Assembly: GCA_035652535.1 (NCBI GenBank)
Contig: DASRDP010000083.1
Span: 1-38,521, forward strand
Length of the DNA: 38,521 nt
Reading direction: 5' to 3'
Source: Chloroflexota bacterium
Lineage (GTDB): Bacteria; Chloroflexota; UBA6077; SHYK01
The position numbers were made by a program, and so were the translations under genes. Positions 1 through 38,521 of this stretch are shown one piece after another. Numbering within the stretch: position 1 is the first letter of the stretch; the number at the start of each line of letters is the position of its first letter. The notes beneath the pieces are model-generated. The model was given only the letters and a program-made list of their open reading frames with translations. It searched no databases and had not been told where the DNA came from.

Positions 1-1081
1 GCAATGATACGACGCGCGCTGGGCACCCGCCGCCTCGGACCACGACGCTCAGCTCCGTATCGACCTCGGCGGCGTCCGACTCCACGTACGCCAGGGCGAT
101 GGGGCGCCGAAGCGTCGGCGAGAACGTCCCGCTCGTGACCGCGCCCACCGGCCTCCCGTCGCGCTCCACCGCGCATCCGGCACGGGGAATGGCGCCTTCC
201 TGGAGCGCCAGGCCCACCAGGCGTCGACTCGGCGGCACCTCAGCCAGCGCCGCCAATGCGTCGCTTCCCACGAACGGACCCTTGCCCAGTCGCACTACGC
301 GCCCGAGCCCCGCTTCAAACGGTGTTACGTCTTCGGTCAGCTCGTGGCCGTAGAGCGGCATGCCCGCCTCCAGCCGCAGCGTGTCCCGCGCTCCGAGGCC
401 GGCCGGCCGAACGCGCGCATCCGCCTCCAGCATTTCCCAGAGCGCAGCCGCCTCCGGGGTTGGCACCATTATCTCGAATCCATCTTCCCCGGTATAGCCC
501 GTCCGGGCCACGGTCACCGGCGTCGCATTGGTCCGTAGGTGGCACTCCGCCGCATGGTAATAACGCAGGGCGGGGAGGTCCGCGTCGACGACCTCCCGGA
601 GCACCGCCTCGCTCGCCGGTCCCTGCAGGCCGATCAGGGCCAGATCGAAGGTGTCGTCCCGCAGGCTCGCGTCCAGCTCTGCGCGCTCACCGAGGCTCGC
701 CAGGTGCGCGAAGACCCGTTCTCGATTGCCAGCGTTGACGACGAGGAGCCACCAGGCCCCCATCCGGTACACGATGAGGTCTTCGATCACCCCACCCCGT
801 TCATTACAGAGGAGCGAATACTGGGCCGCGCCGGGCGCGAGCCGGCTCGCGTCGTTCGTGGTCGCGCGCTGAACCATCGTCCCGCCGTCCGATCCGTCGA
901 TGCGCAACCGGCCCATGTGGGAAAGGTCGAAGAGGCTCGCCGCCTCGCGCGTATGGAGGTGCTCGGCCACAATGCCCGTGTACTGGATGGGCATGAGCCA
1001 CCCGGAAAAGGGGGCCATGCGCGCGCCCAGGCGCTCGTGGACGGCCGCGAGGGGAGTCCGCCGGAGCGCCTCGTCACTCAT
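1..1081 (-). CDS. gcvT: Aminomethyltransferase (glycine cleavage T-protein), 3' end beyond the window
   Basis: T-protein transfers the aminomethyl carbon from lipoylated H-protein to tetrahydrofolate, giving methylene-THF and ammonia in the cytosol. The frame is open from the ATG at 1081 to the left edge, about 360 residues, so only a short C-terminal piece can be missing. Visible family blocks are SGWLMPIQYTG (about 26-36), ASLFDLSHMGR (48-58), GGVIEDLIVY (about 96-105, holding the Asp that aligns with the folate-interacting Asp101 of E. coli GcvT) and GYTGEDGFEI (about 195-204). The ATG overlaps the metF stop as ATGA, so the two are co-translated and both feed the methylene-THF pool. No gcvH or gcvP is in view. 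A YgfZ-type folate-binding relative is the alternative, but the conserved Asp block favours GcvT. Confidence 0.9.
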   Translation of the reverse strand, partial: MSDEALRRTPLAAVHERLGARMAPFSGWLMPIQYTGIVAEHLHTREAASLFDLSHMGRLRIDGSDGGTMVQRATTNDASRLAPGAAQYSLLCNERGGVIEDLIVYRMGAWWLLVVNAGNRERVFAHLASLGERAELDASLRDDTFDLALIGLQGPASEAVLREVVDADLPALRYYHAAECHLRTNATPVTVARTGYTGEDGFEIMVPTPEAAALWEMLEADARVRPAGLGARDTLRLEAGMPLYGHELTEDVTPFEAGLGRVVRLGKGPFVGSDALAALAEVPPSRRLVGLALQEGAIPRAGCAVERDGRPVGAVTSGTFSPTLRRPIALAYVESDAAEVDTELSVVVRGGGCPARVVSL

Positions 1082-1956
1082 GAAACGACGTGCGCCTCCT
1101 GGAGCCGCTCGAAGATGGTGCGCGTGGCGCGGGAGCGATTCAGGGTGAAGAAGTGGACCCCAGGAGCTCCACCGGCCAGCAGCGTGCGGCACTGGTCGAT
1201 CGCCCATTCGACGCCCGTCGCCGTGACCGCTTCGTCGTCCTCGCGCACCCGGTCGAGGCGCTCCCGCAAAGCCGGGGGAATGCGCGACCCGCACATCGCG
1301 GCGATACGCTCGATCTGCGCGACGTTCGTGATGGGCATGATCCCCGGGACGATGGGCACGTCGATGCCCGTCCCCCGCGCCCGCTCGACGAATGCGAAAT
1401 AGTCCGACGGATCGAAGAAGAGCTGGGTGATCAGGAAATCGACGCCGGACGCCACCTTCTCCTTCAGGTGGCGCAGGTCGGTCTCCCCATCCGGCGCTTC
1501 CTGATGCGTCTCCGGATAACAGGCGCCGGCAAGGCAGAAGTCCCAACGGCTCCGGATGAACCGCACCAGTTCCTGCGCGTAGCCGAAACCATCCGCGGGC
1601 CGCACGAAGTGCGTCTCCCCCCGCGGCGGGTCGCCGCGCAGCGGCAGGACGTTCTCGATCCCGCGATCGCGGATCTGGTCGAGGATCTGCGCGATCTCGC
1701 CGGCGCTGTGCCCCACGCAGGTCAGGTGGGCCATCGTCTCCAAACCGATCTCCTCTTTGATTCGGGCGACGAGATCGATCGTCAGCTCGCGGGTGCTGCC
1801 CCCTGCGCCATAGGTGACCGAGACGAACGATGGATGCAGCGCGGCCAGCTCCCGCGCGGTCGCCAGGAGGTCGCGCACCCCCTCCTCAGTCTTTGGTGGG
1901 AAGAACTCGAACGAGAAGACCGCCCTGCCAGTGCGAAAGGCGTCCGCAATACGCAT
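1078..1956 (-). CDS. metF: Methylenetetrahydrofolate reductase
   Basis: MetF reduces 5,10-methylene-THF to 5-methyl-THF, the methyl donor for methionine synthesis, using FAD and NAD(P)H. At 292 residues it has the normal bacterial length (a catalytic TIM barrel only). It shows FSFEFFPPKTEEG with the catalytic-type Glu17, VSVTYGAGGSTRE (46-58), HLTC, LRGDPP with Asp109 (the Asp that contacts FAD/folate in E. coli MetF), YPETHQEA, the ITQLFFD block, VPGIMPI and a C-terminal FFTLNRS. The ATG at 1956 fits the family N-terminus. The stop overlaps the gcvT start (ATGA). The 84 bp upstream is shared with the divergent amidohydrolase pair and must hold both promoters, though I see no convincing -35/-10 there. 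Confidence 0.95.
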   Translation of the reverse strand: MRIADAFRTGRAVFSFEFFPPKTEEGVRDLLATARELAALHPSFVSVTYGAGGSTRELTIDLVARIKEEIGLETMAHLTCVGHSAGEIAQILDQIRDRGIENVLPLRGDPPRGETHFVRPADGFGYAQELVRFIRSRWDFCLAGACYPETHQEAPDGETDLRHLKEKVASGVDFLITQLFFDPSDYFAFVERARGTGIDVPIVPGIMPITNVAQIERIAAMCGSRIPPALRERLDRVREDDEAVTATGVEWAIDQCRTLLAGGAPGVHFFTLNRSRATRTIFERLQEAHVVS

Positions 1957-2040
1957 AGACAGATATCGTACCCCATGGTTGACTTAGAATCTGTCAGCCA
2001 ATTGCCCTCCGCCGGGACGGGGGAGGAAGGGAGTGGGACT

Positions 2041-3243
2041 GTGGCGCGCTCGTACCGGCGCGTCTCCGGCGACAGCCACCTGCAGGTGCCCGCGGACGCG
2101 TGGACCCACCGCGTCCCCGCCGCCTACCGGGACCAGGCGCCCAGGCGTGTGAAGCGACCGGACGGGGGCCAGGCGATCGTGGCAGCCGACGGATCGGCCT
2201 ACTTCGGCGCGACCGGCAGCTACGCGGGCCACACGCCCGAGACATTCGACCCTATGGTGGCCTTCGACTTCGATACCGCCGTCGGCGCAGGTCCACCGGC
2301 GCAGCGGATCGCCGAGCAGGATCGGGACGGCGTGGACGCCGAGTTGCTCTTCCCCGGCACGTCCGCCATCCACGGCATCGCGGCGGCCGACCGCCCGGCC
2401 TACCTGGCGATGGTTCGGGCCTACAACGAGTACCTCGCGGAGGAGTACTGCGCGATCGCCCCGGACCGCCTCTTCGGGGTGGGCATGCTCCCGACGAAGG
2501 ACGTCGACCTGAAAATTCAGGAGATGGAGCGCTGCAAGCGGCTGGGGCTGCGGGCGGTGGGCCTTCACGATCTCCCGTCCGGCCAGACCTACCCTACGGT
2601 CGAGGACGATCGGTTCTGGGCGGCGGCGCTCGATCTCGGCATGCCCGTCTGCATCCACACGACGATCTCGCGGCGGAGCGGGCAGCTCTTCCAGTACTCG
2701 CGCACGCCTGCCTCCGAGCGGCCGCCGGACGATTTCATCGACCGGCTCTACCGCCACGCCAACCCGTCGCGCTGCGGCGCCCTCACAGCGTGCCAGCTCG
2801 TCTTCGCCGGCGTCTTCGACCGCTTTCCGTCCCTCCAGATCTACTGGGCCGAAAACAACGTCGGGTGGATCCCGTTCTACTTCGAGCAGCTCGACGCGGA
2901 GTATGCGAAGAACCACGTCTGGGCGGAACGGCACTTCGGGATCCCGCGCCTCGCGCGGCGGCCCAGCGAGATCATTCGCGACCACAGCTCCTGGGGCTTC
3001 TACGATGACCGGATCGGGATCAAGCTCCGCTACGAGATCGGCCCCGACCGCATCGTGTGGGGGAGCGATTTTCCCCACGTCGTCACGGCGTGGCCGAATT
3101 CGAGTCGGCTCCTCGCCGAGCAGATGGCGGACGTCCCGACCGCTGAGCGGCAGGCTATGGAAGCCGGGAACCTCCTGCGGTTCCTGGGAATCGATGTGGA
3201 CCGGCGCCGAGACGCGACACAGCCGGTGGGAGGAGAACCGTGA
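2041..3243 (+). CDS. Amidohydrolase family 2 metal-dependent hydrolase/decarboxylase (first of a pair)
   Basis: A 400-residue TIM-barrel enzyme of the amidohydrolase-2 family, which includes aminocarboxymuconate-semialdehyde and gamma-resorcylate decarboxylases. Seen: GDSHLQVP near the N-terminus (Asp11, His13) in place of the usual HxH, His206 in MPVCIHTT, the NVGWIPFYFEQLD block typical of this subgroup, and WGSDFPH with Asp343 as the expected metal or catalytic Asp. I chose the GTG at 2041, which follows a GGGAGGAAGGG ribosome site and places the DSH motif at the usual distance. An in-frame ATG at 1975 would add 22 residues. The gene ends in a GTGA overlap with the next amidohydrolase, so the products may form a hetero-oligomer or act in sequence. 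The substrate is unknown; ring-cleavage acids or salicylate-like acids are possible by family. Confidence 0.85.
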   Translation: MARSYRRVSGDSHLQVPADAWTHRVPAAYRDQAPRRVKRPDGGQAIVAADGSAYFGATGSYAGHTPETFDPMVAFDFDTAVGAGPPAQRIAEQDRDGVDAELLFPGTSAIHGIAAADRPAYLAMVRAYNEYLAEEYCAIAPDRLFGVGMLPTKDVDLKIQEMERCKRLGLRAVGLHDLPSGQTYPTVEDDRFWAAALDLGMPVCIHTTISRRSGQLFQYSRTPASERPPDDFIDRLYRHANPSRCGALTACQLVFAGVFDRFPSLQIYWAENNVGWIPFYFEQLDAEYAKNHVWAERHFGIPRLARRPSEIIRDHSSWGFYDDRIGIKLRYEIGPDRIVWGSDFPHVVTAWPNSSRLLAEQMADVPTAERQAMEAGNLLRFLGIDVDRRRDATQPVGGEP

Positions 3244-4445
3244 GCTATCAAGGGCACCCCGTCGTTGACATGGACTCACACATCCGCGAGTACGAGGATT
3301 TCGAGCGAACCTTCGGCCCACACATGGATCCGGCCTACCGGGAGCCCTACGAGCGGCTTGCCCGGGCTATCACGGCGCGCCAGGGACTCCCCGGCGAGCA
3401 AGTGCTCTTCATGAACTCGCGTGCGGTCCTCGCACCCACGCCGCCCCGCCGCCCGCTCGGCGTAGCCGACATCTTTCCCGTCGACCGACCGCAGCCGCAG
3501 GGCTCCGCCCTCGGCCAGGACGTCGAGGTGGACCGCGCCTGCAACTGGGACCCGGCGATCCGGCTCGCCGACATGGACACCGCCGCGATCGACGTGAGCG
3601 TGCTGTTTCCCAGCCAGGCGGACGGCTTCTGCGTCCTCCGCGACGTCGGATTCGAGCGCGCGCTTCACCGGGCCTATCACCGGTTCGTCAGCGACTACTG
3701 CGCCGCTGGCAACGGCCGCCTCCGCTGGGTCGCCAACGCCACGATGCGGGACCCGCGAGCCACGGCCGAAGACCTGACCGACTGGTGCAAGCGCGACGCC
3801 AACCTCGCCGGCCTCTTCATCCCCCGCGCCTGTCCGGATGGCACGCTCCTCGACAACCCCGCGCTCTACCCCATCTTCGCCTGCGCCCAGGAGCTGGACC
3901 TGCCACTCTTCATCCACGGCGGAACCCTCCGCCCGCCGCTCACCCCCGGTGCCCGCGAGCTGGACAACGCCGGATTCATCATCAACGCCGTCTACCACGC
4001 GTGGGGTGGCATGACGGCCATGGCCGCACTGATCGGAGGCGGCGTCTTCGACGAGTTCCCGCGCCTGCGCGTCGGACTCTTCGAGAGCGGCGGCGGCTGG
4101 ATGCCCTGGCTGGTCGAGAAGCTGGATGACGCGTACACCCCATCGTCCGCGATGACGCCGAAGCTGCGGCGCAAGCCGTCGGACGTCGTCGCTGAGGGAC
4201 GGATCTTCTGTTCGTTCGACCCCGGCGAGGAGTACACCGCCCACGCGGTCGATCGGCTCGGAGAGCAGATCTGGCTGCTGGGCACCGATTATCCACACCA
4301 GGGCTCCTGCTTCCCGGAGGGTGTCGCGCGGATCGCCGGGAACGCGCAGCTTTCGGAGAGCGCCAAGCTCCAGATCCTCGGGGGGAACGCCCTGCGGATG
4401 TGCCCCCGCATCGCGTCCGCCTTTGCGCCGATGGCCCCCGCCTGA
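3240..4445 (+). CDS. Amidohydrolase family 2 metal-dependent hydrolase/decarboxylase (second of a pair)
   Basis: A 401-residue member of the same family as its upstream neighbour but clearly diverged. It has MDSHIREY (Asp12, His14), LFIHGGTL with His226, the FESGGGWMPWLVEKLDD block (equivalent to the ENNVGW segment of the first gene) and GTDYPHQG with Asp350. The GTG start at 3240 overlaps the upstream stop and is preceded by a strong AGGAG, so translation is coupled. Compared with its partner it carries an extra segment at about residues 40-100 containing a Pro/Arg-rich stretch. Nothing identifies the substrate. Two adjacent paralogues of near-equal length suggest either a heteromer or two steps on related compounds. 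Confidence 0.84.
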   Translation: MSYQGHPVVDMDSHIREYEDFERTFGPHMDPAYREPYERLARAITARQGLPGEQVLFMNSRAVLAPTPPRRPLGVADIFPVDRPQPQGSALGQDVEVDRACNWDPAIRLADMDTAAIDVSVLFPSQADGFCVLRDVGFERALHRAYHRFVSDYCAAGNGRLRWVANATMRDPRATAEDLTDWCKRDANLAGLFIPRACPDGTLLDNPALYPIFACAQELDLPLFIHGGTLRPPLTPGARELDNAGFIINAVYHAWGGMTAMAALIGGGVFDEFPRLRVGLFESGGGWMPWLVEKLDDAYTPSSAMTPKLRRKPSDVVAEGRIFCSFDPGEEYTAHAVDRLGEQIWLLGTDYPHQGSCFPEGVARIAGNAQLSESAKLQILGGNALRMCPRIASAFAPMAPA

Positions 4446-4677
4446 CATCCCGACCGGACGTTCACAGAACTGTCACGCCGACCCGGCGCTGGCGAGCTAT
4501 CGACCAAATACACGTAAATCACCGGCCATTTGCTTCAAGTGCTAAGAATTCTCGTTACGACTCTAAAGAATCTATGACAGACTCGCCCTGGTAGGCTGGA
4601 CACAAGGGCGCCCACCAGTGTAGACCCGTAGGTGGGGATCGGTGCATCCCCCAGCGGTGGCACACACCGGGGGGCCT
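4446..4677. other. Intergenic region, locally AT-rich
   Basis: This gap separates the amidohydrolase pair from the exported proteins. The stretch from about 4500 to 4580 is noticeably richer in A and T than its surroundings and is the likely promoter region for the 4678-7705 genes. I cannot pick a -35/-10 pair with confidence. Confidence 0.3.
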
Positions 4678-5214
4678 ATGGCACGGACGACGATTCGACT
4701 CGTCGCCACCTTCATCATCATGGTCGGCGTCACCGTCCTGGCGGGGGCGATCTCTCCCCTCGGCGGGGCCGGGCGCATCGCGGGATACACCCCGCAGGCT
4801 CCCCCGGCACGCGATTCGTCCACGCCGGCCGACACTTCCGGGTCCGACCAGCTGGCTCCCGCGGACGGCGCTTCCGACAACGCGACCGACGAGCCCGCCA
4901 GTAGCGCCGAGCCCGATGAAGCGTCTGATGCGTCTTCCCCCTGCATGATCGCGCAGGATTGTGCGGTCGACGAAGCGGCACTCGATGCCGATTCGATCGG
5001 AGCAGACCCAACGGTCACCGATCAAGCCCTCGATGACGCCAACGACGATTCCACCGCCGACGATGCCGCGATGGACGATTCCCCCACCGAAGAGTCCCAG
5101 GCAGACGCCAGCGGCGCTCCAGAAGAGGAGGTCGACTCTGACACCGATGCGGCGCCGGTCGATCCGTCGACCGAACCGTTGGGCGCTTCACCCGTTGGCG
5201 AGACAGCGCCATGA
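4678..5214 (+). CDS. Exported acidic low-complexity protein
   Basis: The 178-residue product begins with a charged stretch followed by a hydrophobic segment (about residues 6-26), then becomes almost entirely Asp, Glu, Ala, Ser, Thr and Pro to the end. The one break is a short Cys-containing patch (CMIAQDC) near the middle. I see no known domain. It is probably membrane-anchored or secreted, with a long, flexible, very acidic tail. The ATG at 4678 gives a normal signal-like N-terminus; a GTG at 4642 with a better AGGTGG site would add 12 residues. It lies 100 bp upstream of the LPSTG surface protein in the same direction and is probably co-expressed. A role in the cell envelope or in cation binding is only a guess. 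Confidence 0.65.
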   Translation: MARTTIRLVATFIIMVGVTVLAGAISPLGGAGRIAGYTPQAPPARDSSTPADTSGSDQLAPADGASDNATDEPASSAEPDEASDASSPCMIAQDCAVDEAALDADSIGADPTVTDQALDDANDDSTADDAAMDDSPTEESQADASGAPEEEVDSDTDAAPVDPSTEPLGASPVGETAP

Positions 5215-5246
5215 TGGACGCCCTCGCCGCGCAGAAACCATCCGAC

Positions 5247-5261
5247 GGCCGCGCGGCGGCC
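5247..5261. repeat. Small inverted repeat between the two exported-protein genes
   Basis: A 6-bp perfect stem (GGCCGC/GCGGCC) around a 3-base loop lies in the 100-bp gap before the LPSTG-protein gene. It could modulate read-through between the genes. There is no T-run, so it is not a classical terminator. Confidence 0.3.
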
Positions 5262-5314
5262 ACATTCGACGACCGGACGGATCCGAATCTCGGGTTCGGG
5301 AAAGGGAGATCCCC

Positions 5315-7705
5315 ATGCTGCGGCCAGTGATCAGCATGCTTTTTGCAGTCGTGCTCATCCTTCCCGGTGGCCTCCTCCCAGCGGCCAATATCGCCCCGGT
5401 GGCGCATGCCGCCGGCCATGACAGCACGAAGGGGAACGGGGGCGGGCGCGGAGGCGGCCACCAGGCAGATGACAGTTCGCCGAGCCCTCAGATGAATCAG
5501 AGCGGAGGCGGCGGCCGTCAAGCCGATCCGCCGGGCCGCCAGAGCGCGCAGCCGCAACAGGCGCCGCGCATCGATCCTCCGGCCCAGCAGGATCTTGCGC
5601 CGCAGCCGGCCCGTCACTTCGATGCGCCCGCCCGCCAGGACCCAGCGCCCCAGCCTGCGCGGCAGGTCGACCCGCCCGCGCAGCAGGACCCCGCTCCGCG
5701 CCCGGCGTTCCACTTCGAGCAGCAGGTTCATCAGGCACCGGCTCCTCAGACGGCTCCACGGTTCGACCCGCCCGCCCACCAGGACACGCCGAGCCAGGTC
5801 GCGCCGCCCGATCCACCGGCGCCGCGCACGTTCCATCAGCAGGTCGCGCCGCCTGCGCCGCGGGTCCACGAGGACCCGGCGCCAATGACGCAGCCGAAGA
5901 GCGACCCGGCGCCGGCTCATCGTCAGGCGCAGCCAGCGACCGTCGTCGATCCGCCGACGATCCACGACGCGGCCCCGGACCGCGCGACGGCCGCGACAGC
6001 AGACCCACCGCGTGGCCACGCTTCCGCCGAAGAACAGAGTGTGCGAGGCGCCGCTACGTCCCGGCGGTCGGATCCACCCGCAATCCGATGGGACGGCCTG
6101 GACACCGTAACCTGGACGCCGTCGCGAACCCAGGTCGCCGAAAGCATCCTCGACCTCGTCTCGGCGCCGGTGGACAGCCGGGGCCGCCGACAGGCAGCCG
6201 CAAGAGCCGCGATGAGCGACCCGATCACCCTCGACCCGACCGCGACCATCACGCTGGATTGGTCACCGGCGCAGACGCAAATCGTGATCGCGATCCTCCA
6301 GGGGGTCACCACGCCAACGGCGACGAGCCTCCAAAACGGCATGAGCCCCATCTCCATCGTCATCCAGACACAGCCGACGACGACACCCTCGCTCGCGTCG
6401 CTCCTGGCGACGCCAGTCCCATCGACGGCCGTGATTCTGCCGAGTAGCTTCCCAACCAGTCTCAGCTCACCGTCCCTCGCGTACACCACCGCGTTTCCGT
6501 CGGGCCCCTTCGGCTATGGCCGCGCCTATGCGTACGGCAGCCCATACCCGTACACCTACCCAACGTACGCATACCCGACCTACGCCAATTCCGCCGCGCT
6601 GAACAGCTCAACGGCGAACGGCTCGCCATGCACGATCTTCTCGTCGGGCACGCCGTTCCTCGGCGTCGTGATCGACGGCGTCTGTTACGCGCCGTGGGAG
6701 GTTCCGAGCAACCTGCTGAATCAGATCACAGCCCTCTCAACGCCCCTGACGTCGCCGGTGATGTCGCAGCTGTTCGGCCCGGCCTATGCTCCGTCTTACG
6801 TCTTCAACCCCTACGGAAACCCGTACGCGCAGCCCATCGTTTCGCCTCCGACGTACCAAAGCGCGCCCTACATCGGATCCCCACCGATCATGCCGACCGC
6901 GTACGGCTTCGCCAGCACGCCGCCGTATGCGTCGAGCCCCTTGTATCCATACGGCTATGCGCCATACGGTACGAGCGCATTCAGCATGGGACCCACGGGG
7001 TCGTACTCCCTTCCGTATGTGTCCCCCGGCGCTCCATACGTGTCGCCGCCGTATGCCTATGGGATGCCACTCGGCCTTCCGCCCTATGCCATGTCCCCCG
7101 GTGGCGCCTATGGAGCCAGCCTCACGTATCCTGTCGGCTCCCTGGCGTTTGGAGTCAATCCGCTCCTCGTCAACGCGGGATACATGCCTCCGCAGCTCGG
7201 CCAGCCGATGGCCTTCGGCGTTCCAACCCCCTTTGTCGGGGCGGCGCAGCCCCAGATGCTGGCGCTGGCGCCGCCATCCGCGCTAGCGATGGCTCCGTAC
7301 GGGCTCGGGGCAATTCCGTCGGGCCCGTCGGCCGCGACGGCGACGAGCGCACCGCCGGCGGCCCTACAGCCGCCCGGGAGCGCGGTCCAGGCGAGCGGGT
7401 TCCCCGAGTCGGCCGCGTCGTCCTATCCCGCGGCGGCGCCATCGTTCGTTGCATCGCCCGCCGCCGGCGCGGCGCCAGAGCTGGCCGAGGCAGCGCCCCT
7501 GCCCCCGCCGCTTCCGGTACCCGGCGCAATCGCCGGGCCGGGGATCGCAGCGCCGGCAGCGGTCGCGGCGCAGCGGCTCCCGTCGACGGGCTCGCCGCCC
7601 ACGGAATCGCCTTTCCCGTCGCAGGCAGGAACCCTCATCGCCTTGTTCGCCATCGTCGCCGGCGTGGGGATCTGGCTCTGGAGCTTCGGCCGGCGCGTCG
7701 GGTAA
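5315..7705 (+). CDS. Large Pro-rich surface protein with LPSTG cell-wall sorting signal
   Basis: The 796-residue product has a signal peptide (about 1-32, ending AHAAG), then a Gly/Gln/Pro-rich region with five 16-residue repeats around the theme DPPAQQDPAPQPAR (residues 85-164). Next comes a moderately complex middle part (about 260-380), a long Tyr/Pro/Ala/Gly-rich region full of YxYP, PYG and APY motifs (about 390-680), and an Ala/Pro-rich stalk. It ends with LPSTG (755-759), a hydrophobic segment (about 773-789) and a GRR tail. That is a complete sortase-type sorting signal. The ATG at 5315 follows AAAGGGAG. One Cys pair (GSPCTIF... DGVCYAP) lies in the middle. I recognise no catalytic domain; an adhesin or structural wall protein is the best description. 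The gene ends 6 bp before a convergent gene. Confidence 0.8.
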   Translation: MLRPVISMLFAVVLILPGGLLPAANIAPVAHAAGHDSTKGNGGGRGGGHQADDSSPSPQMNQSGGGGRQADPPGRQSAQPQQAPRIDPPAQQDLAPQPARHFDAPARQDPAPQPARQVDPPAQQDPAPRPAFHFEQQVHQAPAPQTAPRFDPPAHQDTPSQVAPPDPPAPRTFHQQVAPPAPRVHEDPAPMTQPKSDPAPAHRQAQPATVVDPPTIHDAAPDRATAATADPPRGHASAEEQSVRGAATSRRSDPPAIRWDGLDTVTWTPSRTQVAESILDLVSAPVDSRGRRQAAARAAMSDPITLDPTATITLDWSPAQTQIVIAILQGVTTPTATSLQNGMSPISIVIQTQPTTTPSLASLLATPVPSTAVILPSSFPTSLSSPSLAYTTAFPSGPFGYGRAYAYGSPYPYTYPTYAYPTYANSAALNSSTANGSPCTIFSSGTPFLGVVIDGVCYAPWEVPSNLLNQITALSTPLTSPVMSQLFGPAYAPSYVFNPYGNPYAQPIVSPPTYQSAPYIGSPPIMPTAYGFASTPPYASSPLYPYGYAPYGTSAFSMGPTGSYSLPYVSPGAPYVSPPYAYGMPLGLPPYAMSPGGAYGASLTYPVGSLAFGVNPLLVNAGYMPPQLGQPMAFGVPTPFVGAAQPQMLALAPPSALAMAPYGLGAIPSGPSAATATSAPPAALQPPGSAVQASGFPESAASSYPAAAPSFVASPAAGAAPELAEAAPLPPPLPVPGAIAGPGIAAPAAVAAQRLPSTGSPPTESPFPSQAGTLIALFAIVAGVGIWLWSFGRRVG
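5567..5806 (+). repeat. Five tandem 48-bp repeats coding for 16-residue Pro/Gln-rich units
   Basis: Five successive 16-codon units encode variants of a unit with consensus RhDPPAQQDPAPQPAR, where h is Ile, Phe or Val. The first three are closest to each other and the last two are degenerate. The pattern fits expansion by slippage or recombination inside the surface-protein stalk. Confidence 0.75.
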
Positions 7706-7711
7706 CTGTTC

Positions 7712-8116
7712 CTAGAGGAGGTTCAGTACGTCGGCCACCAAGTAGACGCACAACGCCGCCGCGGCCGCCCAGATGCAGACCACCACGGCCGCGGCGGCGC
7801 GGCTTGTCGGCCGCTCGGTCGCTCCGCTCGCCCGCTCGCGACAGTCGGCCATGACCGGCCCCGGGATCATGCGCACGGCGAGGGCGAGCCCGACGGGCAC
7901 GAGGATCAGATCGTCCAGGTATCCGACGACGGGAATGAAGTCGGGGATGAGGTCGATCGGGCTGATCGCGTAGGCCACGACCGCCGCCGTCAGCGCCCGG
8001 ACATACCACGGCGTCCGGGGATCGCGGCACGCAAGGTAGAGAGCGTACGTATCCCGCTTGATGGATCGAGCGCGCCGCCGAAGCGCGTCGATCCCCACCG
8101 CCTTCGACAAGCTCAT
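7712..8116 (-). CDS. YkvA/DUF1232 small membrane protein
   Basis: A 134-residue protein of the DUF1232 (YkvA) family. The hallmark [24 protein letters not shown] occupies about residues 48-71, preceded by the usual [11 protein letters not shown] segment and followed by [14 protein letters not shown] second hydrophobic stretch at the C-terminus (about 109-132) makes it a likely two-span membrane protein. The family's function is unknown. The ATG at 8116 shares bases with the upstream stop as TGATG, so translation is coupled to the ThDP-enzyme subunit gene. A TTG one codon earlier is also possible. The link with a decarboxylase operon may be incidental. Confidence 0.88.
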
Positions 8117-8703
8117 CAACCCGGCCGGGCCACGGTCCGACGTGCGAGCGCCTGGCGGAATCGCTCGCGCGCGTCAACGCTCCGCAGGAGCCGGAAATCG
8201 TCCGGCACGTTCAGTCCGCCGGGCTCCACCTTCAGGTCCACGAAGACCGGCCCCTCTTCCCGCAGGACCGCGCCGACCGCCGCGCGCCACGCCTCGATCT
8301 CATGAAATTCGTACGCGCGCGGATACCCGGCTGCCAACGCCATGTCGGCGAAGCTGAAGCGGCCGGCGCCGGGGACCGGGATCGCGCCATTCGTTTCGTA
8401 GGTGCCATTCTCGCACACGCAGTGGACCAGATTCTTTGGAGCCGCGTTCGCGATGGTGACGAGCGACCCCAGGTTCATGAGCAGGCTCCCATCGCCGTCG
8501 AGCACGACGACGCGCACGTCCGGCCGTCCGAGCGCGAGACCCAGCGCATGGGAAGACGCCTGGCCCATGGCCCCTGCGAACGTGTAATTCAGGTCGCTGG
8601 GCGCGATATGGATCCATTCCTGGGCCGCCTTGTACACGGCCACCACGACCTCGTCGTCCCGTTGGCGCGCGAGGGCCTGGAGGGCCTCGTCCCGCTTCAT
8701 CAT
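8116..8703 (-). CDS. ThDP-dependent enzyme, PP-domain subunit (ComE/sulfopyruvate decarboxylase beta-like)
   Basis: This 195-residue protein has the pyrophosphate-binding half of a split thiamin-diphosphate enzyme. [16 protein letters not shown] (about 44-59) is followed by the ThDP motif [12 protein letters not shown] starting at residue 70 and ending in [10 protein letters not shown] with Asn99. That matches the GDG-x26-N pattern binding Mg-ThDP. Size and layout match ComE (sulfopyruvate decarboxylase beta) and the C-terminal part of phosphonopyruvate decarboxylase. Its partner, the PYR-domain subunit, ends 2 bp upstream, so the two form one active enzyme. The substrate is probably a 2-oxo acid (sulfopyruvate, phosphonopyruvate or another 3-substituted pyruvate); the sequence does not decide. 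The start is one of two adjacent ATGs (8703 or 8700). Confidence 0.85.
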
Positions 8704-8705
8704 GG

Positions 8706-9257
8706 CTAGCGCGGCTCCTGGCCGATGAGGATCGCCACGGGCGCCAATCGCCCGTACGCATCCTCGATGGCGGGGACGATGCGCGCCACGTCCTCGGGCT
8801 CTTCCACGAGCTGATGGCGGACGCCCATCGCATCGAGGATCGGCTCCACGATCCGGACGCCATACTGCTTGGACCGCGTCGGCGCCACGCCCCGCTCCTT
8901 TCCCAGCAGGCCCACCATCATACACACGGGGAACTCGTTCTCGACAGCCGTGCCGCGCACCGCGTTCAGCGAATCCAGCAGCCCGGTCTCCTGCATCAGG
9001 AGCAGCGCGCGCTCGCCCGCGCAATAGAGCCCGCTACAGACGCCAACGCCCTCATCCTCCTTGCACACCTGAACCACGCGCAGGTCCGAATCGGCGAGGA
9101 GACCACGCAGAAGAACGTGGCTCGTCGTAGCGTCGGGCAGGGCCGCGACGAAGCGCACGCCAGCGCGCTTGATCTCGCGAATGATCGCGTGCGCTTCGAG
9201 CTTCCCGCCATCCGCCCCAATTGCCGGTTCGGCCGATGTACCTTCGCCACGTTCCAT
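8706..9257 (-). CDS. ThDP-dependent enzyme, PYR-domain subunit (ComD/sulfopyruvate decarboxylase alpha-like)
   Basis: A 183-residue protein matching the N-terminal PYR domain of ThDP enzymes. VCKEDEGVGVCSGLYCAGER (about 64-83) carries the acidic pair that includes the Glu activating the ThDP aminopyrimidine. ALLLMQETGLLDSLNAVRG follows, then CMMVGLLG, as in ComD. It must pair with the downstream PP-domain subunit to form active sites. It starts 13 bp after the bicupin stop and is followed 2 bp later by its partner, so all belong to one operon. The first 20 residues look like a disordered extension, and a start slightly downstream cannot be excluded. Confidence 0.84.
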   Translation of the reverse strand: MERGEGTSAEPAIGADGGKLEAHAIIREIKRAGVRFVAALPDATTSHVLLRGLLADSDLRVVQVCKEDEGVGVCSGLYCAGERALLLMQETGLLDSLNAVRGTAVENEFPVCMMVGLLGKERGVAPTRSKQYGVRIVEPILDAMGVRHQLVEEPEDVARIVPAIEDAYGRLAPVAILIGQEPR

Positions 9258-9270
9258 GCGAGCGTCCGGG

Positions 9271-10416
9271 CTAGTCCCCTTCGTAGGTCCACTGGTACGT
9301 GGGATCGCGGTAGGCCCCCTCCGGCATCGCGCTCTTCAGCCCGCGCCGGGCAAGCTCTTCCTCGAAGCGCTTCCGAATCGCGGGGTCCTCGTCCGGGTAC
9401 TCGATCTGGTCCCGCAGCCGGTCGTCCAGCCGCTCGCTGGTGAACCCTCGCACGCCGTGGAACGCCAGGTAGCGACCGGGCGCCTGGCCCACATTGAAGT
9501 GCTGGTGGTACCACCGATTCGGTGGGACGAATACGCTCGCCTCGTGCCAGGGAATGAACACTTTGTCTTGTCCCTCGGGCCACATCACCGAGAAGCCCTC
9601 CCCCGCCGGAATGACAATGACGGTGCCCGGTCCGTGGCGGTGGGCTTTCTTGTAGGTGAGCGCCGGGAAGACGGACATGTGGGCCACGAACGTCGATCCG
9701 GGAAAGCGAATCCAGACGACGTGTCCGCCAGCGCCGCGATTTCGGAACGGCACGAGCCGGTCCCAGGCGCGCATGTCGGGGAAGAAGTTCCCCACCCAGA
9801 AGGCCATGCCCTCGCTCAAGCCGGGCGTCGCCCCTTCGCCCGGTCCCATGACCTTCGCCTCCGAATACGCCTCGCCACCCAGCGCCGCCAGCACGTCGAG
9901 TGTTCCGCCCGGATTGTTGAAGAAGGCCTCGGGGTCGGGAAGGCAGTTCATCGCCATCGGGAGATAGTTGAAATGCAGGAGACGGAGCGGGTTCACACCC
10001 GATGCGTTGCTGAGCTGATAGGTGGAGTTGCGCGGGATGAGGAAGAGGCTGTGGTCCTGGAACTCGAAGGTCCGCGCGTCGCGCTCGTCGGTCGTCCAGA
10101 CGCGCGCCAGGCCGCGGCCACTCGCGACGTACACGATCTCGTCGAGCCCGAACTTCCACGCGGGCAGCGTCTTGCCCGGCTCGATCTCCGAGACGCGCGA
10201 CTCCGTCACGTTCTCGTTGCCCGCGAGCTTCAGGACGGCCGCGTAGCACTGCCGCTCCGACCACCACCCCAGCTCCAGCGTGCGAACGTCCTCCACGTAG
10301 TAGCCGGTGTACACGGGAATCTTGAGAGACTCGACGTACAGGTCGTACGCCGAGACGTAGTCGATGGAGATCTTCTTCAATCGCTCCGCGAGCTCGACCT
10401 GGGTGGCTTGAGCCAT
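9271..10416 (-). CDS. Bicupin protein, paralogue of 20486-21613
   Basis: A 381-residue protein with two beta-barrel (cupin) halves. The first half keeps the fold signature (LDEIVYVASGRGLARVW, then LFLIPRNSTYQLSN) but has no HxH. The second half has KKAHRHGPG (His259, His261), IPAGEG and YHQHFN near residue 304, giving four candidate metal-ligand histidines. It ends in a charged helix-like tail (IRKRFEEELARRGL). It shares long identical blocks with the second bicupin, including GNFFPDMRAWDRLVPF and RGAGGHVVWI. The gene has its own promoter (10446-10474), a GGAGGGG site before the ATG, and leads the operon with the split ThDP decarboxylase. A dioxygenase or isomerase acting on the same acid as the decarboxylase is plausible but unproven. 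Confidence 0.8.
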   Translation of the reverse strand: MAQATQVELAERLKKISIDYVSAYDLYVESLKIPVYTGYYVEDVRTLELGWWSERQCYAAVLKLAGNENVTESRVSEIEPGKTLPAWKFGLDEIVYVASGRGLARVWTTDERDARTFEFQDHSLFLIPRNSTYQLSNASGVNPLRLLHFNYLPMAMNCLPDPEAFFNNPGGTLDVLAALGGEAYSEAKVMGPGEGATPGLSEGMAFWVGNFFPDMRAWDRLVPFRNRGAGGHVVWIRFPGSTFVAHMSVFPALTYKKAHRHGPGTVIVIPAGEGFSVMWPEGQDKVFIPWHEASVFVPPNRWYHQHFNVGQAPGRYLAFHGVRGFTSERLDDRLRDQIEYPDEDPAIRKRFEEELARRGLKSAMPEGAYRDPTYQWTYEGD

Positions 10417-10445
10417 GGCTCCCCTCCGTTTACTTCGTCTGGTAC

Positions 10446-10474
10446 ACGATAGAGCGCTCCCCCGCGTCGGTCAA
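10446..10474 (-). promoter_or_regulatory. Sigma70-type promoter of the bicupin-decarboxylase operon
   Basis: On the minus strand, TTGACC (10474-10469) and TATCGT (10451-10446) are separated by exactly 17 bp. The predicted transcript start, near 10439, leaves a 5' leader of about 20 nt containing the GGAGGGG ribosome site and the ATG at 10416. Confidence 0.6.
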
Positions 10475-10498
10475 CCGACCGCGCTCGCCTCCATGAAC

Positions 10499-10530
10499 GA
10501 TCACTGAGTTTGGTGCGATCAGCGAATTTC
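10499..10530. promoter_or_regulatory. Imperfect direct repeat upstream of the bicupin promoter
   Basis: GATCActGAgTTT at 10499 and GATCAgcGAaTTT at 10517 repeat with an 18-bp period. They lie about 25-55 bp upstream of the -35 box on the minus strand, where an activator would bind. No regulator is identified. Confidence 0.3.
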
Positions 10531-10625
10531 AAGTCCTGACCCACGTACTCGAGGGGACGGTCACACTGAGGAAGACACGGGCCGAGGACTGGCGTCACGA
10601 CGACAGGACAGGCGGCGCGCTGCGC

Positions 10626-11546
10626 CTAACCTGCGCGGTCTGGGCGCACGCCGGGTCGTCGCAGCATCGAGGACGTCGCCTCCGCTGAGCGCGCGACGGC
10701 CGATCGCATCAACAAGACCGGAACCGGCGAGCGATGCAGCACCGCCGCTGATTCGCTCCCCAGGAAGAGTCGCGGCACGCCGCTCCGGCCGTGGGTGGAC
10801 ATGGCGATCACATTCGCGTCGAAGGCGGTCACGGCGCCGAGGATGACGTCCGCGGCCTTGCCCACGCGGACGTCGCTCCAGACCTCCACCGCGTCGCCAT
10901 CGACGCGCTTGCTCGCGGCCGCGAGATAGTCCCACAGCGCGTCGACGTGCCTGCGGGTTCGTGATCGCGGGACGGACTCGGCTGCCTCCACGGCGCGCAC
11001 GAGGATCACCTGCGCCCCGAGGGCTCCCGCGATCTCGCCCGCCGGGCCAAGGATCTCTTCGGAAATCGCGGAGCCGTCGAGCGGAAGCACGATGCGGAAC
11101 TCCGTCTCCTCGTTCCACGCGATCCGGACATGGGCGGGAATCACGAGAACGGGGATCGAGACGTGGCGAATCACCCAATCGGCGACGCTGCCGAAGGTCA
11201 ACCGGCCGAGATCGCCGCGCGCGTGGGACGCCATCACGATGAGTTGCGCATCGGCGTGCTCGGCCGCTGAAACGATGGCCGGCCCCGGCTCACCGTCGAC
11301 AATGTCCCAGACCCCGGGCACCCCGGCTCGGAGGGCTTCGTCGGCGAGTGCGCTCAATCGCTGGCGCGGCTCTTCCGTCACCTCTTCGTTGTAGAGCTGC
11401 GCCTCCGCGTCCGGTAAACCCGACATGTGAACGGCCTGCATCAGGATCAGCCGAGAGCGAAGGCGGGCTGCCAGCGTCAACGCGTACGGGAATGCGCGGG
11501 ATGCGAGCACGGACCCGTCGTGCGGAACGAGAATCGGATCGAACAT
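10626..11546 (-). CDS. Tandem-domain universal stress protein
   Basis: A 306-residue protein made of two UspA domains in tandem. The first starts with ILVPHDGS (5-12) and ends with ASHARGDLGRLTFGSVAD...PVLVIP. The second starts with IVLPLDGS (about 152-159) and ends with STHGRSGVPRLFLGSESAAV...PVPVLLM. Both carry the G-x2-x-G-x-G-S type ATP-binding loop, although GSGVPRLFLGS-like spacing is best in the second domain, so ATP binding by one or both is likely. It is cytosolic, with a stress role by family. It is transcribed alone, and a short GC hairpin (10614-10626) sits directly at its stop. Confidence 0.92.
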   Translation of the reverse strand: MFDPILVPHDGSVLASRAFPYALTLAARLRSRLILMQAVHMSGLPDAEAQLYNEEVTEEPRQRLSALADEALRAGVPGVWDIVDGEPGPAIVSAAEHADAQLIVMASHARGDLGRLTFGSVADWVIRHVSIPVLVIPAHVRIAWNEETEFRIVLPLDGSAISEEILGPAGEIAGALGAQVILVRAVEAAESVPRSRTRRHVDALWDYLAAASKRVDGDAVEVWSDVRVGKAADVILGAVTAFDANVIAMSTHGRSGVPRLFLGSESAAVLHRSPVPVLLMRSAVARSAEATSSMLRRPGVRPDRAG

Positions 11547-11994
11547 CAGGTGTCGGCTCCGGCTATCGAACGCGGGTCAGCACACTTCTGATGTACGCGC
11601 CCACGTCACAGAGGCAGCGTACCGGCGCTGAATCGCGCGTGACCACGCGCCCCAGGGTAGGCCCAACCTGTCCCATCGGATGGGAAACGCGTCGGATTGG
11701 CCGATGTCACGCCGGTGTACCTCGGCGCCTGTCTGGCGCGGCTCGCCCAGAATCAAGGCGACGTTAGCCCAACGCATCCGGTGGCGCAGGCCGCGCAGCA
11801 TCTCGTGGCCGGCTGCGAGGACCTCGACGAGGACGCCTTCGGCGAGTGTGTTTCGGCGGGAGCGCCGACCGGCGTGCCCCCACGGGCCGCCCGCGGCGGT
11901 GCCGGGTTCCGGCGGCGGCCCGCTCGGCTCGACCGGCAGCTCGTCGACGTCCGGAGGCCCGGCGGACAAGCGGGGGAGCCCGCGCTCGCGGTTG
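11547..11994. other. 448-bp region without a recognised gene
   Basis: Nothing here is recognised with confidence. A plus-strand frame from an ATG at 11697 to 12038 has GC-rich third positions and a protein-like first 60 residues (with GCEDLDEDAFGEC). It then turns into Arg/Pro-rich text, lacks a ribosome site, and runs over the end of the 11995-12306 gene. A minus-strand frame at 11577-11969 is equally open and equally unconvincing. The region may hold a decayed gene. It also contains the promoter of the stress-protein gene near 11550-11620, although no clear boxes are visible. Confidence 0.3.
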
Positions 11995-12306
11995 TCAGGC
12001 CACGAGGTCGAGCTTCTTCGCGATTCCGCCCAAATTGATCCCCCACCCCACGCCGAAGGCGTGCGGGGTCAGGACCTCCGGGCTCTCGGTGTTCCAGAAT
12101 TCGTCGCGAATCCGCTGGATCGTCGGGGGGCGAAAATCGTAGGGGACGAAGCCCATCACGCGACCGTGCCAGGTACGTTCATCTGGCGGCCGACGCAGCT
12201 CCTGCACGATGGCCGCGAGGGCGAGACCGATTCCGGCGAGCGTCGCGAGGCCCTGAAGCCCCTTGACCTCGATTTCCACCCCACTGATTTTCAGCTCGAT
12301 TTCCAT
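11995..12306 (-). CDS. Small DUF5808-like protein
   Basis: A 103-residue protein. The N-terminus (MEIELKISGVEIEVKG) is followed by a short hydrophobic helix (about 20-35). The C-terminal half reads YDFRPPTIQRIRDEFWNTES, then TPHAFGVGWGINLGG. This resembles the DUF5808 pattern of PYDxRxPTxxRxxxxWWNPxxxxxxTPxxFGxGWxxN. The function is unknown. I chose the ATG at 12306 because upstream in-frame sequence is not conserved-looking and overlaps the region before the ABC ATPase gene. The spacing to the ATPase gene stop (12456) is 149 bp. Confidence 0.62.
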   Translation of the reverse strand: MEIELKISGVEIEVKGLQGLATLAGIGLALAAIVQELRRPPDERTWHGRVMGFVPYDFRPPTIQRIRDEFWNTESPEVLTPHAFGVGWGINLGGIAKKLDLVA

Positions 12307-12455
12307 GGCACGCCTCGCCGTCGCAGGTGTGTCCCTCTCACCATTGTATCGGGCGGTGCGTCCGCCGCTTCCAAGGCTCGGGGGTCCATGCCGAACGAGC
12401 CACCAGCGCGAAGTCCTGGGCGGGGCATCCTCGCCGATATCGGGACGAGCGCGCG

Positions 12456-13655
12456 TTAGCGGGTCTCCGCGGGCCAGATAGCGATGTTTTGCCCATGCGG
12501 GCGCAGCCACACGTCCTGGCCCTCTGAAATCTTCTCGTCCCGGCGTCCATACACGAGAAGGGGAGGCTGCTCGGCTGCCACCACCCGGTACTCGGTCCGT
12601 TCGCCGACGAAGAGGCGCGCCTCCACGGTGCCGCGCATGGTACCGGCCGGGGGCTCCGTTGCCTCCGCCGCCTCGAGCTTGATGTCCTCTGGTCTGATCG
12701 CCAGGTGGACGACCTCTCCGGTTTCCAGGCCGCGAACGTCATAGCTCCAGCCGAAGAGGACGCAGTTCTGCGCGCCACTGATGCCGACCGCCACCTGGCC
12801 ATCGGGGCCGGTCGCGGAGACGCGACCGATGAGGAGGACCGTTTTCCCCAGGAAGTCGCGCACGAACGGGTTGGCCGGCTTCTCGTAGAGGATCTCTGGC
12901 TTTCCAATCTGCTGGACTTCGCCGAGGTTCATCACGGCGACGCGGTCCGACAGACTCAGCGCCTCCACCTGGTCGTGCGTCACGAAGACGACCGTGATTC
13001 CCAGGCGATGCTGGAGCAGCTTCAGCTCCACCCGCATCTGGTCACGTAGCTTGGCGTCGAGATTGCTGAACGGCTCATCCAGCAGCAGCACCTCCGGCTC
13101 GTAGACGAGCGCCCTGGCGAGCGCCACGCGCTGCTGCTGGCCTCCGCTCAGCAAGGGCGCCGGACGCCTCTCCAGCCCGCTCATCCCGACCAAATCCAGC
13201 GCCGCGGAGACGCGCTCGCGGACCCGTTCCTTGGACAGGTGGCGGAGCTTGAGTGGATAGGCGACGTTCTCTTCGACCGTCATGTGGGGCCAGATAGCGT
13301 AAGACTGGAAGACCATGCCGACGTTCCGCGAGTTGGCGGGCACGAACAGCCGTTGCGCCACGTCCACCATCGGCCGGTCGCGGAAGTAGATTGCACCGGA
13401 GTCCGGCTCCTCGAGGCCAGCAATGAGCCGGAGCGTCGTGGTCTTGCCGCTTCCACTTGGTCCCAGAAGCGTAAATATGGCGCCCTCCTGGATTTCCAGC
13501 GACACATTCTTGACGGCCTGGGCTCCGCCCTCGAACCCCTTGGACACGTTCTGGAGACGTACCATCACTCGGTCCTCAGCGGACGAGCCTTCGTTCCCAG
13601 GCCCTCGTGCCCCGCCGGTCTCGGGCCCGCCGTCTGTCCGGTCGCTCGACGCCAT
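12456..13655 (-). CDS. ABC importer ATPase (Fe3+/polyamine/AEP type, with TOBE-like domain)
   Basis: The 399-residue energising subunit has Walker A GPSGSGKTT (65-73), a Q-loop in VFQSYAIWPHMT, the signature LSGGQQQRVALARAL, Walker B VLLLDEPFSNLD and the switch His in VTHDQ. A regulatory C-terminal domain follows (VHLAIRPEDIKL), as in FbpC/PotA/PhnT relatives. The ATG at 13655 lies 28 bp after the permease stop. A second in-frame ATG at 13565 would remove a 30-residue Gly/Ser-rich N-terminal extension and begin exactly at the family start, so it is a real alternative. It is the last gene of the binding protein - permease - ATPase operon. The substrate class (ferric iron, 2-aminoethylphosphonate, spermidine or an organic anion) is undecided. 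Confidence 0.92.
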   Translation of the reverse strand: MASSDRTDGGPETGGARGPGNEGSSAEDRVMVRLQNVSKGFEGGAQAVKNVSLEIQEGAIFTLLGPSGSGKTTTLRLIAGLEEPDSGAIYFRDRPMVDVAQRLFVPANSRNVGMVFQSYAIWPHMTVEENVAYPLKLRHLSKERVRERVSAALDLVGMSGLERRPAPLLSGGQQQRVALARALVYEPEVLLLDEPFSNLDAKLRDQMRVELKLLQHRLGITVVFVTHDQVEALSLSDRVAVMNLGEVQQIGKPEILYEKPANPFVRDFLGKTVLLIGRVSATGPDGQVAVGISGAQNCVLFGWSYDVRGLETGEVVHLAIRPEDIKLEAAEATEPPAGTMRGTVEARLFVGERTEYRVVAAEQPPLLVYGRRDEKISEGQDVWLRPHGQNIAIWPAETR

Positions 13656-13683
13656 GATGCTCGTCGCCTCCGATCCGCCTATC

Positions 13684-15417
13684 CTAGAGAACGCGACTGA
13701 GACCCACCCGGAAGCCCAGCAGGCGGGCGATGACCGCGACACCGATGCTCAAGATGACCAGCATGATGCCGATGATCGAGCTGCGCTCGGCATCCCCGGC
13801 GAGGACGAATTCGAGCTGCCGTAGCGCCAGGGGCTTGCTGGCCGGCGACGCCAGCAGCGCCGGCAGGATCGCGTTGCTCGCGGCCACGACGAAGCTGAAG
13901 ACCCACAGCACGACCATCGTGGGAGCGAAGAGCGGCACGACGATCGTTCGCGCCGTCGTGAGCCAGCTCGCTCCGGCGACCTGAGACGCCTCCTCCAGCT
14001 CGGGCCCGAGCTGGAGGAGGCCCGCCTTCATGAGCTGAACGGCGAGCGTCATACCGCTCAAGCCCGACACCAGGATCAGCGCCCAGATCGAGCCGGCCAG
14101 GTTGTTGAGGATGGGCGTCCGCAGAAAGATCCAGAACCACGCCAGCGCCAGCAGGATGCCCGGGAGCGCAGCCGGGATCCACGTGAGCGTGTCCAGCACG
14201 TCTCGCAGCGGGAAGCGCCACCGCACCAGGACGTATGCGACGGTGCTGTACAGCGCCACCGAAAGCGTCGCCCCTCCGACGGCCAGGGAGAGCGTGTTTC
14301 GGACCAGGCCCAGCAGCGCGGGGTCTCCCAGCACAGCGGACCAGTTCTCCACGGTGAAGGCGCCGTCGGGCACCTCGAACACGCCGTAGATCTTCATGAA
14401 GCTGCCAAGCAACAGGAACACGACGGGCACGAGCGTCATGAAGAGACCGGCCACCAGAACGAACCCAAAAGCCGGCCAGCGCCAGCCGCGCAGCCGGGTC
14501 GGCTGCGGCTTGTACGAGCTGGTGATGGTCGTGAACTGACGCGCCGACGTGAGCCGCCGGTGCACGATGATCAGCGGCACCATGAGCAGCATGACGTATG
14601 TGCCCATCGCCGTGGCGGCGCCGTAAAAGGGCGGCTCCTCCCGAGTCAGGTCGAAGATCTTCGACCCGAACACGAAGAGACCGACCGGCATCCCCAGGAT
14701 CAGCTCGATCTCCACGGCTTGAAACGCGCGCACGAGCGCCAGCACCATGACCGTCGCAAGCGCCGGGGCGAGCGCGGGCACCGTCACGCGCCACAACGTT
14801 CGCAGCGCGCTCGCACCGCTGACCGTCGACGCCTCCTCGAGGGAGGCGTCCAGGTTCCGGAATGCCGGGGTAAACAACATGACCTTGATCGCGATGGTGG
14901 ACGTGACCAGGTGCATCCACACGATGCCCCAGAACGAGAAGATGTTGAAGGGCCCGGCGCCAGCGGGCACGAACGGCAGCCGGTGGACGAGCGCGTTCAC
15001 CAAGCCGTAGTTTGGGTCGAGAAGGAGGATCCACGCCTGCACCGTGGGAATGATGGGGAGGAAAAAGGCGACCCAGAAGAAGAACTCCAGCGCTCGCGCG
15101 CCCGGTATGTCGGTGCGTCCCAAGAGCCACGCGATGACGATCGCGATTGGCAGCGAGATCGACTGGTGGACCAACGCGAGCAGCAGCGTGTTCCGCATGG
15201 CCTCGATCATGCTCCGATCGAGAAGGGCAAACCGCCAGGCGTCGAGTCCGTATTGCGGTGTCTGCCACGGCCTGGAGAGCACGAAGCTGTTGATCAGCAG
15301 CAGCACGATCGGATAGATCACGACGAACGAGAGAACGGTGACGGTGCCGGCGATCAATACTGGCCGCGCGCTCAAGCGCGATCGGCCAACCTGGACGCGC
15401 ACGGTGAGAACTGCCAC
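13684..15417 (-). CDS. ABC importer permease, two fused membrane domains
   Basis: A 577-residue inner-membrane protein with about 12 hydrophobic spans, consisting of two homologous halves. Each half has an EAA loop facing the ATPase: LEEASTVSGASALRTLWRVTVP in the first and LEEASQVAGASWLTTARTIVVPL in the second. This fused arrangement is typical of FbpB/ThiP-type iron, thiamine and phosphonate permeases. The GTG start at 15417 follows GAGG with 6-bp spacing. The gene lies 34 bp after the binding-protein gene. One polypeptide thus supplies the whole translocation pore. Confidence 0.93.
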   Translation of the reverse strand: MAVLTVRVQVGRSRLSARPVLIAGTVTVLSFVVIYPIVLLLINSFVLSRPWQTPQYGLDAWRFALLDRSMIEAMRNTLLLALVHQSISLPIAIVIAWLLGRTDIPGARALEFFFWVAFFLPIIPTVQAWILLLDPNYGLVNALVHRLPFVPAGAGPFNIFSFWGIVWMHLVTSTIAIKVMLFTPAFRNLDASLEEASTVSGASALRTLWRVTVPALAPALATVMVLALVRAFQAVEIELILGMPVGLFVFGSKIFDLTREEPPFYGAATAMGTYVMLLMVPLIIVHRRLTSARQFTTITSSYKPQPTRLRGWRWPAFGFVLVAGLFMTLVPVVFLLLGSFMKIYGVFEVPDGAFTVENWSAVLGDPALLGLVRNTLSLAVGGATLSVALYSTVAYVLVRWRFPLRDVLDTLTWIPAALPGILLALAWFWIFLRTPILNNLAGSIWALILVSGLSGMTLAVQLMKAGLLQLGPELEEASQVAGASWLTTARTIVVPLFAPTMVVLWVFSFVVAASNAILPALLASPASKPLALRQLEFVLAGDAERSSIIGIMLVILSIGVAVIARLLGFRVGLSRVL

Positions 15418-15451
15418 GATGAGCCTCTAGCGTCGACTCGATTCCGGTCGC

Positions 15452-16711
15452 TTACCGCCCAAAGACTTCCAGCCCCGTGTCCTGAGCCACCTTCCGCAGC
15501 CAGAAGTTCTGGCGCGTGTGGATCGAGATGTAGGTCTTCCCTTCCTCGATGGGGGCCCAAAGGGCAGCCTGGGCGCCCATCTGTCGATACTCCTTGGCGC
15601 ACCAGTCCTGAAGGTCGGCTCGGCGACTGCACGTCGAGTCCTGATCCGGATCGGGCCAGGCCATCTGACCCTCCTTGCTCAGCAGCCAGTTCACGAACAC
15701 CTTCGCCGCGTTGGGGTGCGGCGGGTTGTTGGCCACGGAGAGCATGCCGTTGGCGCTGCCCCCGCCGAACCAGCCGTCGATGGTGCTCTTCGTCTTCCCT
15801 GCGCCGCAGCACGTCGGCTTCAGACGGTCCGCGTATTCCGGCGCGATCCCGGGGTTGAAGACGTCCCACTCCTGGATGTTGAGCCCTACGCCCTGAGCGT
15901 GGAGATCCGGAATCCGCGCGCCCACCGAGATCAGGCAGGCCCCCCGCAGCGTGTCCTGGGTCAGCTTCGTGAAGTCGCGGGTGACCACGATGTCCAGCTC
16001 CGTGAACAGCCGCCGCAGCATCGCTGAGCCGTACATGCCCGCGATCTGGCCGAAGTTCGCATCCGCTGCGCCCTCGACACGGGGGTCGTAGGTGCAGAAC
16101 TTGCCCTTCAGCTCCGGGATGGTGAACACGTCCTCGATCTTGTTCAGTCTGCTCTCCGGCAGCACGTCGCGGTTGACCCACCACGCTGAGCCCAGCGAAA
16201 GTGTGGCCTGATGGTGGATCTTGTACTTCCTCGTGTCTTGGTCCACCCAGATGTCGCCGAACCCGCCCACCCAGGTTGAGTCCTGCGTGAGGTCGGGCAT
16301 GATGAAATACTGGTTGAGGTCGCCCAGAACGCCGGCTTTGTCAAGCTCTTCGGAGATCCCCGAGCTGCCGCCCAGAAGAATGATGTCCCAGTTGTACTGG
16401 TGGGCAGCGTATTCTTCTGGCAGCCGCGAGACGATGGTCGCGGCCGTCAGCTCGGTGAACTCCACGTGCCCGCCCGTCAGGTCGGCGAACGCCTTCTCGA
16501 AATGCGGGATCTCGTGGGAGGTGCTCGATCCGCTGAGAATGTTGATGGTGCCCTCTTGCCGCGCCGCCTGGAGCACCCGCTGCCATTCCGCTTGCGGGTC
16601 CGCCACGGCGGGCGCGGGCCCAGCCGGGGCAGCGCCGGGCCTTCCGCATGCCCCCAACACGACTGCGCTAGCGGCGATGCTCCACAGTTGGATCCACCGA
16701 TTCGCGTGCAC
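15452..16711 (-). CDS. Extracellular solute-binding lipoprotein (family 1, ferric/organic anion type)
   Basis: A 419-residue binding protein. A type II signal peptide ends in the lipobox LGAC (Cys22). Then come EWQRVLQAARQEGTINIL and a two-lobe pattern as in FbpA-type proteins (WDIILLGGSS, WWVNRDVLP, PNAAKVFVNWLLSKEGQ). There are six further Cys residues in the mature part, which is unusual for this family and suggests disulfides. The GTG at 16711 is chosen because AAGGAGGGG lies 7 bp upstream and the signal peptide then has a normal n-region; an upstream ATG would add 19 hydrophilic residues. It is the first gene of the importer operon. The family also includes 2-aminoethylphosphonate and thiamine binders. 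Confidence 0.9.
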   Translation of the reverse strand: MHANRWIQLWSIAASAVVLGACGRPGAAPAGPAPAVADPQAEWQRVLQAARQEGTINILSGSSTSHEIPHFEKAFADLTGGHVEFTELTAATIVSRLPEEYAAHQYNWDIILLGGSSGISEELDKAGVLGDLNQYFIMPDLTQDSTWVGGFGDIWVDQDTRKYKIHHQATLSLGSAWWVNRDVLPESRLNKIEDVFTIPELKGKFCTYDPRVEGAADANFGQIAGMYGSAMLRRLFTELDIVVTRDFTKLTQDTLRGACLISVGARIPDLHAQGVGLNIQEWDVFNPGIAPEYADRLKPTCCGAGKTKSTIDGWFGGGSANGMLSVANNPPHPNAAKVFVNWLLSKEGQMAWPDPDQDSTCSRRADLQDWCAKEYRQMGAQAALWAPIEEGKTYISIHTRQNFWLRKVAQDTGLEVFGR

Positions 16712-17061
16712 GCTCTCCCCTCCTTCTTTCCGATCAGGTCGTGTCTGCCCAGCCCAATGATCGCGCAATGGGGACTGATTTAGCGGCGCGGAGCCAGGGA
16801 AGGGCGGGCGGTCGATTCACCTTCAGGCTCCCTGCAAACCGGGGCGTAGAGGAGGAGCGCCATGCCGCGCCGCGTGTCTTTTGATGCAGCGCGAATCGTA
16901 GCTGACCGAGCGGGCCCGGTCAACTTCTCGATCTGGCGGACGCGCTGCCTGGGGGCCGTGATTGGTGAGCCGGTTGTGAGGTGGGTTCGAGCCCGACGTG
17001 GCGCCGGGAAGCGCATAATGACTTCCGGGGAACGGATCCCCGGTGCCAAGGAGACTACGCC
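16712..17061. other. Divergent intergenic region with tRNA-like relic and hairpin
   Basis: This 350-bp space lies between the divergent importer operon and the LysM gene. I see no gene. It holds a tRNA-His-like stretch (16951-17005) and a perfect 7-bp hairpin (17025-17043) just before the LysM ribosome site. CATAAT at 17014-17019 could be a -10 for the LysM gene, but no good -35 accompanies it. Confidence 0.4.
17025..17043 (+). promoter_or_regulatory. Hairpin in the LysM gene leader
   Basis: CCGGGGA and TCCCCGG form a perfect 7-bp stem with a 5-base loop, ending 4 bp before the AAGGAG ribosome site (17048-17053). It may be an mRNA-stability or translation-control element, or a terminator for upstream transcription; there is no T-run. 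Confidence 0.4.
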
Positions 17062-17817
17062 GTGGACGCGGCAGGACCCAGCGCGAAGCCCGAGGCCTCG
17101 ACCCACGCCGGCGAACACCCCCACCGCGCGCTCCCCCACGCGCGCCTGCTGGTCTGGGTCGGGGCCACCCTCCTCCTCGCGGCCGGCCTCATCGGCCTGC
17201 GGCTCTGGGTCGCCAGCCATAGTGCTTCGCTGGCCGAGGTCACCGAGTCCGCTCCGCCAATCACCGTCGCGGCGCAAGGCGACATCGCTCGGGCCACCCC
17301 ACCGGCCCTTCCGTCCCTCCGGAATTACACGGTCATGGCTGGCGACTCCCTCACCTCCATCGCGGCGGCCTTCGACACCACCCCGGATGCTGTCAGCGCC
17401 CTGAACGACCTCGACGATCCCGACGTGATCAGCATCGGGCAAGAGTTGATGGTGCCGGCCGAGGGAAGCACGTTGGTTTCCGCGGACCCGACGGCGGATC
17501 TCAGCTCGATCGCGCGGAGCTATGGTCTGGATCCCGCCCTCCTCGCCGCCTATAACGGGCTCGACGCGAGCCGTATTGACCAGCCGCTGGGGCGCACCGG
17601 ACTGCTCGTCCCGTTGGAGGTCGCCGGTCAGAGCGCGGCCGCGTCTCTCGCCGATTCCTCGGCCTCGAGCGCGACCTACACTGTGGTGGAGGGTGACTCC
17701 CTCTTGTCCATCGCGGCCCAGTTGAACGTGGACCCCGATGACCTGGCCTCGGCCAACGACATCGCCGATCCCGACCTGATCGTGGCCGGAGACGAGCTGC
17801 GGATCCCCGGCAATTGA
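17062..17817 (+). CDS. Membrane-anchored LysM-repeat protein
   Basis: A 251-residue protein with a short cytoplasmic N-terminus, one membrane span (about 29-50) and an extracytoplasmic part carrying LysM repeats that bind peptidoglycan. LysM 1 (about 89-133) begins YTVMAGDSLTSIA and LysM 3 (206-249) begins YTVVEGDSLLSIA. The middle copy (about 145-186) has lost the YxVxxGDxL start but keeps the SIARSYGLDPALLAAYNGL core. No catalytic domain is present. The GTG at 17062 has AAGGAG at 8-bp spacing and puts the membrane span near the N-terminus. It is followed by marR after 48 bp. It probably tethers the membrane to the cell wall or acts as a scaffold. Confidence 0.85.
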   Translation: MDAAGPSAKPEASTHAGEHPHRALPHARLLVWVGATLLLAAGLIGLRLWVASHSASLAEVTESAPPITVAAQGDIARATPPALPSLRNYTVMAGDSLTSIAAAFDTTPDAVSALNDLDDPDVISIGQELMVPAEGSTLVSADPTADLSSIARSYGLDPALLAAYNGLDASRIDQPLGRTGLLVPLEVAGQSAAASLADSSASSATYTVVEGDSLLSIAAQLNVDPDDLASANDIADPDLIVAGDELRIPGN

Positions 17818-17827
17818 ATGCGACGGG

Positions 17828-17857
17828 TTGGGATTTCCTATCGTAACACGATATAGT
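17828..17857 (+). promoter_or_regulatory. Promoter of marR-clc, probably giving a leaderless mRNA
   Basis: TTGGGA (17828-17833) and TATAGT (17852-17857) are separated by 18 bp. The expected transcript start, near 17864, is within a few bases of the GTG at 17866. No Shine-Dalgarno sequence is present before that GTG, so the regulator mRNA is likely leaderless. Confidence 0.55.
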
Positions 17858-17860
17858 TAC
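17839..17860. promoter_or_regulatory. Nested palindromic operator, likely MarR autoregulation site
   Basis: TATCGTAACACGATA (17839-17853) is a perfect 6-bp inverted repeat with a 3-base centre. Overlapping it, GTAAC (17843-17847) and GTTAC (17856-17860) form a second inverted repeat. Both lie across the -10 box of the marR promoter, where a bound dimer would block RNA polymerase. Confidence 0.6.
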
Positions 17861-17865
17861 CGGCA

Positions 17866-18384
17866 GTGAGCCACGGCGAGCTCGCTCAGAACGAGTACCG
17901 GGCGCTGGCGGAGTTCCGCTTCCAGATCCGCAAGTTCCTACGGTTCAGCGAAGACGCCGCCCGCCAGGCAGGCCTCGAACCCCAGCAACACCAGGCACTT
18001 CTCGCCCTGACTGGCATGCCAGCGGGGCAGCGACCAACGGTGAGCGCGCTGGCGGAACGCCTGCAGATCCGCCACCACAGCGCCGTGGAGCTGCTGGATC
18101 GCCTGGTCCACAGCGGACTCGTTGTGCGCACATCGGATCCGTCGGACCACCGACTGGTCCTCCTGTCGCTCACCCCGAAGGGTGAATCGACCGTGCACCG
18201 CCTCGCCCTCGTCCATCGGGCGGAGCTGGAATCGGTTGGTCCAGCGCTGGTGCGGGCGCTCCAAGCGCTGCTTGCCGCGGATCAATCGAGCGCGCCGGCC
18301 CAACCCCACGCGTCCTCATCATTGGTACGGAGAAGCCATGGCAGGAGCAGAAGTGGACCGCCACCGGAGCGCGCGCCTCCCTGA
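17866..18384 (+). CDS. MarR-family transcriptional regulator
   Basis: A 172-residue winged-helix regulator. The helix-turn-helix (about 58-86: TVSALAERLQIRHHSAVELL...) is followed by the wing DPSDHRLVLLSLTPKGE (91-107), the classic MarR pattern. A dimerising C-terminal helix follows. The last ~25 residues are Ser/Arg/Pro-rich and read through the start of the clc gene in another frame (47-bp overlap), which suggests translational coupling. The GTG start has no ribosome site; see the promoter entry. It probably represses its own promoter and thus the downstream CLC gene. No ligand is evident, though phenolic or other aromatic acids are common for the family. Confidence 0.88.
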   Translation: MSHGELAQNEYRALAEFRFQIRKFLRFSEDAARQAGLEPQQHQALLALTGMPAGQRPTVSALAERLQIRHHSAVELLDRLVHSGLVVRTSDPSDHRLVLLSLTPKGESTVHRLALVHRAELESVGPALVRALQALLAADQSSAPAQPHASSSLVRRSHGRSRSGPPPERAPP

Positions 18385-20251
18385 GCTGGGGCGGCGGGTC
18401 CTCGACCTCGCCGCCCGTCTCGGACACAACGAGTCGACCGGCCGTTTGGGCGACTTCACCACCACGGGCCGAGTCGTCCCGATCTCGATCCTGGCGACCG
18501 GCATCGGCGCCCTGAGCGCGTTCGTCGCGTTTGGACTCCTTCGCTTGATCGGGCTTTTCACCAACATATTCTTCTTCGGCCGCATCGATACCGCGCTCGT
18601 GTCGCCGGCCGGCAACCAGCTCGGCGCTGGTGAGATCGCCATCCCGGTCGCAGGCGGGATCCTCATCGGGTTGATGGCGCGCTTCGGGTCGGAACGCATT
18701 CGCGGGCACGGCATTCCGGAGGCCATCGAGGCGATCCTGATCAACGGGAGCCGAGTCGATCCCAAGCTGGCCATCCTGAAGCCCCTCTCTTCGGCCGTCT
18801 CCATCGGATCCGGCGGCCCGTTCGGCGCTGAAGGGCCGATCATCATGACCGGAGGCGCGTTTGGCTCCCTCATCGGACAGCTCTTCCATCTCACCGGGGC
18901 CGAGCGCAAGACCGTCCTCGTGGCGGGCGCCGCCGGCGGCATGTCCGCGACGTTCGCGTCGCCGGTGGCCGCGGTTCTCCTCGCCGTGGAGCTGCTCCTT
19001 TTCGAGTGGAAGCCCCGCAGCGTCATTCCAGTCGCCCTCGCCAGCACCACCGCCGCCGGCGTTCGCGCCCACCTCTTGGGCACCGGTCCGCTATTTCCCG
19101 TTCCTGACCATGCGGCCTTCATCGGCATCCATGGGCTGGCGGCCTGTGCGCTCGTGGGTCTGTTCGCCGGGGCCGGGTCCGGCATGCTCACGTTCGCCGT
19201 CTACAGCTCTGAGGATGCCTTTCATCGGCTTCCCATCCACTGGATGTGGTGGCCCGCGATCGGCGGGCTGGTCGTCGGCGCGGGTGGTCTGCTCTTCCCT
19301 CAGGCCCTCGGCGTCGGATACGACACCATCGGGTCGCTTCTCCAGGGCAGCGTGACGGGAACCGTCGTCCTCGGCGTGCTCATCGTGAAATCGGTGATCT
19401 GGGCGATTTCGCTCGGCTCCGGGACTTCCGGCGGGGTCCTGGCGCCGCTCCTCATGATCGGCGGCGCACTGGGCGCGCTGGAGAGCACGTTCCTGCCCGG
19501 CGAGGGACCGGGTTTCTGGCCCCTCGTCAGTATGTGCGCGATGCTGGGCGGCACGATGCGCTCGCCCTTCACCGCGGTCGTCTTCGGGCTCGAGCTGACC
19601 CACGATGTCAACGCCATGCTCCCCCTGCTGGTTGCCGTGGTGGTCGCCCACGGATTCACGGTGCTCGTCTTGCGGCGGTCCATCCTCACCGAAAAGGTCA
19701 GCCGGCGGGGCTACCACATCGCCCGGGACTATTCCACCGATCCACTCGAAACCCATGTGGTGCGGGAAGTCATGCGCACCAATCCACTCACCTTCGCTGT
19801 GGGCCAGACGGTCGAACAAGCGGCGCAGCACTTGGACAATATCCCCGACGCGCGGAAACAGCGCCTGTTCCCGGTCGTGGATGATCGGGGCCGCCTCATC
19901 GGCGTGGTGACCGACTCGGAGCTAACGGACGCGGCCAACGAAACCGCGGACCGGGGAAGGTCGGTAAACGTCGGCGCCATCGCCCACGTGCGAGCCGTTA
20001 TCGCGTATTCCGACGAGACCCTCCGCGCGGTCGCGTTCCGGATGGCGGCATCTGGGCGAACCCGTCTCCCCGTCACCGATCGGCTGTCCTCCCAGCTCCT
20101 CGGCTTGATCTCCGTGAGCGATCTCTTGAAAGCCCGCGCCGTGCACTGGCATGAAGAGTCGCGGCGCGAGCGCGTTCTCGCGGCCATTCCAGTCCTTCGT
20201 TGGTCTCTTCGTGCGAAGGGCAGGGAGATCGGCGCCGACCAGCTCGCCTGA
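18338..20251 (+). CDS. CLC-type chloride channel/antiporter with C-terminal CBS pair
   Basis: A 637-residue membrane protein with about 10 or more hydrophobic segments. The anion-pathway motifs are visible: GHGIPEA (123-129, for the usual GSGIP), GSGGPFGAEGP (157-167) with Glu165 at the gating-glutamate position, and GSGTSGGVLAPLLMIGG (for GxFxP). The Lys/Arg usual before the gating Glu (GKEGP) is Ala here. After residue about 475 come two CBS domains (VMRTNPLTFAVGQTVEQA... and ...TRLPVTD...LLGLISVSDLLKARA) that sense nucleotides or ionic conditions in other CLCs. Start ATG has GGAGA just upstream and lies inside the marR end. It moves chloride or another anion (fluoride is unlikely from the motifs); channel versus proton exchange cannot be told. 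Confidence 0.92.
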   Translation: MAGAEVDRHRSARLPELGRRVLDLAARLGHNESTGRLGDFTTTGRVVPISILATGIGALSAFVAFGLLRLIGLFTNIFFFGRIDTALVSPAGNQLGAGEIAIPVAGGILIGLMARFGSERIRGHGIPEAIEAILINGSRVDPKLAILKPLSSAVSIGSGGPFGAEGPIIMTGGAFGSLIGQLFHLTGAERKTVLVAGAAGGMSATFASPVAAVLLAVELLLFEWKPRSVIPVALASTTAAGVRAHLLGTGPLFPVPDHAAFIGIHGLAACALVGLFAGAGSGMLTFAVYSSEDAFHRLPIHWMWWPAIGGLVVGAGGLLFPQALGVGYDTIGSLLQGSVTGTVVLGVLIVKSVIWAISLGSGTSGGVLAPLLMIGGALGALESTFLPGEGPGFWPLVSMCAMLGGTMRSPFTAVVFGLELTHDVNAMLPLLVAVVVAHGFTVLVLRRSILTEKVSRRGYHIARDYSTDPLETHVVREVMRTNPLTFAVGQTVEQAAQHLDNIPDARKQRLFPVVDDRGRLIGVVTDSELTDAANETADRGRSVNVGAIAHVRAVIAYSDETLRAVAFRMAASGRTRLPVTDRLSSQLLGLISVSDLLKARAVHWHEESRRERVLAAIPVLRWSLRAKGREIGADQLA

Positions 20252-20275
20252 GTAGCCACCGATACCAGACGGTAG

Positions 20276-20297
20276 GGCGGGGGATAAAACCCCCGCC
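20276..20297 (+). terminator. GC hairpin downstream of the CLC gene
   Basis: GGCGGGGG and CCCCCGCC form a perfect 8-bp stem around ATAAAA, 24 bp after the clc stop. There is no T-run, so termination would be of the GC-hairpin type. It resembles the hairpin at 29241-29262. Confidence 0.5.
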
Positions 20298-20485
20298 GTG
20301 ACGTGGAGCATCGCGTTCGGCCGGCCGGGAACGAGCCCCAGTCCAACCGGACGGGAAGGGCACGGTCGAGGGGACTGCATTTCCGCCGCGGGCGGCAGGC
20401 TCCGCGAGATTCGCGCGTCCGGGATATGCTTCACCGGGCGGCGGGCAACCCCGGGCGCCGGCTACGATGCGATGGAGGGTTCGAC

Positions 20486-21613
20486 ATGGCGATCGACGCG
20501 AGCAAGGCAACCGATACCACGCGCGCGGTGGCTCGGCAGGTCAGCGCATATGACCAGTGGATCCAGTCGATCGGGATCCCCATCCACAAGGGCTACTTCC
20601 AGGAGGACCTGCGCACGGTTCCCCTCGGCGAGTGGGAAGAGCGCGAGTGCAACGCCGCCATCATCCAGCTCGCGGGCCAGGAGGGCGTCACGGAGGGCCG
20701 GGTGACCGAGATAGCGCCCGGCCAGACGCTGCCCCCCGTGCGCTTCGCCTTGGACGAGGCGGTCTACGTGCTCGATGGACGCGGCCTTGCCACCGTTTGG
20801 GCGTCGGAGAATGGACCCAAGCGTACGTTCGAATGGCAGAAGCACAGCCTGTTCATGCTCCCGCGCAATCACACCTACCAGCTCTCCAACGTGCAGGGCC
20901 ACGCCACCGCTCGCCTCCTGCACTACAACGCGCTCCCCACAGCGATGGCCATCGTCCCGGATCCGAAGTTCTTCTTCAACAATCCATATATCGACGACAG
21001 CGTCCTCGCCGGAGAGGACTTCTACTCCGAAGCGGTCATCGGCACGTCGACGAGCCTGCGCGGTCAGCGGGCGATCTGGCGGGGGAACTTCTTCCCCGAC
21101 ATGCGCGCCTGGGACCGTCTCGTTCCCTTCAAGGGACGCGGCGCCGGCGGACACGTCGTCTGGATCGAATACCCGAAGTCGCCCCTCACGAACCACATGT
21201 CCGTCTTCCCGGCCCGGAGCTACAAGAAGGCCCACCGCCACGGGCCAGGCGTCCAGATCGTGATCCCGGCGGGTGAGGGCTACTCGATCATGTGGCCCGA
21301 GGGCGAGGAGAAGGTGATCATTCCGTGGCACGAGGGAAGCACCTTCGTGCCGCCGGATCGCTGGTTCCACCAGCACTTCAACATCGGCGGCGAGCCGGCG
21401 CGCTACCTGGCGTTCCACACGCCCCGTGGAATCGGCCGCTACTCGGAGCGGGTGGAAGACCTCGCGCGCGACCAGATCGAGTATCCGGACGAGGAGCCCT
21501 TCATTCGCGAGAAGTTCGAGTCGGAGCTGGCGAAGCGCGGCCTGAAGAGCATCATGCCGGAGGTCGCGTACCAGGACCGCAACTACGAGTGGGACTACGA
21601 GGAGGAAGGCTGA
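20486..21613 (+). CDS. Bicupin protein, paralogue of 9271-10416
   Basis: A 375-residue two-cupin protein. The first cupin has LDEAVYVLDGRGLATVW and LFMLPRNHTYQLSN without HxH metal ligands. The second has KKAHRHGPG (His250, His252), IPAGEGYSIMWPEGEE and WFHQHFN (His295, His297), a likely metal site. It ends in IREKFESELAKRGLKSIMPE, as in its paralogue. The ATG at 20486 has GGAGGG at 6-bp spacing. Unlike its paralogue it is not joined to a decarboxylase. It stands alone between the clc terminator and a pair of strong hairpins, facing a convergent SDR gene. Two diverged copies suggest related but different substrates. The family role is not established to my knowledge. Confidence 0.8.
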   Translation: MAIDASKATDTTRAVARQVSAYDQWIQSIGIPIHKGYFQEDLRTVPLGEWEERECNAAIIQLAGQEGVTEGRVTEIAPGQTLPPVRFALDEAVYVLDGRGLATVWASENGPKRTFEWQKHSLFMLPRNHTYQLSNVQGHATARLLHYNALPTAMAIVPDPKFFFNNPYIDDSVLAGEDFYSEAVIGTSTSLRGQRAIWRGNFFPDMRAWDRLVPFKGRGAGGHVVWIEYPKSPLTNHMSVFPARSYKKAHRHGPGVQIVIPAGEGYSIMWPEGEEKVIIPWHEGSTFVPPDRWFHQHFNIGGEPARYLAFHTPRGIGRYSERVEDLARDQIEYPDEEPFIREKFESELAKRGLKSIMPEVAYQDRNYEWDYEEEG

Positions 21614-21634
21614 GGCACTCGCCCGCTCCTTCTC

Positions 21635-21658
21635 CCTCCCCTGCCGCAGCAGGGGAGG
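21635..21658. terminator. Hairpin 1 between convergent bicupin and SDR genes
   Basis: CCTCCCCTGC and GCAGGGGAGG form a perfect 10-bp stem around CGCA. It is a candidate bidirectional terminator; the flanks are pyrimidine-rich on one side but there is no clean T-run. Confidence 0.6.
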
Positions 21659-21670
21659 CGAATTCTGACT

Positions 21671-21696
21671 CCCTCCCCCGCCGCAGCGGGGGAGGG
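21671..21696. terminator. Hairpin 2 between convergent bicupin and SDR genes
   Basis: CCCTCCCCCGC and GCGGGGGAGGG form a perfect 11-bp stem with the same CGCA loop as hairpin 1. It is a near-copy of hairpin 1, 12 bp away. Together they look like a duplicated intergenic palindromic repeat used as a terminator. Confidence 0.6.
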
Positions 21697-21710
21697 CGGG
21701 GATGGGGGCC

Positions 21711-22541
21711 CTAGGACGGGCGAGCCGCGGCGCCGGCTCGCCCGAGCTGCGGCCACGCGATCGGCGCCGCGGCTTTCGCCAGTCGCTCGGCGATCGGCAG
21801 CTCCTCGTCCCAGAGCTCCGCGATGATCCGCCGCCCGTTGACGCCGTCAGAGTTTCCCGAGGCGAGCCAGACGGCGGGCGCCTGCATGACCTCCGGATCG
21901 AGCATCGTGTCGGCCCAGCGGTCGCGCGTCATGTTCGTCCGCGTGGCCCCTCCGGGGATCAGGACGTTGGCCGTAACGCCGGTGCCTTCCACCTCGCGCG
22001 CGATGACGGCCATCAGCGCCTCATGCGCGGCTTTTGACGGACCGTATGGAGCGGCGCGGATCATCGTGTCCAGGCTCGTCGTGACGCCGATGATGCGGCC
22101 CCAGCCCTGAGCCACGAGGTGTCGGACGGCGGCGCGCGCCATGAAGAATGGGCCGTTCACGTTCACCGCCACCGTTCGGGTCCAATCTTCGATCGGAATC
22201 TGGCCGAAGAGCGGGCCGGGCTCCTGGCCTCGAATCACCGGGTTGATCCCCGCGTTGTTGAGCAAGATGTGCAGCCCGCCCATCGCGCGGAGCGTTTCGC
22301 GGACAACGCGCTCTGCGTCCTCGGGCCGCGTTACATCGCCCACCACGGCAAGCGCGCAGTCTGCGCCACCAATCGCCCGCGCATCCGCGACGCTTCGGTC
22401 CAGCGACGCTCGGTCGACGTCGACCATCGCCACCCGGGCCCCAGCGCGGACGAGCGCCAGCGACATCGCCCGTCCAAGTCCGATCGGGCTCGCCGCGCCG
22501 GTCACGATCGCCACCCGTCCCTCGATCGAGCTGTCCACCAT
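21711..22541 (-). CDS. Short-chain dehydrogenase/reductase
   Basis: A 276-residue NAD(P)-dependent oxidoreductase with a Rossmann fold. VAIVTGAASPIGLGRAM (10-26) is the dinucleotide loop, and VDVD at the end of strand 2 favours NAD. NNAG follows, then the catalytic set of Ser in GVTTSLDTM and Tyr-Lys in YGPSK. Start: of two adjacent ATGs, 22541 has GGAGG at 6-bp spacing and 22544 only 3, so 22541 is chosen. It probably oxidises a secondary alcohol to a ketone or the reverse. It faces the bicupin gene across the double hairpin. Confidence 0.9.
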   Translation of the reverse strand: MVDSSIEGRVAIVTGAASPIGLGRAMSLALVRAGARVAMVDVDRASLDRSVADARAIGGADCALAVVGDVTRPEDAERVVRETLRAMGGLHILLNNAGINPVIRGQEPGPLFGQIPIEDWTRTVAVNVNGPFFMARAAVRHLVAQGWGRIIGVTTSLDTMIRAAPYGPSKAAHEALMAVIAREVEGTGVTANVLIPGGATRTNMTRDRWADTMLDPEVMQAPAVWLASGNSDGVNGRRIIAELWDEELPIAERLAKAAAPIAWPQLGRAGAAARPS

Positions 22542-22806
22542 CATGCACCTCCAGGCCCAACTGTACCCCCGGTTTCGATGAACCCGGTGTTGAAGACGCG
22601 CAGCCGGATGCGCGAACGTGCCGCCCGCGCGCCTGCCGCGCGGCCCCATCCTCGGCGCATGTGTCGTCGCGCCTTTCTGCCGTCGCCTGGCTCCGATTGC
22701 GCCGCGGCCGACTGCGGGAGCCCTCGACGCGCAGTCCCCCAGACATCGCGATTGAACGACTACAATGGGCCAGGAATTCGGCACGCAATCGCGGAGCGGA
22801 GGAGCC

Positions 22807-23223
22807 ATGGCACAGGCGGTCCAGAGTCCAACCCAGCCGTACACCGTGTTTGACGTGGACACCACGAAAGTCGTCCGGGGACACTCTCAGGCCGTGGCAC
22901 GGAGCCCGATGATGACGGTCCTCGTCCACCGCTGGGAGTCGGGCGGAGAGGTGCAGCTGCACACGCACCCGTTTCAGGACGCGACGTGGACGGTCCTCCA
23001 GGGGCGAGTGAAGTTCTACGGCGAGAACGACGAGGTCCTTGGCGACCTCGGGCCGCACCAGGGCATCTTCATCCCCGGCGGAACCTACTACTGGTTCGAG
23101 AACACGAGCGACGTGGAGCTGGTGATGACTCGCGTCTCGACGACCGTACCACGGGAGCTGCGCTCGGAAGACCCGGGCGACCTCGACGAGTACGGTCGCC
23201 GGTTCAAAGCCCGACCGTCGTAA
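22807..23223 (+). CDS. Small single-domain cupin
   Basis: A 138-residue one-barrel cupin. Motif 1 is LHTHPFQDATWTVLQGRVKFY (His52, His54, with Asp58 near the usual Glu position). Motif 2 is FIPGGTYYWFEN (89-99), where the usual His is replaced by Tyr. Two of four metal ligands are thus present, so metal binding may be altered or absent. The ATG at 22807 has GGAGGA directly upstream. TACAAT at 22761-22766 could be a -10 box. It may be an enzyme or a small-molecule-binding protein; the genomic context gives no clear partner. Confidence 0.82.
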   Translation: MAQAVQSPTQPYTVFDVDTTKVVRGHSQAVARSPMMTVLVHRWESGGEVQLHTHPFQDATWTVLQGRVKFYGENDEVLGDLGPHQGIFIPGGTYYWFENTSDVELVMTRVSTTVPRELRSEDPGDLDEYGRRFKARPS

Positions 23224-23386
23224 GCGCCCGCGCACTTCCCGAGCCTCGCTCGAGCGCGCCTGGCGGCCCTCGGCCCCCCAGTCGCGCCGTACCCGACTAC
23301 CCACCGGCGGTCCAGGTAGGCCACACGGGTTTGGCAATCACCGGCCACACCCTCGAGTCGCGCGGTACCTGCGCAACGTGCCGGCC

Positions 23387-24103
23387 ATGACCGGACTCGC
23401 CGCGATCGCCGCCGCCAGCGTGTCTTTCTTCTCCACGTTGGCTGGTGGCGTCGTCGCCCTGCGATGGTCGGGCCGGGTCAACAGCCTGGCGGCATTCGCC
23501 AGTGGGTTGATCTTGGGCGCCGCGTTCTTCGACCTCCTCCCCGATGCGGTGGAGCGCGCCGACGCCCTCGGACTCGGCCCGGGTATGCCGTTGGGCGCGG
23601 CCTTGGTGGGCTTTCTCGCCTTTCATAGCCTAGAACGGTTTCTGCACCACCACCATGCGGAGGATGAGGGCCCGAGCGCGGCCGGCATCGTCGGCGCCGC
23701 CGGCTTCGTGGTCCACAGCCTCTTCGACGGGCTCGCGATCGGCCTGGGCTTCCAGATCAGCATGGATCTCGGGGTCCTCGTCGCGGTGGCCGTCATCGGA
23801 CACGACTTTTCAGACGGCCTCAACACGATGAGTTATCTGGTAACGCACCGACAGCCCATGGGGCGCGCGCGCGGCGTGCTCCTTGCCGACGCAATCGCGC
23901 CGACGGTCGGAGCGGCCATCGCGACAGCCATCCCGTTCCCCGACGTGGTGTTCCCCCTGGGCATCGGGTGCTTCTCGGGGTTATTCGTCTACGCGGGTGC
24001 GACGCGCCTTCTGCCGCGCGCCGAGGCGCTGCCGCCGATGCGCTCGGTCATGCTGACCACCGTCGGCGCGGGCTTTCTCCTCCTGGTGAGCCGGCTCGCG
24101 TAG
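23387..24103 (+). CDS. ZIP-family divalent metal transporter
   Basis: A 238-residue membrane protein with eight predicted spans. The metal-site helices are recognisable: VVHSLFDGLAIGLGFQ (span 4, HSxxDG for the usual HNxPEG) and IGHDFSDGLNTMSYL (span 5, HDxxDG). Before them lies a His-rich cytoplasmic loop (ERFLHHHHAEDEG). The replacement of PEG Glu by Asp in both helices is a variant. It imports Zn2+, Fe2+ or Mn2+ by family, or may export. The ATG at 23387 is chosen; a GTG at 23378 would add three residues. No clear ribosome site is seen for either. Metal-dependent enzymes nearby (cupins, amidohydrolases, Rieske) give a loose link. Confidence 0.86.
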   Translation: MTGLAAIAAASVSFFSTLAGGVVALRWSGRVNSLAAFASGLILGAAFFDLLPDAVERADALGLGPGMPLGAALVGFLAFHSLERFLHHHHAEDEGPSAAGIVGAAGFVVHSLFDGLAIGLGFQISMDLGVLVAVAVIGHDFSDGLNTMSYLVTHRQPMGRARGVLLADAIAPTVGAAIATAIPFPDVVFPLGIGCFSGLFVYAGATRLLPRAEALPPMRSVMLTTVGAGFLLLVSRLA

Positions 24104-24355
24104 GGTTGCGAAGGTTGCCGCCCGGTTCTGGCGGAGGAAGCGCCCATGGTGGGCGGGCCGGGTCCCCAACACGCACTGGCAGGTCTGATCAGTTCCACAA
24201 CCTGTGGTACCCTTGCGGCCACAAGAACCAGCGTGAGGCGTTCAGCGTCAGGGACGCGTGAGAGCCGCCTCAGGTCAATTCGCATCGGCCCTTATTCCCG
24301 CCGGGATCGGCTGCACACCCCGCGCAGGTGAGGACCGGATTCTTCGGAGGATCCC

Positions 24356-26014
24356 ATGCTGGCCTGGAAGCAATGGTGCGCGAGGTTTATCGCCGCGTTT
24401 GTCGCCGCGTCAGTACCGCTCCCGCGACCCACCGACATCGCAGCCCAGACCGCCCAATTTGCCGACTTCATCCTGCCCACGGCGGACAGCGCGCCATTCG
24501 GGATCACGAGCGGCCCCGATGGCGCCCTGTGGTTCACCGAGCGGGACAGTGGCAAGATCGGACGCGTGAGCGTCGGAGGGCAGATTACGGAGTTCTCGCC
24601 CCCAACTGCCCAGAGCGCGCCCCTGGGAATCACGGCGGGGCCAGACGGGAATCTGTGGTTCACCGAGACAGTAAATGGCAGCAAGATCGGGCGCGTGAGT
24701 CCGGACGGCCAGTTCGCGGAGTTCACGCTTCAGGGCACGAACGTCTCGCCCTTCTCCATCACTCCTGGTCCAGATGGCGCTCTCTGGTATACGAAGTCCG
24801 CGGGAATCAAGATCGGTCGCATCACCACCGGTGGCGCCGTCACTGAATTCGATATCCCAAACATTACCGCGAACCCTGTCACGATCGTATCAGGGCCTGA
24901 CGGTGCCCTCTGGTTCACCGATAGCAACCCCAACAACCGAATCTGGCGAATGACTACTTCTGGCGTCTTCTCCTTCTTCGCGATCCCAACGGCGCAAAGC
25001 GGGCCACAGGGATTGGTCGTTGGGCCGGATGGCGCCCTCTGGTTCACCGAATCGTCGGGCAATAAGATCGGCCGCGTCACAACCGATGGACAGTTCATCG
25101 AGTACGGCATTCCGACCAGCGAGAGCCAACCGCAGACCATCACAGTCGGTCCGGATGGGGCACTCTGGTTCACCGAACTGAGCGGGAACCAGATCGGGCG
25201 GATTACCGCGGCGGGCCAGATTTCAGAGTTTCTTGTTCCCGGAGGCATTGGGCTGATCGGCACCAAGCCCACGGGACTCGTCACGGGACCGGACGGCGCG
25301 ATCTGGTTCACCGAGCAGAACACGAATAGGATCGGGCGTTTGGTCCTGATTACCTCCCCGACGCCAAGCCCAACAGGCACGGCGCGCGCAACGGCCACTG
25401 CGACCCCCTCCCCGACGCCGACCACGGTGGCTCCCGCGCTGGGAGGGAGGAACATTGGGCTGGCACCAAGAGGCACCGCCGAGGCAAGCCACTCCGCGAC
25501 TACGATCCGCTGGGATGGCGGGACGCTTCAGAACGGGTACCTGGTGGCGCGGTATCTGCCGAGCCTGGTCATCCTTGCTCCCGGGCTGCTGTCGCCATCG
25601 GCGACTTCCCTCGAGGATGGCGACGCGCTGAGTGCACCGGCTGGATCGCTCTATTGTTACCTGCTGGGTCCGACCACTGGGACACCCCCGGCGCTTGCCG
25701 GCCTGTCCAACATCGTTTGCGAGCTGACGAATACGCGAACCAACACCGGGGCGCCCCAGAACCTCGCACTGCGCGTAACGCAGACGGGCTCCGCGGTCTT
25801 GGCCTGGAGCGATCCGGCAGCTGGAGGCCAGGACGGCTTTCGCGTCGTCACGCTGAGCGGGGCCACGATCGACTTGGACGCGACGGGAAGAAGCCAGACG
25901 CTGCCATTAACGGGTTTCGACTGCTTCATCGTGTTTGCGATGAGCGGCGGTTCTGCCATTGGCAACACCGACGTCGTCTGCGGCCTCCCTGGGATCTCGT
26001 CCCTCGGAGCGTAA
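24356..26014 (+). CDS. Secreted seven-bladed propeller protein (virginiamycin-B-lyase-like fold)
   Basis: The 552-residue product has a signal peptide (about 1-30), then seven blades of about 42 residues, each with the core GPDGALWFTE, then KIGRV and a GxITEF strand (about residues 49-330). This is the Vgb/streptogramin-lyase propeller family. The catalytic His residues of Vgb are not seen in any blade, so lyase activity is unlikely. A Thr/Pro-rich linker follows (about 332-362). The C-terminal domain (about 370-552) has four Cys and reads like a beta-sandwich surface domain, unrecognised. The ATG at 24356 has GGAGG at 5-bp spacing. It probably binds a ligand or glycan outside the cell. The blade repeats are visible in the DNA as roughly 126-bp repeats. 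Confidence 0.8.
   Translation: MLAWKQWCARFIAAFVAASVPLPRPTDIAAQTAQFADFILPTADSAPFGITSGPDGALWFTERDSGKIGRVSVGGQITEFSPPTAQSAPLGITAGPDGNLWFTETVNGSKIGRVSPDGQFAEFTLQGTNVSPFSITPGPDGALWYTKSAGIKIGRITTGGAVTEFDIPNITANPVTIVSGPDGALWFTDSNPNNRIWRMTTSGVFSFFAIPTAQSGPQGLVVGPDGALWFTESSGNKIGRVTTDGQFIEYGIPTSESQPQTITVGPDGALWFTELSGNQIGRITAAGQISEFLVPGGIGLIGTKPTGLVTGPDGAIWFTEQNTNRIGRLVLITSPTPSPTGTARATATATPSPTPTTVAPALGGRNIGLAPRGTAEASHSATTIRWDGGTLQNGYLVARYLPSLVILAPGLLSPSATSLEDGDALSAPAGSLYCYLLGPTTGTPPALAGLSNIVCELTNTRTNTGAPQNLALRVTQTGSAVLAWSDPAAGGQDGFRVVTLSGATIDLDATGRSQTLPLTGFDCFIVFAMSGGSAIGNTDVVCGLPGISSLGA
24500..25345 (+). repeat. Seven degenerate ~126-132-bp direct repeats coding for propeller blades
   Basis: Each copy centres on a block reading GGNCCNGANGGNGCNCTNTGG, followed by TTCACCGA in most copies. 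Spacing follows the blade length, with a longer sixth unit. They are coding repeats of the 24356-26014 gene, not an independent element. Confidence 0.8.
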
Positions 26015-26364
26015 CGAGCGAGGCCAACGAGCCGGAGAGCAACTGCCGACTGCGCGAGAAGCGGGACCGCGGGTGGGGGAACATTCCGCCGCTCGACACA
26101 CCGCGCGCCTCGGCGCAACATCTCGCGGGCTCCCTCATTGGTCCCTCATGGTGCGTTTACTCGCCGTTCACCTCGCTCAACGGACCAATCGCCTTCGACT
26201 TGCGAAGGTCGGGAGCAGCGGGGCGCGCCCCGCGCCCTAGCTCGCCCGGGAGGTTCGCCGCGGGAGGAGAGTGGCGGCCAACTGGATCTGCCTCGGGAGG
26301 AGAACCGCGCCTTTCGTGAGCACGATGTCGGCGTCAGCACCTGTTCAATCCGGGAGATCTACCA
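26015..26364. other. 350-bp intergenic region upstream of hsp20
   Basis: No gene is seen. It contains an 8-bp inverted repeat, ATTGGTCC (26135-26142) and GGACCAAT (26182-26189), and a perfect 14-bp palindrome CGGGGCGCGCCCCG (26219-26232). These could be the propeller-gene terminator and hsp20 control sites. No CIRCE-type (TTAGCACTC) element is present. Confidence 0.4.
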
Positions 26365-26844
26365 ATGGCGATCGCGCGCTGGGACCCATTTTCCGAGATG
26401 ATCAGCCTCCGCAAGGTGATGGACCGCCTCTTCGAAGAGGCCTTGGTGCGTCCGCCGAGCCTCGCGTCCGGCGATTCCTTCGGTGCCCCGCCCATGGACA
26501 TCTACGAAACCCCCGACGAGCTGGTCGTGACCGCGTCGCTCCCGGGCATCAAGCCCGAGGACCTCGACGTGACGATCGCGAACGATCGGCTGCGCATCCA
26601 GGGCGAGACGCGTCGCAAAGAGGACGTGAAAGATGAGCAGTACCATCGTCAGGAGCGCCGCTTCGGCCGCTTCTATCGTGAGATCGCGCTTCCCGTGAGC
26701 GTCAAGAGCGACGCCGTTCGCGCGGATTTCACGGACGGCATCCTGACCTTGCACATGCCCAAGGCGGAAGAGGCAAAGCCGCGGCGCATCCAAATCGAAG
26801 CCGGCAGGACCCCACAACTGAGCGAGTCCACGCGGGCCGCCTGA
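26365..26844 (+). CDS. Small heat shock protein (Hsp20/alpha-crystallin family)
   Basis: A 159-residue ATP-independent holdase chaperone. The N-terminal arm (WDPFSEMISLRKVMDRLFEE) precedes the alpha-crystallin domain (about 44-145): MDIYETPDELVVTASLPGI, then GRFYREIALPVSV, and ADFTDGILTLHMPK at the A-x-x-x-n-G-x-L position. It ends with PRRIQIE and a short tail, where the I-x-I motif is IQI. The ATG at 26365 has GGGAG at 8-bp spacing. It stands alone; heat or oxidative induction is expected but no known heat-shock box is clear. Confidence 0.95.
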   Translation: MAIARWDPFSEMISLRKVMDRLFEEALVRPPSLASGDSFGAPPMDIYETPDELVVTASLPGIKPEDLDVTIANDRLRIQGETRRKEDVKDEQYHRQERRFGRFYREIALPVSVKSDAVRADFTDGILTLHMPKAEEAKPRRIQIEAGRTPQLSESTRAA

Positions 26845-27038
26845 GCCCTGCCCCCCGGGACGCACCAGCGGCCGGTCATCTCTACCGGCCGCCGGTGCGT
26901 CTCTCATGTGCGTTTCACCGTTTGTGCCTTGGCTGTCGTCGCGATACACTGGCAGTCACACGCAGGACAGGCCACCGAATAGCGCGGGCGCGCGCTCCGC
27001 TGGCCGTGCTGCAGATCAGCCAAGCGCGGGGGGAAGCC

Positions 27039-28106
27039 ATGGCGATTGCGACAGACCTCACGGGCGAAGTCCTCATCTCGGCCGATTCCCACGTCTCAGA
27101 AGATCCCGACCTGTGGGTGAACCGGCTTCCGTCCGAGTTTCGCGACGCTGCGCCGCGATTCCCCAAGCGCCAGGAGGGCGGCCAGGGACGCTTCGAAGGT
27201 AAGACGGGCGGGTGGGACCCCAACGAACGGCTCAAAGAAATGGCGACCGACGGCGTGAGCGCCGAAGTCCTCTACCCCACGCTCGGCCTGCGACTTTTCG
27301 GAATGGACGATCCGGCTCTCCAAGAGGCGTGCTTCCGCGTATACAACGACTGGCTGTTGGAATACTGCTCCGTAGCGCTCGACCGGCTGCTCGGGGTGGC
27401 CTGCGTCTCGGCATACAACATCGACCAGGCCGTGCGGGAGATGGAGCGCACGCGCAAGGCCGGCATGGTGAGCGCTCTCATCTGGCAGGCCCCGCACCCT
27501 GACCTGCCCTTTTCCTCAGACCACTACAACCGGCTGTGGGCGGCCTCGCAAGATTTGGACATGCCCATCAGTCTCCACATCCTCACCGGGCACAACTACA
27601 GCAAGAACGGCCTCGGACCCACGGCCGGGCGATCCGGCGTCGAGCACTACCGCGGGAGCGTGAACCTCAAGACGTTCGACGCGGTGAACGCCTTCTTCGA
27701 CCTCATCTTCTATGGGGTCCTGGAGCGCTTCCCGCGCCTGCGCATCGTGAACGTCGAGAACGAGATCGGCTGGATCCCGTTCTTCCTGCAGCAGTGGGAT
27801 TACTACTATCGACGGTTCCACGAAACGAATCCACCACCCATCTCCGAAACGCCCAGCAGCTATTTCTACCGCCAGGTATACGTGACCTTCTTCGACGACG
27901 CCGTCGGCGGGCGGCTATTCGACTGGTGGGGCGTCGAGAACTGCATGTGGTCCAACGACTACCCCCACCCGAACTCGACGTGGCCTCACTCGCGCGAGGT
28001 CATCGCCAGGGACCTGGGTCATCTGCCCACGGACGTCCGGCGCAAGCTCGTCTGCGACAACGTGGCCCGGCTGTTCAACCTGCGGGTCCCGGCGCCGATT
28101 GGCTGA
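27039..28106 (+). CDS. Amidohydrolase family 2 metal-dependent hydrolase/decarboxylase (third copy)
   Basis: A 355-residue TIM-barrel enzyme related to the pair at 2041-4445 and closer to the first of them. ISADSHVSED (Asp16, His18) replaces HxH. ISLHILTG has His180, ENEIGWIPFFLQQWDYYY is the subgroup block, and SNDYPHPNSTWPHS carries Asp307. The ATG at 27039 follows GGGGGGAA at 4-bp spacing, and earlier in-frame codons lack family similarity. It is alone on its strand and ends 5 bp before the convergent binding-protein gene. Relatives with the SNDYPHxxSTWP motif are common in aromatic and terpenoid catabolic regions; the substrate is unknown. Confidence 0.86.
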   Translation: MAIATDLTGEVLISADSHVSEDPDLWVNRLPSEFRDAAPRFPKRQEGGQGRFEGKTGGWDPNERLKEMATDGVSAEVLYPTLGLRLFGMDDPALQEACFRVYNDWLLEYCSVALDRLLGVACVSAYNIDQAVREMERTRKAGMVSALIWQAPHPDLPFSSDHYNRLWAASQDLDMPISLHILTGHNYSKNGLGPTAGRSGVEHYRGSVNLKTFDAVNAFFDLIFYGVLERFPRLRIVNVENEIGWIPFFLQQWDYYYRRFHETNPPPISETPSSYFYRQVYVTFFDDAVGGRLFDWWGVENCMWSNDYPHPNSTWPHSREVIARDLGHLPTDVRRKLVCDNVARLFNLRVPAPIG

Positions 28107-28111
28107 CCCGG

Positions 28112-29182
28112 TCAGCCGGCGGATGAGAACCGGTCGTCGACGATCCGATTCACGGGCAACGGCTCGGTAAAGTCGAGGCGACCCTCGCCCAGCAGGAAGC
28201 GCTGCTGGTCGGTGAGGCTTTGCGGATCGAGGGCGAGATCACGCGCATAGGCATACGGCGCGCCCTTGCGGATGTCGTCCGGGGCGACGCCGGTGTACTG
28301 CGCCCAGATTGCCAGATTCTCGTCGGAGAAGATCTCTCCTTCGCTCTGCAGCTCATTGGCCGCCTTTCGCATCGCGCTCAAGAACGCACGGCCGGTCTGG
28401 ACCGCATCGGATTTCAGTAGATTCGTGCCGAACAGCACAGCCGTCACCGTTGCGCCCGGCGCGGGATTCGCCACGAGGACCGAGGCGACCCCTTGCTCTC
28501 GCGCTTTCGCCGAAAACGGCTCGGGCAGCATCGCCGCGTCGATCGCGCCGTTGTTCAGCCCGGCGAGCATGTCGGGAAACGGCACGTACTGGACGTCGAC
28601 GTCGCTCAGCGCGAGCTGCGACGCCGCCAGGAGCTTCGACAAGCTGTATTCCTGGATGCCGGCCGGGGCGTTGATCGCCACCTTCCGGCCACGAAGGTCC
28701 GACGGCGATCGGACCGAGCCGTCATCGGCAAGCTGGCGCCGAATCAGCAGCGGCGCCGCGACCAGCGTCGCAGGATCGCGCTGATTCTCGGAGTTGCCGG
28801 CCACCACGCGGACCTCGAGCCCGCGATTCACGGCGTTGTAAAACGGCGCGCCAACATTTCCGAGGCCCACGTCCATTTGGCCCGTCCCCAGGAACGCGAC
28901 CACGTCCGACGCGCTCTGGACTACCGTGAGGTCGACATCGATGCCAACGGCGGAAAAGTAGCCCTTGGCAATGGCGCGGTAGAGCGGAGCGAAGGCGAGC
29001 ACCGGTACGTACGCGACCTTCAGGGTCGCATGCTGCGCCGGCGATTGGCTCGAGGTGGCGTCGCCGGTGCTGGCCGGCGCCGACTGGCTGCCACCGCCGG
29101 CCGCGGAACCGCGCCCGCTGCACGCGGCCGCCGCGATGAGGAGGATCGGTACGAGGGCGAATACAGTTCGCATCATCGCCAT
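28112..29182 (-). CDS. NMT1/ThiY-type solute-binding lipoprotein
   Basis: A 356-residue binding lipoprotein: a type II signal ends in AAAC (Cys21), followed by a Gly/Ser/Ala-rich linker. The two-lobe periplasmic-binding fold of the SsuA/TauA/ThiY group starts LKVAYVPVLAFAPLYRAIAKGYF and continues with VDLTVVQSASDVVAFLGTGQMDVGLGNVG, SDLRGRKVAINAPAG and NNGAIDAAMLPEPF. This group binds sulfonates, nitrate, pyrimidine precursors or aromatic acids such as phthalate. No permease or ATPase is adjacent, so it must dock to a transporter encoded elsewhere. The ATG at 29182 is the first of three Met codons in four, with no clear ribosome site. Confidence 0.9.
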   Translation of the reverse strand: MAMMRTVFALVPILLIAAAACSGRGSAAGGGSQSAPASTGDATSSQSPAQHATLKVAYVPVLAFAPLYRAIAKGYFSAVGIDVDLTVVQSASDVVAFLGTGQMDVGLGNVGAPFYNAVNRGLEVRVVAGNSENQRDPATLVAAPLLIRRQLADDGSVRSPSDLRGRKVAINAPAGIQEYSLSKLLAASQLALSDVDVQYVPFPDMLAGLNNGAIDAAMLPEPFSAKAREQGVASVLVANPAPGATVTAVLFGTNLLKSDAVQTGRAFLSAMRKAANELQSEGEIFSDENLAIWAQYTGVAPDDIRKGAPYAYARDLALDPQSLTDQQRFLLGEGRLDFTEPLPVNRIVDDRFSSAG

Positions 29183-29240
29183 ACCCGCTGCGAACGACTC
29201 GACGCGCGCAGTATAGCGCGCCGGCGCCCTTCGTCAGGCC

Positions 29241-29262
29241 GGCGGGGCAAAGTGACCCCGCC
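29241..29262 (-). terminator. GC hairpin downstream of the HAD gene
   Basis: GGCGGGG and CCCCGCC form a perfect 7-bp stem around an 8-base A-rich loop, 1 bp after the HAD-gene stop on the minus strand. It matches the stem of the hairpin at 20276-20297 and lacks a T-run. Confidence 0.5.
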
Positions 29263-29263
29263 C

Positions 29264-30052
29264 CTACCCGCCACCGGCCGACACGAGCCGACCGTCCGCG
29301 AGGGCGTCGAGGTCTACCCGGTCGAGCGACGTCACCACCAGATCCGCGCCCGCGTCGATCAGGAGCGCCTCGTCGTTGAGTCGAGCCACGCCGACCGATC
29401 GCATGCCGCCCGCCCGCGCGGCGAGGATCCCCGAAGGCGCGTCTTCGACGACCAGGCATTGACGGGGGGAGAGGCCAGCCTCGGCCGCGGCGAGCAAGAA
29501 GATCGCGGGGTTCGGTTTTCCCTCCGGCAGGTCGCGACCGGACACGTCAGCGTCGAAGAGGTCGAGCAGGGTCAGCGTGGGACGATCCGGGCCCGTTGGC
29601 GGTCCGTAGTCGGCGAGATCGATCATCTGGAGCAGCGTGCGCGCATTTTTCGAAGACGACGCCGCGACCAGCTTGAGGCCCATGCGGTCCACGTGCATCG
29701 CGAATCGCACACCATCGGGAAAGGCCGCGAATTCTCCCGCCTCGATAAGTTGGACCAGCCGCGTCTGCTTCCGGTCCGCGTACTCGACGGCGCGGAGTGC
29801 CGCCTCGGGCACCTTGAAGAACTCGAGCACCGCCAGCGCGCCACTCATGCGCGGCTTTCCCGCGACGAGCGCCTGATAGATGGCGGTCGTGAATGCGCCG
29901 GGTTGGTATGTGGAGCCGCCCACGGAGCCTCGCCATTCAGTCGCCATCAGCTCGTCGAGCGCCTCGCGCCATGCGCGCTCGTGGGGGGAAGCGACGAGAA
30001 CGCCGTCCACGTCGAAGATCACGCCATCGAACCGCGTTTCTGTCGACTTCAC
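29264..30052 (-). CDS. HAD-superfamily hydrolase (beta-phosphoglucomutase/phosphatase-like)
   Basis: A 262-residue phosphate-ester hydrolase or mutase with all HAD motifs. FDVDGVL (13-19) carries nucleophile Asp14 and acid/base Asp16. LKLVAASSSKN carries motif II, GKPNPAIF the motif III Lys, and CLVVEDAPSGILAARAG the motif IV acids. A helical cap lies between motifs I and II (about 22-105). The GTG at 30052 has AGGAGG at 9-bp spacing; a more upstream start would add 25 unsupported residues. The cap type resembles sugar-phosphate phosphatases. It is divergent to the FAD oxidoreductase gene and probably independent of it. Confidence 0.88.
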   Translation of the reverse strand: MKSTETRFDGVIFDVDGVLVASPHERAWREALDELMATEWRGSVGGSTYQPGAFTTAIYQALVAGKPRMSGALAVLEFFKVPEAALRAVEYADRKQTRLVQLIEAGEFAAFPDGVRFAMHVDRMGLKLVAASSSKNARTLLQMIDLADYGPPTGPDRPTLTLLDLFDADVSGRDLPEGKPNPAIFLLAAAEAGLSPRQCLVVEDAPSGILAARAGGMRSVGVARLNDEALLIDAGADLVVTSLDRVDLDALADGRLVSAGGG

Positions 30053-30210
30053 GTGCCGGATCCTCCTCTGGTTTGCCTCGTTCAGCGCTGAATGTCGCCT
30101 GTTCGGCGGCGAACCGCCGGTGGTCACGCGTGCATTACCCGGGAAAAGAGGTAAAACGAAGCTCTGCGAAATCGGGGATCAAATCCAAACAAGACGAGGG
30201 CAGCACTGCA

Positions 30211-31884
30211 ATGAACTGGGACCGTGAGGTCGACGTCGTCGTTATCGGATCGGGCGCGACCGGGCTTCCGGCCGCCATCGCGGCCAAGGAGGCCGGCGCC
30301 AGCACGTTGATCGTCGAAGCCAACTGGGACGTCGGCGGACACGCCGCGATCAGCGGCGGGAACGTCGCGCTCGGAGGCGGGACGAGCCGCCAGAAGCAAT
30401 ATGGGATCGCGGACTCCCCCGATCTCCTCTTCTCCGACCTCACGGATTGGTCCGTGGTCGAGCCGAACGGCTTTCCCAGCTACCGCTACAACGACCGCGA
30501 GATCATTCGCGCGTACGCCGACGAAAGCGCTCCAACCTTCGAGTGGCTCGTCGCCCACGGGGTGATTTTCGTCGACGGGCCGCCGGACAACCGCGGGGCC
30601 GGAGCCACGGGCAACTCCGCGCCGCGCGAGCACCACGCAGCGGCCATGGACTGGCCACAGATCACGACCGGACGCGCGCTCCCTCCCGACCGCCAGGCCA
30701 TCACGTCCTCCGGAATCGGCCTCATTCGCCCGCTCGAGATCGCTGCCCGCAAGCTCGGCGTCGAGATCCTCCTGAAGCATCGAATGACCAGCATTATCCG
30801 CGAACAGGCGACAGCCGGGCGCGTGCTGGGGATCACGGCCGACCACGAGGGGACCACCCTGAACATCCGGGCGCGCCGCGGGGTCGTGATCGCGACCGGG
30901 GGCTCGACCGGAAACGTGAACTTTCGCCGGATGTTCGACCCGCGCCTGACCGAGGAGTACTGCGGTGTCGCCGGCGAACCCTACTCATTCCAGGATGCGA
31001 GCGGCGAGCTGGCCGCGATGGCCATCGGCGCGTCGCTGTGGGGCGCCTACAATCAGACCGGTGAGTTCGGCTCCGTCATCACCAAAGCCGGGAAGATCGG
31101 CTGCCAGTACGGGTACGTCAACTGCACCTGGCAGCCGACGAGCCCGATCTTCCACCTCGCTCGGGCCGTGGGGCTGCGCGTCGACGACTGGCAGGACGTC
31201 ATCCTGGTCAACCAAGCCGGATTGCGCTTCTACGACGAGACGAAGGGGCAGTTCACCTCAAATAACTACGACGCGGTCAAGAACTACGTTCCCGGCAGCC
31301 ATCGCAACGCGTCGAACATCACGTATCGCCCGTCCAACTTTCTCAACGCTGCGCTGGCGGGGACCGGCGAGCCCGTCAACGGCGGCGGTCCGATCTGGGC
31401 CATCTTCGATTCTGAGGCCGCGCGGCGGGAAGGATGGGTCCTCGAGCCGCCGTATGTGGACATCGCGGAGGGATTCTTCTTCTGCGGCGATACGATTGGG
31501 CAGCTTGCCAACAACATCAAGAACCGGTTCCAGCGCAAGCCCATGCCGCCCGACGCGCTCGAGCGAACGGTTGCCCGCTACAACGCCTTCGTCGACGCCG
31601 GGGTGGACGAGGACTTCGACAAACCCACGCCCAAGTACCGGATCGATTCGCCGCCCTACTACGCCGCCTGGGCCACGCCGGTCATTCATGACTCCCGGGT
31701 CGGGCTACGGATTGACGCCCGCTGCCGGGTCATCGACCTCTCCGGGAATCCCATTCCGGGTCTGTATTGCGGCGGCGAATCCGCCGGCGGCTTCAGCCTT
31801 CACGGGCTCGCCCGATGCACGGTGCAGGGCCGCATCGCGGGGATGAATGTCGCGAGGGAAGCTCCCGTCGACTCAGCGCCGTGA
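30211..31884 (+). CDS. FAD-dependent oxidoreductase (fumarate-reductase/ketosteroid-dehydrogenase family)
   Basis: A 557-residue flavoprotein. The N-terminal dinucleotide motif VVVIGSGATGLPAAIAAKEAG (9-29) ends in the Glu of LIVEAN that binds ribose. VGGHAAISGGNVALGGGT follows, as in FAD_binding_2 enzymes. The substrate/capping domain lies in the middle, and GLYCGGESAGGFSLHGL near the C-terminus contacts FAD. The family reduces or introduces C=C bonds next to carbonyls (fumarate, urocanate, 3-ketosteroids). No heme or iron-sulfur partner is adjacent. The ATG at 30211 is preceded by GAGGG. It lies 91 bp upstream of an MFS gene and may be co-transcribed with it. Confidence 0.9.
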   Translation: MNWDREVDVVVIGSGATGLPAAIAAKEAGASTLIVEANWDVGGHAAISGGNVALGGGTSRQKQYGIADSPDLLFSDLTDWSVVEPNGFPSYRYNDREIIRAYADESAPTFEWLVAHGVIFVDGPPDNRGAGATGNSAPREHHAAAMDWPQITTGRALPPDRQAITSSGIGLIRPLEIAARKLGVEILLKHRMTSIIREQATAGRVLGITADHEGTTLNIRARRGVVIATGGSTGNVNFRRMFDPRLTEEYCGVAGEPYSFQDASGELAAMAIGASLWGAYNQTGEFGSVITKAGKIGCQYGYVNCTWQPTSPIFHLARAVGLRVDDWQDVILVNQAGLRFYDETKGQFTSNNYDAVKNYVPGSHRNASNITYRPSNFLNAALAGTGEPVNGGGPIWAIFDSEAARREGWVLEPPYVDIAEGFFFCGDTIGQLANNIKNRFQRKPMPPDALERTVARYNAFVDAGVDEDFDKPTPKYRIDSPPYYAAWATPVIHDSRVGLRIDARCRVIDLSGNPIPGLYCGGESAGGFSLHGLARCTVQGRIAGMNVAREAPVDSAP

Positions 31885-31975
31885 CCCGTGGGTCCTCACT
31901 GGCCGCCGTACAATCCACGGGCGGCGCTGGCCGACCCCAGGTCACCGCGAGCGCGATAGGTAGGTCGAAGGCCCG

Positions 31976-33274
31976 TTGAGAGAAGAACGCCCAGGGTTGC
32001 GGCGCGCCGCCATCGCCCTCCAGCACCGAGACTATCGCCTCTTCTACATCGCGCTCCTCGTGGCAGGGATCGGCGGCCAGATCCAGACCTTCGCCAACGT
32101 CCTGCAGATCTACCATTTGACCGGATCGGCCCTGTCGCTGGGGCTCACCGGGCTCGCCCGGGCCATCCCCATCATCGCCTTTTCTCTCATGGGCGGGATC
32201 ATCGCGGACCGGGTCGACCGCGTTCGCTTCAGCATGGTGGCGCAGGGCCTCGGGGGCAGCTTCAGCGTCATATTGGCGTTCCTGACCTGGACGGAGATGA
32301 TCGACGTCTGGCACATCTATCTCTTCACGTTCCTCGTGTCGTCGGTTCAGGCACTCAACACGCCCGCCCGGAGCGCCATCATCCCGAACCTGGTCCCGCG
32401 CCACCATCTCCTCAACGCGATAGCGCTCAACTCCACGGTCTGGCAGACATCCAACATCATGGGCCCGACCATCGCAGGCTTCGCCATCGCCGCCATCGGC
32501 TTCGTGCCAACCTATTTCATTGACGGGGTGGCTCAGATCGTGAGCATCAGCACACTCGCGATGATCCACGTCGGGCGGGTCACGGCGCGATCGAACCAGT
32601 CGCCGATTCGGGGCCTCGTGGAGGGGCTGAGCTTCGTCCGCCATAGGTCCATCATCATGGTGCTTCTGGCGGCCGATTGCGGCGAGACCTTCTTCGCGCG
32701 CTACCAGGCCCTTCTCCCCATCGTGGCGGCCAACGTCGGAGCGGGCGCAGCTGGCCTCGGAATCTTGAGCGCTGGACCGGGCATCGGCAGCCTCGTCGGG
32801 GCGACGCTCGTGATGTCCCTGGGAGACTTTCGTTACAAGGGCATCGTGGTGGTCGGCGCGATCCTCGCCTACTGCTGCGCCCTGGTGGTGCTGGCGCTTT
32901 CGCCGTGGCTCGCCCTAGCCGTGGTCGCCACGTTCCTCCTCGGGGTGTTCGATTCGCTCCAGGCAACGCCGCGGAACGGCGTGATCCAGCTCCTGACACC
33001 GGACAACCTGCGCGGACGGGTTTCCAGCTTCCAGAGCATGCTGACCAGCGGCGTGCCCCCGTTGGGCCAAGCCCAGATGGGCGCCGTTGTGTCGGTCGTC
33101 GGCGCGCCCGTCGCCATGATCATCGGCGCGTCGATCTGCGCGGCGCTGCAGCTCGGCCTCGTCACCACGCGCAGCGACCTCCGTGCCGCGGACCTTGGCG
33201 CGCGCGAGCCGGAGGTGCGACCCGTCCCCGTCGCGGCTCAAGTCCCCTCTCCCTCTGGGAGAGAGCGAGGGTGA
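31976..33274 (+). CDS. MFS exporter (MFS_3/EntS-like), C-terminus encoded by a repeat
   Basis: A 432-residue transporter with about 12 membrane spans. The MFS loop 2-3 motif reads GGIIADRVDRVRF (residues about 73-85), and QALNTPARSAIIPNLVP (helix 4-5) is typical of the MFS_3 group of exporters (EntS, macrolide efflux relatives). The TTG at 31976 is chosen because GAAGG precedes it and the first helix then begins with RLFYIALLVAGIGGQ, as in relatives. The last 10 residues (VPSPSGRERG) are translated from an intergenic-type hairpin repeat, so the natural tail has been replaced or extended. The substrate is unknown; the neighbouring oxidoreductase hints at a hydrophobic metabolite. Confidence 0.85.
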   Translation: MREERPGLRRAAIALQHRDYRLFYIALLVAGIGGQIQTFANVLQIYHLTGSALSLGLTGLARAIPIIAFSLMGGIIADRVDRVRFSMVAQGLGGSFSVILAFLTWTEMIDVWHIYLFTFLVSSVQALNTPARSAIIPNLVPRHHLLNAIALNSTVWQTSNIMGPTIAGFAIAAIGFVPTYFIDGVAQIVSISTLAMIHVGRVTARSNQSPIRGLVEGLSFVRHRSIIMVLLAADCGETFFARYQALLPIVAANVGAGAAGLGILSAGPGIGSLVGATLVMSLGDFRYKGIVVVGAILAYCCALVVLALSPWLALAVVATFLLGVFDSLQATPRNGVIQLLTPDNLRGRVSSFQSMLTSGVPPLGQAQMGAVVSVVGAPVAMIIGASICAALQLGLVTTRSDLRAADLGAREPEVRPVPVAAQVPSPSGRERG

Positions 33275-33280
33275 GGAGGG
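33244..33280. repeat. Palindromic repeat (CTCTCCC/GGGAGAG) overlapping the MFS stop
   Basis: CTCTCCC (33247-33253) and GGGAGAG (33257-33263) form a 7-bp hairpin with a 3-base loop inside a longer C-rich/G-rich imperfect palindrome (CCCCTCTCCC ... GAGGGTGAGG). It lies at a convergent gene junction and ends the MFS frame. It recalls the hairpins at 21635-21696. Confidence 0.5.
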
Positions 33281-33311
33281 TTCAGCCCCAGCCTCGAGAC
33301 CGGCCGCGTTG

Positions 33312-34679
33312 TCAGCCAGCCGCGCCGCCTGAACGTGCGAGCGGCGTCGGCGTCACCCGGCCCGCCGCCACCTGGGCCTCGATGGACATGACGGGCAGGT
33401 CCGTGAACGCCTCGAGGTAGGGCTCGACGGCGTTCTTCCACGGCTGTCCCTTCGGAAGAGCGAGCGTCGCACTCCGCACGCGATAGAGCGCGGGGTCGTC
33501 GACGCCCGGCGGCTTGACGCCGCCGTCCCGGAGCGCCTTGGCCGCGTTGATCAAGCGGCGGCGCACCTGGATCATCATCGCATCCGTCGTTCCCAGGTGC
33601 TCTCGGGTCCGATCGACGATGCCGCCCATACTCTCGAGCACCGCTTTGTCCTGCAAATTGACCGATGGCACGCCGGAGAATCGCCGGGTGCGCTGCGCTC
33701 CCCGGTCCATCAGGTAGTCGTTGCTGAGGTCCGCCTTCAGGCGCCACTGCTGCAGCGGATTGCTCGTCTCGGGAACGTACCCGCCCGGGTCACCCTCTGT
33801 GAATCGGTCGCGCTCCTCGGCGGTGAGGGGCCGCGTCGGGTTCCAGCGGACGTCCCACTTCATCACGTGCTCGTCGTCCAGCGGGATCCACCATTGCATC
33901 GGACACTCGGCCGGGCTGACCGGCGCGAACATGCCCCACATCGGCATGAGGAACTGCGTGATGCGCCAATAGATGATGCCAGGCTCTTCTTCCCGCCCCG
34001 CCGCGTACATCAAGCCGTAGTCGGTCGCCATGACCTCGAGGCGCGCGACCTTGTCATGGTAGAAGAGCCCGCGCCCGCCCGCTCCGCCCCCGGGAAACTG
34101 GGCGTCGCCATCCGCCGATAGCCGCGTGTGCAGAAACGAGAGGTGGCTGGAGTCCAGGTTCCCCTCCAGACTCTGGACCCAGTTGCAGTCCTGAAGGTTC
34201 TTCCGAATCGCCACGTGGCTCTCCGGCAGCATATTGAATTCGAGGTCTGGCAGAGCGGGCGGCTCGCTCCTGGGACCCATGTAGACCCAGATCAGCCCGC
34301 CGCGCTCGACGCACGGATACGCTCGATGTCGAATCTTGTCCTTGAAGTTGCTTTCGGGCGGCTCATTTGGCATGTCGACGCAGCGTCCCGCGACGTCGAA
34401 CTTCCACCCGTGGTACACGCATCGCAGGCCGGCCTCCTCGTTCCGTCCGAAGAACAGGGATGCGCCACGATGCGCGCAGTTCTCCGCCAGCATGCCGACC
34501 CCTCCGGAGCTGTCGCGGAACGCGACCAGCTTCTCCCCGAGGAGGAGCATGCGCCGCGGCGGGCCATCGGCTTCGATCTCCCTGCTGTAGAGCACGGGCA
34601 TCCAGTATTGGCGAAACAGATCCCCCATCGGCGTCCCCGGGCCAATTCGACAGAGCAGCTCGTTGTCCGCGGCGCTCAG
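33312..34679 (-). CDS. Rieske ring-hydroxylating oxygenase (phthalate dioxygenase type), non-AUG start
   Basis: The oxygenase subunit of a Rieske non-heme iron system. From the CTG at 34679 it has 455 residues. The [2Fe-2S] Rieske motif CAHRG (Cys68, His70) is followed by CVYHGW (Cys87, His90). The mononuclear iron site is NLDSSHLSFLH (D-x2-H-x4-H). Family relatives begin ML-S-A-x-x-N-x-L-L-x-R-x-G-P-G-T-P-M-G, and this frame has those residues up to the CTG, with ACG at the expected Met. AGGAGG lies 5 bp before the ACG and 8 bp before the CTG; the nearest in-frame ATG (34628) would cost 17 conserved residues. It dihydroxylates or demethylates an aromatic acid; no reductase gene is adjacent. 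It follows the transglycosylase-like gene by 39 bp. Confidence 0.88.
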   Translation of the reverse strand: MSAADNELLCRIGPGTPMGDLFRQYWMPVLYSREIEADGPPRRMLLLGEKLVAFRDSSGGVGMLAENCAHRGASLFFGRNEEAGLRCVYHGWKFDVAGRCVDMPNEPPESNFKDKIRHRAYPCVERGGLIWVYMGPRSEPPALPDLEFNMLPESHVAIRKNLQDCNWVQSLEGNLDSSHLSFLHTRLSADGDAQFPGGGAGGRGLFYHDKVARLEVMATDYGLMYAAGREEEPGIIYWRITQFLMPMWGMFAPVSPAECPMQWWIPLDDEHVMKWDVRWNPTRPLTAEERDRFTEGDPGGYVPETSNPLQQWRLKADLSNDYLMDRGAQRTRRFSGVPSVNLQDKAVLESMGGIVDRTREHLGTTDAMMIQVRRRLINAAKALRDGGVKPPGVDDPALYRVRSATLALPKGQPWKNAVEPYLEAFTDLPVMSIEAQVAAGRVTPTPLARSGGAAG

Positions 34680-34693
34680 CGTCGCATCCTCCT
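34680..34693 (-). promoter_or_regulatory. Strong ribosome site of the Rieske gene without AUG
   Basis: On the minus strand AGGAGG (34693-34688) is followed by ATGCGACG and then CTG (34679). The ATG directly after AGGAGG is out of frame and stops after three codons. The in-frame candidates are ACG (5-bp spacing) and CTG (8-bp spacing). Confidence 0.6.
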
Positions 34694-34718
34694 GTGACTA
34701 TGCCAATGGGCCAATCCG

Positions 34719-36092
34719 TCAGCAGGGGCGCGGGGGTGGTCTGGCGAGGACGCGCTCCACGTAGTCATTGCCGACATTTCCCCGCGGCCGCTGGTCGGGC
34801 TCGACGCGGACCCATTTCGCGATACCCGTTTCATACTCCTCGTCCACGTCGAGGTCCAGCAGTCCGGCGTCGGCATCCCACGCGAGCTGGTACTCGTGGA
34901 GCGGCAAGGAGAGATTATCGGAGCCGTAGGCTCCGTTGTACAGGCGAATCGCGTCGCGCTCGCGCTGCTGGAGATCGCAGTAGAAGTTTCCCGAAGTGAA
35001 GTCGGGGACGGTGACGCGGATCAGCCTGGGCAGGCCGTCGCTCTCGCGCGCATCGTTGTAGCTGTCGACGGCCGCGCGGAACTCACGGCTTCCGGCGACC
35101 GCGGCCGGCCAGCCGCGCGCAGTCGCGTAGGCATTCTGGAGCATGCGCCCACCGGCGTCGGCATTGCGCTTCCAGCTCCACACTTCGTCGTCGGTGGGCG
35201 AGGGATACGTGATTTGCATCATTCCAACGCCGTGCTCGCCGTCGCTGCTCCAGAGCGGATACCCGTTATCGGTGAACTGGTGCACGCTGCTCTCCGCCTG
35301 GGCGATGCGCCACAGCGTGTAGTAGCTCGTCGGAAACTGCGCGGCGAGGTAGCCCTGAACCGTCGACATCGGCGGATTTGTGCCGAGAATGGTCACGGTG
35401 GCGTCCGCCGCGTATTCGACGTCCGCGATGACGGTAACGGCCCGCATCGTCAACGTGCCGCCACGGACCGTGTCTCCGAAATCCGGCGTGAAGGCGCTGA
35501 GCCCCTCAGTCCGCTGGTCGGGCCATCGGTACGTGATGGGTGACGACGGCCCGTCGACGGGATCGTCGTCCGACGGCGTATAGGTGATCCGGATGGACCA
35601 CGTGAAGATCAGGTCGTCCACCGCCGAGTCAGGAATGCCCGTCATGGCGGGCGTCACGACGATCGTCGGCATCTCGGCCTGTTCTGAGAGGCGGTACACG
35701 TCGTGCTCGGCCGCGACCCGCAACGTAATCGGCTCGGGCTCGCTCGGCGAGGGCGTCGGCCCGCCTTCCTCGGGAGCGATGGCGGTCGGTGTCGCGGTTG
35801 GTGGCGGCGGCAAGATGGGAAAGGGCGGCGTCGGCAGGGGCGTGCCCACGGTGGCCGTGGCCGTGGCTGTCGGCGATTCCGTCGGCGTGCGCGTTTCGGT
35901 TCGCGTCGGCGTCGCGCGTGGCGTCGGCGTCGCGCTTGGAGTGCCCGGGGTCAGTCCCGCCTGCGCGTAGACGGGTCGGGCATGGGACACGTGCTCGCGT
36001 ATGTCGGGGGCACTCGTCTGGTCCGCCGCGGGAGGAGGAAGGGCGATGGCGACGAGCACGAGCAGCACCGCGGCGGAGGCGAGGTGGAGCAT
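34719..36092 (-). CDS. Secreted lytic-transglycosylase-like protein with Thr/Pro stalk
   Basis: A 457-residue exported protein: signal-like N-terminus (about 1-20), then a Thr/Pro-rich stalk (about 48-118). A beta-rich region (about 120-240) contains Ig-like strands. The C-terminal part looks like a soluble lytic transglycosylase: RIAQAESSVHQF with Glu267 as the candidate catalytic residue, and HGVGMMQIT (287-295), the counterpart of GLMQI. Downstream, NAYATARGWPAAV and IRLYNGAYG resemble the repeated helical parts of the lysozyme-like fold. The rest is unrecognised. It would cleave peptidoglycan during growth or release. The ATG at 36092 has no clear ribosome site. Confidence 0.72.
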   Translation of the reverse strand: MLHLASAAVLLVLVAIALPPPAADQTSAPDIREHVSHARPVYAQAGLTPGTPSATPTPRATPTRTETRTPTESPTATATATVGTPLPTPPFPILPPPPTATPTAIAPEEGGPTPSPSEPEPITLRVAAEHDVYRLSEQAEMPTIVVTPAMTGIPDSAVDDLIFTWSIRITYTPSDDDPVDGPSSPITYRWPDQRTEGLSAFTPDFGDTVRGGTLTMRAVTVIADVEYAADATVTILGTNPPMSTVQGYLAAQFPTSYYTLWRIAQAESSVHQFTDNGYPLWSSDGEHGVGMMQITYPSPTDDEVWSWKRNADAGGRMLQNAYATARGWPAAVAGSREFRAAVDSYNDARESDGLPRLIRVTVPDFTSGNFYCDLQQRERDAIRLYNGAYGSDNLSLPLHEYQLAWDADAGLLDLDVDEEYETGIAKWVRVEPDQRPRGNVGNDYVERVLARPPPRPC

Positions 36093-36191
36093 CGAGCCAA
36101 TTATTGAGGGACGCTGCCTGCTACCGCCACCGAGCGGTGGGCGCCGCTATCACAGTGAGGTCAAAAAGCGCGCCGAGCCCCTACCCCGGTC

Positions 36192-36283
36192 GCCCTGAGC
36201 CCTCGATCTGTTCGCCGTGGGCCCTTCGGCTGTCGCTCAGGACAGGCCTATCGAAGGGCGCTCAGGACAGCCTGTCGACGGGC
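36192..36283. repeat. Intergenic repeat cluster with GCTCAGGACAG core
   Basis: Two direct copies of GCTCAGGACAG (36235-36245 and 36260-36270) are 25 bp apart. Each is followed by a TCGA-AGGGC-like half, and an inverted relative GCCCTGAGC lies at 36192. The unit resembles short dispersed palindromic repeats that I know from many environmental genomes. Nothing else occupies this 248-bp gap between the cupredoxin and transglycosylase genes. Confidence 0.55.
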
Positions 36284-36340
36284 GCGTGCCTTCAGCGGCT
36301 GGCCGGCGGCGCCCCTGTCCCCACGCAAGGCGCGTCCGAA

Positions 36341-36751
36341 TCACTCGACGACCGTGAGCGTCCCTTCCATCCCCAGCGAGCGGTGCGGCTGGCCGTCGGG
36401 CGTCGCCACCGAGCACCACACCTCGTAGACACCGGGCTCCGTGAAGGTCACATCCAGCGTCGTCGAGTCGCCCGGCTCCGGATCGGATGACCGCCACCGG
36501 TCGCCGAAGCCGCCGACGTTGAAGCGATGCCGCTCGGTGCCATTGTTCGTGAGGACAAATTGCACGGGCTGGCCAGCCTTGACGACGAATTCGCCGGGAT
36601 CGAACTGATACTCGATCATCGAAACAGGGATCTGCAGCGGCTCGTCACTCTGAGCGGCGGCGACCTGCGCCCATGGGCCGGCCTGCCTCCCCAAGAGAAT
36701 GCCCGCAGCCAAGGCCGCGGGCAGGCCAAGCGCAATGAGATTTCGCTTCAT
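36341..36751 (-). CDS. Exported cupredoxin-like copper protein
   Basis: A 136-residue protein with a signal-like segment (about 1-33) and a cupredoxin fold. It carries the type-1 copper ligands in order: His in TERHRF, Cys in YEVWCSV, His in QPHRS and Met in LGMEG. The Cys to His loop is nine residues, longer than in plastocyanin. It probably transfers electrons outside the membrane or carries copper; relatives occur as the C-terminal parts of oxidases. The ATG at 36751 has AGGAGGGGG a few bases upstream, a strong ribosome site. It is transcribed toward the repeat cluster. Confidence 0.85.
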   Translation of the reverse strand: MKRNLIALGLPAALAAGILLGRQAGPWAQVAAAQSDEPLQIPVSMIEYQFDPGEFVVKAGQPVQFVLTNNGTERHRFNVGGFGDRWRSSDPEPGDSTTLDVTFTEPGVYEVWCSVATPDGQPHRSLGMEGTLTVVE

Positions 36752-36866
36752 ATCGATTCCCCCTCCTAAGTCGCTCGAGTTCGGCGCCACCATCCTGTAC
36801 GAGCGGGAACCCCTGGCCGGATTGCTACGCGCGGTCGGTCCGCGCGCCCCGATCAAGCGACGCGCT

Positions 36867-37838
36867 TCACCACGCCCGGCCCTCGAAGATCTCCTCGGGC
36901 CCGATGCGCTCGTCGATCGCTTCGAGCCGGTACAGCAGATCGACGAATAGATCGAGGTTTCGGCGTGCCTTTGCGTTCAGCCCGTAGACGTGGGGATCCT
37001 CGCCCAGAAGATCGACCTCGAGGCGCGCCAGATGGTCCTCGATTCCGCTTCGATACTCCGAGGCCAGCGCGTTCGCCTCGGTGAAGGCTCCCACCAGGTC
37101 GATGGGCAGTTCAGGTTGTTCCGCGATCAGCTCCCGACGCACCACGACGACGTCAGTGATGGGGTACAGCCCGGTGTCCCGATACGTGTTCGCGATCACC
37201 GTGGGATCCTCGACAAGCGGACGAATGCCAGCGGGCGGAACGGTCTCATGATCGAGCAGGTCGGGGCCGAAGAGGGACCAGTATCGGCCCTCGAGGTTCG
37301 AAATGACGGCATCTAGCTCACCGCGCAGGAGAAGGTCGAGGTTCTCGCGGTCAGTCCTGGGGCCTCGGATGACATCAAGGGGCATGCGATCGATCGCCCG
37401 CTCCGGCGGAGAGCCAGCGTGCCATTGGATCTGGTCGAGCGCTATGCCATACCCGCTCTCCAACATCATGAGGACGCCTGCGCACGTGCCCGACTGCAGG
37501 CTCTGCCGTGTGCCAACGCGTTTCCCAATCAAGTCGCGCGGGTGGCGCAGCGAGGAATCGGCGCGCACGAAGATGTTCCGCTGCATGTGCTCGCGGTCCA
37601 GGAAGACCGGGAGGGCGACTGGCGCTGCCCCCCTCAATCGTTTGACGATGTACCCACGCACGCTGTCCTCGCCGACGTCGTAGCCGCCTAACGCGAACGC
37701 CGCGAATCGATCCGGCGCGTTCTCGATGAACGGCGCGCACTCATAGGTCACGCCCGGGATTTCGATCCGCCCCGTTTCGAGCGCGCGGGTCCATGGGAAC
37801 GATGGGAGCATGAATCGCAGGTGCATCCGTGAAATCAT
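36867..37838 (-). CDS. Pht5 (4,5-dihydroxyphthalate decarboxylase)-like protein
   Basis: A 323-residue protein with the periplasmic-binding-type fold of the 4,5-dihydroxyphthalate decarboxylase family. It starts MHLRFMLPSFPWTRAL, has YDVGEDSVRGYI, the hinge block KRVGTRQSLQSGTCAGVLMMLESGYG, ELDAVISN and the C-terminal PHVYGLNAKARRNLDLFVDLLY...GPEEIF. It has no signal peptide, as usual for this cytosolic family. Only few members are shown to decarboxylate, so the substrate is open. Its location with a phthalate-type Rieske oxygenase is suggestive. An ATG at 37826 is an alternative start. Confidence 0.75.
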   Translation of the reverse strand: MISRMHLRFMLPSFPWTRALETGRIEIPGVTYECAPFIENAPDRFAAFALGGYDVGEDSVRGYIVKRLRGAAPVALPVFLDREHMQRNIFVRADSSLRHPRDLIGKRVGTRQSLQSGTCAGVLMMLESGYGIALDQIQWHAGSPPERAIDRMPLDVIRGPRTDRENLDLLLRGELDAVISNLEGRYWSLFGPDLLDHETVPPAGIRPLVEDPTVIANTYRDTGLYPITDVVVVRRELIAEQPELPIDLVGAFTEANALASEYRSGIEDHLARLEVDLLGEDPHVYGLNAKARRNLDLFVDLLYRLEAIDERIGPEEIFEGRAW

Positions 37839-37854
37839 AGCTGCAGACGAATGA

Positions 37855-38310
37855 CACTACACCCAGCGGAACCTCGGACTCGACACGATGGTGTGGACGT
37901 CGGACAAGGTGTCGACACCAGACAACCACTGGAGTGGACAGAATCGCATCGGGTACGTCAATCCCCGTCTCGACCCGGCGTGGGAAAGGATCGTCGGCTC
38001 CATCGATCCTGTCGAGCGCCAGGGCTACCTGATCGATGCGATCACCATCATGCAAGAAGACGCGATGGTGACGCTTACCCAAGGCGGAAGCGTTTGCGTT
38101 TCGGTCCGGTATTGTGGGGCCGACCGGGCCGACGGTCTTCGATACATCGCGCATTTGGAACATCTGGGCTTGGCACTGGAGCTGACGCGGTCGGGCCGGC
38201 ACCAAGCGGGGAGCCCGGCCGCCCAGGCTTTTTCGCACCGGGGTGCCTCTCGTGCGCTCGCGGCGCTGCGCGGCACTGCCTCTATCGCAAGACGTCCCCC
38301 AATGCATTGA
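37855..38310 (+). pseudogene. Remnant of a family-5 (oligopeptide/nickel-type) solute-binding protein
   Basis: After an in-frame stop (37852-37854) the frame reads TQRNLGLDTMVWTSD, NHWSGQNRIGYVNPRLDPAW and IDPVERQGYLIDAITIMQEDA. That is the C-terminal part of SBP_bac_5 proteins (usual pattern: WxSGQNxxGYxNPxxDxL ... DPxxRxxxYxxxxxIxxED). The similarity ends near 38095 and the rest of the frame is unlike the family. The N-terminal ~80% is missing. It has no start codon or ribosome site that makes sense, so it is a truncated relic. The breakpoint lies within 20 bp of the start of the Pht5-like gene. Confidence 0.65.
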
Positions 38311-38318
38311 TCGCACGA

Positions 38319-38521
38319 TCAGGTCGGACCGCGGATGCTGGCGCTCATCCATGGATCTGCGCCAACGGCTCCGAGGGATGCCGGGTGATGCGCCAACAGA
38401 TGGTATCCACTCCAAGGGCCAAGGCGGACGCTGACGTCGTCGAGTAAGAACGGGATAGGGAAGCGGATGGCCTCGTCGATGTTCGGCAGTTCGGCTTTGA
38501 GGGCGGCATACGGGGTGCGAT
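38319..38521 (-). CDS. C-terminal part of an unrecognised protein running in from the right
   Basis: The minus-strand frame is open from the right edge to a TGA at 38319-38321, giving 66 visible codons. Its upstream half has GC-rich third positions and protein-like text (ALKAELPNIDEAIRFPIPFL, then DDVSVRLGPWSGYHLLAHH). I do not recognise it. It could be the end of a real gene or a chance open frame. Confidence 0.35.
   Translation of the reverse strand, partial: RTPYAALKAELPNIDEAIRFPIPFLLDDVSVRLGPWSGYHLLAHHPASLGAVGADPWMSASIRGPT

Follow-up and report, generated by a model that had tools for sequence, protein, structure and literature searches.

A Rieske oxygenase gene of a Chloroflexota bacterium with ACG at the start-codon position of its family

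The window, the whole stretch of 38,521 nucleotides analysed here (contig DASRDP010000083.1 of the Chloroflexota assembly GCA_035652535.1), carried on its minus strand a Rieske oxygenase gene with ACG at the conserved start position of its family; the protein was otherwise intact, and the genome had a normal-looking initiator tRNA gene. The probable explanation was a recent single-base ATG-to-ACG change in an ordinary, otherwise intact paralog, leaving at most weak initiation; we infer which way the base changed, that it did so recently, and that little translation follows. All observations are explained if one base of the start codon changed in an otherwise intact paralog, or if the draft assembly is in error there: this was most simply a one-letter change or a sequence error, not a new mode of starting translation. 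The features of the start region were as follows.

34719..36092, minus strand: upstream gene of 457 aa on the same strand, ending 36 bases before ACG
34698..34700, minus strand: in-frame TAG closing the frame upstream
34688..34693, minus strand: AGGAGG Shine-Dalgarno (SD) sequence
34676..34687, minus strand: out-of-frame mini frame ATG-CGA-CGC-TGA (Met-Arg-Arg)
34680..34682, minus strand: ACG, the family's start-codon position, at spacing 5 from AGGAGG, the commonest spacing among paralogs
34677..34679, minus strand: CTG (codon 2), of the two codons the likelier place for residual initiation, at spacing 8 (within the paralog range) and favoured by the literature on CUG and IF3
34626..34628, minus strand: first ATG in frame, encoding Met19 in the GPGTPMG motif
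33312..34682, minus strand: Rieske non-haem iron oxygenase (LigXa_C and Rieske domains), 456 codons from ACG, then TGA

The minus strand read TAG-TCA-CAG-GAG-GAT-GCG-ACG-CTG-AGC-GCC-GCG-GAC-AAC-GAG from the TAG at 34700-34698, and no ATG, GTG or TTG lay in frame between this TAG and ATG 34628. The Rieske frame from ACG comprised 456 codons without an internal stop, and its N-terminus TLSAADNELLCRIGPGTPMG aligned with the family's MLSxEDNELLTRVGPGTPMG. The first-pass annotation, made from the letters alone, was thereby borne out on four points: (i) the family N-terminus was encoded upstream of the first in-frame ATG (34628-34626), (ii) AGGAGG was followed by ACG-CTG at spacings of 5 (ACG) and 8 (CTG), (iii) relatives had Met-Leu where this gene had ACG-CTG, and (iv) the ATG beside the ribosome site was out of frame and stopped after three codons. 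The ATG of this mini frame (34687-34685) abutted AGGAGG, and its TGA (34678-34676) overlapped CTG. A fusion with the upstream gene (34719..36092, no Pfam match) was rejected: the stop of that gene and the TAG both lay in the Rieske frame, so a fusion would need readthrough of two stops. The predicted RNA structure at the start was nothing unusual (z = 1.38; 186 of 200 shuffles folded at least as well), and no exact copy of the 20-base start region was found in IMG/VR contigs.

The start position was compared across the family in a tblastn survey, in which residue 1 was aligned across the fetched loci, ATG or GTG was accepted at up to 6 codons from aligned residue 1, and matches aligned only from beyond residue 9 were dropped, as were duplicates sharing the same 90 bases. 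ATG or GTG was found at 241 of 248 places overall: (i) 105/105 places (from 80 loci) in named genomes, with 91 ATG and 14 GTG; (ii) 29/29 places in related genomes, one further place being cut by a contig end; and (iii) 107/114 places in the same genome, with 88 ATG and 19 GTG. The seven exceptions, all from the same genome, were the window gene itself, five paralogs with longer and divergent N-termini (L141, L161, L184, L195, and L169), and L146 (G000:C30:5709-5894), a decayed family remnant with about 62 aligned residues, one stop and no start; this remnant indicates that Rieske family members do get lost in the source genome. Four more relatives chosen for higher local identity (genomes G002 and G040) all had ATG or GTG, and no other ACG start was found among the 248 surveyed places and these four. 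Judged by sequence comparison, the alignment of the start position is more than chance. As a control family, Bac_luciferase yielded 30 loci from 43 matches, 29 of which showed ATG, GTG or TTG near the N-terminus (the thirtieth was cut by a contig end); these starts were judged by eye, and such codons also occur by chance in a G+C-rich genome.

The closest local matches, both in G002, had 73% identity over residues 2-140 and 61% over residues 2-226, and the closer of them started canonically. No closer full-length ortholog was present among the genomes of the family (5) or of the order (16), the source genome being counted in each, and the nearest full-length relatives were 52-55% identical in the sets searched, which included no genome of the same genus; therefore, the ancestral ATG and the recency of its loss were deduced from the family rather than seen directly. 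Relatives had ATG or GTG in 241/248 and 4/4 places, but none was a close ortholog. The family comparison nevertheless points to the replacement of a presumed ancestral canonical start by a non-start codon.

This family was very large, with 138 matches to the window Rieske protein in one 4.45-Mb draft genome (the source genome, G000), and 170 and 131 first-look Rieske candidates were counted in two genomes of the same family (G001 and G002, respectively). Expansions of ring-hydroxylating dioxygenases are described for SAR202 group VII (PMC6946804). Family matches lay at contig ends of G000 (for example C43:2, C70:2, C61:4, C134:5, and C32:6), which suggests that similar paralogs break the assembly. 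In L312 (G002:C331), about 3 kb separated two closely similar Rieske paralogs, one starting with ATG and the other with GTG, the second of them cut by a contig end; this pair is a recent tandem duplication. Further paralog expansions were PF04909 amidohydrolases (71 matches in the genome; 2095-3189, 3543-4400, and 27192-28082 in the window) and Bac_luciferase (43 matches in the genome). The window also contained a strong match to virginiamycin B lyase family PF24684 (24356-26011; 335 bits) and, at 33225-33290 between convergent MFS and Rieske genes, a CCCTC/GAGGG-rich inverted sequence into which the C-terminus of the MFS frame (31976-33274) ran.

The protein encoded by the window gene showed no decay beyond residue 1. 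Pfam matches were PF00355 (62.3 bits, cut-off 20.3) and PF19301 (120.1 bits, cut-off 27), corresponding to the Rieske and LigXa_C domains, and the solved oxygenases 7fhr, 9ina and 7fjl (phthalate 4,5-dioxygenase or Rieske domain protein) matched over nearly the full length. In a 42-sequence alignment including the window protein, 38 columns were invariant, among them the Rieske and iron-ligand positions C69, H71, C88, H91, D177, H180 and H185, where the motifs CxH...CxxH and DxxHxxxxH supply the iron ligands; by its domains and ligand motifs, the product is a predicted Rieske ring-hydroxylating oxygenase of LigXa_C type. Conservation by column was judged from 215 relatives (those of the 241 with an ATG/GTG start and 390-500 residues). 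At least 90% of them agreed in 59 columns, of which the window protein deviated at one, residue 1, and the median relative also deviated at one; residue 1 of the relatives was entered as M, so column 1 was conserved by construction and its test is the start survey. Neither relaxed selection nor further decay was thus apparent, with 58/59 conserved columns kept and no internal stop; such absence of decay is also expected if the start loss was very recent, and the clean state of everything else would suit a gene still used through a weak start as well. The AlphaFold2 model had a mean pLDDT of 90.4 with an N-terminal helix in place at residues 4-11, and GC by codon position (0.67, 0.48, and 0.85) resembled that of neighbouring genes.

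The first-pass annotation had called the ribosome site perfect, which held for its letters (AGGAGG) but did not make it unusual. AGGAGG preceded 19 of 107 family starts in the source genome, and the predicted anti-SD pairing was -10.3 kcal/mol against a median of -9.9, ranking 39-45 among those 107 starts; by frequency and rank, this is a ribosome site of the usual ATG type rather than one strengthened for a weak codon. An unusually strong or extended SD like those of infC-type genes was not present, and a compensating extended SD was not supported, the pairing being of ordinary rank. The distance from AGGAGG/GGAGG to the start in same-genome paralogs peaked at 5 (17/63) and was 8 in 5/63 and 0 in 1/63, so both ACG (5) and CTG (8) were well placed.

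Use of non-AUG starts in the genome was gauged by counting, in 396 kb centred on Rieske loci rather than chosen at random, which codons lie 4-9 bases behind GGAGG. ATG (114 seen, 30.8 expected) and GTG (99 vs 65.2) were enriched and CTG slightly so (93 vs 80.2), while no enrichment was seen in these 396 kb for TTG (19 vs 18.4) or ACG (50 vs 66.8). Lineage-wide use of ACG starts was rejected on this count together with the lack of another ACG start among the family places. ARAGORN identified an initiator-type tRNA with anticodon CAT (L213), normal-looking and with the three G-C anticodon-stem pairs that are a hallmark of initiator tRNAs. A dedicated initiator tRNA with anticodon CGU was also rejected: the only CGT-anticodon tRNA found (L200) was annotated as threonine. 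The infC gene of the source genome had ATA (L310:1495-1497) behind AGGAGGAGG (site L310:1483-1497) with no canonical start in frame, a familiar exception of the gene for IF3, so a non-AUG start is possible in principle in this organism, yet this makes non-AUG initiation of the Rieske gene little more likely. Direct measurements for all codons were reportedly made by Hecht et al. in 2017. CUG gives 0.86% of AUG output in Escherichia coli (PMC11497404). At the first and second codon positions, no pairs other than Watson-Crick are tolerated by IF3 (PMC10158994), a rule less favourable to ACG than to AUA or AUU. Provided that the ACG is real, some initiation at CTG is plausible and at ACG less so. 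The literature search returned no paper linking a Rieske dioxygenase with a CTG start codon, and ACG starts, among the matches listed, were mostly from plant organelles, AAV and a plant virus.

The first-pass annotation had offered CTG or ACG initiation, a read error or a recent point mutation. The relatives and the intact gene favoured the change of a single base from ATG, while standing use of ACG was not supported, given no enrichment and no CGU initiator tRNA. Under the favoured course of events, the gene would have been an ordinary member of a very large paralogous family of Rieske oxygenases, with ATG as its start codon; a single T would then have changed to C in this codon, giving ACG too recently for other decay to follow. 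The intact SD would still place ribosomes at ACG-CTG, where the normal initiator tRNA and IF3 would permit rare starts, most of them at the neighbouring CTG and fewer at ACG; output of the enzyme would thus have dropped to a small fraction of what it was, or to nothing.

A possible but clearly less probable explanation is that the consensus or the assembly is wrong, or that a mixed population contributed a minority allele, most or all cells carrying ATG. The facts cited for a recent mutation also fit a consensus error, the assembly is a draft (168 contigs, 4.56% contamination), and of the 138 family matches at least 13 reach a contig end, so related copies disturb assembly; however, neither another copy nor another allele of the start region turned up elsewhere in the assembly (74% identity over about 120 bases was the next best DNA match), and the remainder of the gene showed no other sign of error.

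It is unlikely that the weak start is maintained and selected, with CTG or ACG throttling the enzyme as in infC, pcnB and ccpN. The same genome's infC combines a strong SD with the weak codon ATA behind AGGAGGAGG, extended SDs precede conserved AUU and AUA starts in Staphylococcus aureus (PMC13009471), and among mapped starts of Caulobacter 0.7% are CTG and 0.25% other near-cognates (PMC4117421). Moreover, the protein was fully conserved except at residue 1, and a CTG start would be tolerable, since five relatives (L045, L053, L068, L080, and L099) carry ATG at codon 2 and a protein begun at CTG would not be unprecedented in length. Against this, the codon was common to no relative, the SD was no stronger than in ATG-started paralogs, and behind GGAGG, ACG was not enriched and CTG was little enriched. 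The best-known cases are mostly regulators or initiation factors, whereas this is an enzyme with many paralogs. Quite improbable, too, is the form in which a near-cognate CUG (or ACG) start behind an ordinary AGGAGG throttles a selected metabolic enzyme, with the mini frame perhaps feeding CTG.

A start inside the gene at ATG 34628, which would yield a protein of 438 residues lacking the first 18, is very unlikely. This ATG is the first canonical in-frame start and has GGGGA five bases before it, but ATG-started relatives conserve Met19 as an interior residue of their GPGTPMG motif, and a start there would delete the confidently predicted helix 4-11 and four residues that at least 90% of relatives share (N7, G14, G16, and T17); with this helix and the conserved GPGT lost, a working enzyme would hardly result. 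Termination-reinitiation, in which the mini frame ATG-CGA-CGC-TGA hands terminating ribosomes to the overlapping CTG, is more doubtful still: TGA overlaps CTG as CTGA, resembling the ATGA of coupled genes, but the mini-frame ATG touches AGGAGG, a spacing seen in 1/63 paralog starts, and the arrangement rests on few bases and likely arose by chance. C-to-U mRNA editing that restores AUG is barely conceivable, nothing in the data suggesting it even though ACG starts are reported in plant organelle genomes. Editing accounts for those organellar starts; we know of no such mRNA editing in bacteria.

Compared with known systems, the window gene shared the same domains over nearly the full length with LigXa-like/phthalate 4,5-dioxygenase-like oxygenases (7fhr, 9ina, and 7fjl; PDB 7fhr aligned from residue 2 of the window protein), but LigXa-like oxygenases start with ATG or GTG, while this gene had ACG. 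With infC-type genes (E. coli infC and pcnB; S. aureus infC, cvfC1 and ccpN), it shared an SD, a near-cognate codon and the lack of a canonical in-frame start; unlike their conserved, regulatory AUU/AUA codons with strong SDs, its codon was mismatched at the second position, followed an SD of ordinary strength and was common to no relative, the other six exceptions not being comparable ACG starts. Start-codon-loss alleles and early pseudogenes likewise show a one-base start change with the rest intact, but here the functional loss would be only putative, with residual translation possible.

The finding is mostly a matter of annotation: gene callers that accept only ATG, GTG or TTG would begin the gene 18 codons late or call it intact. 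If translation from CUG or ACG is true, the gene would be a rare natural case of a CUG or second-position-mismatch start in a metabolic enzyme, and the cell's own paralogs with ATG or GTG starts, over 100 in number, would serve as the comparison.
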